A DNA stretch of 64,000 nt from positions 62,001 through 126,000 of the forward strand of contig JAFKKG010000010.1 of NCBI GenBank assembly GCA_017305715.1. The letters run 5' to 3'. The position numbers and the translations under genes are program-made. This document shows, one piece after another, positions 1-64,000 of this stretch. The notes below the pieces were generated by a model. The model was not told where the DNA came from and made no database searches. It saw only the letters and a program-made list of their open reading frames with translations. This DNA is from Hyphomicrobiales bacterium (GTDB taxonomy: Bacteria; Pseudomonadota; Alphaproteobacteria; Rhizobiales; Xanthobacteraceae). Position 1 is the first letter of the stretch, and every line of letters begins with the position of its first letter.

Positions 1-128
1 GCAGGCATCGCTCGACCGGCATCGGACGCCCGCGGTTCTGGGAACGCGCACGCTATTATGGCGAAGAGAAGCGGCTCGCGGCCGCGCTGGACGCCGCCGA
101 AGTCACCGCCCAACCGGGGGCACGCTGA
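1..128 (+). CDS. cpaF: CpaF/TadA-type pilus secretion ATPase, C-terminal fragment
   Basis: The third reading frame is open from the window edge to the TGA at 126-128. It reads RHRSTGIGRPRFWERARYYG and ends in GARstop. The STGIGRPRFWERARYYGEE segment is the usual C-terminal tail of CpaF/TadA, the hexameric ATPase that powers Tad (Flp) pilus assembly in the cytoplasm. Only about 41 residues are inside the window, so no Walker motifs can be checked. The stop overlaps the ATG of tadB (TGATG), which implies translational coupling and supports the assignment. The rest of the gene lies to the left of the window. Confidence 0.8.
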   Translation, partial: RHRSTGIGRPRFWERARYYGEEKRLAAALDAAEVTAQPGAR

Positions 129-1105
129 TGTCCATGCAAGCGCTCGCACTGGCCTTTCTCGCCTTCACCGCGATCGGCGGCATCGCCTGGGTGTTCATCT
201 ATCCGCTGCTGTCCGGCGAGAAGAAGGCCGAGTCGCGCCGCGCCTTGATCGCACGGCCTGAACCCGCCGCCGCGCGCCAGGTCGACAAGAACCAGCGTTC
301 CCGCCGCGAACAGGTCGAGGGGTCGCTGAAGGACCTTGAGGCGCGCCGCCTGAAGGAAAAATCGGTCCCGCTCAGCATGCGCATCAGCCAGGCCGGGCTG
401 TCCTGGTCGACCCAGAAATTCTGGATCATCTCCGGCATCCTGGCCGCTGTCGCCGGCCTGGTCGCGTTCAGCCTCGGCGGTGGACTCCTGGGAGCCGCCG
501 GCATGGCCTTCGGCGCCGGCCTCGGGGTACCGCGCTGGCTGCTGGGCTACCTCAAGAAGAAGCGTGAAAAGGCGTTTCTCAGGGCCCTGCCCGACGCCGT
601 CGACGTCATCGTCCGCGGCATCAAGGCCGGCCTGCCGCTGTTCGAATCGATCAAGGTGGTCGCGGCCGACGCGCCGGAGCCGCTGAGAAGCGAGTTCCTC
701 GCCATCATCGAAACCCAGACCATCGGCATGCCGCTCGGCGAAGCCTGTTCGCGGCTCTACGAACGCATGCCGGTGCCGGAAGCCAACTTCTTCGGCATCG
801 TGATTGCGATCCAGCAGAAGTCGGGCGGCAATCTGTCGGAAGCGCTCGGCAATCTTTCCAAGGTGCTGCGCGACCGCAAGAAGATGGCGGAAAAAATCCA
901 GGCGATGTCGATGGAAGCCAAGGCCTCGGCCGGCATCATCGGCTCGCTGCCGCCGATCGTGATGCTGCTGGTCTGGATGACGACCCCCGACTACATCGCG
1001 CTGCTGTGGACCGACCGGCTCGGCCAGTTCATGCTGCTGTGCTGCGTCGTCTGGATGACGATCGGCGTGCTGGTGATGAAGAAAATGATCAACTTCGACT
1101 TCTGA
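128..1105 (+). CDS. tadB: Tad pilus inner-membrane platform protein TadB
   Basis: This 325-residue protein belongs to the type II secretion F-domain family. With TadC it forms the inner-membrane platform of the Tad/Flp adhesion pilus. A hydrophobic segment lies at about residues 3-22, a membrane hairpin at about 95-130, the T2SSF helical domain at about 165-265 (PDAVDVIVRGIKAGLPLFES) and a C-terminal membrane pair near 270-320. The gene starts at an ATG overlapping the cpaF stop, and tadC follows after 9 bp, so cpaF-tadB-tadC read as one operon. Length and layout are normal for TadB. Confidence 0.9.
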   Translation: MSMQALALAFLAFTAIGGIAWVFIYPLLSGEKKAESRRALIARPEPAAARQVDKNQRSRREQVEGSLKDLEARRLKEKSVPLSMRISQAGLSWSTQKFWIISGILAAVAGLVAFSLGGGLLGAAGMAFGAGLGVPRWLLGYLKKKREKAFLRALPDAVDVIVRGIKAGLPLFESIKVVAADAPEPLRSEFLAIIETQTIGMPLGEACSRLYERMPVPEANFFGIVIAIQQKSGGNLSEALGNLSKVLRDRKKMAEKIQAMSMEAKASAGIIGSLPPIVMLLVWMTTPDYIALLWTDRLGQFMLLCCVVWMTIGVLVMKKMINFDF

Positions 1106-1114
1106 TGGTGCGAC

Positions 1115-2089
1115 ATGGTTGAGTTTCTCATTAACAAGATACACGACGCCAGGTTCATGACCATGTTCCTGGCCGCCATTGCCGCGAGCCTGACCGCCTA
1201 CACGCTGGTCATGCCGCTGTTTGCCGGCGAGGGCCTCGCCAAGCGCATGAAAGCGGTCGCCAGCGAGCGCGAACGGATCCGGCAGCGCGAGCGCGACCGG
1301 CTCTCCAAGTCGGAAAAAGTATCGCTGCGCCAGACTCCCAAGCAGCTGGTCTCCAAGGTGGTGGAAGACTTCAACCTGACCAAATGGCTGGCGCAGGAAG
1401 CCGCCCGCGACAAGCTGATCATGGCCGGCTACCGCGGTCACGCGCCCTACGTCACGTTCCTGTTCGCCCGCGCGGTGACGCCGATCGTGCTGTTCCTCGG
1501 CGCGGTGCTGTACATCTTTCTGATCACCAATCTGGACAAGCCACTGACGGTCAAGCTCGGCATCTGCGTCGCCGCCGCCTATCTCGGGCTGCAGGCGCCG
1601 ATGCTGTTCCTGAAGAACGCGATCTCGAAGCGCCAGCTTTCGATCAAGCGCGCGTTTCCCGACGCGCTGGATCTGCTGCTGATCTGCATCGAGTCGGGCA
1701 TGTCGGTCGAGGTCGCGTTTCGCAAGGTCTCCACCGAAATCGTCTCGCAATCGGTGGCGCTGTCGGAAGAATTCGCGCTGACCACGGCTGAATTGTCCTA
1801 TCTGCAGGACCGCAAGGTGGCCTATGAGAACCTCGCCAAGCGCACCGGCCTCGAAGGCGTCAAGTCGGTCTGTCTCGCCTTGCAGCAGTCCGAACGCTAC
1901 GGCACGCCGCTCGGCCAGAGCTTGCGCGTGATGGCGCAGGAAAACCGCGACATGCGCATGAACGAAGCCGAGAAGAAGGCCGCCGCCCTGCCGCCGAAGC
2001 TGACCGTGCCGATGATCCTGTTCTTCCTGCCGTGTCTGTTCATCGTCATTCTCGGGCCGACCTACATCAAGATCCAGGCGATGCAGTGA
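1115..2089 (+). CDS. tadC: Tad pilus inner-membrane platform protein TadC
   Basis: This 324-residue paralogue of TadB also carries a T2SSF domain (about residues 180-300, FPDALDLLLICIESGMSVEV). Membrane segments lie near the N-terminus (about 12-32), at about 115-155 and at the extreme C-terminus (about 298-320). It is the second platform subunit of the Tad pilus machine. It follows tadB by 9 bp in the same operon. It is the last + strand gene here; the following 70 bp lead into an oppositely oriented PAP2 gene. Confidence 0.9.
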   Translation: MVEFLINKIHDARFMTMFLAAIAASLTAYTLVMPLFAGEGLAKRMKAVASERERIRQRERDRLSKSEKVSLRQTPKQLVSKVVEDFNLTKWLAQEAARDKLIMAGYRGHAPYVTFLFARAVTPIVLFLGAVLYIFLITNLDKPLTVKLGICVAAAYLGLQAPMLFLKNAISKRQLSIKRAFPDALDLLLICIESGMSVEVAFRKVSTEIVSQSVALSEEFALTTAELSYLQDRKVAYENLAKRTGLEGVKSVCLALQQSERYGTPLGQSLRVMAQENRDMRMNEAEKKAAALPPKLTVPMILFFLPCLFIVILGPTYIKIQAMQ

Positions 2090-2159
2090 GTGCGTTGGCG
2101 CCGCAGGCGCTACGGCACGGCCGAACTGCAAACCGGGGCGCGACGGTCGCTGACTTCGG

Positions 2160-3143
2160 TTACGCCGCCCGCGTGGTGCCGATCGGTGCGCGGGCAACAG
2201 GATGCACGTCCGCGACCCCACCCGATCGTCGAACCTCCGCACCGACGACGCGTCCGGCCAGAAAATAGGCGATGAACCCAACGCCCGCCCCGGCAATGAC
2301 ATCGCTCGCGTAATGCGCGCCTTCCGTGATGGTTGCGCACAGCATGACGGCGTCCAACACCAGCAGGGCGGCGAAGACAGGGCGATTGCCGCGCAAGGTC
2401 AGTGGCGTCAGGACGGCGACCGTCGCGTGAAACGAGGGAAAGCTGGCGATGCCCCCCAGGCTGTCGGCCATCATCATCGGCCCGGCCTCTCTCAGAAGCA
2501 TCAAATGATCGACGGGCGTTGCGCCGGTAAAGCGCATGACGTGGAAGGTTGACCGGTCAACGAGCACAATCGGGCTCGTGGCCGGCAGGAGGGCTGCAAT
2601 CGCGATCGTGATGGTGAGGGCGATCACGAAGCTGAGAAGGTATTGCCGCACTTCGAACCGGCGATCTGCCAACGCCAGGACCAGCACCGGCAAAGCGATC
2701 TGGGCCGACATCGAATCATAGGCGAGTTTGAGGATGGCGTGGAGCCGGGCATGGCCGTCGACCCAGGTGACGACGTCAAGCCAGTTCACGCCGATCGCCT
2801 GATCCATCTGTTCAAACAGCCGGTCTTGCAGCGGAAAGCCGAGCCTCTGGGTCGCATAGGCCGCGAGGACGCCGCAGAGGCTGGTGATCACCAGATACAG
2901 CGTGCCGTGAATGATCGTCTGCACGGTTCTGGCGATGCGCGTCTGCGGCGCGCACTGGCTCAGGATATCGACGGCAAGGACAGCCGCCACGTAGGGCAGG
3001 ATATTCGGCAAGGCGACGAAGTTGAGATGCGTCGATGCTGCGGTGACGAGCGCAACAGCGGCCAGAACCTCGGTGAGGATAAACGCTCCCGGCGATATGG
3101 CGCTGGCTCGATATTGCAGCAGAGCGCCCGCGATATTCCACAT
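2160..3143 (-). CDS. PAP2-superfamily membrane phosphatase (Aur1/Ipt1-like)
   Basis: This 327-residue polytopic membrane protein has about six hydrophobic segments. The C-terminal half carries SFPSFHAT (about residues 235-242) and, some 37 residues later, GAHYASDVIAG. These resemble the PSGH and SRxxxxxHxxxD motifs of type 2 phosphatidic acid phosphatases in the form seen in inositol-phosphotransferase-like (PAP2_3) proteins. Likely substrates are lipid phosphates or phospholipid head groups at the periplasmic face; the true substrate cannot be read from sequence. It lies downstream of tadD on the same strand (106 bp gap) and converges with tadC. A GGTGG-like ribosome site precedes the ATG. 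No link to pilus function is shown beyond position. Confidence 0.7.
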   Translation of the reverse strand: MWNIAGALLQYRASAISPGAFILTEVLAAVALVTAASTHLNFVALPNILPYVAAVLAVDILSQCAPQTRIARTVQTIIHGTLYLVITSLCGVLAAYATQRLGFPLQDRLFEQMDQAIGVNWLDVVTWVDGHARLHAILKLAYDSMSAQIALPVLVLALADRRFEVRQYLLSFVIALTITIAIAALLPATSPIVLVDRSTFHVMRFTGATPVDHLMLLREAGPMMMADSLGGIASFPSFHATVAVLTPLTLRGNRPVFAALLVLDAVMLCATITEGAHYASDVIAGAGVGFIAYFLAGRVVGAEVRRSGGVADVHPVARAPIGTTRAA

Positions 3144-3249
3144 ACTCCCACCAGCCCGCCTTGATGCTGAGGGTAAGTCAGCCAGCGCCCGCGCCGACGT
3201 AGTCTCTGCGTTATCTTCCTAATATACCGTTACGTGATCGGACCGAGGA

Positions 3250-4074
3250 TCAGTCGGGCTGGTTGAGCGCCGCCACCGGAACCGTCTTGCCGCCGCGCGG
3301 ATCCTTGCGGCTCAGCATTTCCCGCAAATACGCCACGTTCGCCGTGGCCTCCTCGGACGGCAGATCGCCCTTGGCGATGGTCTCGGCTTCGGCGAAACGG
3401 CCCTGCAAGCCAACCACCAGCGCCAGATTCTGCCGTACCCGCGCGTCCGCCCGCGGGTTGCCGTAAGCCCGCCGCAGCGTCTTCTCGGCCTCGGGCAATT
3501 CGCGTGTCAGCATGTAGGACAGGCCGAAATTGGAGAGCACCGACGGTTCTTCCGGCGCGATCTTCAGCGCGCTGCTGTAGTAGCGGCGCGCTTCCTCGTG
3601 CTTGCCCATCTTGTCGAGCACCGTCCCCTGCACCGAGAGGATGCGCCAATCGGGATTGTCGGGCGAATGGGCGCGGCTGAGCACGTCGAAGGCGGCTTGC
3701 GAATTGCCGTTGTCGGCGAGCGCGCGGCCGTAGCCGGCGAGCAGCGCCCGGTTGCCGGGATGGGCGATGGTCGCCTGTTCGAGCACGGCGGCGGCCTGCG
3801 CCCGTTGGCCGGAGGCGCGCAAGGCCTGGCCGTAAGCCAAAGCGGCCTCGGCATCCTTGGGGTTGGCGCGATAGCGTTCGCCATAGACTTCGGCGGCGCG
3901 GCGCGGATCATCGGGAATGGCTGGCGCGGCGGCGCTGGACTTTTGGGTGATGGCCCCCGTCACATCCGCCATGGTCTGGCAGCCGCCAAGGTTCGCAGCC
4001 AAAATGGCGGTCACCGCCGCGGAGGCGAGAAACCGGACAAGGCTGGGCTGGACATGGCTGGACGATGGACGCAT
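3250..4074 (-). CDS. tadD: TadD-like tetratricopeptide-repeat lipoprotein
   Basis: This 274-residue protein begins with a lipoprotein signal peptide: charged start, hydrophobic core and lipobox NLGGC, with the modified Cys near residue 32. Consecutive TPR units follow from about residue 55 to 235 (for example AALAYGQALRASGQRAQAAA and PSVLSNFGLSYMLTRELPEA). TadD proteins are outer-membrane-associated pilotins that help assemble the Tad pilus secretin. The gene lies on the opposite strand from tadBC with the PAP2 gene between. In many relatives tadD directly follows tadC, so this order is a local rearrangement. It is divergent from the aminopeptidase gene. Confidence 0.8.
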   Translation of the reverse strand: MRPSSSHVQPSLVRFLASAAVTAILAANLGGCQTMADVTGAITQKSSAAAPAIPDDPRRAAEVYGERYRANPKDAEAALAYGQALRASGQRAQAAAVLEQATIAHPGNRALLAGYGRALADNGNSQAAFDVLSRAHSPDNPDWRILSVQGTVLDKMGKHEEARRYYSSALKIAPEEPSVLSNFGLSYMLTRELPEAEKTLRRAYGNPRADARVRQNLALVVGLQGRFAEAETIAKGDLPSEEATANVAYLREMLSRKDPRGGKTVPVAALNQPD

Positions 4075-4282
4075 GGCACTTCAACTCACGATTTCGGGTG
4101 GAACCGAACACGGCAGCAATAGACTGTTAACCCTAACGGCTGGTTAATAGGTGGGCTGGCGGCGGCCACACCGCCTCGGGCCCATTGCCGGTTGCTGACG
4201 CACAAATTTGTCCCTTCGCCATTGAAGTCACACGAATATCCTGCAACCTGACGGCGCCCCGACAGCCCTTCGCGAGACCAGC

Positions 4283-5662
4283 ATGCATCAGCCCTTCGAG
4301 ACCGCGCCTGCGTCCGCCATTCCGATTCATTTCGTGACCAGGTCGAATTGGGCAGCGATCGGCAAGGAACTTCCGCCACAAGCCCAGCAATTTGCCAAAG
4401 CCAACGATTTTACCGCCAAGCCCGGCACGTGCCTGACACTGCCCTCGCCCGATGGACAGATCGCGCAGGTGCTGTTTGGCCTCGAAGACGAGACCAGCAA
4501 ATCCCGCGACCTGTTCCGGCCCGGCGCGCTGCCGGGGCTGCTGCCGCCCGGCACCTATCGCTTTGCCAACCCGCCGCATGACGTCAGGCTCGCCTCGCTC
4601 GCTTTCGCACTCGGGAGCTATCGCTTCGGCCGCTATCGCAAAGCGGAAATGCCCGCCGTGCGGCTGGTGCCGCCTGACGGCGTCGACATTTCCGACATCG
4701 TGCGGATGGCGGAGGCCGCTTCGCTGGCGCGCGACCTCATCAACACCCCGTCGAACGACATGGGTCCGGAAGAGCTGGCGCTGGCCGCCGAACAGCTCGC
4801 GGCGCGCTATGGCGCCAGCTCCAAGACCATCGTCGGCGACGAACTGGTGCGCCAGAATTTTCCGCTGATCCATGCCGTCGGCATGGCGTCGACGCGCGCC
4901 CCGCGGCTGATCGACCTGAGATGGGGCGATCCTGCGCATCCCAAAGTGACGTTGGTCGGCAAGGGCGTGTGTTTCGACACCGGCGGCCTCGATATAAAAC
5001 CTTCCAGCGGCATGCTGATCATGAAGAAGGACATGGGCGGCGCCGCCAATGTGCTGGCGCTGGCCCAGATGGTGATGGATGCCAGGCTGAAAATCCGGCT
5101 GCGGGTGCTGATCCCCGCGGTCGAAAACGCGGTCGCCGGCAACGCCTTCCGCCCGCTCGACATCTTCAGGTCACGCAAGGGGCCGACGGTGGAGATCGGC
5201 AACACCGACGCCGAAGGCCGCCTGGTGCTGGCCGACGCGCTGGCGCTCGCCGATGAGGAAAAGCCTGATCTGTTGGTCGATCTGGGAACGCTGACGGGTG
5301 CGGCGCGGGTCGCATTGGGGCCGGATTTACCGCCTTTTTACACCAACGATGAGACGCTGGCGCAGGACGTGGCACGCTTTGCAAAAGGGGAGCAGGATCC
5401 GTTGTGGCGCATGCCGCTGTGGCCGGCCTATGATTCCTGGCTGGATTCGAAGGTCGCCGACATCAACAACGCGCCGTCCGGCGGCTTTGCCGGTTCGATC
5501 ATTTGCGCGCTGTTCCTGCAGCGCTTCGTCACCGAGGCCAAGAGCTGGCTGCATGTCGATATCTACGGCTGGACGCCGTCGGCCAAACCGGCGCGCCCCG
5601 AAGGCGGCGAATGCCAGGCCGCGCGCGCGATCTACAAATTGTTGAGCGAACGCTATGGATGA
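4283..5662 (+). CDS. Leucyl aminopeptidase family protein (peptidase M17)
   Basis: This 459-residue cytosolic metallopeptidase releases N-terminal amino acids from peptides. The C-terminal catalytic domain contains GKGVCFDTGGLDIKPS and MKKDMGGAAN (metal-binding Lys/Asp and the active-site region near residues 230-255), then the M17 signature NTDAEGRLVLADAL at about residue 312. The N-terminal domain is shorter and more divergent than in PepA (about 500 residues). Its stop codon overlaps the start of the NlpC/P60 gene by 8 bp, so the two are translationally coupled. A role in turnover of cell-wall or imported peptides is inferred from that partner and the peptide transporter nearby. Confidence 0.88.
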   Translation: MHQPFETAPASAIPIHFVTRSNWAAIGKELPPQAQQFAKANDFTAKPGTCLTLPSPDGQIAQVLFGLEDETSKSRDLFRPGALPGLLPPGTYRFANPPHDVRLASLAFALGSYRFGRYRKAEMPAVRLVPPDGVDISDIVRMAEAASLARDLINTPSNDMGPEELALAAEQLAARYGASSKTIVGDELVRQNFPLIHAVGMASTRAPRLIDLRWGDPAHPKVTLVGKGVCFDTGGLDIKPSSGMLIMKKDMGGAANVLALAQMVMDARLKIRLRVLIPAVENAVAGNAFRPLDIFRSRKGPTVEIGNTDAEGRLVLADALALADEEKPDLLVDLGTLTGAARVALGPDLPPFYTNDETLAQDVARFAKGEQDPLWRMPLWPAYDSWLDSKVADINNAPSGGFAGSIICALFLQRFVTEAKSWLHVDIYGWTPSAKPARPEGGECQAARAIYKLLSERYG

Positions 5663-6497
5663 TCCGCGCCTGACGCCGGCACGGCCCGAGATCGCCGCGA
5701 AATATCTCGAGGGCAAGGTCAAGGCGGCGCGCTTCGTGACCGGCGAGGAATTTTGCGTGGTCGATGCGATCGCGCCGCTGCGCGAGGCGCCGGCCGCCGA
5801 CGCGGAGATGGTCACGCAGGCGCTGAAGGGCGAACGCGTCACGGTCTACGACCGCAATGGCGAGGACTTCGCCTGGGGCCAGCTGGGCAGCGACGGTTAT
5901 GTCGGCTGGATTGCCGATGCCGCGCTCGGCAAGCCCGTAGCCGCACCTACGCACAAGGTCACTGCATTGCGGACCCTCGCGTTTCCGGCCGCATCGATCA
6001 AGCAGCCACCGGTCGAGACGCTGCCCTTGGGCGCGCTCGTCACCGTCGTGCGCGAGGACGCCACGTTCGCCGTGACGCGCGAAGGCTGGCACTTGCCGCG
6101 CCGGCATGTCGGCTGCATCGATGCGATGGAGCAGGACTTCGTCGCGGTCGCCGAGAGATTTATCGGTACGCCCTATCTGTGGGGCGGCAAGAGCAGTCTT
6201 GGGATCGACTGCTCCGGTCTCGTGCAGGTAGCGCTGACCGCAGCCGGCACCGGCTGCCCGCGCGACAGCGACATGCAGCAGGACGGCCTCGGCCGGACGC
6301 TTACGCCTGCAGAAGCCAAGCACCTGCAGCGCGGCGATTTGATTTTCTGGAAGGGCCATGTTGCGATCGTGCGCGACGCGAGCACCATCGTCCACGCCAA
6401 TGCGCATCACATGGCAACGGTGATCGAAAATACCCATGATGCGATCGGCCGCATCAAGGCCGCGGGCAGCAACATCACGTCGATCAAGCGGCTTTAA
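5655..6497 (+). CDS. SH3-domain NlpC/P60 cysteine peptidase
   Basis: This 280-residue protein has two SH3b-like modules (about residues 30-95 and 100-152) followed by a C-terminal NlpC/P60 domain (about 160-275). The catalytic Cys is C186 in GIDCSGLVQ, the His is H235 in WKGHVAIV, and the third polar position is the His in VHANAHH near 247. Such enzymes cleave D-gamma-glutamyl-diaminopimelate bonds in peptidoglycan peptides. No signal peptide is visible, which favours cytoplasmic recycling of muropeptides over wall lysis. The start overlaps the aminopeptidase stop by 8 bp. The stop overlaps the stop region of the convergent yejF-like gene by a few bases. Confidence 0.85.
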   Translation: MDDPRLTPARPEIAAKYLEGKVKAARFVTGEEFCVVDAIAPLREAPAADAEMVTQALKGERVTVYDRNGEDFAWGQLGSDGYVGWIADAALGKPVAAPTHKVTALRTLAFPAASIKQPPVETLPLGALVTVVREDATFAVTREGWHLPRRHVGCIDAMEQDFVAVAERFIGTPYLWGGKSSLGIDCSGLVQVALTAAGTGCPRDSDMQQDGLGRTLTPAEAKHLQRGDLIFWKGHVAIVRDASTIVHANAHHMATVIENTHDAIGRIKAAGSNITSIKRL

Positions 6498-8119
6498 ACG
6501 TCCACCGGCCCGTCGGGCACCGCCTCGATCCGGAACGCGGCGGCGAACAGCGCTCGGGTGTAGTCGCTCTGCGGGTTCTTGAACAATTCGGCGGCCGGGC
6601 CCTTCTCGACCACCTTGCCGTGACGCATCACGATCAGATGGCTCGCGAGCGATGCGACCACGCGCAGATCGTGCGAGATGAACATGTAGGTCAGGTCGCG
6701 CTTGCGCTGCAATTCGCGCAACAGGTCGACCATCTGGGCCTGGAACAGCATGTCGAGCGCGCTGGTGGGCTCGTCCAGCACGACGAAATCCGGCTCCAGC
6801 ACGATCGCGCGCGCGATCGAGATACGCTGGCGCTGGCCGCCGGAGAATTCATGGGGGTAGCGAAAGCGCGTCTTCGGATCGAGGCCGACATCTTTCAATG
6901 CCTTGACCACGCGCGTTTCGCGTTCCTCATAGGTCAATTTGGGCTGATGCACGGTCAACCCCTCGGCGATGATGTCGCCGACCGACATGCGCGGCGAGAG
7001 CGCGCCGAACGGATCCTGAAACACGATCTGCATGTCGCGGCGATATGGCAGCATCGCCTTGAAGCGCAGGCCCTGGATGTTGTTGCCGAGGAACACGATC
7101 GGCCCGTCCGACGAGATCAGCCGCAGCAGCGCCAGGCCCAGCGTGGTCTTGCCGGAACCGGACTCGCCGACCACGCCGAGCGTCTCGCCCTTGCGCACCG
7201 CGAGGCTGACGCCGTCGACTGCCTTGATGTGATCGACCGTTCGGCGCAGCAGGCCGCGCTTGACCGGAAACCAGACTTTTAGATTTTCCGCCGACATCAC
7301 CACCGGTGAATTGGGACGCGGCGGCGCCGGGTCGGGCTTTGGTTCGGCCGCCAGCAGGTCTTTGGTATACGAATGCTTCGGCGCCGTGAAAACCTGCTCG
7401 ACCGGTCCCTGCTCGACGATCTTGCCGCCGTTCATGACGCAGACGACGTCGGCAATGCGGCGGACAATGCCGAGATCGTGGGTGATGAACAGCATGCTCA
7501 TGCCGAGCCGGGTGCGGATTTCCGCCAGCAGCGCCAGGATCTGGGCCTGCACCGTGACATCGAGCGCGGTGGTCGGCTCGTCCGCGATCAACAGGTCCGG
7601 CTCGTTGGCGAGCGCCATCGCGATCATGATGCGCTGGCGCTGGCCGCCGGACAATTGGTGCGGATAGCTTTGCAGCCTGCCCTCCGGATCGGGAATACCG
7701 ACCTGCGTCAAGAGTTCGAGCGTGCGCGCCCGAGCCATGGCGCCGCGGATACCGTTGTGGAGCAGCAATATCTCGCCGATCTGCGCTTCGATCGTGTGCA
7801 GCGGATTGAGCGAGGTCATCGGCTCCTGGAAGATGATCGAGATGTCGTTGCCGCGGATTTCGCGCATCTCGTTCTCGGCCGCGGTCAGCAGATCGCGGCC
7901 GCGGAAGCGGATGCTGCCGGAGGGATGCGATGCGGTCGGATATGGCAGCAGTTTCAAAATCGATAGCGCGCTGACGGATTTTCCGGACCCGGATTCGCCG
8001 ACCAGCGCCACGCATTCGCCGCGCTTGATCGAGAACGAGACGCGATCGACGGCAAGAGAATCGCCGAACGCCACCGAGAGGTCGCGAACATCGAGCAAGG
8101 GCTGGTTGATGGCGTCCAT
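6494..8119 (-). CDS. yejF: Peptide ABC transporter, duplicated ATP-binding protein (YejF-type)
   Basis: This 541-residue protein holds two complete ABC ATPase halves in one chain. Walker A motifs are [13 protein letters not shown] (about residue 41) and [13 protein letters not shown] (about 316). Signature motifs are [12 protein letters not shown] and [12 protein letters not shown], and Walker B motifs are [12 protein letters not shown] and [12 protein letters not shown]. The double-ATPase form is typical of YejF in the YejABEF peptide importer, which takes up oligopeptides and microcin C-like molecules. It is the last gene of a five-gene minus-strand operon and starts 7 bp after yejE. All catalytic motifs are intact. 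Confidence 0.9.
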
Positions 8120-8126
8120 GCTGCCC

Positions 8127-9305
8127 TTACCTGAACGTCTTGCGCGGATCGAAGGCGTCGCGCGCGGCCTCGCCGATGAAGATCAGCAGCGACAGCATGA
8201 TCGCGACCGAGAAGAAGCCGGTGAGGCCGAGCCAGGGCGCCTGCACGTTGGCTTTGGCCTGCGACAGCAGTTCACCCAGCGACGCCGATCCCGGCGGCAG
8301 GCCGAAGCCGAGAAAATCGAGTGCGGTCAGCGTCATCACCGACGACGACACGATGAACGGCAGGAACGTCATGGTCGCCACCATCGCGTTCGGCAGCAGG
8401 TGCCGGAACATGATCTTGCCATTGGAGACGCCGAGCGCCCGCGCCGCCTGGATATATTCGAAATTACGCCCGCGCAGAAATTCCGCGCGCACCAGCCCGA
8501 CCAGCGACACCCAGGAGAACAGCAGCAGGATGCCGAGCAGGATGAAGAAGCCCGGCGGCAGCACCGCCGAGATGATCAGCAGCAGATAGAGCGAGGGTAT
8601 CGCGTTCCAGATCTCGATGAAGCGCTGAAACAACAGATCCAGCATGCCGCCGAAATAGCCCTGCACGCCGCCGGCCGCGATGCCGATGATCGAGGAGAAC
8701 AACGTCAGCGTCAGGCCGAACAGCACCGAGATCCGGAAGCCGTAGATCAGGCGCGCCACCACGTCGCGGCTCTGGTCGTCGGTGCCGAGCCAGTTATATT
8801 CGAGGTCGCGGCAGCCGGTCAGGCCCTTCTTCGCCACCACTTCCTTGCATTGCGCTTCCGTGAGCATCCAGGTCGGCTTCGACGGCGCCGGCGTCGGCAG
8901 ATCGAGGTTATGCGTCTTGTAGGAATAGCGGATCAGCGGCCAGATCATGGTGCCGCCCTTGTCGGCGATCTGCTTCTGCAAATAGGGATCGCGATAGTCG
9001 GCGGTGGTTTCGAAATCACCGCCGAACGTGGTCTCGGAATAGTCGAAAATGACCGGCCAATACAGATGTCCGTCGTATTTGACGACCAGCGGCTTGTCGT
9101 TGGCGATGAAATTGGCGAACAGCGAGATCGCGAACAGCACCATGAAGATCCAGAACGACCAGTAGCCGCGGCGGTTGGCCTTGAAATTCTGCCAGCGGCG
9201 CTGATTGAGCGGCGATGGCGAGAACCGGGGGCGCGTCATCGGCACGGTCTCGCCGAGCGGCGTTTGCGTCGTGGTCTCGACCGGTTGCGGCGCGGTGATC
9301 GTCAT
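8127..9305 (-). CDS. yejE: Peptide ABC transporter permease (YejE-type)
   Basis: This 392-residue inner-membrane permease has a cytoplasmic N-terminus, a first membrane span near residues 47-67 and a long periplasmic stretch up to about 180. The BPD_transp_1 core follows, with the EAA-type loop (ARALGVSNGKIMFRHLLPN at about 290-308). The large periplasmic insert after the first helix is characteristic of YejE. Its ATG overlaps the final base of the yejB stop, giving tight coupling. It pairs with YejB to form the channel of the peptide importer. Confidence 0.88.
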   Translation of the reverse strand: MTITAPQPVETTTQTPLGETVPMTRPRFSPSPLNQRRWQNFKANRRGYWSFWIFMVLFAISLFANFIANDKPLVVKYDGHLYWPVIFDYSETTFGGDFETTADYRDPYLQKQIADKGGTMIWPLIRYSYKTHNLDLPTPAPSKPTWMLTEAQCKEVVAKKGLTGCRDLEYNWLGTDDQSRDVVARLIYGFRISVLFGLTLTLFSSIIGIAAGGVQGYFGGMLDLLFQRFIEIWNAIPSLYLLLIISAVLPPGFFILLGILLLFSWVSLVGLVRAEFLRGRNFEYIQAARALGVSNGKIMFRHLLPNAMVATMTFLPFIVSSSVMTLTALDFLGFGLPPGSASLGELLSQAKANVQAPWLGLTGFFSVAIMLSLLIFIGEAARDAFDPRKTFR

Positions 9306-10411
9306 CAGACTTCACGCGCCTCGAAATCGATCCGCGGATCGACCCACATATAGGCGAGGTCCGAGATCAGATTGACCACGAGTCCGACCAGCGAAAAGAT
9401 GAACAGCGTACCGAACACCACCGGATAATCGCGGTTCAATATGCTCTCGAACCCGAGCAGCCCGAGGCCGTCGAGCGAGAAGATGGTCTCGATCAACAGC
9501 GATCCGGAGAAGAAGGCGTGGATGAACGCGCTCGGGAAGCCCGCGATCACGATCAGCATCGCGTTGCGGAAGATGTGGTTGTACAGCACCTGGCGTTCGC
9601 TGCAGCCCTTGGCGCGCGCCGTCATCACATATTGCTTGCGGATCTCGTCGAGGAACGAGTTCTTGGTCAGGAGCGTCATGGTGGCGAAGGCGCCGAGCGC
9701 CATCGAGACCATCGGCAACGTGATGTGCCAGAAATAGTCGAGGATCTTCCAGTACCATGGGAATTGCGCCCAGCCGTCCGAGGTGAGGCCGCGCAGCGGA
9801 AAGATGTTGAAAAACGACCCCCCGGCGAACAGGATGATCAGCAGGATGGCGAACAGGAAGCCGGGAATCGCAAAGCCGACGATGATGATCGCCGAGGTCC
9901 AGGTATCGAACCGCGATCCGTCCTGCACCGCCTTGCGGATGCCGAGCGGGATCGAGATCAGGTAGGTCAGCAGCGTCATCCAGAGGCCGAGCGATATCGA
10001 GACCGGCAGCTTCTCCTTGATCAGCTGGATCACGCTGACGTCGCGAAAATAGCTCTTGCCGAAATCGAAGCGCGCGAAATTCCACAGCATCAGGAGAAAG
10101 CGCTCCGGCGCCGGCTTGTCGAAGCCGAATTGCGCTTCCAGCTTCTTGATGAATTCCGGATCGAGCCCCTGCGCGCCCCGGTATTTCGAACTGACGGCAT
10201 CCGCGGACGCGCCGACCTGACCGCGCGCGCCCATGTCGCCGCCGCCGCCCGATATTCGGGAGGTGCCGCCGGTGTCGGCGCCCGAGAGCTGCGCGAGCAC
10301 GCGTTCGACCGGCCCGCCCGGCGCGAACTGCACGACCACGAACGATACCAGCAGGATGCCGAGCAAGGTCGGGAACATCAGCAGGACGCGGCGGGCGATA
10401 TAGCTGGCCAT
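9305..10411 (-). CDS. yejB: Peptide ABC transporter permease (YejB-type)
   Basis: This 368-residue permease has the DppB/YejB N-terminal membrane helix (RRVLLMFPTLLGILLVSFVV) and a periplasmic insert with a glycine-rich stretch (ISGGGGDMGARG, about residues 53-64). The five-helix transport core follows, with an EAA loop (ARAKGCSERQVLYNHIFRNA, about 266-285). The insert and its place between the binding-protein genes and yejE support the YejB assignment. It starts 3 bp after the second binding-protein gene. Confidence 0.88.
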   Translation of the reverse strand: MASYIARRVLLMFPTLLGILLVSFVVVQFAPGGPVERVLAQLSGADTGGTSRISGGGGDMGARGQVGASADAVSSKYRGAQGLDPEFIKKLEAQFGFDKPAPERFLLMLWNFARFDFGKSYFRDVSVIQLIKEKLPVSISLGLWMTLLTYLISIPLGIRKAVQDGSRFDTWTSAIIIVGFAIPGFLFAILLIILFAGGSFFNIFPLRGLTSDGWAQFPWYWKILDYFWHITLPMVSMALGAFATMTLLTKNSFLDEIRKQYVMTARAKGCSERQVLYNHIFRNAMLIVIAGFPSAFIHAFFSGSLLIETIFSLDGLGLLGFESILNRDYPVVFGTLFIFSLVGLVVNLISDLAYMWVDPRIDFEAREV

Positions 10412-10414
10412 GAA

Positions 10415-12301
10415 TTATTTCGCCTGCTGGAGTTTCGCGGCCTTGTTGGCGTCGTACCACCAGTTCTCCGGCGCTCCGGTGCCTTGCGCGTAGCGTGCCG
10501 GTCTCGGCGGATGGGCGAACTGATCCCAATAGGCGATCGGATGGTTGTTACGGAACCACTGCGGCACCCAGTAACGGCCGGCCCGAAACACCCGATCGAG
10601 CGCACGGCATGCGATCGTCAAATCGGCGCGCGTCTCGGCGCCGATCGCCTTGTCGACCAGCGCATCGATGGCGGGACTGGCTACTCCCGCCAGATTGTAC
10701 GATCCGTTGGTGGCGGCTGCCTGCGATGTGAAGTACGGCCGCAGACTGTCGCCCGGCGTCGGCGACATGCTCAGACGCATCGTGGTCACGTCGAAATCAA
10801 AGGATTCCACCCGCGCCCGATATTGCACAGCGTCAATCAACCGGATGCTGGCTTCGATGCCGAGCTGACCGAGATTCTTGATGAAGGTCGCGTGATGCGG
10901 TTGGAACGACGCCTCATCGAGCAGGAATTCGATTGTAAATATCTCACCGTTCGGCAATACCCGCTTGCCATCCTTGATGGGAATTTTTGCATCCTGCAGC
11001 AATTGCTGCGCCTTGCGTAGCAGCGCCCGGTCCTGACCCGATCCATCCGAGACCGGCGGCACGAACGGTTCGCCGAACACCTCGTCGGGCACCTGCCCGC
11101 GGAACGGCTCGAGCAGCTTCAGCTCTTCGGGCGAGGGCAAGCCGGTCGCCACCATGTCCGAATTCTGGAACGGTGAAACCGTGCGCGCATAGGCGCCGTA
11201 CATCACGGTCTTGTTGGTCCATTCGAAATCGAACGCATTGATGACCGCTTCGCGTACCCTTGGGTCTTTGAGCTTGTCGCGACGGGTGTTGAAGAACCAA
11301 CCCTGGCCACCCGAAGGCAGCTCATCCGGTAGCGTCTCGCGTTTAACCCGACCATCCCTGATCGCAGGGAAATCGTAGCGGGTGGCCCAGATGCGCGCCG
11401 TGAATTCCTCGCGGTAGAGATAATTCTTGGCGGTGAAGCCTTCGAACGCGACGTCTCGATCGCGATAGAATTCATAGCGCACGGTGTCGAAGTTGTAGCT
11501 GCCGCGGTTGACGGGAAGATCGGCCGCCCACCAATCTTTGACACGGTCGAATTCGACGTAGCGGTTGATCTCGTATTTGCCCACCGTGTACGGCCCCGAG
11601 CCGAGCGGAATTTCGGTCGCGTGTTCCTCAAATGACCGCGTCGCGTAATAGGCCTTGGAGAAGATCGGCAAGCTCGCAACATAAAGCGGGACGTCGCGCG
11701 CGCGGTTTGGCGCAAACATCACGGCCACCGTTACATCGTCGAGTACCTCGGCCTTCAACATGTCGCGCAATTGGACCACGATCAGCGGGTGGCCTTTTTC
11801 CTTCAGCGTGGTGAGCGAGAAGGCAACATCATGCGCCGTCATCTTCGAACCATCGCGGAAGCGAGCCTCGGGACGCATCGTGAATCGGTAGGTAAGCTTG
11901 TCGGACGAAATCCATACCGACTTCGCCGCAAGGCCGTACATCGCGTCGGGCTCATCGTTGGCTCGCGCCATCAGCGAATCAAAGGTCAATTCCATACCCT
12001 TGGCGCCTTCGCCCTTGAGGATGAAGGCGTTGAACGAATTGAACGTCTGGAAGGACTGATTGTAGGCGCGGGTCGACGGGATCGTGGAAAACAAGCCGCC
12101 CTTCGGCGCATCCGGATTGATGTAGTCGAAATGCTTGAAGTCAGCCGGGTATTTCAGGTCGCCGAAGACCGACATGCCGTGCATCTCGGTGCCGCCGTTG
12201 TCGGCGGCGACGGGGCGAAATTGGGCTGCACTCAGGGCGAGAACGCCGAGGCCGAGCGCCTGGCGGCGAGACAACAGCGGCACGCGAATGAGCCGGTTCA
12301 A
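10415..12301 (-). CDS. Peptide ABC transporter substrate-binding protein (YejA-type), second copy
   Basis: This is a family 5 extracellular solute-binding protein of about 628 residues. I place the start at TTG 12299-12301: the TTG overlaps the TGA of the upstream paralogue (TTGA), and AGGTGG sits 6 nt upstream. A GTG at 12283 is an alternative. The frame is open further upstream, but that stretch overlaps the neighbour and has no signal peptide. The N-terminus has a twin-arginine-like motif (SRRQALGLGVLAL), so Tat export is possible. The mature part opens with MSVFGDLKYPADFKHFDY, closely parallel to the upstream copy. It presents peptides to YejBEF. Confidence 0.85.
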   Translation of the reverse strand: MNRLIRVPLLSRRQALGLGVLALSAAQFRPVAADNGGTEMHGMSVFGDLKYPADFKHFDYINPDAPKGGLFSTIPSTRAYNQSFQTFNSFNAFILKGEGAKGMELTFDSLMARANDEPDAMYGLAAKSVWISSDKLTYRFTMRPEARFRDGSKMTAHDVAFSLTTLKEKGHPLIVVQLRDMLKAEVLDDVTVAVMFAPNRARDVPLYVASLPIFSKAYYATRSFEEHATEIPLGSGPYTVGKYEINRYVEFDRVKDWWAADLPVNRGSYNFDTVRYEFYRDRDVAFEGFTAKNYLYREEFTARIWATRYDFPAIRDGRVKRETLPDELPSGGQGWFFNTRRDKLKDPRVREAVINAFDFEWTNKTVMYGAYARTVSPFQNSDMVATGLPSPEELKLLEPFRGQVPDEVFGEPFVPPVSDGSGQDRALLRKAQQLLQDAKIPIKDGKRVLPNGEIFTIEFLLDEASFQPHHATFIKNLGQLGIEASIRLIDAVQYRARVESFDFDVTTMRLSMSPTPGDSLRPYFTSQAAATNGSYNLAGVASPAIDALVDKAIGAETRADLTIACRALDRVFRAGRYWVPQWFRNNHPIAYWDQFAHPPRPARYAQGTGAPENWWYDANKAAKLQQAK

Positions 12302-14241
12302 GATCGACCACCTGTCTTGGCGGCCTTTGCCGTGTCCCACCACCACAGCGCAGGAAAGCCCGTAACCCCATATTTGGGCAGCGGCTCCGGACGACTTAGC
12401 CGGTCCCAGCGCGCGGCACGCTGAAATCCGGCGGCAAATTGCGGGACGACGTAGGCGTTCCAGAGCAAGACCCGATCCAACGCCTTGCAACTTGCGACCA
12501 GGTCGGCGCGGTCCTTTGCAAAGATGATGCGCTCGATCAGGGCATCAACCGCGGGATTCTTGATGCCGGGAATATTGCGCGAGCCGGGCCGGTCCGCCGA
12601 TTCCGACCCGAAGTAATCGCGTTGCTCGTTGCCCGGCGACAGCGTCTGCCCCCAACCGGTCGTCACGATGTCGAAATCGAAACTGCGCAAGCGATTCTGG
12701 TACTGCACGCTATCGACGGTACGGATGTTCACGGTGATGCCCAGCCGTTCGATGTAGGGCTTGTAGAAAAGGAGGCTCCGCTCGTCACCCTGGGCCTGGC
12801 TCAGGAACTCAACGCTGACGGGTCGGCCTGCCGCATCGACCAGCTTGCGGTCCCGCGTTTCAAAACCCGCCTCCTTGAGCAGGCGCGCGGCTTCACGAAG
12901 ATTGTTGCGGGCCGCGTCGTCATTACCGCCAACCGGATTCTTGTACGGCGTTGTAAACAGTTCGGCAGGCACCTTGTCGCGCAGCGATTCGAGAATTTTC
13001 AGTTCCGCGCCTTCCGGAAGGCCCGTGGCCATGAATTCGGGAATACCGTCGAAATAGCTGCTGTCGCGGTGATATTCCCCGTTCGAGAGCACTCGGTCCG
13101 ACGTCTCCCAGTCATAGGCAAAGTTGAAAGCACGGCGCAGCCTGACATCGGCAAATAACGGCCGGCGAAGGTTGAACGCGTAACCCTGCATCACCCCCAA
13201 GCTCGAGCTGACGAATTTTTCCTTGATGACCCGCTTGTCGCTCACCGCGGGAAAGTCGTAGGCGGTCGACCATTGTTTGCCGCTGCGCTCGTTGAACCAG
13301 TCCAACTGGTCGCCCTTGAAAGCCTCGCGTCCGACGGTATCATCTCGAAAAAATTCATACCGGATCTGGTCGAAATTGTTCTGTCCGACGGATACGGGAA
13401 CATCCTTGCCCCAGTAGTCGGGGACGCGCTCTAGTACGACCGACCGGCTCGCGACAAATTCCTTGATGCGATAGGGTCCCGACCCCAAGGGAATCTCCAG
13501 CGTCGTCGCGGTCACGTCGCGCTTGCGCCCCTGTGGATCGTTTCCTTCCCACCAGTGCTTGGGCAGCACGGGGAATTCGCCGGCAATGCTCGGCAGTTCG
13601 CGATTCCCTGGACCATCGAAAGTAAATTTGATCTCACGTTCGCCGACCTGTTCGCCCTTGACGATATGCTGGTAATAGGCGCTGTACATCGGACTGTTTT
13701 TCTTAAGCGTCTCAAACGAGTAGATGACATCGTCCGGGGTCACGGGCTTGCCATCGTGCCACCGCGCCGTCGCGCGCAATCGGTAGATGACATAGGAAAA
13801 ATCGTCGGGGTGGGCGGCAGCCTCCGCGAGCAACCCGTAGGCGGTCGACGGTTCATCGAGCGACCGGGTCATCAGCGTCTCGAATATCCGATTGACACCG
13901 TCAGCCAGCGACCCCTTCAGCCCATCGACAACAGGATTGAAATTGTCGAAGGTACCGAGTTCGAACAGGCGGACGACGCCACCCTTGGGCGCGTCGGGAT
14001 TGACGTAGTCATAACGTTTGAAATCGGCAGGATATTTTACGTCGCCGAACATCGAAAGAGCGTGCCGCCATTTCAGTCCGTCGGGAGCTGCTTGCGCCTG
14101 CGCCGTTTCAATCGCGGAAATATTCGCGGTGATGCCGAGCGCCGGGGCCATCGCGGCCACGGCGCCGCCTTGCAGGAGATGTCGTCGGGTGATCGCCAAT
14201 GCAGAATTCCTGTTGCTGAGAGCTTGGGGCGTGATCCTCAT
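12298..14241 (-). CDS. yejA: Peptide ABC transporter substrate-binding protein (YejA-type), first copy
   Basis: This 647-residue periplasmic family 5 solute-binding protein is the first gene of the Yej operon. The signal region has ITRRHLLQGGAVAAM, a likely twin-arginine motif, ending near AQAQA. The mature domain begins LSMFGDVKYPADFKRYDYVN, the hallmark segment of YejA-like proteins. It binds oligopeptides or peptide-like compounds for import. It and the next gene are diverged tandem paralogues feeding one permease/ATPase set. The ATG at 14239-14241 has no strong ribosome site; the upstream bases resemble a degenerate intergenic repeat. Confidence 0.88.
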   Translation of the reverse strand: MRITPQALSNRNSALAITRRHLLQGGAVAAMAPALGITANISAIETAQAQAAPDGLKWRHALSMFGDVKYPADFKRYDYVNPDAPKGGVVRLFELGTFDNFNPVVDGLKGSLADGVNRIFETLMTRSLDEPSTAYGLLAEAAAHPDDFSYVIYRLRATARWHDGKPVTPDDVIYSFETLKKNSPMYSAYYQHIVKGEQVGEREIKFTFDGPGNRELPSIAGEFPVLPKHWWEGNDPQGRKRDVTATTLEIPLGSGPYRIKEFVASRSVVLERVPDYWGKDVPVSVGQNNFDQIRYEFFRDDTVGREAFKGDQLDWFNERSGKQWSTAYDFPAVSDKRVIKEKFVSSSLGVMQGYAFNLRRPLFADVRLRRAFNFAYDWETSDRVLSNGEYHRDSSYFDGIPEFMATGLPEGAELKILESLRDKVPAELFTTPYKNPVGGNDDAARNNLREAARLLKEAGFETRDRKLVDAAGRPVSVEFLSQAQGDERSLLFYKPYIERLGITVNIRTVDSVQYQNRLRSFDFDIVTTGWGQTLSPGNEQRDYFGSESADRPGSRNIPGIKNPAVDALIERIIFAKDRADLVASCKALDRVLLWNAYVVPQFAAGFQRAARWDRLSRPEPLPKYGVTGFPALWWWDTAKAAKTGGRS

Positions 14242-14270
14242 CGGAAACCGGTTCCCGGATCGTGCCTCAG
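14240..14270. repeat. Degenerate intergenic palindromic repeat next to the yejA-type start
   Basis: The stretch tcggaaaccggttcccgga contains the inverted arms GGAA and TTCC around ACCGG. It resembles a short palindromic repeat seen between genes in Rhizobiales. It overlaps the predicted start region, so it could affect translation of the first binding protein. Assignment to that repeat family is from memory and uncertain. Confidence 0.35.
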
Positions 14271-14394
14271 TGAGGACCCAATATAAGGCAATGGTTCGGC
14301 AAATTACGTTGCTTTTTCCTCATGATAGCAACCCATGAGCGGCGCCGCTGCGGCGAAACGTCCCGGTAACAACAACGCGATGCGGGATACGCAA

Positions 14395-14417
14395 ACGGCC
14401 AGGCAATGCCTGGCCGT
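14395..14417 (-). terminator. Hairpin terminator downstream of cycM
   Basis: A perfect 10-bp inverted repeat (ACGGCCAGGC and GCCTGGCCGT) with a 3-nt loop lies 36 bp beyond the cycM stop. On the minus strand it is followed by TTGCG, a weak T-tract, so termination may be only partial. Confidence 0.55.
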
Positions 14418-14452
14418 GCTGTCGCCTAAGTCCATGCCGGACTATCGAAATG

Positions 14453-15001
14453 TTATTTCGCCGCCGTCGGCAGCGGGACCGGCTTGTCCGCCAGCGTCGC
14501 CAGATAGGCGATCACATCAGCCCGCTCGCTGTCCTTGCTGATGCCGGCAAAGCCCATCGCGGTGCCGGGAATGAAGGCCTTCGGGTTGGCGAGGAATTTG
14601 TTGAGGTCGTCAAACGTCCACTCGCCGCCCTTGGCCTTCATGGCAGCCGAGAAATTGAAGCCGGCTTTGCCCTCGCCCTTCTTCTCGTTGACGATACCAA
14701 ACAGGTTCGGGCCGACCCGGTTCGGGCCACCCTTTTCGAAGGTATGGCAGGCGGCGCATTTCTTGGCGGCGCCGGCGCCCTTTTCGACGGAGGCGGTCTG
14801 CAGCAGCTTCTCGATCGGCTCGGACGGCGCGGCGGCGGCTTCCTTGCCGCTGGGCGCGGCTTCCTTCACGGCAATCTCGAAGCCCGGCTTTTCCGGCATT
14901 TTCGGCGAGAAGACCGCGTTGGCCGCAAAGCTCGTCACCAGGACCAGGATGCAGGTGCCGAGAATGGCGCCGATAATCTTGTTGAGTTCGAAGGAGTCCA
15001 T
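14453..15001 (-). CDS. cycM: Membrane-anchored cytochrome c (CycM-type, c552)
   Basis: This 182-residue monohaem class I cytochrome c keeps its uncleaved N-terminal helix ([20 protein letters not shown], about residues 11-30) as a membrane anchor. A Pro/Ala-rich linker follows, then haem motif CAACH near residue 83 and the axial Met in PGTAMGFAG near residue 148. The anchored, mitochondrial-like form matches CycM of Bradyrhizobium, which passes electrons from the bc1 complex to the aa3 oxidase. It is monocistronic, divergent from kdsB, and followed by a hairpin terminator. Confidence 0.85.
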
Positions 15002-15211
15002 AGTGGCTCAGGCTCCAGGCCGGAAAAGGTCGACGTAAAGGCCGGCAAAACGGCCGCGGATGCGCATCAGGAATCAGGCTCTCGCACCGCACCCTCAGCA
15101 CGGTTGAGATATCGGTTTGCCCGGGCTCTGGCAACCCGTATAAACGCCTCGACTTTCCGCCAATCCCCATTATTTCCGGCCTGTTTTCGCTGGCCCGTGA
15201 CCTCGCGCCCC

Positions 15212-15952
15212 ATGACCGAAAACCGCACTCTGGTGCTGATTCCCGCCCGCATGGCCGCCACGCGGCTGCCCGGCAAACCGCTGCTGGACATCGGCGGGGT
15301 ACCGATGATCGTCCATGTGCTGCGCCGGGCCGAAGCCGCCGGGGTCGGCCGGGTGGCGGTCGCCACCGACACCCCCGAAATCGCCGCCGCCGTAACGGCC
15401 CATGGCGGTCTCGCAGTCATGACCCGCCCCGACCATCCCTCCGGCTCGGACCGGATTTACGAGGCGCTGAAAACGCTCGATCCGGACGGCAAGGCCGAGA
15501 TCGTGGTCAATCTGCAGGGCGATTTTCCGACCATTTCACCGGACAATATCCGCGACGTGCTGCCGCCGCTCGCCGATCCGGCGGTCGATATCGCAACGCT
15601 CGCGGCCCAGATCCATACCGAGGAAGAGGACCTCGCGCCGAGCGTCGTCAAGGCGATCGGCTCGCCGATCGGCCCGCGGCGGTTGCGGGCGCTCTACTTT
15701 ACGCGGGCGACGGCGCCCACCGGCGACGGGCCGCGCTATCATCATATCGGTCTCTACGCCTATCGCCGCGCCGCGCTGGAGCGCTTTGTCCTGCTGCCGC
15801 CCTCGCCACTGGAGCAGCAAGAGAAACTGGAGCAACTTCGGGCGCTGGAAGCCGGCATGCGGATCGATGTCATGATCGTGGACACGGTTCCGCGCGGCGT
15901 GGATACCCCGGCCGACCTCGAAACCGCCCGCCAGATACTAGCCAAAGGCTGA
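15212..15952 (+). CDS. kdsB: 3-deoxy-manno-octulosonate cytidylyltransferase
   Basis: This 246-residue enzyme activates KDO as CMP-KDO for lipopolysaccharide inner-core synthesis. The N-terminus [19 protein letters not shown] is the nucleotide-binding signature of the family. [15 protein letters not shown] and [13 protein letters not shown] follow, then the late [16 protein letters not shown] segment. The open frame extends far upstream, but the ATG at 15212 gives the normal length and the family N-terminus, and upstream residues overlap the divergent cycM gene. pheA follows after 33 bp, so the two may be co-transcribed. Confidence 0.92.
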
Positions 15953-15985
15953 ACCGCTGCTAAAAGGCGCGGCAGGAAAGACAAT

Positions 15986-16846
15986 ATGACAAAAAAGCTG
16001 AAAATCGCATTCCAGGGCGAGCCTGGCGCGAACTCCCATATCGCCATCGTCGAGGCCTATCCGGACGCCGAGCCGCTGCCCTGCCCGACCTTCGAGGACG
16101 CACTGGCCGCGATCTCCTCCGGGGAAGCCGATCTCGGGATGATCCCGATCGAGAATTCGGTCGCCGGCCGCGTTGCTGACGTCCATCATCTGCTGCCGCA
16201 GTCCGGGCTCGTCATCGTCGGCGAATGGTTCTTGCCGATCCACCACCAGATGATGGCGCCGCGCGGCGCCAAGCTTGCCGACATCAAGACCGTCGAGAGC
16301 CACGTCCACGCGCTGGGCCAGTGCCGCCGCATCATCCGCAAGCTCGGCATCAGGCCGATCGTCTCGGGCGACACCGCAGGAAGCGCGCGGATCGTCGCCG
16401 AACGCGGCGACAAGAGCTGCGCGTCGATCGCCTCCCGGCTCGCCGCCGATATCTACGGCCTCGATATCCTGGCCGAGGATGTCGAGGACGAGACCCACAA
16501 CACCACCCGCTTTGTGGTGCTGGCGCGCGAAGCCAAATGGGCCGAACGGGGATCGGGGCCGCTCGTCACCAGTTTTGTCTTCCGGGTGCGCAACCTGCCC
16601 GCCGCGCTCTACAAGGCGCTCGGCGGCTTTGCCACCAACGGCGTCAACATGACCAAGCTGGAAAGCTACATGGTCGACGGCGAATTCTTCGCCACGCAAT
16701 TTTACGCCGATGTCGACGGCCATCCCGACGACAAGGGCCTGGCGTTCGCGCTGGAGGAATTGAAATTCTTCTCCCGCGAATTCCGCATCGTCGGCGTCTA
16801 TCCGGCGCAACCCTTCCGCGCGACGTTCAGCGAGGGGACGGATTAG
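15986..16846 (+). CDS. pheA: Prephenate dehydratase
   Basis: This 286-residue stand-alone prephenate dehydratase converts prephenate to phenylpyruvate in phenylalanine biosynthesis. The catalytic domain (about residues 5-185) includes the conserved NTTRFVVLAR segment. A C-terminal ACT domain (about 195-275) would bind phenylalanine for feedback control. The ACT motif usually written ESRP appears here as ESYM (KLESYM), so the allosteric response may differ from the enteric enzyme. There is no chorismate mutase domain. It lies 33 bp downstream of kdsB. Confidence 0.92.
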   Translation: MTKKLKIAFQGEPGANSHIAIVEAYPDAEPLPCPTFEDALAAISSGEADLGMIPIENSVAGRVADVHHLLPQSGLVIVGEWFLPIHHQMMAPRGAKLADIKTVESHVHALGQCRRIIRKLGIRPIVSGDTAGSARIVAERGDKSCASIASRLAADIYGLDILAEDVEDETHNTTRFVVLAREAKWAERGSGPLVTSFVFRVRNLPAALYKALGGFATNGVNMTKLESYMVDGEFFATQFYADVDGHPDDKGLAFALEELKFFSREFRIVGVYPAQPFRATFSEGTD

Positions 16847-16856
16847 GTTTCGCAAC

Positions 16857-16886
16857 GCGTCGTCCCGGCGCAGGCCGGGACGCAGG
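16857..16886. repeat. Intergenic palindromic repeat (single unit)
   Basis: The sequence cgtcgtcccggcgcaggccgg and the bases after it form a short hairpin (GTCCCGGC and GCCGGGAC) between the convergent pheA and luciferase-like genes. It belongs to the same GTCCCGGC/GCCGGGAC family seen at 23868 and 28095, and may act as a bidirectional terminator. Confidence 0.6.
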
Positions 16887-16889
16887 AAT

Positions 16890-17909
16890 CTATGCGGCGG
16901 CGTTGCCGTTCAGCCCAAACGCTTCCGCCAGCAGACTATACGATTTCTTGCGCGCGTCATGATCGTAGACGGCGGTGATGATCATCAGTTCATCCGGCTG
17001 GCTTGCCGCGATCATCGGCTGCAGTTTTGCCATCAGCGTGGCCGGGCTACCGACGAACAGCCGCGAGCGGTTGCGCGCGATCGAGGCGCGCTCGGCAGCG
17101 CTGTAATTATAGGCCAGCGCCTCCTCGACATCAGGCAATGGCAGATATTGGCCGCGATCGCGGCGCAGCCGATTGAGGTCCGCCGACGATGCGAGTTTCT
17201 CGGCTTCCGCGTCGGTCTCAGCCGCGATGGCGGCGATGGCCAGAATGGCATGAGGGGTGGTGCGCCAGCCGGATGGCTTGAAGCGCGCGCGGTAGTGCGT
17301 CAACGCCTCGACCGCGTCATACGATGCGAAGTGATGTGCGAACGCAAAGCCCATGCCGACCTGGGCGGCAAGTTCTGACGAGTAGTCGCTGGAGCCGAGC
17401 AGCCAGATCGGCGGCAGCGGCGAATCGTCCGGCATCGCCACCACATTGTTGTAGGGATGGCCGGCCGGGAAATCGCGCGTCTCCCACAGCGTCAGTTCGC
17501 TCAGCCGTTCGAGGAAATCGTCGCCCTCGCGCTTGTCGAGCCGGCTGCGCAGCGCATAGGCCGTCGCGCCGTCGGTGCCGGGCGCGCGGCCGAGGCCGAG
17601 ATCGATCCGGCCGGGGAACAGCGCCTCCAGCATCTTGAAGCGCTCGGCCACGACCAGCGGCGCATGGTTGGGCAGCATCACGCCGCCGGAGCCGACGCGG
17701 ATGTTCTGGGTTACCGCTGCGATCTGCCCGATCATGATGTCGGGCGCGGGGCTCGCCACCGAGGCGAGGTTGTGATGTTCGGCCAGCCAGTACCTGACAT
17801 AGCCGAGCCCATCGACATGGCGCGCCAGATCGATGCTGTTGCGCAGGGCGGCAGCGGGTTTGGTGCCGGTGGTGACGACGGAAAGGTCGAGAACTGAAAG
17901 CGGGATCAT
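16890..17909 (-). CDS. LLM-class flavin-dependent oxidoreductase (luciferase-like)
   Basis: This 339-residue TIM-barrel protein belongs to the bacterial luciferase-like monooxygenase superfamily, which uses reduced FMN or F420. The N-terminal LSVLDLSVV strand, YWLAEHHN (about residues 40-47) and [16 protein letters not shown] (about 100-115) are typical of the alkanal-monooxygenase-like group found across Rhizobiales. The substrate is unknown. It is monocistronic, convergent with pheA and divergent from metF. Confidence 0.8.
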
Positions 17910-18313
17910 CGGCCTAAGCTAGTGCGGTGGGCGGGAGCCACAAAGGCCCGGCGCGCGCAGATCAGGCCCGCGCCGACGGGAACGGAGAGGTCGGGCGGCT
18001 TCAGCCAAAGTGGGACGATATATGACATTTACATTACTTTCGCATCTGCCCACCTTCCGGCGCCGGGACGATTTCGTGGCGCTTTGGCAGCAATTTTGCT
18101 TGTAAATCTACGGTTCTTGTCTGCAAAGCCCCGGTCTCGACACGGCCCACTTTTCCGATCCCATGGTCATAATTTCTATATTTTCTATCAATATTGGGCA
18201 AATTCCCACCCGCAATGGGCTGTTTGATTGGTCTCGTTTGGCTTATTTTAGCTGATCGTCGCTAGGCCTGCCGTCCGTATCCTCCGCACGTATCTTTGGA
18301 GCTTGTGAGTGCC
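17910..18313. other. 404-bp non-coding region between the luciferase-like gene and metF
   Basis: No convincing gene is present. The right two-thirds is clearly AT-richer than its surroundings (for example atttctatattttctat near 18170-18190) and probably holds the metF-metH promoter. A GTGGG...CCCAC pair flanks 18009-18053. I looked for a cobalamin, SAM-II or SAH riboswitch and recognised no conserved core. Confidence 0.5.
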
Positions 18314-19210
18314 ATGTCCGAAGTAAAGTCCGCCGCGCTCCACCAGCCGAAAATCTCGTTTGAGTTCTTCCCGCCCAAAACCGAGGAGATGGAACGCTCG
18401 CTCTGGGAAACCATCAACCGGCTGGCGCCGCTAACCCCTAATTTCGTGTCGGTGACCTATGGCGCCGGCGGCTCCACGCGCGAGCGCACCCATTCGACCA
18501 TCGCCCGCATCCTGAAAGAGACCAGCCTCACGCCGGCCGCGCACCTGACCTGCGTTGGTGCGCCCCGGAGCGAGATCGACGACGTGGTCGCGCGCTATCA
18601 TGAGATCGGCGTCCGCCACATCGTGGCGCTGCGCGGCGATCCCACCACCGGCATCGGCACCACCTATCAGGCCCATCCCGACGGCTATCAATCTTCGCCC
18701 GACCTGATCGCCGGCATCAAGAAGCGCTACCCGGATTTTGAAATCTCGGTCTCGGCCTATCCGGAGAAGCATCCGGAGAGCCGGGATATCGACGCCGACA
18801 TCGATACGCTTCAGGCCAAGATCGACGCGGGCGCCGACCGCGCCATCACCCAGGTGTTCTTCGATAATGATCTTTATCTGCGCTATCTCGACCGCGTCCG
18901 CGCCCGCGGCATCAATATCCCGATCGTGCCCGGCATCATGCCGATGCACAATTTCAAGCAGGCCCGCAGTTTCGTGACCCGTGCCGGCACCACCGTGCCC
19001 TCCTGGCTGGCCGACAAGTTCGAAGGGCTCGACGACGACGCCGAGACGCGCAAGCTCGTGGCAGCCACGGTTGCCGCCGGGCAGGTGCACAAACTCGCCA
19101 AGCAAGGCATCGACACCTTTCATTTCTACACCATGAACCGCGCGGACCTCGTGTTCGCGATCAGCCATTTGCTGGGCATCCGTCCCAATGGCGCACAGAA
19201 AGCTGCCTGA
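18314..19210 (+). CDS. metF: 5,10-methylenetetrahydrofolate reductase
   Basis: This 298-residue FAD enzyme makes 5-methyltetrahydrofolate, the methyl donor used by Met[16 protein letters not shown] at the N-terminus, THLTC-like [20 protein letters not shown] and ITQVFFDND are all family hallmarks. The frame is open back to a TTG at 18296, but the ATG at 18314 begins MSEVKSAAL, gives the usual length and is preferred. metH follows 4 bp after the stop, so the pair forms a methionine-synthesis operon. Confidence 0.93.
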
Positions 19211-19214
19211 TCAC

Positions 19215-23066
<3,852 letters not shown>

Positions 23067-23070
23067 TCTG

Positions 23071-23156
23071 TCATCACCGGGCTTGACCCGGTGATCCATC
23101 TTCGGGAGACTCTTGCGAAGGTGATGGATGCCCGGGTCAAGCCCGGGCATGACGAG
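23071..23156. repeat. Paired intergenic palindromic repeat
   Basis: Two GC-rich hairpin units face each other: TCATCACCGGGCTTGACCCG at the left and CCCGGGTCAAGCCCGGGCAT at the right, with a short spacer. The whole element can fold into a long hairpin or two small ones. It separates metH from the following glutathione transferase gene. Its right arm reads as MDARVKPGHD in one frame and creates a false N-terminal extension for that gene. Confidence 0.8.
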
Positions 23157-23174
23157 AACCCGAGGCTCTCCCCC

Positions 23175-23837
23175 ATGAAATTCTTCTCCTTCTGGAGATC
23201 GCTGGCGAGTTTTCGGGTTCGCATCGCGCTCAACCTCAAAAACATTCCAACAGAAGTCGTGTTCGTCGATCTCGACGCCGACGCGCACCGCGCGGAAGCC
23301 TATCGCCGCGTCAATCCACAGATGGCCCTGCCGTCGCTGGTGCTGGATGACGGCACGGTGCTGTTCCAGTCGCTCGCGATCCTCGAATATCTCGAGGAGA
23401 CCCATCCGGCCCCGCCGCTGTTGCCGAAGGACGCCGGCGGCCGCGCCCGGGTGCGGGGGCTCGCCGCAATGGTCGCCTGCGAGGGCCATCCGCTGCTGAC
23501 CCCGCGCGTGCGCCGCTATCTCGATCATGAACTGAATTTGCGCGACACCCAACAGGCCGCCTGGCGCCGGCACTGGACCGTGGAGACGCTGGCCGCCCTC
23601 GAAGGCCATCTCGGCGGCAACAAGGATACCGGGCATTTCTGCCACGGCGATGCGCCTGGTTTCGCCGACATCTGCATGGTCGGCCACGTCACCGCGGCGG
23701 TCAATCAGCAGATCGACCTTTCGCCCTATCCGACCGTGAAGCGCATTTTCGAAACCGCGATGGCGCTGCCGGAATTCGCCAAGGCGCATCCATCGATGCA
23801 GCCCGATACGCCCGAGGCGATGCGGGTGAAGAAGTAA
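23175..23837 (+). CDS. Glutathione S-transferase, zeta/maleylacetoacetate isomerase-like
   Basis: This 220-residue cytosolic protein has the thioredoxin-like GST N-terminal domain (about residues 1-80, with FWRSLASFRVRIALNLKN and the glutathione contact FQSLAILEYLEE) and an all-helical C-terminal domain. The SxxxxRVRIAL active-site pattern and overall layout match maleylacetoacetate isomerase (MaiA), which isomerises maleylacetoacetate to fumarylacetoacetate in tyrosine or gentisate breakdown. No homogentisate genes are nearby, so a general GST role is also possible. The ATG at 23175 is chosen because upstream codons come from the intergenic repeat. Confidence 0.75.
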   Translation: MKFFSFWRSLASFRVRIALNLKNIPTEVVFVDLDADAHRAEAYRRVNPQMALPSLVLDDGTVLFQSLAILEYLEETHPAPPLLPKDAGGRARVRGLAAMVACEGHPLLTPRVRRYLDHELNLRDTQQAAWRRHWTVETLAALEGHLGGNKDTGHFCHGDAPGFADICMVGHVTAAVNQQIDLSPYPTVKRIFETAMALPEFAKAHPSMQPDTPEAMRVKK

Positions 23838-23867
23838 GTGGATTGGCACGCCTTTCCGTCACCACTG

Positions 23868-23990
23868 GTCGTCCCGGCGAACGCCGGGAGCCATACCGCG
23901 TGATCTCTCGATGAAGCCGCAATATCGGACACCTTTCGCAAAACTGCTTCCTGTGGTTCTGGGTCCCGGCTCAAGGCCGGGACGACGGCG
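23868..23990. repeat. Intergenic palindromic repeat pair within a 312-bp gap
   Basis: Two units of the GTCCCGGC/GCCGGGAC type (gtcccggcgaacgccgggag near 23870 and gtcccggctcaaggccggga near 23965) lie head to head. The rest of the gap (23838-24149) contains an AT-richer stretch near 24050-24080, likely the promoter of the next gene, and nothing else I can identify. Confidence 0.65.
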
Positions 23991-24149
23991 GAGTTTGTTG
24001 TTGCACCGCCGGACACGCATTGCCCATTGAACAGCGCCTGATCCCGCTCCTATTTCCGTCAATTTTGACCGCTATGCATAACACCAGTAGTTTGCGCGAG
24101 GCGTGGCCCGAAGGGCCGCCGTCATTTCAGATTGAAGCGGTTTTCCCGA

Positions 24150-24587
24150 ATGCGAATGACAAACGCGGCATGGTTGGCCATCGGATTTTTATCCGTTCAT
24201 TTTGGGCTGCTTGACAGCGCCAAATGCCAGACGTCGCTCGTCCCTCCGCCGGCCAGGTCAGCGCCATCGCCAGATGTGGATGCGTTACCTCCAGCGGTGA
24301 TCCGGGCTGCGCCAATGACGGCCGACGATACGCCTCCACCACGGGCGACCGCCAGGCGCTCGGCGACACCCATCGCCGGGGACACACCGAAACCGGCCGC
24401 CGACCACGATGGCTTCACGGCGAGCATCGAAGACGAGCCCGTTCCAAAACTACCGGACCTGCAACGCCCAGCCAAACGGCCGAAGTCCGTGAAAGAGCCC
24501 GATGGCATCGCCGGGCGATCGCCGGCCGATTTCCCGGATGATGAGCCGCTGCGGCGCAAGCTGACGATCTGCCGCGACTGCAAATAA
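24150..24587 (+). CDS. Hypothetical proline-rich exported protein
   Basis: I do not recognise this 145-residue protein. From the ATG at 24150 it starts MRMTNAAWLAIGFLSVHFGL, a plausible signal peptide with a cut near the C in SAKCQ; an ATG at 24156 is equally possible. The mature part is rich in Pro, Ala, Asp and Arg, is predicted disordered by composition, and ends in a conserved-looking CRDCK. The two C-terminal cysteines could form a disulfide or bind metal. It converges with the following GST gene. Confidence 0.5.
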   Translation: MRMTNAAWLAIGFLSVHFGLLDSAKCQTSLVPPPARSAPSPDVDALPPAVIRAAPMTADDTPPPRATARRSATPIAGDTPKPAADHDGFTASIEDEPVPKLPDLQRPAKRPKSVKEPDGIAGRSPADFPDDEPLRRKLTICRDCK

Positions 24588-24611
24588 TCGCGGCCGGATG
24601 ACGGCCGAGCT

Positions 24612-25238
24612 TTACCCCTTCGGCGGATCGAGCCGCTGCAAGATTTCCTGGAACGGCGGCAACGCCTCGCAACGCGCGGCGTGGGCCTGCAGCGCCGGAT
24701 AGCGCGCGTCGAACAGCGCGGGATGGGCTTCGCCGGTGAAGCGCAGCGCGCAGGCAACCATGATGTCGGCATGGCCGATACGATCGCCGAACCAATAGAG
24801 AGTTGCGATCGCCTCGCGCTCCCTTTCCAGCATGCTGAGCACGCCGCCGATCTGCGCCTCGCAGCGCTCGACCCAGAGCGCCAACTGGTCCTTGCGCAGC
24901 ACCCGCTCGTAGATCAGGCTGACCGCCTTGTCGGCAAGACCGCTGCCGAGCGCACAGATGCGCAATTGGCGGCGGCGTAAGTCGCCTCGCTCGGCCATCA
25001 TCGCCGTTTCCGGGCCGACCAACTCGTCGAGCGAATCCAGGATCGACGCGCTCTCGATCAGCGCCTCGCCGCTGTCGAGCACCAGCGTCGGCACCCGGCG
25101 CAGCGGATTATACGGCGCGATCTTGTCGGCATCGCCGAAGGTCGACCACGGCTTGTGCTCGAACGGCAGGCCATAGAGCCGCAGTGCAATCGCGACGCGG
25201 CGGACGAAGGGGGAGTCGTATTGGCCGATCAGGAACAT
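24612..25238 (-). CDS. Glutathione S-transferase family protein
   Basis: This 208-residue GST has the thioredoxin-fold N-terminus MFLIGQYDSPFVRRVAIALR, with Ser9 at the usual catalytic position and the glutathione-binding VPTLVLDSGEALIESASIL. A helical C-terminal domain follows. It is a general detoxification or thiol-transfer enzyme of unknown substrate. The start at 25238 is preferred because the longer frame only adds residues read from an intergenic repeat (MDGRVKPGHD). Confidence 0.8.
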   Translation of the reverse strand: MFLIGQYDSPFVRRVAIALRLYGLPFEHKPWSTFGDADKIAPYNPLRRVPTLVLDSGEALIESASILDSLDELVGPETAMMAERGDLRRRQLRICALGSGLADKAVSLIYERVLRKDQLALWVERCEAQIGGVLSMLEREREAIATLYWFGDRIGHADIMVACALRFTGEAHPALFDARYPALQAHAARCEALPPFQEILQRLDPPKG

Positions 25239-25253
25239 GGTGTGCTCGCTCTT

Positions 25254-25341
25254 GTCATGGCCGGGCTTGACCCGGCCATCCACGTCTTACTAACTACCAG
25301 ACCTTAAAGACGTGGATGCCCGGATCAAGTCCGGGCATGAC
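25254..25341. repeat. Paired intergenic palindromic repeat
   Basis: The left unit GTCATGGCCGGGCTTGACCC and the right unit ATGCCCGGATCAAGTCCGGG are joined by a spacer whose ends read CCACGTCTT and AAGACGTGG, themselves an inverted repeat. The element can fold into one long hairpin. It lies between two divergently transcribed genes. Confidence 0.8.
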
Positions 25342-25362
25342 ATCCGAGACCGAAGGACCGAC

Positions 25363-25776
25363 ATGCGCTTATCCCTGGTTCTCCTCACGCTGTCAGCACT
25401 GTTCGCCGCCGCAGCCCACGCCCAATCCGGCAGCATCGGCTTCCAGTCGCCGTCGAAAAACATCGCCTGCCAGTATTTCGACTACGACAACCAGAACACG
25501 CTTCGCTGCGACATCATGGAAGCGTCAGTGACCGCGCGCCGGCCGGCCGATTGCGATCTCGAATGGGGCAAGGCGTTCGAGATGCGCTCGAAGGGCAGCG
25601 CCGTGCGGCTCTGCTACGGCGACACGGTGATGGACCCGAAGCTGCCGGTGCTGGCCTATGGCGCGGTCTGGCAACGCGGCGGATTTACCTGCACGTCGGA
25701 GCAGGCCGGTGTGACGTGTTTCAATGCGGAGCGGCGCGGGTTTTCGATCGCGCGCGCGAAACAAGATTTGTTTTAG
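25363..25776 (+). CDS. Small secreted cysteine-rich protein (DUF6636-like)
   Basis: This 137-residue protein has a clear Sec signal peptide (MRLSLVLLTLSALFAAAAHA, cleaved after AHAQ or just before it). The mature domain has five cysteines in the pattern NIACQYF, LRCDI, ADCDLEW, RLCYG and GGFTCTSEQAGVTC, consistent with periplasmic disulfides. The C-terminal GFSIARAK segment resembles the small DUF6636 family of unknown function. The start at 25363 is chosen because earlier codons belong to the intergenic repeat. Confidence 0.65.
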   Translation: MRLSLVLLTLSALFAAAAHAQSGSIGFQSPSKNIACQYFDYDNQNTLRCDIMEASVTARRPADCDLEWGKAFEMRSKGSAVRLCYGDTVMDPKLPVLAYGAVWQRGGFTCTSEQAGVTCFNAERRGFSIARAKQDLF

Positions 25777-25795
25777 GGTGATTCGCTCCCTTCTC

Positions 25796-25887
25796 CGTCA
25801 TGGCCGGGCTTGACCCGGCCATCCACGTCTTTGGTTCCTCATCAAGAAGGCAAGACGTGGATTACCGGGACAAGCCCGGTGATGACG
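25796..25887. repeat. Paired intergenic palindromic repeat
   Basis: This is a near copy of the 25254 element: CGTCATGGCCGGGCTTGACC at the left, ACCGGGACAAGCCCGGTGAT at the right, with the internal CCACGTCTT/AAGACGTGG arms. It separates two convergent genes and could stop transcription from both sides. Confidence 0.8.
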
Positions 25888-25908
25888 AGTGCGAGAGCGC
25901 AGGCGAAA

Positions 25909-26505
25909 TCACTCAATAATCGCCACATGCCCCGCCGCGTCACGCCGCGCCGTACCATCCAGCCGCGGATCGTCCTCGATCTCGATTTGCAACCGGAAGG
26001 CGCGAAAGCCGGAACGCTGGTAGAAGGCGACCGCGCCCGGATGATCGTGGGTGCAGGTGTGCAGCCAGAGCCGCGCGATCGGCCGCGACCAGGCAAGCTC
26101 CAGCGCGCGGTTCATCAGCCAGCGCCCGGCGCCGCTGCCGATCAGTTTTGCGGTGACGCCGAAGAACACGATCTCGCATTGGCCGGCATCGCGAAAATCC
26201 AGCTCCAACATGCCCTCGTCGCGCCCCTCATGCGCCAGCGCATAGTTTTCCACCAGCGGTGAATGAAGGATCGCGGTCAGTTCGGCGTCCGGCATCCTGA
26301 CCCTGGAAAACCACAGCCATTCTTCGCCAACGCGGCGAAAGAGGTCGCGATACCAATCGAGCTCGGGCGCTTCGACGCGCCGCAGCGTCCATGCGCCCGC
26401 AGGGTCCGACGGGATCACCGGGCGTTTGGTCATCTCCAGATGCGTCACGACGTTGGCGATCTTGCCGGCGGGAACGTCGAACTCGCCGTTGGGGAGGACA
26501 ACCAC
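25909..26505 (-). CDS. GNAT-family N-acetyltransferase
   Basis: This 198-residue protein fits the GNAT fold. The acetyl-CoA-binding region is FGVTAKLIGSGAGRWLMNRA (about residues 114-133), and HDHPGAVAFYQRSGFRAFR (about 154-172) is the typical C-terminal strand-helix. The acceptor substrate is unknown. The start lies 2 bp beyond the glpK stop on the same strand, so it is probably translated from the glpK transcript. Confidence 0.78.
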   Translation of the reverse strand: MVVLPNGEFDVPAGKIANVVTHLEMTKRPVIPSDPAGAWTLRRVEAPELDWYRDLFRRVGEEWLWFSRVRMPDAELTAILHSPLVENYALAHEGRDEGMLELDFRDAGQCEIVFFGVTAKLIGSGAGRWLMNRALELAWSRPIARLWLHTCTHDHPGAVAFYQRSGFRAFRLQIEIEDDPRLDGTARRDAAGHVAIIE

Positions 26506-26507
26506 CT

Positions 26508-28010
<1,503 letters not shown>

Positions 28011-28094
28011 GATGGTGACTCCTCGCGTTGCTTCCCGAATGGTTGGTGGTTGGGGCAAGGAAAGGGGATTGGCGGAGGAAGGTCAATATCTCAC

Positions 28095-28214
28095 CGTCGT
28101 CCCGGCCTTGAGCCCGGACCCATGCACCGCGTCCCACCGATTTTGGCACACGTCACGACCTTTTTTCGATCGATAGCACAACGCGGTATGGGTCCCGGCG
28201 TTCGCCGGGACAAC
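28095..28214. repeat. Intergenic palindromic repeat pair
   Basis: CGTCGTCCCGGCCTTGAGCC at the left and GGGTCCCGGCGTTCGCCGGG at the right flank about 70 bp of unique sequence. The element lies between the SDR gene and glpK, both on the minus strand. Confidence 0.65.
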
Positions 28215-28235
28215 GCGTTGAGAGAGCGCCGAAGC

Positions 28236-29009
28236 TTACGTCGCCGCGGTCGTAACCCCGCCGTCCACCACAATCGTCTGGCCGGTCATGAAGGTCGACG
28301 CATCCGACGCGAGATAGGCGACGGCGCCGGCGATTTCGTCGGGTTCGCCGATGCGGCGCAGCGGGGTTGAGGCGGTGCGGCGCTTGAGGTTTTCGGGGTC
28401 TTCCCACAGCGCGCGGGCGAAATCGGTCTTGACCAGGCCCGGCGCCACGCAATTGACGCGGACGCCCTTCGGGCCCCACTCGCCGGCAAGGCTGCGGCAC
28501 AGCGAGAAATCCGCCGCCTTGGAGATGCCGTAGGCGCCGATCACGGTGGAGCCGCGAAAGCCGCCGATCGAGGAGATGATCACGACCGAGCCATTGCCGC
28601 GCGCCGCCATTTGCGGGATCGCCTGCGCGCACAGCCAGATGTTGCTCTTGACGTTGCTGCCCATGATCTTGTCGAAGGCCTCGTCCTTGATGTCGAGCAA
28701 GGGGCCGTAATAGGGATTGACCGCGGCATTACAGACGAGGATGTCGACCTTGCCGTAGTGCTTCGTCGTGCCCGAGATCAGGCCGTCGACCTCCTCGCGG
28801 CGCGAAATGTTGCAGGGAATGACATGGGCATCGCCGCCGGCCTTCTTGATGCCCTCGGCGACTTCCATGCAGGCATCCGCCTTGCGGCTGGAGATCACCA
28901 CCTTGGCGCCAAGCTTTGCCAAGAGCTCCGCCGAGGAGCGGCCGATGCCGCGGCTCGAGCCGGTGATGACGGCGACCTTGCCGGTGAGATCGAACGGGGT
29001 GTTTTTCAT
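28236..29009 (-). CDS. Short-chain dehydrogenase/reductase in the pim-like operon
   Basis: This 257-residue classical SDR has the cofactor motif TGSSRGIG (about residues 16-23), NAAVN (about 91-95), catalytic Ser in IISSIGG and YGISK (about 160-164). It ends GQTIVVDGG. It is the last gene of the acyl-CoA degradation cluster on the minus strand, separated from the acyl-CoA dehydrogenase by a repeat. A role as a hydroxyacyl-CoA or related dehydrogenase in that pathway is inferred from context only. Confidence 0.8.
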   Translation of the reverse strand: MKNTPFDLTGKVAVITGSSRGIGRSSAELLAKLGAKVVISSRKADACMEVAEGIKKAGGDAHVIPCNISRREEVDGLISGTTKHYGKVDILVCNAAVNPYYGPLLDIKDEAFDKIMGSNVKSNIWLCAQAIPQMAARGNGSVVIISSIGGFRGSTVIGAYGISKAADFSLCRSLAGEWGPKGVRVNCVAPGLVKTDFARALWEDPENLKRRTASTPLRRIGEPDEIAGAVAYLASDASTFMTGQTIVVDGGVTTAAT

Positions 29010-29055
29010 TGTTTGCCTCCCTCTTCTTTTCGTCTTTGTTCGTTTCGGTGTCTGC

Positions 29056-29255
29056 CGTCATGCCCGGGCTTGACCCAGGCATCCACGACTTACTTTCCTT
29101 GTGGCCAAGACGTGGATGGCCGGGACAAGCCCGGCCATGACGATCTCTGGTCATTGCGGGGCAATGCGAAGCATCGAACCCGCAATCGCGAGATTCCCCG
29201 ATGTGCAATTGCACATCTGAGGTTCACGACTTCGTCGTGCCCCGGAACGACGGAG
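29056..29255. repeat. Composite repeat region: paired palindrome plus a second repeat family
   Basis: The first part (29056-29142) is the CGTCATGCCCGGGCTTGACC type with CCACGACTT/AAGACGTGG arms. The second part (29148-29255) is a different mosaic containing a perfect 18-bp palindrome, GATGTGCAATTGCACATC at 29200-29217, and GTGCCCCGGAACGACGGAG near the end. The whole stretch lies between two genes of one presumed operon. Confidence 0.7.
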
Positions 29256-30398
29256 TCAGATCAACCCGCCCGCATCGGTCACACGGCGCAAATGATAGTC
29301 CGTGTCGCCAAACGTGTTCTCGATCATGGTCAGCCGCTTGAAGTAGTGGCCAATCTTGGCTTCCTGCGTCATGCCGATGCCACCGTGAAGCTGGATCGAC
29401 TGCTGGCCGACGAATTTCAACGATTTTCCGATTTGCACCTTGGCTGCCGCCACGGCGGTGGCGCGTTCCTTGGCGTTGTCGAAATCCGCCGCCATGGTCG
29501 CGAACATCGACATGCTGCGGGCCTGCTCGACGGCGACGAACATGTCGGCGGCGCGGTGCTGCAGGGTCTGGAAGGTGCCGATCGCGACGCCGAACTGCTT
29601 GCGGGTCTTGAGGTACTCGACCGTGGACTTCAGCGATTCATCCATCGCACCGACGGCTTCGGCGCACATCGCGGTGCGGGCGTCGTCGACCACGCGCTCG
29701 ATCAGGTCGATGGCGTTGTCGGGATTGCCGATTGCCGCATCCGCGCCGACCTCGACGCCGGTCAGCGTGATGTCGGCGGCGTGCAGGCCGTCCTGGGTCG
29801 GATAGCCCTTGCGGCCAACGCCCTTGGCGTTGGCCGGCACCAGAAACACGCCGATGCCGTTCCGGTCGCGCCGCGCACCTGACGTGCGCGCGGTGACGAT
29901 CAGGGTGTCGGCATTCTCGCCGTTGATCACGACGAATTTCTCGCCGTCGATCACCCAGCCTGCGCCCTTTTTCTTCGCCGTGGTGGCGACGTCCGAGAGA
30001 TCGTAGCGCGAGTTCTTCTCGAGCTGCGCGAAGGCAAAGGTCTTGCTGCCGTCGATGATGCCCGGGATATAGGCTGCCTTCTGCTCGGCCGAGCCGCCAT
30101 GGCGCAGGAAGCCGCCGGCGATCACGACGGTGGCCAGATAGGGCTCCAGCACCAGCGCTTTGCCCATCGCTTCCATCACGATCATGGTTTCGACAGCGCC
30201 GGCGCCGAAGCCGCCGTCTTCTTCCGAGAACGGAAGCCCGAGCAGGCCCTGTTCGGCAAGCTTGCCCCACACGGCCTTGCTCCAGCCGCCCTTCTCGGCG
30301 CGGTATTTCTTGCGGGAGTCGAAATCGTAGCTGTCGTTCAAGAGACCGTCGACGCTCTCCTTGAGAAGCCGTTGCTCCTCGGACAAATCAAAATCCAT
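29256..30398 (-). CDS. pimD: Acyl-CoA dehydrogenase, PimD-like small subunit
   Basis: This 380-residue flavoprotein has the acyl-CoA dehydrogenase three-domain layout: N-terminal helices (MDFDLSEEQRLLKESVDGLL), a middle beta domain near 125-230, and C-terminal helices with YLKTRKQFGVAIGTFQTLQH and QLHGGIGMTQEAKIGHYFKR. Length and pairing with a 396-residue partner match PimD of the Rhodopseudomonas palustris pimFABCDE operon, where PimC and PimD form pimeloyl-CoA dehydrogenase. It oxidises acyl-CoA or dicarboxyl-CoA to the enoyl-CoA. The symbol is assigned by resemblance and context. Confidence 0.78.
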   Translation of the reverse strand: MDFDLSEEQRLLKESVDGLLNDSYDFDSRKKYRAEKGGWSKAVWGKLAEQGLLGLPFSEEDGGFGAGAVETMIVMEAMGKALVLEPYLATVVIAGGFLRHGGSAEQKAAYIPGIIDGSKTFAFAQLEKNSRYDLSDVATTAKKKGAGWVIDGEKFVVINGENADTLIVTARTSGARRDRNGIGVFLVPANAKGVGRKGYPTQDGLHAADITLTGVEVGADAAIGNPDNAIDLIERVVDDARTAMCAEAVGAMDESLKSTVEYLKTRKQFGVAIGTFQTLQHRAADMFVAVEQARSMSMFATMAADFDNAKERATAVAAAKVQIGKSLKFVGQQSIQLHGGIGMTQEAKIGHYFKRLTMIENTFGDTDYHLRRVTDAGGLI

Positions 30399-30456
30399 GT
30401 TCGTTACTCTCTCCGGCTATCGATGCGAGGCGACGCTGCCGCCCGGTTTTCTCTTC

Positions 30457-30552
30457 GTCATCCCCGCGAATGCGGGGATCCAGTAATCGCTGTGGTCTCG
30501 CTAGTCACGACCGCCGCGGCGTACCGGGTCCTCGCCTGCGCGCGGGGACGAC
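30457..30552. repeat. Intergenic palindromic repeat
   Basis: CGTCATCCCCGCGAATGCGG near 30457 and a GCGCGGGGACGACG arm near 30540 form an imperfect long inverted repeat between the two acyl-CoA dehydrogenase genes. It may tune relative expression or mRNA stability of the flanking messages. Confidence 0.6.
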
Positions 30553-30573
30553 GCCTGTTGTATGGCCCGGGCC

Positions 30574-31764
30574 TTAGAGCCCCAGCACCGCCTTGGTGAT
30601 GATGTTGCGCTGGATCTCGTTGGAGCCGCCGTAGATCGAGACCTTGCGGTTGTTGAAGTAGCTCGGCGCGATCTGCGCGGTCCAGTCCATCGCCTCGTTG
30701 GAGCCGTCGTCGCCATGCTCGTCATAGGGCGCGGCGAACGGGCCGATCACTTCCATCAACAATTCGGTGGTGGTCTGCTGGATTTCCGAGCCCTTGATCT
30801 TCAAGACCGAGGAGGCCGGATTGGGCTTGCCCTTGCCGTGCTTGCCTTCGTCGGCGACGACGCGGAGCTGCGTCAGTTCGAGCGCCTTCAGCTCGATCTC
30901 GCAGGCCGCGAGTTTTTCGCGGAAACCCTGGTCCTCGAGCACCGGCTTGCCGTTGGATTCGACCTTGGCGGCGAGTTCCTTGATGCGGCGCAGCCGCTCC
31001 TTGGAAACGCCGACGCGGGCGATGCCGGTGCGTTCATTGCCGAGCAGGAATTTGGCGTAGTCCCAGCCCTTGTTCTCCTCGCCGATCAAATTCTCGACGG
31101 GCACCTCGACGTCGTCGAAGAACACCTCGTTGACCTCGTGGCCACCATCGATGGTCTCGATCGGACGCACCGTGATGCCCTTCGACTTCATGCTGAACAC
31201 GATGAAGGAGATGCCCATCTGCTTCTTGGCGTTGTTGTCGGTGCGGCACAGGCAGAAGATCATGTCGGCGTGCTGCGCCAGCGTGGTCCAGGTCTTCTGG
31301 CCGTTGATGATGTATTTGTCGCCCTTGCGCTCGGCCTTGGTCTTGAGCGAGGCGAGGTCCGATCCGGAGCCCGGCTCCGAAAAGCCCTGGCACCACCAGT
31401 CGTCGACGTTGGCGATGCGCGGCAGATACTGCTTCTTCTGCTTCTCATTGCCGAAAGTGTAGATCACCGGGCCGACCATGCTGACGCCGAAGGCGAGCGG
31501 CGCCGGCGCTGGATGCATCTGCAATTCTTCGTTGAAGATGTAGTGCTGTACCGAGGTCCACCCGGTGCCGCCATATTCCTTCGGCCAGTGCGAGACACCC
31601 CAGCCCTTCTTGTTCAGGATGCGCCACCAGGTGATCATCTCCTCCTTGGAGAGGTGACGGCCTTCCTGCAGCTTGCGCCGCGTATCCGGCGGCACGTTGT
31701 CCCTGAAGAAGGCCCGCACCTCCTCACGAAACGCCACTTCTTCCTTGCTGAAAGCGAGATCCAT
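30574..31764 (-). CDS. pimC: Acyl-CoA dehydrogenase, PimC-like large subunit
   Basis: This 396-residue acyl-CoA dehydrogenase begins MDLAFSKEEVAFREEVRAFF and has WCQGFSEPGSGSDLASLKT (about residues 124-142) for the flavin/substrate region. NERTGIARVGVSKERLR is a region that can hold the catalytic Glu in this subgroup. It ends with YGGSNEIQRNIITKAVLGL. It matches PimC in length and pairs with the PimD-like gene downstream. The gene starts 10 bp after the CoA-ligase stop, so the two are in one operon. Confidence 0.8.
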   Translation of the reverse strand: MDLAFSKEEVAFREEVRAFFRDNVPPDTRRKLQEGRHLSKEEMITWWRILNKKGWGVSHWPKEYGGTGWTSVQHYIFNEELQMHPAPAPLAFGVSMVGPVIYTFGNEKQKKQYLPRIANVDDWWCQGFSEPGSGSDLASLKTKAERKGDKYIINGQKTWTTLAQHADMIFCLCRTDNNAKKQMGISFIVFSMKSKGITVRPIETIDGGHEVNEVFFDDVEVPVENLIGEENKGWDYAKFLLGNERTGIARVGVSKERLRRIKELAAKVESNGKPVLEDQGFREKLAACEIELKALELTQLRVVADEGKHGKGKPNPASSVLKIKGSEIQQTTTELLMEVIGPFAAPYDEHGDDGSNEAMDWTAQIAPSYFNNRKVSIYGGSNEIQRNIITKAVLGL

Positions 31765-31774
31765 CGGATCCTCC

Positions 31775-33457
31775 TTACTGAGCTAACCGTTGCTTGGGTT
31801 GGGCCGCCTGCGGCGAAGGCTGCTGCAGGCGCAGTTCATGACGTGAAAGCTTGCCGACCGGCGTGCGCGGCAATTCGTCGACAAAATCGAGCGCCGCCGG
31901 GATTTCGTGTTTGCCGAGCTTGCCGGCGAGAAACGCGCGTAGTTCTTCCAGCGCGAAAGGTTTTGCACCGCTGCGCAGCTTGATGAAAGCCTTGGCCGCT
32001 TCGCCGCGATAATCGTCGGGAATGCCGATCACGATCACTTCCTGCACGGCAGGGTGCGTGTAGATCGCCTGCTCGATCATCTGCGGATAGACGTTGAAGC
32101 CGCCGGAGATGATCATGTCCTTCTTGCGGTCGACCAGATAGAAATAGCCGTCGCCGTCCATGTAGCCGATGTCGCCGGTGAGAAAACGGTCGCCGACAAA
32201 GGCCTCCGCGGTTTCCTTTGGCCGGTTCCAGTAGCCTTTTGTCACATTGGGGCCGCGGATGCGGATTTCGCCGACCTCGCCGACCGGCATCAATTGTGTG
32301 GGATCGTCGAGCGACACCACGTCCATCTCGATCCCCGGCAGCATCAGGCCGATCGAGCCCGGCTTGTCCGGGCCTTCCTTGGGGTGGGCGGTGCCGGGCG
32401 AGCAGGTTTCAGTCATGCCCCAGCCGCTTTTGAGCTTCATGCCGACCCGCTGTTCGAGGATCCGCGCGACCTCGACCGGCAATGGCGCACCGCCCGAGCC
32501 GACGCTGACCAGCGAGGACAAATCGCGCTTGTCGAGATCCGGCAGCGCGGCGATCGCGATCCACATCGTCGGCACGCCCGGAAACGCCGTGGCGCGTTTG
32601 ACTTCGATGTCTCGCATCACGGCCTCGACATCAAAACGCTGATGCAGCGAGATCAGATGGCCGCGACGGATCGAGGACAACAGCACCACCGTCAGCGCAT
32701 AGATATGAAACAGCGGCAGCACGCAGATCACGCGCTCGATCGGATTGTTGCGCTCGGCGCGCGACGGCTTGCCCCAGACGTCATAGACCGACACCGCCGA
32801 CGTCAGGTTGCCGTGGCTGAGCATGGCGCCCTTGGGCAGGCCCGTGGTGCCGCCGGTATATTGCAGCAGCGCGACATCGTCGGCGCTCTTGTCGGGCCAT
32901 TGCGCCGGCTTTTCCGCGCCGTCGGTGAATTGCCGATAGGTGATGATCGCGGGGTTATCCGGCAATGCCGTCTGCGGCGTGCCGACCTTGCCCCATTCAT
33001 CGTCCTCGCAGACGATCAGCCGATCGAGCAGGCCCTTGTCGAGGAATTTCAGCGCGGTCGGCAACAGCGCCGAGAGGTTGCTGGTGACGAGTATGCGCGC
33101 GCCGGAATCGGAAAGCTTGTGCGACAGTGCGATCTCGCCGTCGAGCGGGCTGAGATGCACGATGCGGGCGCCGGCCTTCAGCGCGCCGAAGAAATTGACG
33201 GGATGATCGGGCGAATTGCCGAGGAACAGGGCGACCGAATGCCCCTTGCCGTAGCCGGCGCGAAGGAAGGCGCTGGCTGCCGTCTCCACCAGGGATTCGA
33301 GTTCGGCAAAACTGATCGGCCGGTCGCGGAACTCGAGCGCGGGGCGCGCGCCGTACTCAGCGGCCGCCGCCGACAACAAATCAGGCAGCGTGCCGCCCGG
33401 CAGCGGATCGTCCCAGTGAACGCCGTGCGGATAGAATTGTTCACCGGGGTGGGTCAT
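31775..33457 (-). CDS. pimA: Acyl/dicarboxylate-CoA ligase (PimA-like)
   Basis: This 560-residue AMP-forming ligase activates a carboxylic acid to its CoA thioester. LLQYTGGTTGLPKGAMLSHG (about residues 194-213) is the phosphate-binding loop, SGWGMTETCSPGTAHP the substrate-side motif, and YLVDRKKDMIISGGFNVYP the C-terminal hinge with the adenylation Lys region. Its operon partners (hydratase/dehydrogenase fusion and PimC/PimD-like dehydrogenases) suggest medium-chain fatty or dicarboxylic acids, as for R. palustris PimA. No thiolase gene lies between it and the dehydrogenase, unlike the pimFABCDE order I recall. Confidence 0.82.
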   Translation of the reverse strand: MTHPGEQFYPHGVHWDDPLPGGTLPDLLSAAAAEYGARPALEFRDRPISFAELESLVETAASAFLRAGYGKGHSVALFLGNSPDHPVNFFGALKAGARIVHLSPLDGEIALSHKLSDSGARILVTSNLSALLPTALKFLDKGLLDRLIVCEDDEWGKVGTPQTALPDNPAIITYRQFTDGAEKPAQWPDKSADDVALLQYTGGTTGLPKGAMLSHGNLTSAVSVYDVWGKPSRAERNNPIERVICVLPLFHIYALTVVLLSSIRRGHLISLHQRFDVEAVMRDIEVKRATAFPGVPTMWIAIAALPDLDKRDLSSLVSVGSGGAPLPVEVARILEQRVGMKLKSGWGMTETCSPGTAHPKEGPDKPGSIGLMLPGIEMDVVSLDDPTQLMPVGEVGEIRIRGPNVTKGYWNRPKETAEAFVGDRFLTGDIGYMDGDGYFYLVDRKKDMIISGGFNVYPQMIEQAIYTHPAVQEVIVIGIPDDYRGEAAKAFIKLRSGAKPFALEELRAFLAGKLGKHEIPAALDFVDELPRTPVGKLSRHELRLQQPSPQAAQPKQRLAQ

Positions 33458-33493
33458 GAAAACTTCGACGATCGTAAGGGAAGCACAAATTTA

Positions 33494-33603
33494 CGGGCTC
33501 CCTCCCCCCTTGCGGGGGAGGGTTGGGGAGAGGGGCCCACACGGGCAGTGCCGATGACGCCACCCCTCTCCCTGACCCTCCCCCGCAAGGGGGGAGGGAA
33601 CGG
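33494..33603. repeat. Second-family intergenic inverted repeat (CCCTCCCCC...GGGGGAGGG)
   Basis: The arms GGCTCCCTCCCCCCTTGCGG and CCGCAAGGGGGGAGGGAAC enclose inner arms GGGGAGAGGGG and CCCCTCTCCC, forming a long nested hairpin of about 110 bp. It differs from the CCGGGCTTGACCCGG family. It lies between pimF-like and pimA-like genes. A related element is at 62935. Confidence 0.75.
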
Positions 33604-33632
33604 ATAAAGCGAGCCAGTGTCGCTTTTAGCCA

Positions 33633-35726
33633 TCAAGCCGCTTTCGACTGGGCCAGCGACGCAAACGTCTTGCCTTCCGCGGCGAGACGCTTGAGCAGCG
33701 GGGCCGGTTCGAGCGAGGGATCGTTGGTCTCCTTGGCGTAGTACGACAAACGGTCCGCGATGTGCTTGAGGCCGACCTGGTCGGCATAGAACATCGGGCC
33801 GCCGCGATAGATCGGCCAGCCATAGCCATAGAGCCAGATCACGTCGATATCGCTCGGACGCGCCGCGATGCCCTCTTCGAGGATCTTCGCGCCCTCGTTG
33901 ATCATCGGATACATCATGCGCTCAAGGATCTCGTCGTCGCTGACGACGCGGGGCTTGCGACCGAGGCGCTGCAGGGTATCGGCAATCAGCTTCTCGACTT
34001 CCGGGTCCGGCAGCGGCGAACGCGAGCCGCTTTCATACTTGTAATAGCCCTTGCCTGTCTTCTGACCGAAGCGGCCGGCTTCGCACAGCGCATCCGCAAT
34101 TTCCGACTTGATGCCGCGGTCTTTCCGCGAGCGCCAGCCGATATCGAGGCCGGCGAGATCGCCCATCGCGAACGGGCCCATCGGCATGCCGAATTTCGTC
34201 ACGACGGCATCGACCTGCTGCGGCAACGCGCCTTCGAACAACAGCTTTTCCGACTGCTTGCCACGCTGGGCCAGCATGCGGTTGCCGACAAAGCCGTCGC
34301 AGACGCCGACCACCGCCGGAACCTTTGCGATCTTGCGCGCGATCGACACCGCCGTGGTCAGTGCATCCGGCGCGGTCTTCTCGGCGCGCACGATCTCGCA
34401 CAGCTTCATGACATTGGCCGGCGAGAAGAAGTGCATGCCGAGCACGTCCTGCGGACGGCTGGTCACCTTCGCGATCTCGTCGATGTTCAGATAGGAGGTG
34501 TTGGAGGCGAGCACGGCGCCCTTCTTGGCGTACTTGTCGAGGGCGGTGAATACGTCCTTCTTGACCGCCATGGTTTCGAATACGGCTTCGATCACCAGGT
34601 CAGCGTCCTTGACGTTCTCAAGGCCGACCACGCCGGTGATCAGGCCCATGCGCTTGGCCGGCGCATCGGCGGGGATGCCACCGCGCGCGGCGGTCGCCTC
34701 GTAATTCTTCTGCATCACGCCCATGCCGCGCTTGAGTTGCTCTTCGCCCGTTTCGATCAGCGTCACCGGGATGCCGGCATTGGCGAACGACATCGCGATG
34801 CCGCCGCCCATCGTGCCGGCGCCGATGATGGCGACGCGCTCGACATTGCGCGGTTTTGTTCCCTCGGGAACGCCGGCGACCTTTGCCGCCTCGCGCTCGC
34901 TGAAGAACGCGTAACGCTGCGCCTTCGACTGGTCGCTCGACACCAGTTTGAGGAACCCTTCACGCTCCTTCTTCAGCCCCTCGTCGAACGGCAACTCGAT
35001 CGCGGCGCGCACGGCGTCGGCGGCGGCGAACGGCGCTTCCAGCCCGCGGGCCTTCTTGGTCAGGGCCGCGACCGCATTGGTGAAGATCGAAATGTCGGCT
35101 TTGGCGGCGGCGAGCTTTGAATCGTCGTCGCGCAGCTTGCGCAGCGGACGCTTCTCGGCCAGCACCTTGCGCGCAAAGGCTTCGCCTCCCGAGGCCGGGC
35201 CTTCGACGATCTCCTCGATCAGGCCGAGCTTCTGGGCTTCGGCGGCACTGATCGGATCGCCGCTGACGATCATCTTGACCGCCATCTCGGGGCCGATCGC
35301 GCGCGGCAGGCGCTGGGTGCCGCCGGCGCCCGGCAGCAGGCCGAGCTTCACTTCGGGCAGGCCGAGTTTTGCCTCCTTGGTCGCCACGCGATAGTGGCAT
35401 GCCAGCGCGACTTCGAGGCCGCCGCCGAGCGCGGTGCCGTGAATGGCGGCAATGATCGGCTTCGGCGAATTCTCCATCGCGACCAACACTTCGTGCAGGC
35501 CGGGCGGCTTCGGCGGCTTGCCGAACTCGGTGATGTCGGCGCCGGCAATGAACGTGCGGCCGCCGCAGGTCAGCACGATCGCCTTGACTTCGGCATCGGC
35601 GATCGCCGCCTTCATGCATTCAAAGATGCCGCCGCGCACGGCGGCGCTGAGCGCGTTCACCGGGGGGCTGTTGACCGTGACGATGGCGATGGCGTCATGA
35701 CGTTCGAGTTTTACGACTTCGTTCAC
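33633..35726 (-). CDS. pimF: Enoyl-CoA hydratase / 3-hydroxyacyl-CoA dehydrogenase fusion (PimF-like)
   Basis: This bifunctional beta-oxidation enzyme has about 697 residues. The N-terminal crotonase domain (about 1-190) has the oxyanion and Glu motifs GTALGGGLEVALACH and GLPEVKLGLLPGAGGTQRLP. The NAD-binding dehydrogenase domain (about 295-480) has VAIIGAGTMGGGIAMSFANA and GMHFFSPANVMKLCEIV, followed by the C-terminal dehydrogenase repeats. I place the start at GTG 35724-35726, preceded by AGGGAGA; the frame is open about 90 codons further but reads AT-rich promoter sequence. It is the first gene of the pim-like cluster, divergent from the iclR gene, with a perfect palindrome between. Confidence 0.88.
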   Translation of the reverse strand: MNEVVKLERHDAIAIVTVNSPPVNALSAAVRGGIFECMKAAIADAEVKAIVLTCGGRTFIAGADITEFGKPPKPPGLHEVLVAMENSPKPIIAAIHGTALGGGLEVALACHYRVATKEAKLGLPEVKLGLLPGAGGTQRLPRAIGPEMAVKMIVSGDPISAAEAQKLGLIEEIVEGPASGGEAFARKVLAEKRPLRKLRDDDSKLAAAKADISIFTNAVAALTKKARGLEAPFAAADAVRAAIELPFDEGLKKEREGFLKLVSSDQSKAQRYAFFSEREAAKVAGVPEGTKPRNVERVAIIGAGTMGGGIAMSFANAGIPVTLIETGEEQLKRGMGVMQKNYEATAARGGIPADAPAKRMGLITGVVGLENVKDADLVIEAVFETMAVKKDVFTALDKYAKKGAVLASNTSYLNIDEIAKVTSRPQDVLGMHFFSPANVMKLCEIVRAEKTAPDALTTAVSIARKIAKVPAVVGVCDGFVGNRMLAQRGKQSEKLLFEGALPQQVDAVVTKFGMPMGPFAMGDLAGLDIGWRSRKDRGIKSEIADALCEAGRFGQKTGKGYYKYESGSRSPLPDPEVEKLIADTLQRLGRKPRVVSDDEILERMMYPMINEGAKILEEGIAARPSDIDVIWLYGYGWPIYRGGPMFYADQVGLKHIADRLSYYAKETNDPSLEPAPLLKRLAAEGKTFASLAQSKAA

Positions 35727-35786
35727 GGTGCTCTCCCTTATCTTCTTGGATGGCCGCTCAAGCTTGCGTTGAGTGGCTACTATTTG

Positions 35787-35809
35787 TTGATTTCGCACTG
35801 CGAAATCAA
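35787..35809. promoter_or_regulatory. Perfect 23-bp palindrome, candidate IclR operator
   Basis: Arms TTGATTTCGC and GCGAAATCAA are exact reverse complements separated by ACT. The site lies 61 bp before the GTG of the pimF-like gene and 74 bp before the iclR ATG. TTGACA hexamers occur at 35820-35825 (+ strand) and 35853-35858 (- strand); the latter would place a minus-strand promoter just upstream of the palindrome. IclR-family proteins bind palindromes of this size, so the neighbour is the likely ligand. This is inference. Confidence 0.65.
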
Positions 35810-35882
35810 ATTCCACATCTTGACAGGGAGGGTTATTTTGAAGCACGTCCCTTGTCAACGAGCCCGGCACAGATGTTAGGTA

Positions 35883-36746
35883 ATGAAGCGTCCAGGGAAG
35901 AAACCGGCGACAGATCGCAGCTTCGTCGTCGCGCTTTCCCGCGGACTTGATGTATTGCGCGCATTCCATCCCAATGACGGGCTTCTCGGCAATCAAGAGA
36001 TCGCCGCCCGCACTAATTTGCCAAAGCCAACCATTTCCCGGCTGACCTATACTCTGACCAAGCTGGGCTATCTTACACCTGTTCCGCGGTTCGAAAAGTA
36101 TCAGCTGGCGCCATCAACCATGGCCCTGGGGTATGCCGCGCTGGCCAATCTCGGCGTTCGGCATTTGTCCGAACCCTACCGCGAAGCGCTGATGCGCGAG
36201 ACCGGCGGCGCGGTCGCGGTCGGCGGGCGCGACCGTCACAGCATGATCTATTTCGGCCAGAGCCGTACCGGATTACTCGGCGTGCAACTCGACGTCGGTT
36301 CGCGGGTACCGATCGCCACCACCGCGATGGGGCGCGCCTACATCTGGGCACTGCCCGATGACGAGCGCACCGTCCTGTTGCGCGAATTGCGTGACCATTA
36401 TGGCAGCCGCTGGGCCCGGATGCGCGACGGCATCGAACGCGCAGGCGAAATGGTTGCGCGTCAGGGATTCACGATTTCCGCAGGCGAATGGCAAGACGAC
36501 GTGCACGCGGTGGGCGTCGCGTTGAAGCTCAGCGATGGAACCGGACCGTATGCCTTTAATTGTGGCGCGCCGGCTTTCCGTTTCACGGAAGATCGCCTGA
36601 TCAACGATATTGGACCTCGTCTTGTGACGATGGTAAGGAACATCGAGGCGGCGCTGGGCGGCGCAGCCCCACAATCAAAAAAAGCAGAAAGCAAGAAGTT
36701 GAAAGCAGGAGGGAAAGTTGCACGTTTGGTCGAGGGGATCAGGTAG
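35883..36746 (+). CDS. IclR-family transcriptional regulator
   Basis: This 287-residue regulator has an N-terminal winged helix (NQEIAARTNLPKPTISRLTY, about residues 38-57) and an IclR effector-binding domain (about 90-260). It has a Lys/Ser-rich tail of about 25 residues (QSKKAESKKLKAGGKVAR) beyond the usual family end. It is divergent from the pimF-like gene and upstream of the livGFHM transporter, so it probably controls both. The effector would be the imported acid or its CoA ester; this is not shown by the sequence. Confidence 0.88.
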   Translation: MKRPGKKPATDRSFVVALSRGLDVLRAFHPNDGLLGNQEIAARTNLPKPTISRLTYTLTKLGYLTPVPRFEKYQLAPSTMALGYAALANLGVRHLSEPYREALMRETGGAVAVGGRDRHSMIYFGQSRTGLLGVQLDVGSRVPIATTAMGRAYIWALPDDERTVLLRELRDHYGSRWARMRDGIERAGEMVARQGFTISAGEWQDDVHAVGVALKLSDGTGPYAFNCGAPAFRFTEDRLINDIGPRLVTMVRNIEAALGGAAPQSKKAESKKLKAGGKVARLVEGIR

Positions 36747-36784
36747 CCATCATCATGGCCAGCGCAGGGTTTCGCGCGGTCAAT

Positions 36785-36810
36785 CCCGCCACATGCGTCA
36801 TGTGGGCGGG
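36785..36810 (+). promoter_or_regulatory. Hairpin immediately upstream of livG
   Basis: CCCGCCACATG (36785-36795) pairs with CATGTGGGCGGG (36799-36810), with one bulged G and a 3-nt loop. The right arm ends 5 nt before the livG ATG and contains the only purine-rich ribosome-binding candidate (GGGCGGG). The hairpin could therefore mask translation initiation, or act as an attenuator after iclR. Confidence 0.5.
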
Positions 36811-36815
36811 ACGCG

Positions 36816-37613
36816 ATGACGCAGGCACAACTCGCGCAGGGTAATGCTCCCCTGCTCGCGGTTCGCGACGTCAGCGTCGTGTTCGGCGGCATCATCGCGC
36901 TCAATGGCGTGTCCTTTGACATGCACAAGGGCGCCATCCTCGGCCTGATCGGTCCGAACGGCGCCGGCAAGACCACGCTGTTCAACTGCCTGTCGCGTCT
37001 CTATCAGCCGTCTTCCGGCGATATCCTGATGGAAGGCGTGAGCATCCTGACGCGCCCGCCGCACCGGATCGCGGAAATCGGCATCGGCCGCACCTTCCAG
37101 AACGTTGCGCTGTTCCCCAATCTGTCCGTGATGGACAATGTCCGCGTCGGTACCCATGCGCGCACTTCGAGCGACATCATCTCCGACTCGCTGAAGCTCG
37201 CCTGGGTTCGCCGCGGCGAGGCCGACGTCAACAAGAAGGTGCACGAGATCCTCGCCTATCTCGACCTCGAAGACGTCGCCCATACCGTGGTGTCCGGTCT
37301 GCCGTTCGGCACCCAGAAGCGCGTCGAGCTGGCGCGCGCGCTGGCCGCCGATCCGAAGATCCTGCTGCTTGACGAACCCGCCGGCGGTCTCAATCACGAG
37401 GAAGTCTACGTGCTCGGCGACCTGATCCGCCGCATTCGCGACGAGCGCCACATGACGGTGCTGCTGGTTGAACATCACATGGGTCTGGTGATGTCGATCG
37501 CCGACCATGTCGTCGCCCTCAACTTCGGCCGCAAGCTCGCCGAGGGAACACCGGCCCAGGTCCAGGCCGACCCGGATGTCATCAAAGCCTATCTGGGGAG
37601 CAAGGACCAATGA
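36816..37613 (+). CDS. livG: Branched-chain-type ABC transporter ATP-binding protein (LivG-like)
   Basis: This 265-residue ABC ATPase of the HAAT (LivG) subfamily has Walker A IGPNGAGKTTLFNCLS (about residues 48-63) and Walker B KILLLDEPAGGLNHEE (about 181-196). The LivG-type ending is DVIKAYLGSKDQ. The signature motif is the divergent LPFGTQKRVELARAL, normal for LivG. It heads an operon livG-livF-livH-livM plus four binding proteins. Given the pim-like neighbours, the cargo may be dicarboxylic or fatty acids rather than branched-chain amino acids. Confidence 0.9.
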   Translation: MTQAQLAQGNAPLLAVRDVSVVFGGIIALNGVSFDMHKGAILGLIGPNGAGKTTLFNCLSRLYQPSSGDILMEGVSILTRPPHRIAEIGIGRTFQNVALFPNLSVMDNVRVGTHARTSSDIISDSLKLAWVRRGEADVNKKVHEILAYLDLEDVAHTVVSGLPFGTQKRVELARALAADPKILLLDEPAGGLNHEEVYVLGDLIRRIRDERHMTVLLVEHHMGLVMSIADHVVALNFGRKLAEGTPAQVQADPDVIKAYLGSKDQ

Positions 37614-38323
37614 CCGCGATGCTCAACGTCAAGGATTTGCGGGCCTATTACGGCCAGGTCCAGGCGCTTCACGGCCTCTCCTTCGCGCTCAACGAAGGCA
37701 GCCTGACCACGCTGCTCGGCGCCAACGGCGCCGGCAAGACCACTACGCTGCGGGCGATCTGCAACATGGTGCGCTCGACCGGCGCGATCGAATTCGAAGG
37801 CAAGCCGCTCTCCGGCCGTTCCACCGAAAACGTCGTCCGTCTCGGCATTGCGCATGTGCCGCAGGGCCGCGGCACTTTCACGACCATGACGGTGGAAGAG
37901 AATTTGCAGCTCGGCGCCATCACCCGCACCGACAAGAAGAACATCGTCGACGACATCGAGCGCATGTACGCCCACTTCCCGGTGCTGAAGCAGCGCTACA
38001 CCCAGCAGGCCGGCACGCTGTCGGGCGGCGAACAGCAGATGCTGGCGGTCGCCCGCGCGCTGATGCTGCGGCCGCGGCTGATGCTGCTGGACGAGCCGTC
38101 GTTCGGCCTTGCGCCCCTGATCGTGCGCGATCTGTTCAAGATCCTCGGCAAGATCAACCGCGAGGACAAGGTCACCATCCTGGTGGTGGAGCAGAACGCG
38201 CAACTGGCGCTGGAACTCGCCGACCAGGCCTATGTGATCGAAACCGGAAAGATCGTGATGTCGGGCAACGCCAAAGAGATCGCGAACAACGAAGACATCC
38301 GTAAATCCTATCTCGGTTATTGA
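37610..38323 (+). CDS. livF: Branched-chain-type ABC transporter ATP-binding protein (LivF-like)
   Basis: This 237-residue ATPase has Walker A LGANGAGKTTTLRAIC (about residues 35-50), signature LSGGEQQMLAVARAL (about 139-153), Walker B LMLLDEPSFGLAP and the LivF ending NEDIRKSYLGY. It overlaps livG by 4 bp (ATGA) and would form the ATPase heterodimer with it. All catalytic motifs are intact. Confidence 0.9.
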   Translation: MTAMLNVKDLRAYYGQVQALHGLSFALNEGSLTTLLGANGAGKTTTLRAICNMVRSTGAIEFEGKPLSGRSTENVVRLGIAHVPQGRGTFTTMTVEENLQLGAITRTDKKNIVDDIERMYAHFPVLKQRYTQQAGTLSGGEQQMLAVARALMLRPRLMLLDEPSFGLAPLIVRDLFKILGKINREDKVTILVVEQNAQLALELADQAYVIETGKIVMSGNAKEIANNEDIRKSYLGY

Positions 38324-38333
38324 GGAGCCGGCC

Positions 38334-39212
38334 ATGGAGCTGTTCACCAACCAAGTCCTGGCCGGCATCGCCACGGGCGCGATCTACGCCTGCATGGCGC
38401 TCGCGGTCGTGATGATCTACCAGGCGATCGACCATCTGAACTTCGCCCAGGGCGAAATGGCGATGTTCTCGACTTTCCTGTCGTGGCAGATGATGCAGTG
38501 GGGCGTGCCCTATTGGGGCGCTTTCGTGCTCACGCTGATCCTGTCTTTCGCCGGCGGCATCCTGATCGAGCGGCTGCTTTTCAAGCCTCTCGCCAAAGCG
38601 CCCGTCTTGACCAACGTCGCCGGTTTCATCGCGCTGTACGGCATCATCAACAGCTTCGCCGGCCTGATCTGGGATTTCACCATCAAGCAATATCCGACGC
38701 CGTTCGGGTCCTCGCCGTTCCTCGGCAGCCAGCTGATCTCGACCCACCAGGCCGGCATGATCGGCGTCACCGTGCTGCTGCTGATCCTGCTGTTCATCTT
38801 CTTCCAGTATACGAGGATCGGACTTGCGATGCGGGCGGCCGCCGCGCTGCCTGAATCGGCCCGACTGGTCGGCATCAACACCTCCTGGATGATCGCACTC
38901 GGCTGGGGCATGGCGGCCGCCATCGGCTCGATCGCCGGCATGCTGATCGCGCCGGTGGTGTTTCTCGAGCCGAACATGATGCTGGGCGTGCTGATCTACG
39001 GCTTTGCCGCGGCCGTGCTCGGCGGCCTGACCTCACCGCTCGGTGCCGTGATCGGCGGCTTCCTGGTCGGCGTGTTCGAAAATCTCGCCGGGACCTACAT
39101 TCCCGGCGTCGGTAACGAGTTGAAACTGCCGATCGCGCTTGCGCTGATCATCACCGTATTGGTCTTCAAACCCGCTGGTCTGTTTGGCCGGCCCATCGTG
39201 AAGCGAGTTTGA
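38334..39212 (+). CDS. livH: Branched-chain-type ABC transporter permease (LivH-like)
   Basis: This 292-residue inner-membrane permease has about eight hydrophobic segments and the N-terminal LivH pattern LAGIATGAIYACMALAVVMI. The coupling region is near ARLVGINTSWMIALGWGMAA (about residues 178-197). The late GFAAAVLGGLTSPLGAVIGG is a LivH hallmark. It begins 10 bp after livF with a GGAG-containing ribosome site. Confidence 0.9.
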   Translation: MELFTNQVLAGIATGAIYACMALAVVMIYQAIDHLNFAQGEMAMFSTFLSWQMMQWGVPYWGAFVLTLILSFAGGILIERLLFKPLAKAPVLTNVAGFIALYGIINSFAGLIWDFTIKQYPTPFGSSPFLGSQLISTHQAGMIGVTVLLLILLFIFFQYTRIGLAMRAAAALPESARLVGINTSWMIALGWGMAAAIGSIAGMLIAPVVFLEPNMMLGVLIYGFAAAVLGGLTSPLGAVIGGFLVGVFENLAGTYIPGVGNELKLPIALALIITVLVFKPAGLFGRPIVKRV

Positions 39213-39214
39213 TC

Positions 39215-40231
39215 ATGAGCGCTGTCGAAGACGTCGTTACCGAAGCCCCCGCCGTCGAAGCCGTTCCGAAACGCGCCATGACGCTCGGCCTCGGCACCTC
39301 GCTGGTGGTGCTGGCCGCGCTGGTGATCGCGCCCATCTTCGTCAAGAACTTCATCATCTTCCAGATGACGATGCTCCTGATCTACGGGCTCGCGGTGCTG
39401 GCCCTGAACATCCTGACCGGCGGGTCCGGCCAGTTCTCGCTCGGCCAGAGCGCGTTCTACGCCGTCGGCGCCTACACGTCGGCGATCCTGATGGAACACG
39501 CCAACATGAACTACGCGCTGACCTTGCCGATCGCCGGCATCGTCTGCTTCGCGTTCGGCTACCTGTTCGGCAAACCGGCGCTGCGGCTTTCCGGCGTCTA
39601 TCTCGCACTGGCGACGTTCGCGCTCGCCACCGCGATGCCGCAGCTCCTGAAACTCGGCTTCTTCGAGCACTGGACCGGCGGCGTGCAGGGCCTCGTCGTC
39701 ACCAAGCCGGACGCGCCGTTCGGCCTGAAGATGTCGCAGGACATGTGGCTGTATTATTTCACGCTGGTGATCTCGATCGGAATCTATATCGCGTCGATCA
39801 ACCTGCTGAGATCCCGCTCCGGGCGCGCCTTCATGGCGATCCGAGACAACGAAATCGCCGCCTCCGCCATGGGCGTCAATGTGGCGCTGTACAAGACGCT
39901 GGCGTTCGGCGTATCGGCAGGGATCACCGGCGTCGCCGGCGGACTTGGCGCCATTGCGGTGCAGTTCGTGGCGCCGGACGGCTACACCATTTTGCTGGCG
40001 ATCTCGCTGTTCCTCGGCATGGTGGTCGGCGGCGTCGGCTGGCTGCCCGGGTCCCTGGTCGGTTCCGCCTTCATCATCTTCGTGCCCAACATCGCCGAAG
40101 GCATTTCGAAAGGCCTCTCCGGCGCCGTGTTCGGCGTCCTGCTGTTCCTTGTCATCTTCCTGGTGCCGCACGGCGCAAGGCAGGTCGCAATGGTCGCCCA
40201 GCAATTGCTCGGCAAAATGATCAAGAAGTAG
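39215..40231 (+). CDS. livM: Branched-chain-type ABC transporter permease (LivM-like)
   Basis: This 338-residue permease has about nine hydrophobic segments. LNILTGGSGQFSLGQSAFYA (about residues 61-80) is the LivM signature, and AIRDNEIAASAMGVNVALYK the cytoplasmic coupling loop. The ATG at 39215, 2 bp after the livH stop, is chosen over a TTG at 39209 overlapping it. The N-terminal 24 residues are a charged cytoplasmic extension. It pairs with LivH to form the channel. Confidence 0.9.
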   Translation: MSAVEDVVTEAPAVEAVPKRAMTLGLGTSLVVLAALVIAPIFVKNFIIFQMTMLLIYGLAVLALNILTGGSGQFSLGQSAFYAVGAYTSAILMEHANMNYALTLPIAGIVCFAFGYLFGKPALRLSGVYLALATFALATAMPQLLKLGFFEHWTGGVQGLVVTKPDAPFGLKMSQDMWLYYFTLVISIGIYIASINLLRSRSGRAFMAIRDNEIAASAMGVNVALYKTLAFGVSAGITGVAGGLGAIAVQFVAPDGYTILLAISLFLGMVVGGVGWLPGSLVGSAFIIFVPNIAEGISKGLSGAVFGVLLFLVIFLVPHGARQVAMVAQQLLGKMIKK

Positions 40232-40267
40232 CCGTCAGTTCCGGAAACAAACGTCAACCCAGGAGAA

Positions 40268-41503
40268 ATGATGCTTTCCAGACAAGCAACAAGAAGCGCC
40301 GCGTTCTCGACGGCGCTCATCGCCACTCTCGCCATCAGCGGCAGTGCCTTTGCCCAAAAAAAATACGATACCGGCGCCTCGGACACCGAAATCAAGATCG
40401 GCAACATCATGCCGTACAGCGGTCCGGCGTCATCCTACGGTCTGATTGGAAAGACCGAGGAAGCCTACTTCAAGATGATCAATGACCAGGGCGGCATCAA
40501 CGGCCGCAAGATCAATTTCATCACCTATGACGACGGCTACAGCCCGCCCAAGGCGGTGGAGCAGGTTCGCAAGCTGGTCGAGAGCGACGAGGTTCTGCTC
40601 GTCTTCAACCCACTCGGCACCCCCTCCAACTCGGCGATCCAGAAGTACCTGAATTCCAAGAAGATCCCGCAGCTCTTCGTCGCGACCGGCGCCACCAAGT
40701 GGAACGACGCAAAGGACTTCCCCTGGACCATCGGCTGGCAGCCCAGCTACCAGAGCGAGGCGCAAATCTACGCCAAGTTCCTGATGAAGGAAAAGCCGGA
40801 CGCCAAGATCGCAATCCTGTATCAGAACGACGATTTCGGTAAGGATTACCTCAAGGGCACCAAGGATGGTTTGGGCGCGAAGGCGTCGCAGATCGTCCTT
40901 GAAGAAAGCTACGAGGTATCGGAGCCCACGATCGACTCCCACATCGTCAAGATCAAGGCCGCCAATCCCGACGTGCTGCTGATCTACACGACGCCGAAGT
41001 TCGGTGCCCAGACCATCAAGAAGACCGCCGAACTGAACTGGAAGCCGCTCCAGATCATCACCAACGTATCGGCTTCGGTCGGCAGCGTGATGCAGCCGGC
41101 CGGCTTTGAAAACGCCCAGGGCGTGTTGTCCGCAGCCTACGCCAAGGACGGCGCGGATTCGCAGTGGGACAACGATCCCGGCATGAAGAAGTGGAGCGCC
41201 TTCCTCGACAAGTACATGCCCGGCGCCAACAAGACCGACGGCAATCTGGTCTATGGTTACGGCGTTGCGCAGACGCTGGTGAAGGTACTCCAGATGTGCG
41301 GCGACGATTTGACCCGCGCCAACGTCATGAAGCAGGCCGCAAGCCTGAAGGACTTCGAGCCTGACACCCTGCTGCCGGGCGTGAAGATCAACACCAGCGC
41401 CACCGATTTTGCGCCCATCAGCCAGTTGCAGATGCAGCGGTTCAAGGGCGAGAAGTGGGAACTGTTCGGCCCGATCATCAGCGGCGACGTCAACACCAAT
41501 TAA
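40268..41503 (+). CDS. ABC transporter substrate-binding protein, tandem copy 1
   Basis: This 411-residue periplasmic type I binding protein (Peripla_BP_6/LivK family) has a Sec signal peptide (AALIATLAI-like core ending GSAFA) and a mature start QKKYDTGASDTEIKIGNIMP. ATG codons at 40268 and 40271 are both usable; AGGAG at 40261-40265 is spaced better for the second. A characteristic hinge-lobe motif is YQNDDFGKDYL. The C-terminal half (VLQMCGDDLTRANVMKQAAS) is most like copy 2. It lies 36 bp after livM and is followed by a strong terminator. Likely ligands are carboxylic acids used by the neighbouring CoA pathway. Confidence 0.88.
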   Translation: MMLSRQATRSAAFSTALIATLAISGSAFAQKKYDTGASDTEIKIGNIMPYSGPASSYGLIGKTEEAYFKMINDQGGINGRKINFITYDDGYSPPKAVEQVRKLVESDEVLLVFNPLGTPSNSAIQKYLNSKKIPQLFVATGATKWNDAKDFPWTIGWQPSYQSEAQIYAKFLMKEKPDAKIAILYQNDDFGKDYLKGTKDGLGAKASQIVLEESYEVSEPTIDSHIVKIKAANPDVLLIYTTPKFGAQTIKKTAELNWKPLQIITNVSASVGSVMQPAGFENAQGVLSAAYAKDGADSQWDNDPGMKKWSAFLDKYMPGANKTDGNLVYGYGVAQTLVKVLQMCGDDLTRANVMKQAASLKDFEPDTLLPGVKINTSATDFAPISQLQMQRFKGEKWELFGPIISGDVNTN

Positions 41504-41543
41504 TGTTGCGTTGCGGCCGGTCAAACGGCCCCGGAAAAGCGGC

Positions 41544-41579
41544 AAAAGCCCTCTGCGACACAGGTCGCAGAGGGCTTTT
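41544..41579 (+). terminator. Rho-independent terminator after binding protein copy 1
   Basis: AAAAGCCCTCTGCGAC and GTCGCAGAGGGCTTTT are perfect 16-bp arms around a 4-nt loop, with the T-run on the + strand and A-run upstream. It could work in both directions. It lies 40 bp beyond the stop codon. Confidence 0.9.
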
Positions 41580-41598
41580 CATTGACGCTCCGTTCGAA

Positions 41599-41617
41599 GC
41601 ATATTCAATGCGGCTGC
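41599..41617 (+). repeat. Conserved post-terminator element, copy a
   Basis: The sequence gcatattcaatgcggctgc begins about 19 bp after the terminator and 44 bp before binding protein copy 2. It matches elements at 42964 and 44352 (core TATTCAAT followed by a GC-rich triplet run). It may be a promoter part or a relic of the duplicated unit. Confidence 0.6.
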
Positions 41618-41642
41618 CTGCAAGAAAATACGGGATACCGGC

Positions 41643-42866
41643 ATGTCTGGAATTGGTTCACGAGCTGGCATTTTCGCCATCACCGTTTTGCTGGCCGCAA
41701 CGAGCGGCAGCGCCTGCGCCGAGAAGAAATACGATCCCGGGGCAAGCGATACGGAAATCAAGATCGGCAACATCGTGCCTTACAGCGGACCGGCATCCGC
41801 CTATGGCACGATCGGCAAGACCGAAGAGGCCTACTTCAGGAAGATCAACGCGGAAGGCGGCATCAATGGCCGCAAGATCACCTTCATCAGCTACGACGAC
41901 GGCTACAATCCGCAGAAGGCGGTCGAGCAGGCGCGCAGGCTGGTCGAGAGCGATCAGGTGCTGCTGGTGTTCAATCCGCTCGGCACCCCTTCGAACGTGG
42001 CAACCCAGAAATATTTCAATTCAAAGCAGGTCCCGCAACTGCTCGTGGCCTCCGGCGCCACCCGATGGAACAATCCGAAGGACTTTCCATGGACGATGGG
42101 CTGGCAGCCCAGTTACCAGAGCGAAGCGCGTAGCTACGCAAAATTTTTAATGGCGGAGCAGCCGTCGGCAAAAATCGGCGTGCTCTATCAAAATGACGAT
42201 TTCGGCAAGGACTACCTCAAGGGACTGAAAGACGAACTGGGCAGCAAGGTCTCCATGATCGTCGCCGAAGAGAGCTACGAGACATCGGAGCCGACCATCG
42301 ACAACCACGTCTACAAGCTGAAGGCTTCCGGCGCCGACGTCCTCATCAACATCTCCACGCCGAAGTTCGCCGCCCAGACCATCAAGAAAGTCGCAGAGCT
42401 GGGTTGGAAGCCGTTGCACATCATGACCAGCGTTTCGGCGTCGGTCGGTGGCGTCATCAAGCCGGCCGGTTATGAGAATTCGCAAGGCATTCTTTCGGCC
42501 GCCTACCTCAAGGACGGCGCCGACCCGCAGTGGGACGACGATCCCGGCATGAAAAAATTTCTGGCGTTTCTCGAAAAATACTATCCGGAGGGCAACAGGA
42601 TCGACGGAACCATCATCTATGGGTACAGCGCAGCGCAAACCATGGTGAAAGTGCTTCAGATGTGCGGCGACGATCTGACCCGCGCCAACGTGATGAAGCA
42701 GGCAGCGAGTTTGAAGGATTTCGTTCCCGATACCTTGCTGCCCGGCATCAAGATCAACACCTCCGCCACCAAATTCGTCGCGATCGATCAGTTACAGATG
42801 ATGCGGTTCAAGGGCGAGAAGTGGGAGCTGTTCGGCGACATCATCAGCGGCCAACTGAGCCATTAA
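41643..42866 (+). CDS. ABC transporter substrate-binding protein, tandem copy 2
   Basis: This 407-residue paralogue of copy 1 has a Sec signal peptide (IFAITVLLAATSGSACA) and a mature start EKKYDPGASDTEIKIGNIVP. It differs from the others at several otherwise constant places, for example LLVASGATRWNN where the rest have LFVATGATKWND, and PSAKIGVLYQNDDFG. The segment TEEAYFRKINAEGGINGRKI is shared with copy 3, while the C-terminal VLQMCGDDLTRANVMKQAAS is shared with copy 1. No transporter subunits accompany it; it presumably feeds livHMGF. A weak ribosome site precedes the ATG. Confidence 0.87.
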   Translation: MSGIGSRAGIFAITVLLAATSGSACAEKKYDPGASDTEIKIGNIVPYSGPASAYGTIGKTEEAYFRKINAEGGINGRKITFISYDDGYNPQKAVEQARRLVESDQVLLVFNPLGTPSNVATQKYFNSKQVPQLLVASGATRWNNPKDFPWTMGWQPSYQSEARSYAKFLMAEQPSAKIGVLYQNDDFGKDYLKGLKDELGSKVSMIVAEESYETSEPTIDNHVYKLKASGADVLINISTPKFAAQTIKKVAELGWKPLHIMTSVSASVGGVIKPAGYENSQGILSAAYLKDGADPQWDDDPGMKKFLAFLEKYYPEGNRIDGTIIYGYSAAQTMVKVLQMCGDDLTRANVMKQAASLKDFVPDTLLPGIKINTSATKFVAIDQLQMMRFKGEKWELFGDIISGQLSH

Positions 42867-42911
42867 TTCCATCTCGCGGGCCGTCCGCCCCGGGAGATCA
42901 GACTAAAGACC

Positions 42912-42943
42912 GCCCCCCGCGGCATCGTCCCGGGGGGCTTTTT
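42912..42943 (+). terminator. Rho-independent terminator after binding protein copy 2
   Basis: GCCCCCCG (42912-42919) pairs with CGGGGGGC (42931-42938), followed by TTTTT. It lies 45 bp after the stop codon, at nearly the same spacing as in the other copies. Confidence 0.85.
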
Positions 42944-42963
42944 GTTGCCCGGCGCGGCCGAAA

Positions 42964-42980
42964 GGTATTCAATGCCGCCA
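42964..42980 (+). repeat. Conserved post-terminator element, copy b
   Basis: The sequence ggtattcaatgccgcca begins 20 bp after the T-run of the preceding terminator and 82 bp before the next start codon. Its core TATTCAATGCCGCC is nearly identical to the 44352 copy. Confidence 0.6.
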
Positions 42981-43045
42981 GCAGCCGCCAAGTGCCGCAC
43001 ATCCAAAAAAAACGACACATTTCATCGTGGTCCAGGGAGATCAAA

Positions 43046-44275
43046 ATGCCTGCTATCCATTTGCGATTGGGGGCCTTTTCGGCTGCCCTCGCATTGCTTG
43101 CCGCCACCAGCAGCGGCGCGCTTGCCCAGAAGAAATACGACGTCGGCGCCAGCGACACGGAAATCAAGATCGGCAACATCATGCCTTACAGCGGACCTGC
43201 TTCCGCGTACGGCGTGATCGGCAAGACCGAAGAGGCCTACTTCCGGAAGATCAATGCCGAAGGCGGCATCAACGGCCGCAAGATAACCTTCATCAGCTAT
43301 GACGACGCCTACTCGCCGCCCAAGACGGTCGAGCAGGCGCGCAAGCTGGTGGAGAGCGACGAAGTCCTGATCGTGTTCAATCCGCTCGGCACGCCGCCGA
43401 ACTCGGCGATCCAGAAATACATGAACCAGAAGAAAGTGCCGCAACTGTTCGTCGCCACCGGCGCCACCAAATGGAACGATCCCAAGGAGTTTCCCTGGAC
43501 CATGGGCTGGCAACCCAACTACCAGAGCGAAACCATCATCTACGCAAAGTACATCCTGAAGAACAAGCCGGACGCGAAGATCGCCGTGCTGTATCAGAAC
43601 GACGATTACGGCAAGGATTACCTCAAGGGATTGAAGGACGGTCTCGGCGCCAAAGCCGCGTCGATGATCGTGATGGAAGAAAGCTACGAAGTCTCCGAGC
43701 CGACCATCGACTCCCACATCGTCAAGCTCAAGGCGACTGGCGCCGATGTTTTCATGAACATCACAACGCCGAAATTCGCGGCGCAGGCGATCAAGAAGAA
43801 CATGGAGATCGGCTGGAGGCCGCTGCATTTCCTCAACAACGTCTCGGCCTCGGTCGGCAGCGTCATCAAGCCGGCCGGCTTCGAAAACGCGCAAGACATC
43901 ATCTCGTCGAACTATCTGAAGGATCCGACTGATCCGCAGTGGAAAAACGATGCAGGGATGAAGGGCTGGAACGAGTTCCTCGACAAGTACTACCCCGAAG
44001 CCAACCGCGCCGACGCGTCGGTGATGTACGGCTACACGGTGGCCCAGGGCCTCGTGCACGTGTTGAAAGCCTGCGGCGACAACCTGACGCGCGAGAACAT
44101 CATGAAGCAGGCCGCAAGCATCAAGGAGCTCGAGCTTGGCGGGCTGCTGCCGGGCATCAAGGTGAATACCTCGGCGACCGACTTCGCCCCGATCTCGCAA
44201 TTGCAACTCATGAAGTTCAAGGGCGAGGGCTGGGACCTGTTCGGCGATATCCTCAGCGGCGACGTCGGCGGTTAA
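43046..44275 (+). CDS. ABC transporter substrate-binding protein, tandem copy 3
   Basis: This 409-residue type I binding protein starts at the ATG at 43046, preceded by AGGGAGATC. The open frame extends upstream through the previous gene but has no signal peptide there. The signal peptide is RLGAFSAALALLAATSSGAL, with cleavage after ALA and mature start QKKYDVGASDTEIKIG. N-terminal segment TEEAYFRKINAEGGINGRKI matches copy 2, while the middle (YAKYILKNKPDAKIAVLYQN, AASMIVMEES) matches copy 4. Copy 3 is thus mosaic-like. A strong terminator follows. Confidence 0.88.
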   Translation: MPAIHLRLGAFSAALALLAATSSGALAQKKYDVGASDTEIKIGNIMPYSGPASAYGVIGKTEEAYFRKINAEGGINGRKITFISYDDAYSPPKTVEQARKLVESDEVLIVFNPLGTPPNSAIQKYMNQKKVPQLFVATGATKWNDPKEFPWTMGWQPNYQSETIIYAKYILKNKPDAKIAVLYQNDDYGKDYLKGLKDGLGAKAASMIVMEESYEVSEPTIDSHIVKLKATGADVFMNITTPKFAAQAIKKNMEIGWRPLHFLNNVSASVGSVIKPAGFENAQDIISSNYLKDPTDPQWKNDAGMKGWNEFLDKYYPEANRADASVMYGYTVAQGLVHVLKACGDNLTRENIMKQAASIKELELGGLLPGIKVNTSATDFAPISQLQLMKFKGEGWDLFGDILSGDVGG

Positions 44276-44300
44276 CCAAACACCTGACTACTAAAGGAGC

Positions 44301-44331
44301 AGCCCCCGCGGCCTTGCCGCGGGGGCTTTTT
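44301..44331 (+). terminator. Rho-independent terminator after binding protein copy 3
   Basis: AGCCCCCGCGGC and GCCGCGGGGGCT are perfect 12-bp arms with a 3-nt loop (ctt), followed by TTTTT. It starts 25 bp after the stop codon. Confidence 0.9.
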
Positions 44332-44351
44332 CTTGATGGCCATCGCCAAAT

Positions 44352-44370
44352 GGTATTCAATTCCGCCGCG
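44352..44370 (+). repeat. Conserved post-terminator element, copy c
   Basis: The sequence ggtattcaattccgccgcg begins 20 bp after the preceding T-run, matching copies a and b in sequence and spacing. It lies 72 bp before the start of binding protein copy 4. Confidence 0.6.
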
Positions 44371-44442
44371 TCATGGACAAAATCCAGATCAACAAGAGAT
44401 CATGACGAGCACATAAAAATACTTCAAAAAGGGAGACTCGAA

Positions 44443-45672
44443 ATGCCTATTGCCATCGGCAGGTTAGCCATTGCCTCGGCCGCATTCATTGCGTTCGCAG
44501 CGTCGAGCGGCGGCGCGCTCGCTCAAAAAAAATACGACACCGGTGCCAGCGATACCGAAATCAAGATCGGCAACATCATGCCCTATAGCGGGCCCGCCTC
44601 CGCCTATGGCGTGATCGGCAAGACCGAAGCCGCCTACTTCAAGAAGATCAACGATGCCGGCGGCGTCAACGGCCGCAAGATCAACTTCATCAGCTATGAC
44701 GACGCCTACTCGCCGCCGAAAGCCGTCGAGCAGGCGCGCAAGCTGGTGGAGAGCGACGAGGTCCTCCTGATCTTCAACTCGCTCGGAACCCCGTCGAACT
44801 CGGCGATCCAGAAATACATGAACGCGAAGAAGGTGCCGCAACTGTTCGTCGCCACCGGCGCCACCAAGTGGAACGATCCCAAGGATTTCCCCTGGACCAT
44901 GGGCTGGCAGCCCAACTACCAGAGCGAAACCCAGATCTACGCGAAGTACATCCTGAAGAACAAGCCGGACGCCAAGATCGCCGTGATGTATCAGAACGAC
45001 GATTACGGCAAGGACTATTTGAAGGGGCTGAAGGACGGCCTCGGCGCGAAGGCGGCCTCGATGATCGTGATGGAGGAGAGCTTCGAGACATCGGAGCCGA
45101 CGGTCGACAATCATATCGTCAAGCTGAAGTCAACCAACGCGGACATCTTCGTCAACATCGCGACGCCGAAATTCGCCGCGCAGGCGATCAAGAAGATGGG
45201 CGAAATCAACTGGAAGCCGATGCACTTCCTCAACAACGTCTCGGCGTCCGTCGGCAGCGTGATCAAGCCGGCCGGCTTCGAGAACGCGCAGGACATCATC
45301 TCGGCCGCCTATCTGAAGGATGCTTCCGACAAGCAATGGGACAATGATCCCGGCATGAAGGAATTCTACGCCTTCATGAACAAGGACTTTCCGGAAGGCG
45401 ACAAGCTCGACAGTGGCACGGTGGTGGGCTACGGCGTCGCCCAGACCCTGGTTCAGGTGTTGAAACAGTGCGGCGACAACCTCACCCGCGAAAACGTCAT
45501 GAAGCAGGCGGCGAGTCTGAAGGATTTCCGCACCGAGGTCCTGCTGCCCGGCATCAAGATCAACACCGGCCCGACCGACTTCGCCCCGATTTCCTCGCTT
45601 CAGCTGATGCGATTCAAGGGCGACAAATGGGAGCTGTTCGGCGACGTCATCAGCGCTGACGCCGGCGGCTAG
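44443..45672 (+). CDS. ABC transporter substrate-binding protein, tandem copy 4
   Basis: This 409-residue type I binding protein starts at the ATG at 44443, preceded by AAAGGGAGACTC. Its signal peptide (LAIASAAFIAFAASSGGALA) is followed by QKKYDTGASDTEIKIGNIMP. The middle domain (YILKNKPDAKIAVMYQNDDY, AASMIVMEESF) and the C-terminal CGDNLTRENVMKQAAS are closest to copy 3. It is the last of four tandem paralogues behind livGFHM. Different ligand specificity among copies is expected but unproven. Confidence 0.88.
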   Translation: MPIAIGRLAIASAAFIAFAASSGGALAQKKYDTGASDTEIKIGNIMPYSGPASAYGVIGKTEAAYFKKINDAGGVNGRKINFISYDDAYSPPKAVEQARKLVESDEVLLIFNSLGTPSNSAIQKYMNAKKVPQLFVATGATKWNDPKDFPWTMGWQPNYQSETQIYAKYILKNKPDAKIAVMYQNDDYGKDYLKGLKDGLGAKAASMIVMEESFETSEPTVDNHIVKLKSTNADIFVNIATPKFAAQAIKKMGEINWKPMHFLNNVSASVGSVIKPAGFENAQDIISAAYLKDASDKQWDNDPGMKEFYAFMNKDFPEGDKLDSGTVVGYGVAQTLVQVLKQCGDNLTRENVMKQAASLKDFRTEVLLPGIKINTGPTDFAPISSLQLMRFKGDKWELFGDVISADAGG

Positions 45673-45709
45673 CCATTCAGAATCCTGATCGGCCGATTTA
45701 CGGCCTCAC

Positions 45710-45741
45710 CCCCCGCGGCCCGCCCGCGGGGGTTTTCTTTT
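45710..45741 (+). terminator. Rho-independent terminator after binding protein copy 4
   Basis: CCCCCGCGG (45710-45718) pairs with CCGCGGGGG (45724-45732), followed by TTTTCTTTT. It closes the four-gene array 37 bp after the last stop codon. Confidence 0.88.
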
Positions 45742-45793
45742 CCGCTGATTGGTTGGATAACCCGGTTTCCCGTTCGCTGGCTGCCGAGAAACG

Positions 45794-47083
45794 ATGACCG
45801 ACCGACGTCCCCTCCTGCGCGCTATCTTCGATGCGGCCGTCGCGGCCGCGCATCCTGACGTCGTACTGTCGGCGCATTTGCCCCCCGCGCCGAAAGGCCG
45901 GGTGATCTGCCTCGCCGCCGGCAAGGGCGCGGCCGCCCTGGCCGCCGCGGCCGAGCGGCATTATCTCGACCAGCTCGCGCTCGACCCGGAGCGCCTGACC
46001 GGCATCGCCACCACCCGCCACGGCCACGGCGTGCCGACGCGGCGGATCAGGGTGATCGAGGCCGGCCACCCCGTGCCCGACGAGGCCGGGCTGAAAGCCG
46101 CCGACGACACGCTGCGTCTGGCGGCGGAAGCAACCCCGGACGATCTGTTGCTGGTACTGTTGTCTGGCGGCGGTTCGGCCAACTGGATCGCGCCGGTCGA
46201 CGGCGTTTCGTTCGCGCAGAAGCAGCAGGTCAACCGCGCGCTGCTGCGTTCCGGCGCGCCGATCGGCGAGATGAATGTCGTGCGCAAGCACCTGTCGCGG
46301 ATCAAGGGCGGCCGGCTGGCGCGCGCCGGCCACCGCGCCGCCGAAATCGTCACGCTGGCCATTTCGGACGTGCCGCACGACGATCCCTCGGCGATCGCCT
46401 CGGGACCGACCGTGCCGGATCCGACCACGCTGGCGGACGCCCGCGCGCTGGTCGCAAAATACAATCTTTCGATCGACGATGCCGTCCGGCGCGCGCTGGA
46501 CGACCCGAACAACGAGAGTTGCAAGCCCGGCGATCCCGCTTTTGCCCGCGCGCAATTCGAACTGATCGCGCGCCCAAAAGCCTCGCTCGATGCCGCCATC
46601 CGGATCGCCAGGGATGCCGGCTACGCCATCATCGACCTTGGCGCCGATCTGGAGGGCGAAGCGCGCGACGTCGCAGCCGCCCACGCAAAGCTCGCGCTGA
46701 AGGCACGCAGCGAGGGCCAGCGCACCGCGATCCTGTCCGGCGGCGAACTCACCGTGACCGTGCGCGGCAATGGCCGCGGCGGCCCCAACCAGGAATACGC
46801 GCTGGCGCTGGCGGACCTGCTCCAGGACACACCCGGCGTGTCCGCCCTGGCCGGCGATACCGACGGCGCCGACGGCGGCGGCGGCAGCGCGAGCGACCCC
46901 GCAGGTGCAATGATCGACCAGACCACATTCGCAAAAATGAAATCGCTGGGCCTTGATCCCGCGGCCTATCTCGCCAACAACGACGCCACCGCCTTCTTCA
47001 CCGCGACCGGCGATCTGCTGCAGACAGGACCGACACTGACCAATGTCAACGACGTCAGGGTGATCCTGGTCGATCCCGCTTAG
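45794..47083 (+). CDS. Glycerate 2-kinase (DUF4147/MOFRL family)
   Basis: This 429-residue protein has the N-terminal DUF4147 domain with the nucleotide-binding ICLAAGKGAAALAAAAERHY (about residues 37-56) and VVRKHLSRIKGGRLA (about 159-173). The C-terminal MOFRL domain is NGRGGPNQEYALALADLL and AGDTDGADGGGGSASDPAGA. Enzymes of this family phosphorylate D-glycerate to 2-phosphoglycerate in the glyoxylate or serine pathways. Older records call it hydroxypyruvate reductase (TtuD), but the fold is a kinase. It stands alone after the binding-protein terminator. Confidence 0.85.
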   Translation: MTDRRPLLRAIFDAAVAAAHPDVVLSAHLPPAPKGRVICLAAGKGAAALAAAAERHYLDQLALDPERLTGIATTRHGHGVPTRRIRVIEAGHPVPDEAGLKAADDTLRLAAEATPDDLLLVLLSGGGSANWIAPVDGVSFAQKQQVNRALLRSGAPIGEMNVVRKHLSRIKGGRLARAGHRAAEIVTLAISDVPHDDPSAIASGPTVPDPTTLADARALVAKYNLSIDDAVRRALDDPNNESCKPGDPAFARAQFELIARPKASLDAAIRIARDAGYAIIDLGADLEGEARDVAAAHAKLALKARSEGQRTAILSGGELTVTVRGNGRGGPNQEYALALADLLQDTPGVSALAGDTDGADGGGGSASDPAGAMIDQTTFAKMKSLGLDPAAYLANNDATAFFTATGDLLQTGPTLTNVNDVRVILVDPA

Positions 47084-47262
47084 ATCGCGTCATCCCGCGC
47101 AACGGCTTGTCCCCGCGCAACAAGCATTAATGCCTTGTTCAGGATATCAGCAGGAAACCGGCGGCAATCACCGCTTCTAAAAGACGCAGTTCACCACCCT
47201 GCCCCTTAATGGGTCCCGCTCAATTGCCGGGGTGCCGCAAATTGCGGCAGGGGAACACGGAA

Positions 47263-49398
47263 ATGGTGGATTCAATTGCGGGCGCCATCTGCCCCGAGCC
47301 AGCTCACTTGAATGAGCGGCTCGAAGAGGCGATCAATCATTTGTCGCTGGGCATCGTGCTTTTCAGCGAGAAACGCGAAGTCATTTTCTGCAACAGACGC
47401 TACGCTGACATGTATGGGCTCACGGCCGAACAGGTCAAGCCGGGGACACCGACCAGCGACCTGATCCGCCATCGCCTCAAGCTCGGCCTGAAAGTGTCGG
47501 TGGCGCCGGATGATTATGTCCGCGCGCGCGTCGGCAGGGACATCGCGCTCGACACCACGTTCCAGGAATTCACCGACGGGCGGATCATCGCCTACACCGT
47601 TTATCCGATGCCGGGCGGCGGCGGGATGTCGACGCATGAGGACGTCACCGAACGCGAAGAACTCAATGCGCGCCTGAAGAGCCAGTACGAGCTTCTGCGG
47701 GACCAGGAAGAGACGCTGCGGACGCGCAACTTCCAGTTCGATACCGCGATCAACAACATGTCGCAGGGGCTGTGCTTCTTCGATTCCGATCACCGCTTGA
47801 TCGTCTGCAACGACCGCTTCGTCGAGATGTACGATATCCCGTTCGGCCGCGTCGGCCCCGGCACGCCGCTGACCGAGATCGTCGATTTGCGTTTTGAGGC
47901 GGGCAGCTTTCCCGCGATGACCCGCGATGAATATCTGCACTGGCGCACCAATGTGGCGGTCTCCAACGAGGCCAAGGACAGCATCGTCGAACTGAAGAAC
48001 GGCAAGACGTTCAAGATCCGCCACCGGCCGATGCCCGGCGGCGGCTGGGTCGCCACGCATGAGGACATCACCGAGCAGCGGCAATCCGAGGTCAAGATCG
48101 AACACATGGCGCACCACGATGCGCTGACCGAGCTCGCCAACCGGGTGCTGTTGAACGAACGGCTGCAACAGACCCTGGGCCGCGAGGAGATGGTCGCGGT
48201 GCATCACCTCGATCTCGATCAGTTCAAGGCCGTGAACGACACCTTTGGCCACCACGCCGGTGACAAACTGTTGAAGATCGTCGCCGAGCGGCTGTGCGGA
48301 TTGGTTCGGGAAACCGACACGATCGGGCGCATGGGCGGCGATGAATTCGTCATCGTGCAGGCCCCGATCGCCGATCCCGCCGAGGCAACGTCGCTGGCGC
48401 AGCGTGTCATCGACCAGTTGAGCGAACCCTACGACATCGACGGCCATCAGGCCGTGATCGGCGCCAGCATCGGCATCTCGGTCGGCCCCGGCGACGGCAT
48501 CGATCCGGAAAAATTGCTGCGCAGCGCCGACCTCGCATTGTACCGCGCCAAGGGCGACGGACGCGGCACGTTCCGCTTCTTCGAGCCGGTGATGGATTTG
48601 CAGATGCAGACCCGCCGCGTCATGGAGCAGGATCTGCGCAAGGCGCTGCCATCGGGCGAATTCGAACTGCACTACCAGCCGGTGGTCAATCTCGCAAGCA
48701 ATCAGATCAGTGGATTTGAAGCGCTGATCCGCTGGAATCATCCGACCAAGGGCATGATCTCGCCGGCCGCCTTCATTCCGCTGGCCGAAGAGATCGGCTT
48801 CATCGTCCCGATGGGCGAATGGGTGATCCGCCAGGCCTGCGCCACCGCGGCGCAATGGCCCGACGAACTCCACATCGCCGTCAATATCTCGGCGGTGCAG
48901 TTCCGCAATCCCGGCCTGATGCAGGTGATCACGGGCGCACTGGCCACGTCAGGGCTGGATCCGGCCCGGCTCGAGATCGAAATCACCGAGACCGTGCTGT
49001 TGCACAACAAGGACGCCACGCTCGCCGTGCTGCATCAGCTGCGCGCGCTTGGCATCCGGATCGCGATGGACGATTTCGGCACCGGCTATTCGTCGCTGAC
49101 CTACTTGCAGAGCTTTCCCTTCGACAAGATCAAGATCGACCGCTCGTTCGTCAAGGACATCACCGAGAATTCCGGCTCGCTCAACATCGTGCGCGCGGTC
49201 GCAGCGCTTGCCAACGGCATGGGCATGACCGCCACCGCCGAAGGCGTCGAGACCTCGGAACAGCTCGACCGCATCGCCTCCGAAGGCTGCACGGAGATGC
49301 AGGGTTTTCTGTTCAGCAAGCCGCTTCCGGCGCGCGAGATCGAGCGGCTGTTCCTGAAGGGGAATGAGGCGAAGGCTGGGCATATCGTCGCGGCGTGA
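47263..49398 (+). CDS. PAS-PAS-GGDEF-EAL cyclic-di-GMP signalling protein
   Basis: This 711-residue protein has no obvious membrane segment. Two PAS-like sensor repeats (about residues 15-130 and 160-275) share the pattern INxxSxGxxxF and PGTPxxxxxxxR. A diguanylate cyclase domain follows with intact GGDEF (358-362) and an upstream inhibitory-site RETD (349-352). The phosphodiesterase domain has intact EAL (486-488) and DDFGTGYSSLTYL. Both active sites look competent, so it could make or break c-di-GMP. The ATG at 47263 follows AGGGGA and is preferred over an ATG at 47209. It is monocistronic. Confidence 0.9.
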   Translation: MVDSIAGAICPEPAHLNERLEEAINHLSLGIVLFSEKREVIFCNRRYADMYGLTAEQVKPGTPTSDLIRHRLKLGLKVSVAPDDYVRARVGRDIALDTTFQEFTDGRIIAYTVYPMPGGGGMSTHEDVTEREELNARLKSQYELLRDQEETLRTRNFQFDTAINNMSQGLCFFDSDHRLIVCNDRFVEMYDIPFGRVGPGTPLTEIVDLRFEAGSFPAMTRDEYLHWRTNVAVSNEAKDSIVELKNGKTFKIRHRPMPGGGWVATHEDITEQRQSEVKIEHMAHHDALTELANRVLLNERLQQTLGREEMVAVHHLDLDQFKAVNDTFGHHAGDKLLKIVAERLCGLVRETDTIGRMGGDEFVIVQAPIADPAEATSLAQRVIDQLSEPYDIDGHQAVIGASIGISVGPGDGIDPEKLLRSADLALYRAKGDGRGTFRFFEPVMDLQMQTRRVMEQDLRKALPSGEFELHYQPVVNLASNQISGFEALIRWNHPTKGMISPAAFIPLAEEIGFIVPMGEWVIRQACATAAQWPDELHIAVNISAVQFRNPGLMQVITGALATSGLDPARLEIEITETVLLHNKDATLAVLHQLRALGIRIAMDDFGTGYSSLTYLQSFPFDKIKIDRSFVKDITENSGSLNIVRAVAALANGMGMTATAEGVETSEQLDRIASEGCTEMQGFLFSKPLPAREIERLFLKGNEAKAGHIVAA

Positions 49399-49404
49399 TT
49401 GATC

Positions 49405-49456
49405 TCCGCCGTCATTCCGGGGTGCGCGCAAGCGCGAACCCCGGAATGACGGCGCA
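49405..49456. repeat. Intergenic hairpin between convergent genes
   Basis: GCCGTCATTCCGGGGTGCGC and the complementary GCGAACCCCGGAATGACGGC form a nearly perfect inverted repeat of about 20-bp arms. It lies between the EAL-protein gene and the convergent marR gene and may terminate both. Confidence 0.75.
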
Positions 49457-49464
49457 AAATGAAT

Positions 49465-49983
49465 CTAAAACTCGGCGGCAATCTTCGACAGCATATCCAG
49501 TAGCGCGACGCGGTTGGCCGGCCCCAGCAACTCGTTGAGGCGCGCTTCGTGCTTGGTGGCGACGAGCTTCTTGGCGCGCGCCAACACGGTGCGGCCCTTC
49601 TCGGTCAGCATCAGGATGTGGGAGCGGCGGTCGTTGGTCGAACGCACCCGCGTGCAGAGATCGCGGCTCTCCAGCGCATCGAGCATCGCGACGAAATTCG
49701 GCCTGAGGATGCCGAGCGTATTGGCGATTTCGGTCTGATTGCGGCCGGGATTGTTGTCGAGCAGCAGGAGCACCGAAAATTGCGCCGGCGTCAGCTGCAA
49801 CGGCGCGACGCAGCGCAGGAAGTCCTCGAACACCTTCAACTGGGCGCGCTTCAGCGAATAGCCGAGCAGCTCGGACAATTCGCCCATTTGCAAGGCGGGG
49901 TTTTCCGCTGCACCATCGACAGGCGCCTTGCCGCTGGCGCGGGACGGCTTGACGGCGTCGGCGGTGGCCTTGGAGACTGTCAT
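49465..49983 (-). CDS. couR: MarR-family regulator, CouR-like
   Basis: This 172-residue protein has a MarR winged-helix core: helices around ELSELLGYSLKRAQLKVFED, recognition helix in NQTEIANTLGILRPNFVAML (about residues 81-100), and the wing DRRSHILMLTEKG (about 117-129). An Ala/Lys-rich N-terminal tail of about 30 residues precedes it. It is divergent from the transporter and near feruloyl-CoA synthetase-like genes, as couR is in Rhodopseudomonas palustris, where the MarR protein senses p-coumaroyl-CoA. The gene symbol rests on this synteny. Confidence 0.75.
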   Translation of the reverse strand: MTVSKATADAVKPSRASGKAPVDGAAENPALQMGELSELLGYSLKRAQLKVFEDFLRCVAPLQLTPAQFSVLLLLDNNPGRNQTEIANTLGILRPNFVAMLDALESRDLCTRVRSTNDRRSHILMLTEKGRTVLARAKKLVATKHEARLNELLGPANRVALLDMLSKIAAEF

Positions 49984-50039
49984 CGATCGAGGTTCGCAAT
50001 CCCGCCAAGGGTCCCGCCAGCGCTGCGGGCCTTGAGATT

Positions 50040-50073
50040 ATATTTGATAATTGTTATGGACTATACCAAATAT
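50040..50073. promoter_or_regulatory. Inverted repeat in the marR-livH divergent promoter
   Basis: ATATTTGATA (50040-50049) and TACCAAATAT (50064-50073) are inverted arms matching at 9 of 10 positions, with a 14-bp centre. The whole region is AT-rich against its surroundings. A smaller ATAA-TTG-TTAT repeat lies inside (50047-50057). It is placed to control both the MarR gene and the transporter operon. Confidence 0.55.
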
Positions 50074-50159
50074 CGGCGTCTTTCAACTGCCGATATCGGA
50101 CAGCCGGCTGACCCCGCAAGGTCAGGACCGGTCCGACGCGTGAGGGGGAGCGCCAGGTC

Positions 50160-51200
50160 TTGAATACGACGATCATGCTGTTCCTGCTGCAGGACGGCAT
50201 CACCAATGGCGCGATCTATGCGTTGCTCGGGCTCGCACTGGTGCTGGTGTTTGCCGTCACGCGCGTGATCCTGATCCCGCAGGGCGAATTCGTCACCTAT
50301 GGCGCGCTGAGCTACGCCATGCTGGCCACCGGCCAGGTGCCGGGCACGGCGCGGCTGGCGGTCGCGATGGGCGTGGTGGCGTTCGGCCTCGATCTGTATG
50401 CCGCACGCCGGGCGCTCCGCCTCAAACCGGTGTCGCGCTCGGCTGCGCTCAATATTGTGCTGCCGGCGGCGATCCTGGCCCTGACCTACGCGCTGGCCGG
50501 ACCCAAGACGCCGATTGCAGTGAATATCGTGCTGTCGCTGCTGATCGTCGCTGTCATCGGACTGTTTCTGTACCGCATCGCCTTTCAGCCGCTGGCGCAC
50601 ACCTCCGTGCTGGTGCTGCTGATCGCCTCGGTCGGCTGCCACCTTGCGCTGCAGGGTCTTGGCCTCGTGTTCTTCGGCGCCGAGGGCCTGCGCGGACCGG
50701 CGCTGTCGAATGCCGCGGTCACGCTGGGACCGCTGCGCTTCACCGGCCAGAGCCTTGCGGTGTACGGCCTGACCATCGCCTTCATCGTCGGCCTGTGGCT
50801 GTTCTTCGGTTTCACGCTGATGGGCAAGGCGCTGCGCGCCACCGCCGTCAACCGGCTCGGCGCCCGCCTCGTCGGCATCCGCACCACGCTGTCGGGACAG
50901 ATCGCCTTCCTGCTCGCCTCCGTGATCGGTGCGATCTCGGGCATTCTGATCGTACCGATCACCACGCTCTATTACGACACCGGCTTTCTGATCGGCCTCA
51001 AGGGCTTCATCGCCGCGATCATCGGCGGGCTCGTGAGCTATCCGCTGACCGCGGTCGCAGCCCTGGTGGTCGGCTGCGTGGAAGCCTTCTCCTCGTTCTA
51101 TGCCAGTAATTTCAAGGAGGTCATCGTCTTCACGCTGATCATTCCCGTGCTGCTGCTGCGTTCGCTCGCCGCCCCCGCAGTCGAGGAAGAGAAGGATTGA
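50160..51200 (+). CDS. ABC transporter permease (LivH-like), hydroxycinnamate locus
   Basis: This 346-residue permease of the LivH family has a TTG start at 50160 preceded by GAGGGGGAG; an ATG at 50175 is an alternative. It has about nine hydrophobic segments, the N-terminal [20 protein letters not shown] motif and the C-terminal [20 protein letters not shown]. In R. palustris the equivalent system (CouPSTU) imports p-coumarate and related lignin monomers; that cargo is inferred here from the neighbouring fcs-like and crotonase genes. The next gene begins 5 bp after its stop. Confidence 0.85.
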
Positions 51201-51205
51201 TCGCA

Positions 51206-52975
51206 ATGTCGCAGCGGATGCCTCTCCTCATCTTCACGGCCATCATGGCGGCGATCCCGTTCATCCCGGGCGTGCCGCCGTTCTGGATCGTGCTGCTGGA
51301 CAATATCGGCCTCGCCGCGCTGGTGGCGATGGGCCTCGTGCTGCTGACCGGCGTCGGCGGCCTCACCTCGTTCGGCCAGGCCGCGTTCTGCGGTTTTGGC
51401 GCCTACACCACCGCGGTGCTGACCACGGCCTATGGCGTGTCGCCATGGCTGACATTGCCGCTGTCGCTCCTCGTGAGTGGCATCGCGGCGGTGCTACTCG
51501 GCATCGTCACCGTGCGATTGTCCGGCCATTACCTGCCGCTCGGCACCATCGCCTGGGGCATCGGGCTGTTTTATCTGTTCAGCAAGCTGGAATTCCTCGG
51601 CCGCAACGACGGCATTTCCGGCATTCCGCCGCTCTCGATCGGCGGTTTGCGGATGCTCGACCCCGGCACGATCTATTACGTGATCTGGATCGCGGTGCTG
51701 ATCTCGGCGCTGCTGACGATGAACCTCTTGGACTCCCGCACCGGCCGGGCCATTCGCGCGCTGCGGCGCGGCCATGTCGCCGGCGAAGCCTTTGGCGTAC
51801 AGACGCCGCGCGCGAAGCTATTGGTGTTCATCTATGCGGCAGTGCTGGCCGGTCTTTCCGGCTGGCTCTATGCGCATTTCCAGCGCGCCGCCAATCCGAC
51901 GCCGTTCGGCGCCCAGGCCGGCATCGAATATCTCTTCATCGCGGTGGTCGGCGGCGCCGGCTATGTCTGGGGTGCGGTGCTCGGCGCCGGCATCGTGGTG
52001 ATCCTGAAAGAGGTGTTGCAGAGCTATCTGCCATATATTTTCGGCGGCCAGAGCCAGCTCGAGACCATCGTGTTCGGCATCCTGCTGGTCGTGCTGCTGC
52101 AGTTGGCGCCGACCGGCGTCTGGCCCTGGCTGATGTCACGGCTGCCGTTCAAGCCGGCACGCAAGATCCCCGACACCTCGCTCGAACTGCCCGCGCGCGA
52201 GCGCGCAACGTCGACAACGTCGGTGCTGTTGCATGTCGAAAAAGCGCGCAAGCAATTCGGCGGCGTCATCGCCGTCAACGACGTCTCTTTCGATGTCCAG
52301 GCCCGCGAGATCGTCGCGCTGATCGGCCCCAACGGCGCCGGCAAGAGCACGACCTTCAACCTCATCACCGGCGTTCTGACGTCGACCAGCGGCGCGATCT
52401 CGGTGCTCGGCAACAAGGTCGACAACGCGCCGCCGCAGGAGGTCGTCAAGCTCGGCGTCTCCAGAACGTTTCAGCACGTCAAGCTGGTCCCCGACATGAC
52501 CGTACTGGAGAATGTCGCGATCGGCGCGCATCTGCGCGGCCATGCCGGTGCGATCTCCAGCATGTTCCGCCTCGATCGCGCCGACGAGGCCCGATTGCTG
52601 GCGGAAGCCGCGCGCCAGATCGAGCGCGTCGGCCTCGGCGAACAGATCGATCAATTGGCAGGAAGCCTGTCGCTCGGCCAGCAGCGCATCGTCGAGATCG
52701 CCCGCGCGCTGTGCGTCGATCCGCTGCTGCTGCTGCTCGATGAGCCTGCGGCGGGCCTTCGCCACATGGAAAAGCAGCGGCTCGCGGCGCTGCTGCGGCA
52801 GTTGCGCGACAGCGGCATGTCGGTGCTGCTGGTCGAGCATGACATGGGCTTTGTGATGGATCTCGCCGACCGGATCGTGGTGCTCGACTTCGGCACCAAG
52901 ATCGCCGAGGGCACCCCTGGTGCGATCAAGACCAACCCCGACGTGATCAAGGCCTATCTCGGAGCCACCGCATGA
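51206..52975 (+). CDS. Fused ABC permease-ATPase (LivM-LivG fusion)
   Basis: This single chain has about 589 residues. Residues 1-310 form a LivM-type permease (LLTGVGGLTSFGQAAFCGFG, ALRRGHVAGEAFGVQTPRAK, GIEYLFIAVVGGAGYVWGA). Residues about 340-589 form a complete LivG-type ATPase with Walker A IGPNGAGKSTTFNLIT, signature-region LSLGQQRIVEIARAL, Walker B LLLLDEPAAGLRH and ending DVIKAYLGAT. The linker (about 310-340) is Arg/Pro/Thr-rich. The ATG at 51206 is 9 nt after AAGGA. It overlaps the livF-like gene by 4 bp. Confidence 0.9.
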   Translation: MSQRMPLLIFTAIMAAIPFIPGVPPFWIVLLDNIGLAALVAMGLVLLTGVGGLTSFGQAAFCGFGAYTTAVLTTAYGVSPWLTLPLSLLVSGIAAVLLGIVTVRLSGHYLPLGTIAWGIGLFYLFSKLEFLGRNDGISGIPPLSIGGLRMLDPGTIYYVIWIAVLISALLTMNLLDSRTGRAIRALRRGHVAGEAFGVQTPRAKLLVFIYAAVLAGLSGWLYAHFQRAANPTPFGAQAGIEYLFIAVVGGAGYVWGAVLGAGIVVILKEVLQSYLPYIFGGQSQLETIVFGILLVVLLQLAPTGVWPWLMSRLPFKPARKIPDTSLELPARERATSTTSVLLHVEKARKQFGGVIAVNDVSFDVQAREIVALIGPNGAGKSTTFNLITGVLTSTSGAISVLGNKVDNAPPQEVVKLGVSRTFQHVKLVPDMTVLENVAIGAHLRGHAGAISSMFRLDRADEARLLAEAARQIERVGLGEQIDQLAGSLSLGQQRIVEIARALCVDPLLLLLDEPAAGLRHMEKQRLAALLRQLRDSGMSVLLVEHDMGFVMDLADRIVVLDFGTKIAEGTPGAIKTNPDVIKAYLGATA

Positions 52976-53703
52976 GCGCGCTGCTAAAGGTCGGCGACGC
53001 CCACGTCGCCTACGGCAAGGTCGAAGCCGTGCGTTCGGTGTCGCTGGAAGTTGCCGACAACGAGATCGTCACCATCATCGGCGCCAACGGTGCCGGCAAG
53101 ACCACGCTGCTCAACGCCATCATGGGCATCCTGCCGCTGAAAGGATTTGCCGCCTTTGCCGGCGCGGACATGGCGTCGCTCGATATCGAGGACCGCGTTG
53201 CCGCTGGCCTCAGCCTCGTGCCCGAGCACCGCGAATTGTTCGGCACCATGAATGTCGAGGACAACCTGCAGCTCGGCGCGTTCCGGATTCCCAAGGCGAT
53301 TGCCGCGAAATCCTTCGAACGGGTCTACACGCTGTTTCCACGGCTGAAGGAGCGGCGCAAGCAGCTCGCCGGCACGCTGTCCGGCGGCGAGCAGCAGATG
53401 CTGGCGATGGGCCGCGCACTGATGGGCGCGCCGAAGCTTTTGATGCTGGACGAGCCGAGCCTTGGCCTCGCCCCGATCATCGTCGCCGATATCTTCCGCA
53501 CCATCGGCGAGTTACGAGCGGCCGGCGTCTCGGTGCTGCTGGTCGAACAGAACGCGCAAGCTGCATTGAAGATCGCCGACCGCGCCTATGTAATGGAGCT
53601 CGGCGAATTCGTGCTCAACGGGCCCGCCAGCGACATCGCCACCAACGCGCGCGTCGCGGCGAGCTATCTCGGCTTCACGCATGAGGGCGAGAGCGCGATT
53701 TAG
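52972..53703 (+). CDS. ABC transporter ATP-binding protein (LivF-like), hydroxycinnamate locus
   Basis: This 243-residue ATPase has Walker A IGANGAGKTTLLNAIM (about residues 37-52), LSGGEQQMLAMGRAL (about 138-152), Walker B LLMLDEPSLGLAP and the ending ARVAASYLGF. It pairs with the ATPase half of the fused upstream protein. The ATG overlaps the preceding stop (ATGA), so the three transporter genes form one tightly coupled operon. Confidence 0.88.
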   Translation: MSALLKVGDAHVAYGKVEAVRSVSLEVADNEIVTIIGANGAGKTTLLNAIMGILPLKGFAAFAGADMASLDIEDRVAAGLSLVPEHRELFGTMNVEDNLQLGAFRIPKAIAAKSFERVYTLFPRLKERRKQLAGTLSGGEQQMLAMGRALMGAPKLLMLDEPSLGLAPIIVADIFRTIGELRAAGVSVLLVEQNAQAALKIADRAYVMELGEFVLNGPASDIATNARVAASYLGFTHEGESAI

Positions 53704-53736
53704 AGCGCAACGCGGAAAGCAGCGAACAGGACTCGA

Positions 53737-53827
53737 CGTCATGCCCGGGCTTGACCTGGGCATCCACGTCTTGCTTCCTTATTGGCGACCAAGACGTGGA
53801 TGGCCGGGACACGCCCGGCCATGACGG
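53737..53827. repeat. Paired intergenic palindromic repeat between convergent operons
   Basis: CGTCATGCCCGGGCTTGACC and GGCCGGGACACGCCCGGCCA frame an inner CCACGTCTT/AAGACGTGG inverted repeat, as at 25254, 25796 and 29056. It lies between the livF-like gene and the convergent binding-protein gene, a natural place for a bidirectional terminator. Confidence 0.8.
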
Positions 53828-53840
53828 ATGGAGTTGAGCC

Positions 53841-54992
53841 TCACTTCGCCGGGACATACTTCCCGTTGTTCACGGTCAGGATGATCCGTGAGCGGTCATC
53901 GAGGCCGTAGCGGTCTTTTTCGGTGAAGTTGTAGACGCCCTGGCTGGCGGCGATGTCGCGTTCGGTGATCAGTGCCTGACGGATGCCTTCGCGGAATTCC
54001 GGCGTGCCGGGCTTGCCGGCCTTCAGCGCGGGCGGAATGACGCGCTTGAGCACTTCGAAGGCATCATAGGAATGGCCGGCGAACTGGCTGCGGCTGTTGG
54101 CGCCGTACTTGGCTTCGTAGGCGGTGTTGAGCGCGAGGCCCGGCTTCTTGGTCAGCGCGCTGTCGGGCTGGGTCTCCGGCGACATCACCGGGCCGGAAGA
54201 CATGATCACGCCTTCGGCTGCCGCACCCGCGATGCGGATAAAATCCATGCTGGCGGCGCCATGGGTCTGATAGATCAGACCCTTGTAGCCGCGCTCGCGC
54301 AACGCAGTCTGCGGCAACGCGGCCGCGGTACCGGAGGCGCCGACCAGGATGGCGTCGGGATTGGCGGCGACCAGTTTCAGCACCTGGCCCGCGACCGAGG
54401 TGTCCGGACGCGCAAAACGCTCTTCATCGACCATGGTCATGCCCATTGGAATGGCCTGGGCCTTGAAATCATTGAACCAGAGGTCGCCGTAGGAATCCGA
54501 ATAGCCGATGTAACCGACGGTCTTGATGCCGTGCGCCTTCATATGCTCGTACAGCACCTTGCCCATGATCGGGATCGGCTGCGGCATGCCAACCGACCAC
54601 TTCATGCGCGCTTCGTTGATCGGAAACGGCGCCAGCCCGAAATGCGGAATACCGGCTTCGTTGGCAACGGTAGAGACCGCGACCGTCGGCGGCGTGGTCG
54701 ACGAACCCATGATGATGTCGGCCTTGGATTCGGTGACGAAGCGCCGTGCGTTGGTGGTGGCGGCGGTCGGATCGCCGCCGTCGTCGAGCACAATCACCTT
54801 CAGCGGCACGCCGCCGATCTCCTTCGGCACGAATTCCAGCGCATTGCGCTCGGGAATGCCAAGCGCCGCGGCAGGTCCGGTGGTGGTGACGGTGATGCCG
54901 ATGACGATTTCATTGGCCTGCGCCCATGCGGGCGCACCCGGCAGTGCGAGGGCCGCCACGATCGCCGCAGCGGACAGAAAAGCCTTCTTCAT
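53841..54992 (-). CDS. couP: ABC transporter substrate-binding protein, CouP-like
   Basis: This 383-residue periplasmic type I binding protein has the signal peptide KKAFLSAAAIVAALALPGAP, cut after AWA, and mature start QANEIVIGITVTTTGPAAAL. The Leu/Ile/Val-binding fold is indicated by GSSTTPPTVAVSTVANEAGI and YIGYSDSYGDLWFNDFKAQA. It is the only binding protein near the fused LivM-LivG transporter. It sits at the end of the degradation operon, 87 bp after the thioesterase gene. In R. palustris the equivalent CouP binds p-coumarate, ferulate, caffeate and cinnamate; the same role here is inferred. Confidence 0.8.
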   Translation of the reverse strand: MKKAFLSAAAIVAALALPGAPAWAQANEIVIGITVTTTGPAAALGIPERNALEFVPKEIGGVPLKVIVLDDGGDPTAATTNARRFVTESKADIIMGSSTTPPTVAVSTVANEAGIPHFGLAPFPINEARMKWSVGMPQPIPIMGKVLYEHMKAHGIKTVGYIGYSDSYGDLWFNDFKAQAIPMGMTMVDEERFARPDTSVAGQVLKLVAANPDAILVGASGTAAALPQTALRERGYKGLIYQTHGAASMDFIRIAGAAAEGVIMSSGPVMSPETQPDSALTKKPGLALNTAYEAKYGANSRSQFAGHSYDAFEVLKRVIPPALKAGKPGTPEFREGIRQALITERDIAASQGVYNFTEKDRYGLDDRSRIILTVNNGKYVPAK

Positions 54993-55079
54993 TGATTCCT
55001 CCCTTGGGTGTCTTTTATCGTTTTAAGCAAAACCGGAGCGCCAATTCAGCCCCTTCTTTAGGTCATGCGGAAAGCGAAG

Positions 55080-55499
55080 TCAGCCCCGCGTGAACCGCTC
55101 GATGATCTCCTGCGGCATCGGCGCCGATTTCAGCCGCGCCGGGTCGTCCGGATGCTTGCCGACCAGCACGCGGGTCTCGAACGCCTCGATCGCCAGCGCC
55201 TCGCCCTTGAACACGTTGTGGACCACCTCGAAGCTGGAGCGCTTGAAACTCTCGATCCGGCTTTCGATCCTGATCCAGTCGCCATGGGTTGACGGAATAT
55301 GGAATTTTGCCCGCGTATCGACCATGGGAATGCCGACTAGGCCGTATTTGTGGATGATGTCCTGTTTCGAGAAACCGGCCGCTTCGAACATGATCGAGGT
55401 CGAATCGTCGAACATCGCGAAGTAGCGCGGGTAATAGACGATGTTGGCGGGGTCGCAATCGCCCCACTGGATCTGCACGTCGCGCCGATTCACGAACAT
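55080..55499 (-). CDS. Acyl-CoA thioesterase (4-hydroxybenzoyl-CoA thioesterase family)
   Basis: This 139-residue single-domain hotdog protein has the motif WGDCDPANIVYYPRYFAMFD near the N-terminus. D16 aligns with the catalytic Asp of the Pseudomonas 4-hydroxybenzoyl-CoA thioesterase. It hydrolyses an aryl or acyl-CoA to the free acid. It is 8 bp downstream of the SDR gene in the hydroxycinnamate operon. A reasonable role is release of 4-hydroxybenzoate or vanillate from the aroyl-CoA formed after side-chain removal; this is inference. Confidence 0.8.
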   Translation of the reverse strand: MFVNRRDVQIQWGDCDPANIVYYPRYFAMFDDSTSIMFEAAGFSKQDIIHKYGLVGIPMVDTRAKFHIPSTHGDWIRIESRIESFKRSSFEVVHNVFKGEALAIEAFETRVLVGKHPDDPARLKSAPMPQEIIERFTRG

Positions 55500-55507
55500 C
55501 GGATACC

Positions 55508-56269
55508 CTAGCGCGGCGCCATGCGGAGCGCGGCATCGAGCCGCACCACTTCGCCGTTCAGATACGGGTTGTCGATCATGTGCAGCGCCAACGAGGCAAA
55601 CTCGTCGGCTTGGCCGAGCCTTCGCGGGAACGGGATCGACGCGGCGAGCGAATCCTGCGCTTCCTGCGGCAAATTGGCCAGCAGCGGCGTCAGGAACAGG
55701 CCCGGCGCAATGGTCAGCACGCGGATGCCGAACTGCGCCAGTTCGCGCGCGATCGGCAGCGTCATCGCGACAATGCCGCCCTTGGAGGCCGAATAGGCCG
55801 ATTGCCCGATCTGGCCGTCATAGGCCGCGACCGATGCGGTCGAGATCACGACGCCGCGCTCGCCGGTCGGCAGCGGCTCCAGCTTCGACATGTCAGCGGT
55901 TGCGAGCCGCAGCATGTTGAAGGAGCCGATCAGGTTGACCTTGATCACCCGGTCGAAATCGGTGAGCGCCATCGGGCCTTCCTTGCCGATCACGCGCTTG
56001 GCAACGCCGATGCCGGCGCAATTGACCAGCACCCGGGCCGGGCCGTGCGCCTTGGCGGCAGCGGCGACGGCGGCTTCAGCCGAAGCGCCGTCCGAGACAT
56101 CGCAGACCACCGCAACGCCACCGATCTCGGCGGCGACGGTTTCGGCGAGCTTGGCATTGAGATCGCATACCGCAACCTTGGCGCCCTGCGCCGCCAGCCG
56201 CCGCGCGGTGGCGGCGCCCAATCCGGATGCACCACCGGTGACGATGGCGGCCTGGTCCTTCAACTGCAT
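55508..56269 (-). CDS. Short-chain 3-hydroxyacyl-CoA dehydrogenase (HSD10-like)
   Basis: This 253-residue SDR has the cofactor motif VTGGASGLGAATARRL (about residues 10-25), NCAG and catalytic YSASKGGI (about 158-165). The tail IAPGLFLTPLLANLP...FPRRLG is typical of type II 3-hydroxyacyl-CoA dehydrogenases. It lies between the feruloyl-CoA synthetase-like and thioesterase genes. A matching enzyme in the Agrobacterium fabrum ferulate cluster oxidises the 3-hydroxy-3-arylpropionyl-CoA, so the same step is proposed here. Confidence 0.82.
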   Translation of the reverse strand: MQLKDQAAIVTGGASGLGAATARRLAAQGAKVAVCDLNAKLAETVAAEIGGVAVVCDVSDGASAEAAVAAAAKAHGPARVLVNCAGIGVAKRVIGKEGPMALTDFDRVIKVNLIGSFNMLRLATADMSKLEPLPTGERGVVISTASVAAYDGQIGQSAYSASKGGIVAMTLPIARELAQFGIRVLTIAPGLFLTPLLANLPQEAQDSLAASIPFPRRLGQADEFASLALHMIDNPYLNGEVVRLDAALRMAPR

Positions 56270-56298
56270 GGTACTCTCCCTGATAGCCTTCTTCGAAT

Positions 56299-58194
56299 TC
56301 AGTTCAGCGTGATGACGTGCGCCGGCGGAGCCGGTGCATAAATCTGCTCGATGTCAGCGCTGCGATGCTCGATGACCGCGCGCTGGTTGATGGAGCCCTT
56401 GTCGGTGACTTCGCCGCGATCGATCGACAATGGCGTATCGAACAGCACCGCGCGGGTGATCCGGGTTGACGACCCCGTGGCGCTTGCCAGCAGTTTCTGG
56501 AAGCGTTCGCGGAACGCGGCGCGGATCAGCGGATCGGAAGCCGCCGCCGCGAGATCGTTCGCGGCGAGTTTCGGGTTGATCAGGCGGCAGCCGTCGAGAT
56601 CGAGAACCACCAGTGCCGATAATTCGTCGCGGTTGATACCTGCGATCACGACGTCGCGCACCAGCGGCGCGCAGGCGGCAACGAAGCGCGCGCGCAACGG
56701 TCCGACGCTGACCCAGGTGCCGCTGGCGAGCTTGAAATCCTCGGCGATGCGGCCGTCGAAATCGAAGCCGGCGTTGAAATCATCGGGATCGGCGGGCTTG
56801 AGCGCATCGCCGAACTTGTAAAAGCCTTCCTCGTCGAACGCGGCAGCCGTGAGTTCGGGCTGGCGCCAATAGCCCGGCGTGACGTTCGGGCCCTTGGCGC
56901 GCACTTCCAGCTTGCCGTTGTTCGGCAGCAGCTTTGCATCGTTCCCTGATACGGGAAGGCCGACATGGCCGGAGCGGCTGGTGTCGGGGCGGACCGACAT
57001 GAAGAACGGCGATGTTTCCGTGGCACCGAGGCCGGTCAGCATGGGCACCCGAAAGCCGGTCTCCTGCACCGCGAGTTCGTCGAGGCTGTTCCAGACGAAC
57101 GGCGAGAGCGCCGCGCCCGAGAAGAACATCGCATGCAGTCTGCCGAAGAATTTCGCCCTGAGCGCCTTGTCTTCACGCAAATAAGGCAGCAGCGATTCAT
57201 AGCCCTTGGGGACGTTGAAATACACCGTCGGCGAAATCTCGCGGAGATTGCGCACGGTCTCCTCGATGCCGCCGGGCATCGGCTTGCCCTCGTCGAGATA
57301 CATCGAGCCGCCATTGAACAGCGTCAGTCCGATATTGTGGTTGCCGCCAAACGTGTGATTCCACGGCAACCAGTCGACGATGACCGGCGGCTCATCCATC
57401 AGGAACGCCAGCGTTTCGCGCAGCATCATCTGGTTGGCGCAGATCATTCGCTGGGTGTTGATGACGGCCTTGGGGTTACCGGTCGAGCCCGACGTGAGCA
57501 GGAATTTTGCGATCGTGTCCGGGCCGATGGCCTCGTTGGCGGCATCGAGGCGCGGATGCTCCGCCGTCGCCATCAGATCCGACAGCAGCGTTAAGTCCCG
57601 GCCGGGCACCGTGCCTCGCGTGGCCGCGATCTCGGTCCCCGGCGCAACATTGGCCAAAAGCGCATCGGCGAACTTGCTGGCGTCGTCGGCGAAGACGAGA
57701 CCGGGCGTCAGCAGCTTCATCAGGAAGTTAAGTTTGCCGTAATCGCGCGATACCAGCGAATAGGCCGGCGAGACCGGGCAAAAGGGAATGCCTGCATAGA
57801 GCGCGCCGAACGCCAGCAGCGCGTGGTCGACCGAATTGCCTGACAGGATCACGATCGGCTTTTCGGCCGAGAGCCCGCGCGCCAGCAGCGCCGAAGCGAT
57901 GCGCCGCGTCGAGGCCAGCAATTGCGCGTAGGTGACCTGGCGCCAGCCGCCGGTTGCATCGCGCTCGGCCATGAAGACGCGACCGGGCGCTTCGCTTGCC
58001 CAATGATGCAGGCGGTCGGTGAGCCGCACCGGATAGTCGCGCAATTTGGCCTTCGGCCGCAGATAGATGGTGCCGTCATCGCGGCGCTCGACCGTGACGT
58101 CGGGATTGCCGAACGAGATCGCGCGGAGCGGATGGGCGTTGCCGGTGCGCGCGGCGCTTTCGATCGGGGAAGACATGTTGGGCTTGGCGCTCAT
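56299..58194 (-). CDS. fcs: Feruloyl/p-coumaroyl-CoA synthetase
   Basis: This 631-residue AMP-forming CoA ligase has the phosphate-binding loop FLLTSGSTGNPKAVINT (about residues 224-240), WLPWNHTFGGNHNIG, GLGATETSPFFMS and the late FDFDGRIAEDFKLASGTWV. The last of these replaces the usual RxKD(x)I hinge motif and is typical of the feruloyl-CoA synthase branch. It activates ferulate, p-coumarate or similar acids. It lies 1 bp after the crotonase stop and shares an operon with the SDR and thioesterase. The R. palustris counterpart is called couB. Confidence 0.85.
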   Translation of the reverse strand: MSAKPNMSSPIESAARTGNAHPLRAISFGNPDVTVERRDDGTIYLRPKAKLRDYPVRLTDRLHHWASEAPGRVFMAERDATGGWRQVTYAQLLASTRRIASALLARGLSAEKPIVILSGNSVDHALLAFGALYAGIPFCPVSPAYSLVSRDYGKLNFLMKLLTPGLVFADDASKFADALLANVAPGTEIAATRGTVPGRDLTLLSDLMATAEHPRLDAANEAIGPDTIAKFLLTSGSTGNPKAVINTQRMICANQMMLRETLAFLMDEPPVIVDWLPWNHTFGGNHNIGLTLFNGGSMYLDEGKPMPGGIEETVRNLREISPTVYFNVPKGYESLLPYLREDKALRAKFFGRLHAMFFSGAALSPFVWNSLDELAVQETGFRVPMLTGLGATETSPFFMSVRPDTSRSGHVGLPVSGNDAKLLPNNGKLEVRAKGPNVTPGYWRQPELTAAAFDEEGFYKFGDALKPADPDDFNAGFDFDGRIAEDFKLASGTWVSVGPLRARFVAACAPLVRDVVIAGINRDELSALVVLDLDGCRLINPKLAANDLAAAASDPLIRAAFRERFQKLLASATGSSTRITRAVLFDTPLSIDRGEVTDKGSINQRAVIEHRSADIEQIYAPAPPAHVITLN

Positions 58195-58195
58195 G

Positions 58196-58996
58196 TCAGG
58201 CCGGCTTCACCTTGGCGGTCTTGCGATCCAGAAACGCGCGGATCCGGCGCTTTGCCTCCTTATCGCTTTGCGCCACGGTGGCCATCAGCGACTCCATCAA
58301 GAGGCCGGCTTGCGGATTGGCTTCCGCAATCATCGGCAGCGCCTGCAGCACGGCAAAATTGGTCAGTGGCGCATTGGCCGCCACGCGTTCGGCCAGTTCC
58401 AGCGCCTTGGGCAGCGCGCCGCCGGCTTCGGTGAGGTATTGCGAGAAACCATAGGCGGCGCCTTCGGTGGCGGAATAGACCCGGCCGGTCAGCATCATGT
58501 CGGTCATCCGCGCTACCCCGATCAGCCGCGGCAGCCGCACCGAACCGCCGCCGCCGACGAAAATGCCGCGCTGGCCCTCGGGCAGCGCGAAATAGGCCGA
58601 GGGCTCGGCAACGCGGATATGCGCGGCACAGGCGAGTTCCAGCCCGCCGCCGATCACCGCACCCTTGAGGGCTGCGATCACGGGCACGCGGCTATATTGA
58701 ATGCGATCGAACACCCGGTGCCACATCTGCGAGTGGCGCAAGCCTTCGGTCGCATCATGATCGGTCAGTTCCGACAGATCGAGGCCGGAGGAAAAATGAT
58801 CGCCAATGCCGTGGATCACCACGGCGCCGATGTCTTCGGGCAGATCGGAGAAGCAATCCTGGATCGCGAGGATGATGCCGTCGTTCAGCGCATTGCGTTT
58901 GGCCGGGCGATTGAGGCCCACGGTCAGCACCGCGCCGATTTGCTCGATTTTGAGCAGGCCGGATGGATCAGCGGGGGCAGAAGCGGCGTTTCCCAT
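58196..58996 (-). CDS. Crotonase-family enoyl-CoA hydratase of the hydroxycinnamate operon
   Basis: This 266-residue crotonase is the first gene of the degradation operon. The oxyanion/active-site segment is VIGGGLELACAAHIRVA with E120, and ALPEGQRGIFVGGGGSVRLP has E140. The 20-residue spacing equals that of Glu144/Glu164 in true enoyl-CoA hydratases. The feruloyl-CoA hydratase-lyase of Pseudomonas has Ser123 and Glu143 at these places. Keeping both Glu residues favours hydration of feruloyl-CoA or p-coumaroyl-CoA for beta-oxidation, not retro-aldol cleavage to an aldehyde. The locus position corresponds to couA of R. palustris. Confidence 0.82.
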   Translation of the reverse strand: MGNAASAPADPSGLLKIEQIGAVLTVGLNRPAKRNALNDGIILAIQDCFSDLPEDIGAVVIHGIGDHFSSGLDLSELTDHDATEGLRHSQMWHRVFDRIQYSRVPVIAALKGAVIGGGLELACAAHIRVAEPSAYFALPEGQRGIFVGGGGSVRLPRLIGVARMTDMMLTGRVYSATEGAAYGFSQYLTEAGGALPKALELAERVAANAPLTNFAVLQALPMIAEANPQAGLLMESLMATVAQSDKEAKRRIRAFLDRKTAKVKPA

Positions 58997-59018
58997 GGGC
59001 TTATTGTTTCCCGTCCAG

Positions 59019-59041
59019 AATAGTTATGTTTTATAATTATT
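59019..59041. promoter_or_regulatory. AT-rich inverted repeat upstream of the crotonase operon
   Basis: AATAGTTAT (59019-59027) and ATAATTATT (59033-59041) are inverted arms matching at 8 of 9 positions, with a 5-bp centre. It lies 23 bp before the crotonase start in an AT-rich island. Position and size suit a MarR-family operator, with the neighbouring regulator as candidate. Confidence 0.5.
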
Positions 59042-59199
59042 GATGGCGGAGTCAATATGACCCCGATAGGAATATCTTCTGGAAAGGCCGCCGGGAGATT
59101 TCCGGTCATTTCCCGTTGGCGCGCGATCGTGATGCTTGTCACGGTCACGGCCGCGGATCTCAGCCAAATCGGGTCACCGGAAATCCGATGGAGCCCGCT

Positions 59200-59382
59200 A
59201 TGACCAAACATGCCGCGCATGAACTGGCAAACCAGCAGACCGAGCTGACCGCGAACGAGATGGAATATGTCTCGGGAGGGTCGGTTTCCGTCCACACTGA
59301 ACAAGTCGTGGTTCATTACCAGCACCCGGTCACGTCGACGGGAAAGACCATGTTTCGCCCGCCCAGCAAGAAGCGGGCGTGA
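59200..59382 (+). CDS. Small peptide with double-glycine (bacteriocin-type) leader
   Basis: This 60-residue gene starts at the ATG at 59200, with GGAG 6 nt upstream at 59190-59193; an in-frame ATG at 59188 has no such site. The N-terminal 27 residues are a charged leader ending LTANEMEYVSGG, the classic pattern removed by C39-peptidase ABC exporters. The predicted 33-residue core begins SVSVHTEQVVVHYQHP and ends RPPSKKRA. It is basic (five Lys/Arg against one acidic residue) with three His and no Cys. No immunity gene, C39 exporter or modification enzyme is in the window. Function is unknown; microcin, signalling peptide or precursor peptide are all possible. Confidence 0.65.
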   Translation: MTKHAAHELANQQTELTANEMEYVSGGSVSVHTEQVVVHYQHPVTSTGKTMFRPPSKKRA

Positions 59383-59537
59383 TCCTGCCCGGCTGACCGA
59401 ACACCTGGCTGTTCACGGCGACCGGGGGGTTGGCGTGCCGGCTGCCTTATCGTCGAATGCGCCAATCTGTCCCGCCTGCCGCCCATGGCAGAGACCGGGC
59501 GATGCGCTACCCTCTCCGAAAATCCAGGGAGAGAATC

Positions 59538-60524
59538 ATGTCAAAAATCGATCGCCGTCACTTCATCGCGGCCGGGTCGGCCGCTGCCGCGGCGCCGTTC
59601 CTGTTGCGCGGGGCCTCGGCGCAAGGCGCCTGGCCGTCACGGCCCATCCGCATGGTGTGCAGCTATCCGGCGGGCGGCCAGACCGACCTCCTGGCGCGGG
59701 CTTTCGGCGATTACATCGGGCGGCAGGTGGGCAAGACCGTCGTCATCGAGAACAAGGCCGGCGCCTCCGGGTCGATCGGTGCGGCGGAAGTCGCCCGCGC
59801 GGAGCCGGATGGCCACACCATGCTGTGCTCGATCTCGACCACCTTCGTGATGAACCGGGTGATGATGAAGAACCCGGGCTACGACATGGACAAGGATCTG
59901 ACGCTCGTCAGCGTCATCCCCGGCGCCGGGCTGCTGCTGGTGGCGAGTCCGAAATCCGGCATCAAGTCGCTGGACGATTTCGTCGCCTTTGCGCGCAAGA
60001 GCGGCAAGATGAATTTCGGCACCTACAGCGCCGGCTCGTCCCCGCACATCACCATCAATGAACTCAACAAGCAGTACGGCCTCAACATCGAACCGATCCA
60101 CTACCGCGGCGAAGCGCCGATGTGGACGGGCGTGGCGGACGGCACGCTCGATGTCGCGATGGGCAGCTACACGGCGGCGCAATCCATCCTGCAAAGCAAC
60201 AACGGCATCGTGTTCGCGGTGCATTCCAAGAAGGTCGACGCGATCCCGCACGTCAAAACCCTGCCTGAACTGGGCGCGACGTCGAAGTTCTTCACCGTGA
60301 GCGGCTTCTCGGGCTGGGCGGTACCGAAGGCGACGCCGCAGCCGATCGTCGATCGATTGTCCGAACTGTGCGTCGCCGCCAACAACGACCCGAAAGTGAA
60401 GGAGGTTCTCGCCACCTTCGTGCTGGAACCGGCGATCGGCTTCAAGGAAAGCAACGCGCTGTATCAGAAGGAATTGCCGGTGTGGATCGAGGCCGGACAG
60501 GCGCTGGGACTGCCGCCGGCGTGA
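59538..60524 (+). CDS. Tripartite tricarboxylate transporter receptor (Bug family)
   Basis: This 328-residue periplasmic binding protein of the TctC/Bug family has a Tat-like signal (DRRHFIAAGSAAAAAPFLL) cut near ASA. The family motif is PIRMVCSYPAGGQTDLLAR, and the substrate-loop region is YRGEAPMWTGVADGTLDVA. The start at 59538 follows AGGGAGAG. Bug proteins bind carboxylates or aromatic acids for TctAB permeases, but no tctA or tctB gene is nearby, so this is an orphan receptor. It is convergent with the DUF3237 gene. Confidence 0.87.
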   Translation: MSKIDRRHFIAAGSAAAAAPFLLRGASAQGAWPSRPIRMVCSYPAGGQTDLLARAFGDYIGRQVGKTVVIENKAGASGSIGAAEVARAEPDGHTMLCSISTTFVMNRVMMKNPGYDMDKDLTLVSVIPGAGLLLVASPKSGIKSLDDFVAFARKSGKMNFGTYSAGSSPHITINELNKQYGLNIEPIHYRGEAPMWTGVADGTLDVAMGSYTAAQSILQSNNGIVFAVHSKKVDAIPHVKTLPELGATSKFFTVSGFSGWAVPKATPQPIVDRLSELCVAANNDPKVKEVLATFVLEPAIGFKESNALYQKELPVWIEAGQALGLPPA

Positions 60525-60573
60525 AGGCGCACTTACCCTCCCCTGCAGCGCCCTTCATGGGAGGACAAGAGCC

Positions 60574-61035
60574 TCACAACACCTGATGCACGTCGATGAC
60601 GACGCGATCGGCGTGGCGGGCGGCGGAGCCGATGAACAGGTTTTCCATCAGCCAGCGGTATTTTTCGTGGCCGGTCTCGAATTTCGGCACGGTGCGAAAA
60701 TAAATCAGCTTGGGATCGACCGGCTCGCCGCGTTTGAGTTTTTGCAAGAGATCGACCGGACCGAAGCGAAGGCCCTTGTTCTCGACATAGACGGTGGCGC
60801 CGTCGTCGGTCTCGAAGGCGTATCTGGCTTCCAACTCGATCAGCTCATTGGGCCGGATGATTTGAAAATCCGCGCCGAACGGGCAGACCTTTCCGTTGAT
60901 GCCAGCGCCTTTCACGGTGCCGCCGGTGATCGGGATGATGCGGCGGACACCATGGCCGAGCTCGCCGGCCGATGTCACGCCGCCGATCTCCGCGGTGATG
61001 GTGAAGACGTATCTGGTCGCAAGCTGCGGCGTCAT
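60574..61035 (-). CDS. DUF3237 (UPF0311) family protein
   Basis: This 153-residue protein has a beta-rich composition and the family features YVFTITAEIG at the start, GGTVKGAGINGKVCPFGADF in the middle and YFRTVPKFETGHEKYRWLM near the end. The function of this family is not established. It begins 4 bp after the dctM stop and so belongs to the TRAP transporter operon, which suggests a role linked to the imported acid. Confidence 0.8.
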   Translation of the reverse strand: MTPQLATRYVFTITAEIGGVTSAGELGHGVRRIIPITGGTVKGAGINGKVCPFGADFQIIRPNELIELEARYAFETDDGATVYVENKGLRFGPVDLLQKLKRGEPVDPKLIYFRTVPKFETGHEKYRWLMENLFIGSAARHADRVVIDVHQVL

Positions 61036-61039
61036 CGGA

Positions 61040-62365
61040 TCAATGCACTCCCGCCATCATCCGCGTCGGCAGCCAGGTCGCCAGCACCGGGAAGACGATC
61101 AGGATCACCAGCCGGATCAGATCGGTCGCGACGAACGGGATCACGCCGCGGAAGATGGTCGAGAACGACACGTCCTTGACCACGCTCTTGATGACAAAGA
61201 CGTTCATGCCGACCGGCGGATGGATCAGGCCGAGTTCGACCGTCATCACGATGATGACGCCGAACCAGATCGGGTCGAAACCGAGGTGCATGATGACCGG
61301 GAAGATGATCGGCACGGTCAGGATGATCATCGCCATGGCGTCCATCAGGCAGCCCAGCACCAGGTACATCACCATGATCAGCGCGAGGATGCCGTAGGGC
61401 CCGAGCCCGAGGCCGGTGAGAAGCTCCGTTACCTTCTGCGGGGTCTGCGTCACCGTGAGGAAATAGCCGAAGATCAAGGCACCGATCAACACGGTGAACA
61501 CGGCCGCCGCCGTGCGGGTCGCCTGCAGCAGCGAGGCCAGGATCTTTTCCTTGTTCAGCCGCCCGGTGAGGACGCCGATCAGGAACGCACCGGTCGCACC
61601 GACGCCGCCGGCCTCCGTCGGCGTGAAGCGCGGCAGGTACGGCAGGCCGTAGAGCCCTCCGATCACGAACACGAACAGCAGCACCGGCGCCCAGATGCTC
61701 TTCAACCCGGCAAAGCGCTCGCGCCAGGTGGTCTGCGGGCCCGTGGGCAAAAAGCCCGGCCGGAACCAGCCGATCAGCGAGATCGTGACCATATACATCA
61801 TCATCGCCAGCAGGCCGGGAATGATACCGGCGATGAACAGTTTTCCGATGTCCTGCTCGGTGATGATGCCGTAAACCGCGAGCACCGTCGACGGCGGCAG
61901 CATCGCGCCCAGCGTGCCGCCGGCCGCGATCACGCCGGTCGCGAAGGATTGCGGATAGCCGAAGCGCCGCATCTCCGGATAGGCGACCGCGGAGAACGTC
62001 GCAGCGGTGGCGACCGACGAGCCGCAGATCGCGGCAAAGCCGCCGCAGGCGGCGACGGTGGCGATGCCGAGTCCGCCGCGCAGATGGCCGACAAAGCCGT
62101 TGGCGGCGCGGAACAATTCGCGGCTCATGCCGGAATTGCTGACCAGCGTGCCCATCAGCAGGAACATCGGGATCACGCCGAACGTATAGTCGGTCACCGT
62201 GCGCATCGAGGTCTGCCCGACCAGTTTCAGCGCCGGCGTGAAGCCGGTAAGATAACCAAAGCCGCAGACGCCGACGAGGCCCATCGCCATGCCGACCGGC
62301 ACGCGCAGCAGCATCAGCGCAAACAGCGCGACAAATCCGAGGACGGCGACCGCGTCGGTGCTCAT
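61040..62365 (-). CDS. dctM: TRAP transporter large permease subunit
   Basis: This 441-residue inner-membrane protein has about 12 hydrophobic segments and belongs to the DctM family. Recognisable regions are VPVGMAMGLVGVCGFGYLTG near the N-terminus, the conserved ATAATFSAVAYPEMRRFGYP, GGTLGAMLPPSTVLAVYGII, and the C-terminal LGLIHPPVGMNVFVIKSVVK. It forms the sodium-driven carboxylate channel with DctQ. The ATG directly abuts the dctQ stop. Confidence 0.92.
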   Translation of the reverse strand: MSTDAVAVLGFVALFALMLLRVPVGMAMGLVGVCGFGYLTGFTPALKLVGQTSMRTVTDYTFGVIPMFLLMGTLVSNSGMSRELFRAANGFVGHLRGGLGIATVAACGGFAAICGSSVATAATFSAVAYPEMRRFGYPQSFATGVIAAGGTLGAMLPPSTVLAVYGIITEQDIGKLFIAGIIPGLLAMMMYMVTISLIGWFRPGFLPTGPQTTWRERFAGLKSIWAPVLLFVFVIGGLYGLPYLPRFTPTEAGGVGATGAFLIGVLTGRLNKEKILASLLQATRTAAAVFTVLIGALIFGYFLTVTQTPQKVTELLTGLGLGPYGILALIMVMYLVLGCLMDAMAMIILTVPIIFPVIMHLGFDPIWFGVIIVMTVELGLIHPPVGMNVFVIKSVVKDVSFSTIFRGVIPFVATDLIRLVILIVFPVLATWLPTRMMAGVH

Positions 62366-62875
62366 CTACTCCACCGTCTTTTCTTTGGCGTCATGGATGT
62401 CTTCGGGATGGAAGATCAGCCGGTAGGTGCGGATCGCGATCAGCAGCACGGCGGAGACGTCGCCGGCCCAGGCCACCGCGAAGAACGGCCAGGTCGGCAT
62501 GTGCATCTCGAAGGTGAGAACGTTGTCGTAATAGGTGCCGCGCACCTTGTCGAACAGCGTCCAGGTCTGCACCGCGACCACGAACAGCAGCACCAGCGTG
62601 GCGAACACATCGATCCAGCGCTGGTATCTCGGGCCGACATTGGCCCAGACCAGGTCGACGGTGATGTGGCCGCCGCGATAGGAGGTGGCCGCGATGCCCC
62701 AGAAAATCAAAATGCCGAGCAGCATGCGGCCGATATCGAAGGAGTCAGGGATCGCGTAGTTCAGCGTGTTGCGCAGGATGACGGCGAGAAAAATATTGAG
62801 GGCCACGATGCCGACAAAGGCGGCTGCGATCCATTCGATCGTATCGATGAAACGATCCATAGACGCGCGATTCAT
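62366..62875 (-). CDS. dctQ: TRAP transporter small permease subunit
   Basis: This 169-residue protein has four hydrophobic segments, as in DctQ. IPDSFDIGRMLLGILIFWGI and SYRGGHITVDLVW (about residues 62-74) are the family signature. It partners DctM. The gap back to dctP (62876-63103) is filled largely by repeat sequence. Confidence 0.88.
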   Translation of the reverse strand: MNRASMDRFIDTIEWIAAAFVGIVALNIFLAVILRNTLNYAIPDSFDIGRMLLGILIFWGIAATSYRGGHITVDLVWANVGPRYQRWIDVFATLVLLFVVAVQTWTLFDKVRGTYYDNVLTFEMHMPTWPFFAVAWAGDVSAVLLIAIRTYRLIFHPEDIHDAKEKTVE

Positions 62876-62934
62876 GTGCGGAGGTTCCTGTCGCTAGGCT
62901 GGGGTCGATCTGGCGCCGCAAACTCATTTCACCT

Positions 62935-63096
62935 CTCCCGCTTGCGGGGGAGCATAGGCCGCCTTCGGCGGCGATAGTGACGCCGAAGCGAAGCTTCGGC
63001 CAGACGCTCGAAGAGCGTGGCGGGTGGGGCTCTCGCCACACGAACAGACTGCCTCGCGGCGCCCCCACCCGGCCCTCCCCGCAAGCGGGAGACGGA
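62935..63096. repeat. Second-family intergenic inverted repeat between dctP and dctQ
   Basis: CTCTCCCGCTTGCGGGGGAG near 62935 and CCCTCCCCGCAAGCGGGAG near 63075 are outer inverted arms. Inner pairs include CGCCGAAGC/GCTTCGGC near 62980. The element occupies most of the gap inside the TRAP operon and may damp transcription after the receptor gene. It resembles the 33494 element. Confidence 0.7.
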
Positions 63097-63103
63097 GAAT
63101 CTT

Positions 63104-64000
63104 CTACTGCGCCAGCGCGTTGTACTTGGTGAGTTCGGCGCGAAGCTCGGTCATGGCGGCGTCCGGGTCGGCGTTGCCCGCTTTCTTGACGCCATCGGCC
63201 CAGCTCTTGACCAGCGGTTCGGCCGCCTTCTTCCACAGCGCGGTCTGCTCCGGCGTCAGCGTATAGACCTCGTGGCCGGCCTCGGCCTTGATCTTGCCAA
63301 TGCCGGCGTCCTCGAACTTGCCCCAGGGCTCGCCGACGCGGCCGGCGGCCTCGGTGTTGCAGTTGTTGTCGATCGCCTTTTTCTGGCGGTCGGACATCTG
63401 GTTGTATTTGTCCTTGTTCATGACGAAGGCAAACGTCGTCACATACAGCGGCGCTTCCATGTGATACTTCGTCACCTTGTCGATGCCGAACAGCACCACC
63501 GATCCCCACGGGAAGGTCACGGCGTCGGCGACGCCGCGCTCGATGATGTCGCGCACTTCAGGCGCCGACGACTGCACATTGGTGCCGCCGAGCTGGGTGA
63601 TGAAGGTCGCCATGGTGGCGTGGGCCGGGCGCACCTTCATGCCCTTGACGTCGTCGGGCACCACGACCTTCTTCAGCCGCGAATGGAACGACGACGGCGA
63701 ATGGATGAAGGCGAGGCAGAACTTGACGTCCTTCATTTCCTTCTCGGCATATTTGCGGTACCAGGCGTCGAGCGCCATTGACCCGCCCTTGGCGTCCGAC
63801 ATCAGGAACGGCAATTCGCCGGCGCCGATGATCGGGAAACGGCCGGGCTGGTAGCCGGGGTTGATGTAGGTGACGTCGGCAATGCCGTCGCGCGCCATGT
63901 CGTAATGGTCGAACGCCTTGCCGAGCTGCTGCGCCGGGAACACCTTGGATTTGACGGTGCCGCCGGATTCCTTCTCGACCGCGGCGCCCCAGTCTTCCAG
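63104..64000 (-). CDS. dctP: TRAP transporter solute-binding protein, N-terminus outside window
   Basis: At least 298 residues of a DctP-family periplasmic receptor are present; the start lies beyond base 64000. Visible regions include KVFPAQQLGKAFDHYDMARD (the conserved early segment), the substrate-side VVVPDDVKGMKVRPAHATMA with the family Arg that usually binds the carboxylate, and GVADAVTFPWGSVVLFGIDK. The frame stays open to the window edge (LEDWGAAVEKESGGTVKSK). It supplies carboxylic acids to DctQM. Confidence 0.9.
   Translation of the reverse strand: MEDWGAAVEKESGGTVKSKVFPAQQLGKAFDHYDMARDGIADVTYINPGYQPGRFPIIGAGELPFLMSDAKGGSMALDAWYRKYAEKEMKDVKFCLAFIHSPSSFHSRLKKVVVPDDVKGMKVRPAHATMATFITQLGGTNVQSSAPEVRDIIERGVADAVTFPWGSVVLFGIDKVTKYHMEAPLYVTTFAFVMNKDKYNQMSDRQKKAIDNNCNTEAAGRVGEPWGKFEDAGIGKIKAEAGHEVYTLTPEQTALWKKAAEPLVKSWADGVKKAGNADPDAAMTELRAELTKYNALAQ

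Follow-up and report, generated by a model that had tools for sequence, protein, structure and literature searches.

The double-glycine precursor gene and its surroundings

The window analysed here, that is, the whole 64-kb stretch of DNA, carries an open reading frame (ORF) on the plus strand at 59200-59382 whose translation is exactly 60 amino acids plus a stop codon, as the original prediction had stated, and the good ribosome site claimed for it is present as a GGAG at 59190..59193. The first 27 residues (59200..59280) form a double-glycine (GG) leader ending ...LTANEMEYVSGG, with V, M, E and L at positions -4, -7, -8 and -12, counted from the second Gly. According to PMC6363468, these four positions are the ones bound by C39 peptidases. 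The leader is canonical, being hydrophobic at -4, -7 and -12, with Glu at -8 and a GG end, so that the claim of a GG leader holds with all the C39-read positions occupied. The 33-residue core (59281..59379, followed by the stop codon at 59380-59382) is homologous to small Sec-signal proteins over their mature part. It had been described as basic, Cys-free and His-containing, and the translation matches this: it lacks Cys, has three His and one Tyr, and finishes with a basic PPSKKRA end.

No curated family in Pfam or NCBIfam reached its cut-off with the peptide, the best scores being well below, and scanning the protein against NCBIfam at E <= 10 brought up neither nitrile-hydratase nor Nif11 leader families. 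A leader model built without the window gene gave it 11.8 bits (E 1.5, assuming 150,000 ORFs) and a right-justified leader model 10.9 bits (E 3.1), the best of 2000 shuffles reaching 6.6 bits. The leader motif by itself is weak proof that the gene rises above chance. The ORF is nevertheless taken to be beyond chance because of two independent matches, one of the promoter-leader region (E 4e-18) and one of the core (E 1e-9), both in the frame of the window ORF.

On the minus strand at 58196..58996 lies an enoyl-CoA hydratase/isomerase gene (PF00378, 5e-38) at the end of a hydroxycinnamate-type locus, and on the plus strand at 59538..60524 a gene for a TctC-type solute-binding protein (PF03401, 3e-39). 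Besides the enoyl-CoA hydratase, the minus-strand genes upstream encode an AMP-binding enzyme, a short-chain dehydrogenase and a thioesterase. No exporter, immunity or modification gene was found among the five neighbours in 55080-60524, all of which are metabolic or solute-binding. The region 58700-59900 was searched against 265 genomes of the genus, Bradyrhizobium, 262 of which matched, two candidates being scored per genome. Among the matches listed, the flank alignments of the relatives end near 59056 on the enoyl-CoA hydratase side or begin near 59453 on the TctC side, and none spans the approximately 400 bp with the window gene; the whole unit is contained in the stretch 59057..59452, which none of them crosses. 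Both flank pieces are listed for eight single-contig genomes (G019, G031, G064, G102, G138, G240, G261 and G264), where more than 2 Mb separates them; some of the second pieces may be paralogues. The adjacency to hydroxycinnamate genes that had been emphasized is real as far as the enoyl-CoA hydratase flank is concerned, but the link appears incidental, because no listed match crosses the approximately 400 bp and the flanks are distant in other genomes.

A dispersed set of GG-peptide genes

A DNA search with the pattern E-[hydrophobic]-x-x-V-x-G-G identified 12 places in the genome, compared with 4 for the reversed control, and nine of the 12 are small ORFs with the motif at leader position. 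With a leader profile, 18 places were obtained at E <= 10, and 15 were accepted as GG genes (nine of these 15 are also rows of the profile). Together with those that the promoter motif described below brought up, 23 scattered GG-leader genes were counted in the genome, plus one ending Ala-Gly. The original prediction missed that the gene is one of at least 23 GG-leader genes with a common CRP-like promoter, and the label "orphan" puts the emphasis wrongly, as the window gene belongs to a dispersed GG-peptide set with a common promoter type. The gene C41c, which ends AAG, stands outside the 23 GG genes and inside the sets of 25 promoters and 42 genes used below. One member of the set, L215 (G000:C41:164500-166500), has a leader that ends VAAG in place of GG. 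A PTGTGPTFPT core is common to the GG peptides of L175 and L211/L212 despite their differing promoter-leader cassettes.

A CRP-like promoter with fixed geometry

An exact CRP-like palindrome, GTGATGCTTGTCAC, is located at 59129..59142 and begins at -71 from the start codon. The palindrome GTGA-N6-TCAC was found within 250 nt upstream of all 15 leader-found GG genes (14 exact, one with one mismatch), and in 11 of these it starts at -88 to -95; the palindrome of the window gene is outside this usual range, which counts against the interpretation preferred below, and those of C31 and G089 start at -72. It also precedes the G089 gene (exact) and a G197 gene (one mismatch). Within the 64-kb window there are two exact copies of the motif, one of them that of the window gene, and 106,429 bases of the genome contain seven.

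We aligned 25 promoters, 24 from this genome and one from G089, and found an A at motif position 38 in all 25 and T or C at position 42 in all of them. Eight of the 24 own promoters (C1_491, C1c, C25b, C27, C36b, C38, C40exp and C41c) were found by the motif itself and are therefore excluded as evidence of palindrome presence; position 38 lies outside the motif search pattern, and the C18a row was selected, one of two one-mismatch sites being kept. We read A38 as the -11A of a -10 element, which places the palindrome centre at -41.5. A centre near -41.5 corresponds to class II CRP geometry, and the promoter set of the window gene has the palindrome at this fixed spacing to the -10 element. For the window gene itself, the predicted -10 element is CAAATC (59165..59170, plus strand, with the A at 59166), which has C at both T positions, a feature that counts against the interpretation preferred below. 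The fixed spacing would put the transcription start at 59177 on the plus strand, with a 23-nt 5' leader.

A genome search for the palindrome followed by a gap, GGAG and ATG gave 34 places, compared with none in the reversed control. GG-leader peptides are encoded at 14 of the 34, and at least nine others have Sec-like N-termini as judged by eye; places inside long frames are probably due to chance. A38 is present in 22 of the 29 motif-first places parsed by script. We also inspected the exporter regions of a further 14 genomes; 12 of these regions were 20 kb long, and the other two measured 14 kb and 7 kb. Here, 23 exact sites precede GG ORFs, and such GG-linked sites occur in 11 of the 14 regions, all from other Bradyrhizobium genomes; the 23 are not independent, as they include orthologues (L202-L205; L211 and L212) and near-identical copies (L209). 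A38 accompanies 18 of the 23 GG-linked sites, the other five having TA or CA one base off, and 5 of the 53 site orientations without a GG gene in the same regions. Exact sites are absent from the exporter regions of G089 and G017, and the G001 site is without a GG ORF. Three of the 14 regions thus hold no GG-linked exact site, among them that of G089, the nearest relative of the cassette of the window gene, and this too counts against the preferred interpretation.

At L152, L156, L159-L161, L167, L168, L173 and L174, the same signature stands upstream of genes whose products have N-termini that look Sec-like by eye. The Sec-like products behind the signature include DDDDYR-rich and Gly/Met-rich proteins and one resembling a secreted caspase-type protein. 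This suggests that the signature marks a wider envelope or secretion regulon.

An NHLP-type exporter and a candidate activator

At a threshold of E <= 0.001, Peptidase_C39 has a single match in the genome (E 3e-37), and it forms the N-terminus of a 742-aa ABC protein (ABC1) on contig C40, where the exporter set comprises this protein, a 968-aa ABC protein (ABC2) and a 422-aa HlyD protein. ABC1, ABC2 and HlyD score 1060, 861 and 293 bits against NCBIfam cut-offs of 853, 709 and 156, and all three pass the cut-offs of the NHLP export system models TIGR03796, TIGR03797 and TIGR03794. ABC1 exceeds its cut-off in 15 of 20 chosen genomes, own included. The objection that the genome might lack a C39 exporter fails, because the C39 match lies in an ABC1/ABC2/HlyD set; the exporter looked for elsewhere in the genome was found as a complete NHLP-type set on another contig. 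A processing partner acting in trans, as originally envisaged, agrees with the position of the only C39 match on another contig and with the metabolic and solute-binding neighbours of the window gene.

Directly behind the NHLP ABC2 gene lies a 54-aa GG-leader ORF with a Gly-rich core (L017:9516-9680, minus strand; G000:C40:279515-279679). Exact palindromes at L017:9758 and 9795, one of which is at -91, came up in the motif scan and led to this previously unnoticed gene; a similar GG gene with the same promoter site is present in G195, G196, G197 and G012. A gene for a patatin with a cyclic-nucleotide-binding domain (L017:7386-9239, minus strand) adjoins the exporter's GG gene. Another exact GTGA-N6-TCAC (L017:17074-17087) lies upstream of hlyD at a distance of about 0.9 kb, and the four exporter regions compared, L202-L205, contain a similar site. 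The site before hlyD may drive the exporter genes, but judged by eye its distance to a -10 deviates by one or two, and there is an ORF in between.

HTH_Crp_2 has 23 matches in the genome, 13 of them over the cut-off. Among the ten strongest, two (C41:261604 and C40:392644) carry CRP-like RES(V/I)N(R/K) recognition helices, two carry (I/L)ETVSR helices, which we take to be FixK-like, and the remaining ones differ. About 60 nt separate the end of the CRP-family gene at C40:392644 from an exact site with its small target gene (L177, G000:C40:392954; L182). Compared with solved structures, this C40 candidate matched best the Crp/Fnr regulator 3i54 (E 8e-39), with further matches to 7pza, presumably Clr (4e-32), and E. 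coli CAP (2e-23). As a guess, we put forward the C40 protein as the candidate activator of the GG set.

Mosaic origin of the window gene

The 5' part of the gene, at 59128..59279 on the plus strand, resembles the GG-peptide gene of genome G089 (73% identity, E 4e-18). The match covers the leader and 72 nt upstream (approximately 152 nt) and stops at the middle base of the second Gly codon; the core of the G089 peptide is unrelated to that of the window gene. At E <= 0.05, a DNA search with this promoter-leader cassette gave matches in 111 of the 265 genomes; most of the matches were 20 to 40 nt long, and G089 alone was used. The next-best match, in G183 (L090, G183:C1008:448-496), comprises 49 nt of the leader end (84%, E 7.5e-8), and the GG filter returned no GG ORF there.

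The 3' part has different relatives. A core profile matched 18 genomes at E <= 0.1, six of them strongly (E < 1e-10), own included, and the core homologues are small Sec-signal proteins in 5 of the 265 genus genomes, the signals being judged by eye. Seven weak matches of the core profile (L045-L051) were rejected as an unrelated 83-aa frame. Residues 29-59 of the precursor, within the core, are 63% identical to the G278 protein, and at the DNA level the segment 59323..59373 (plus strand) matches the Sec-type gene of G278 (B. tropiciagri SEMIA 6148) with 88% identity over 51 nt, with four synonymous and two non-synonymous differences. A model of the five Sec-type mature parts, from which the window gene was left out, scores the window core at E 1e-9. 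The window core is accordingly homologous to the mature domain of the Sec-type family, with a GG leader in place of the Sec-like N-terminal signal. No palindrome, even with one mismatch, was found within 250 nt of any of the five Sec-type genes. All five adjoin the same long ORF, which in G278 is split between two frames; one copy of it had no Pfam match at E <= 1e-10, and two of the Sec-type relatives gave no Pfam or NCBIfam family over cut-off.

The 43 nt just 3' of the GG codons have no DNA match to either parent, a further point against the preferred interpretation. The leader compared with G089 gave pS 0.46 and pN 0.23, and 17 core codons compared with G278 gave pS 0.33 and pN 0.05; codon changes lean synonymous in both halves, on the basis of 23 differences in the leader and six in the core. 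The complete fusion was found in one of the 265 genus genomes, which counts against the preferred interpretation; no full-length homologue at a convincing E value was found besides the window gene in these genomes, nor in the genome_contigs collection (single-protein search) or in plasmids. Conservation of the frame and GG site in relatives, on which the original prediction depended, is thus seen for the separate halves, each of which has relatives elsewhere, but not for the complete gene. At the level of sequence, the window gene is a mosaic member of the dispersed GG set, to which the single C39 match assigns one exporter.

Possible cassette fusion across the set

We compared promoter-leader DNA scores with core scores for 42 such genes (861 pairs). 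The promoter-leader scores have a median of 12 and a 90% point of 18, and shuffles reach 15. Several pairs have promoter-leader scores of 29 to 69 with cores under the shuffled 99% level of 40, namely (promoter-leader/core) window gene-G089 (69/19), G187a-G187b (48/24), C1c-C38 (45/18), G187a-G060a (40/36), C27-C41b (39/18), C17-C1c (38/12) and C17-C36 (34/18). The DNA match ends at most 2 nt from the GG codons in six of the 13 inspected pairs (window gene-G089, G187a-G060a, C27-C41b, C17-C36, C17-C25 and G249-G197t). It stops before the GG codons in C1c-C38 and C17-C1c, continues 19 to 32 nt past them in G187a-G187b and C17-G024b, and runs through in the three inspected pairs with matching cores.

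The match ends at GG support fusion at this point in the cassette set. The pattern falls short of proof, because conserved leaders and fast-changing cores alone would produce it; the case is stronger for the window gene because its core has its own DNA match. C38 and G060b have a Pro/Gly-rich core in common and not the cassette (82 vs 12), a core match that is weak because of its low complexity. Tentatively, and with slightly more doubt than confidence, we suggest that a Bradyrhizobium module of CRP promoter and GG leader has repeatedly been fused near GG to new cargo, even to mature parts of Sec proteins, and that more than 20 unlinked, evolving peptides share a single exporter and a single activator. 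If this is true, a cargo would move in one step from the Sec route to a common extracellular export route and regulon.

Proposed mechanism and alternative explanations

Starting from the ORF, its mosaic DNA, the palindrome with its fixed spacing in the set and the complete NHLP set with the only C39 match, all of which can be read directly from the DNA, we consider it fairly probable that a promoter-leader cassette captured a Sec-type cargo, so that this cargo would now use the NHLP exporter and be controlled by a CRP-type regulator. The window precursor would then consist of the 5' cassette of the dispersed GG set and a 3' cargo of the Sec family. A CRP-family activator, of presumed identity and ligand, would bind GTGA-N6-TCAC centred near -41.5; transcription would begin near 59177 and yield an mRNA encoding the 27-residue GG leader. 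The C39 domain of ABC1, the NHLP-type protein encoded on the other contig, would recognize this leader and cleave it behind GG; the basic core of 33 residues would then exit through the ABC/HlyD channel. The role of the core is most likely bacteriocin-like or signalling, outside the cell.

An accidental join of a GG-peptide piece and a Sec-type piece, with the frame open by chance, could instead have left non-functional junction debris. The presence in one genome of 265, the flanks more than 2 Mb apart in eight single-contig genomes, among the matches listed, and the 43 nt of junction without a match are consistent with such an origin. However, both halves keep their own reading frame, no damage is seen in the leader, the GG and ribosome sites, the palindrome or the -11A, and the core retains its C-terminal end, with codon changes that lean synonymous; we regard debris as rather unlikely. 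Much less credible still is a plain orphan class II-like bacteriocin precursor whose core resembles the Sec-type proteins by convergence of short basic tails: the canonical leader and the short, basic, Cys-free core would suit it, but the core also matches at the DNA level (88% over 51 nt), and the core model without the window gene returns E 1e-9.

We give even odds to the view that the GTGA-N6-TCAC box belongs to CRP-family promoters in general and has nothing special to do with GG peptides. Among the 34 motif-first places, the 14 with GG-leader peptides stand beside at least nine others that are Sec-like by eye, as such an element would predict; on the other hand, the box is present in 15/15 leader-found GG genes (14 exact), at fixed spacing, and recurs in other genomes. 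Its presence in all of the leader-found GG genes implies at least a shared regulon, though a non-exclusive one, and a general box is compatible with cassette capture, the preferred explanation.

GG precursors distant from their exporter are hard to find, and a promoter signature of fixed geometry locates them without a known leader; it ties the GG genes into one regulon and, by the one C39 match, to one exporter. The window gene would be a concrete case of export-route switching through cassette fusion. Because Bradyrhizobium lives beside plant roots and other microbes, exported peptides under CRP control in such numbers would add a directly testable layer to its interactions.

Comparison with known systems

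With double-glycine peptides (class II bacteriocin-type or ComC-type), the window gene shares L-12, E-8, L/M-7, V-4 and GG, a variable core and a C39 exporter in the genome. Unlike them, it has no nearby exporter or immunity gene and reaches no curated family cut-off, and its core is related to Sec-signal proteins. Dirix et al. in 2004, cited in PMC3140520, reportedly screened Gram-negative genomes for GG peptides. In the titles and abstract openings searched, we found no published description of a CRP-controlled GG-peptide regulon in Bradyrhizobium.

The three exporter proteins, all above the model cut-offs, resemble the NHLP export system, whereas the window leader is short and has no nitrile-hydratase or Nif11 leader match. 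The leaders documented for NHLP exporters are long ones of the NHLP or Nif11 kind, not short ones, and this counts against cassette capture. Haft et al. 2010 (PMC2887384) also mention NHLP precursors far from modification genes, and Bradyrhizobium has no occurrences in the main text of that paper.

The Sec-signal proteins (of B. tropiciagri, B. acaciae, B. zhengyangense, B. manausense and G187) have the mature part HP(V/I)TS...PPSKK in common with the window gene; they differ in having a Sec-like N-terminal signal and no palindrome, where the window gene has a GG leader. As in E. coli CRP class II promoters, GTGA-N6-TCAC is centred 30.5 nt from -11A, at about -41.5. The main Crp cluster has the helix RE(T/M)VGR, compared with RES(V/I)N(R/K) in the two candidates of this genome. 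The Clr sites of Sinorhizobium meliloti, as given in PMC10127613, are 14-bp palindromes with a GT start, an AC end and the core GTNNCNNNNGNNAC; the sites described here are likewise 14-bp palindromes with a GT start and an AC end, and they differ from the Clr sites in their fixed GTGA/TCAC and in the T that 12 of the 25 have at position 5.
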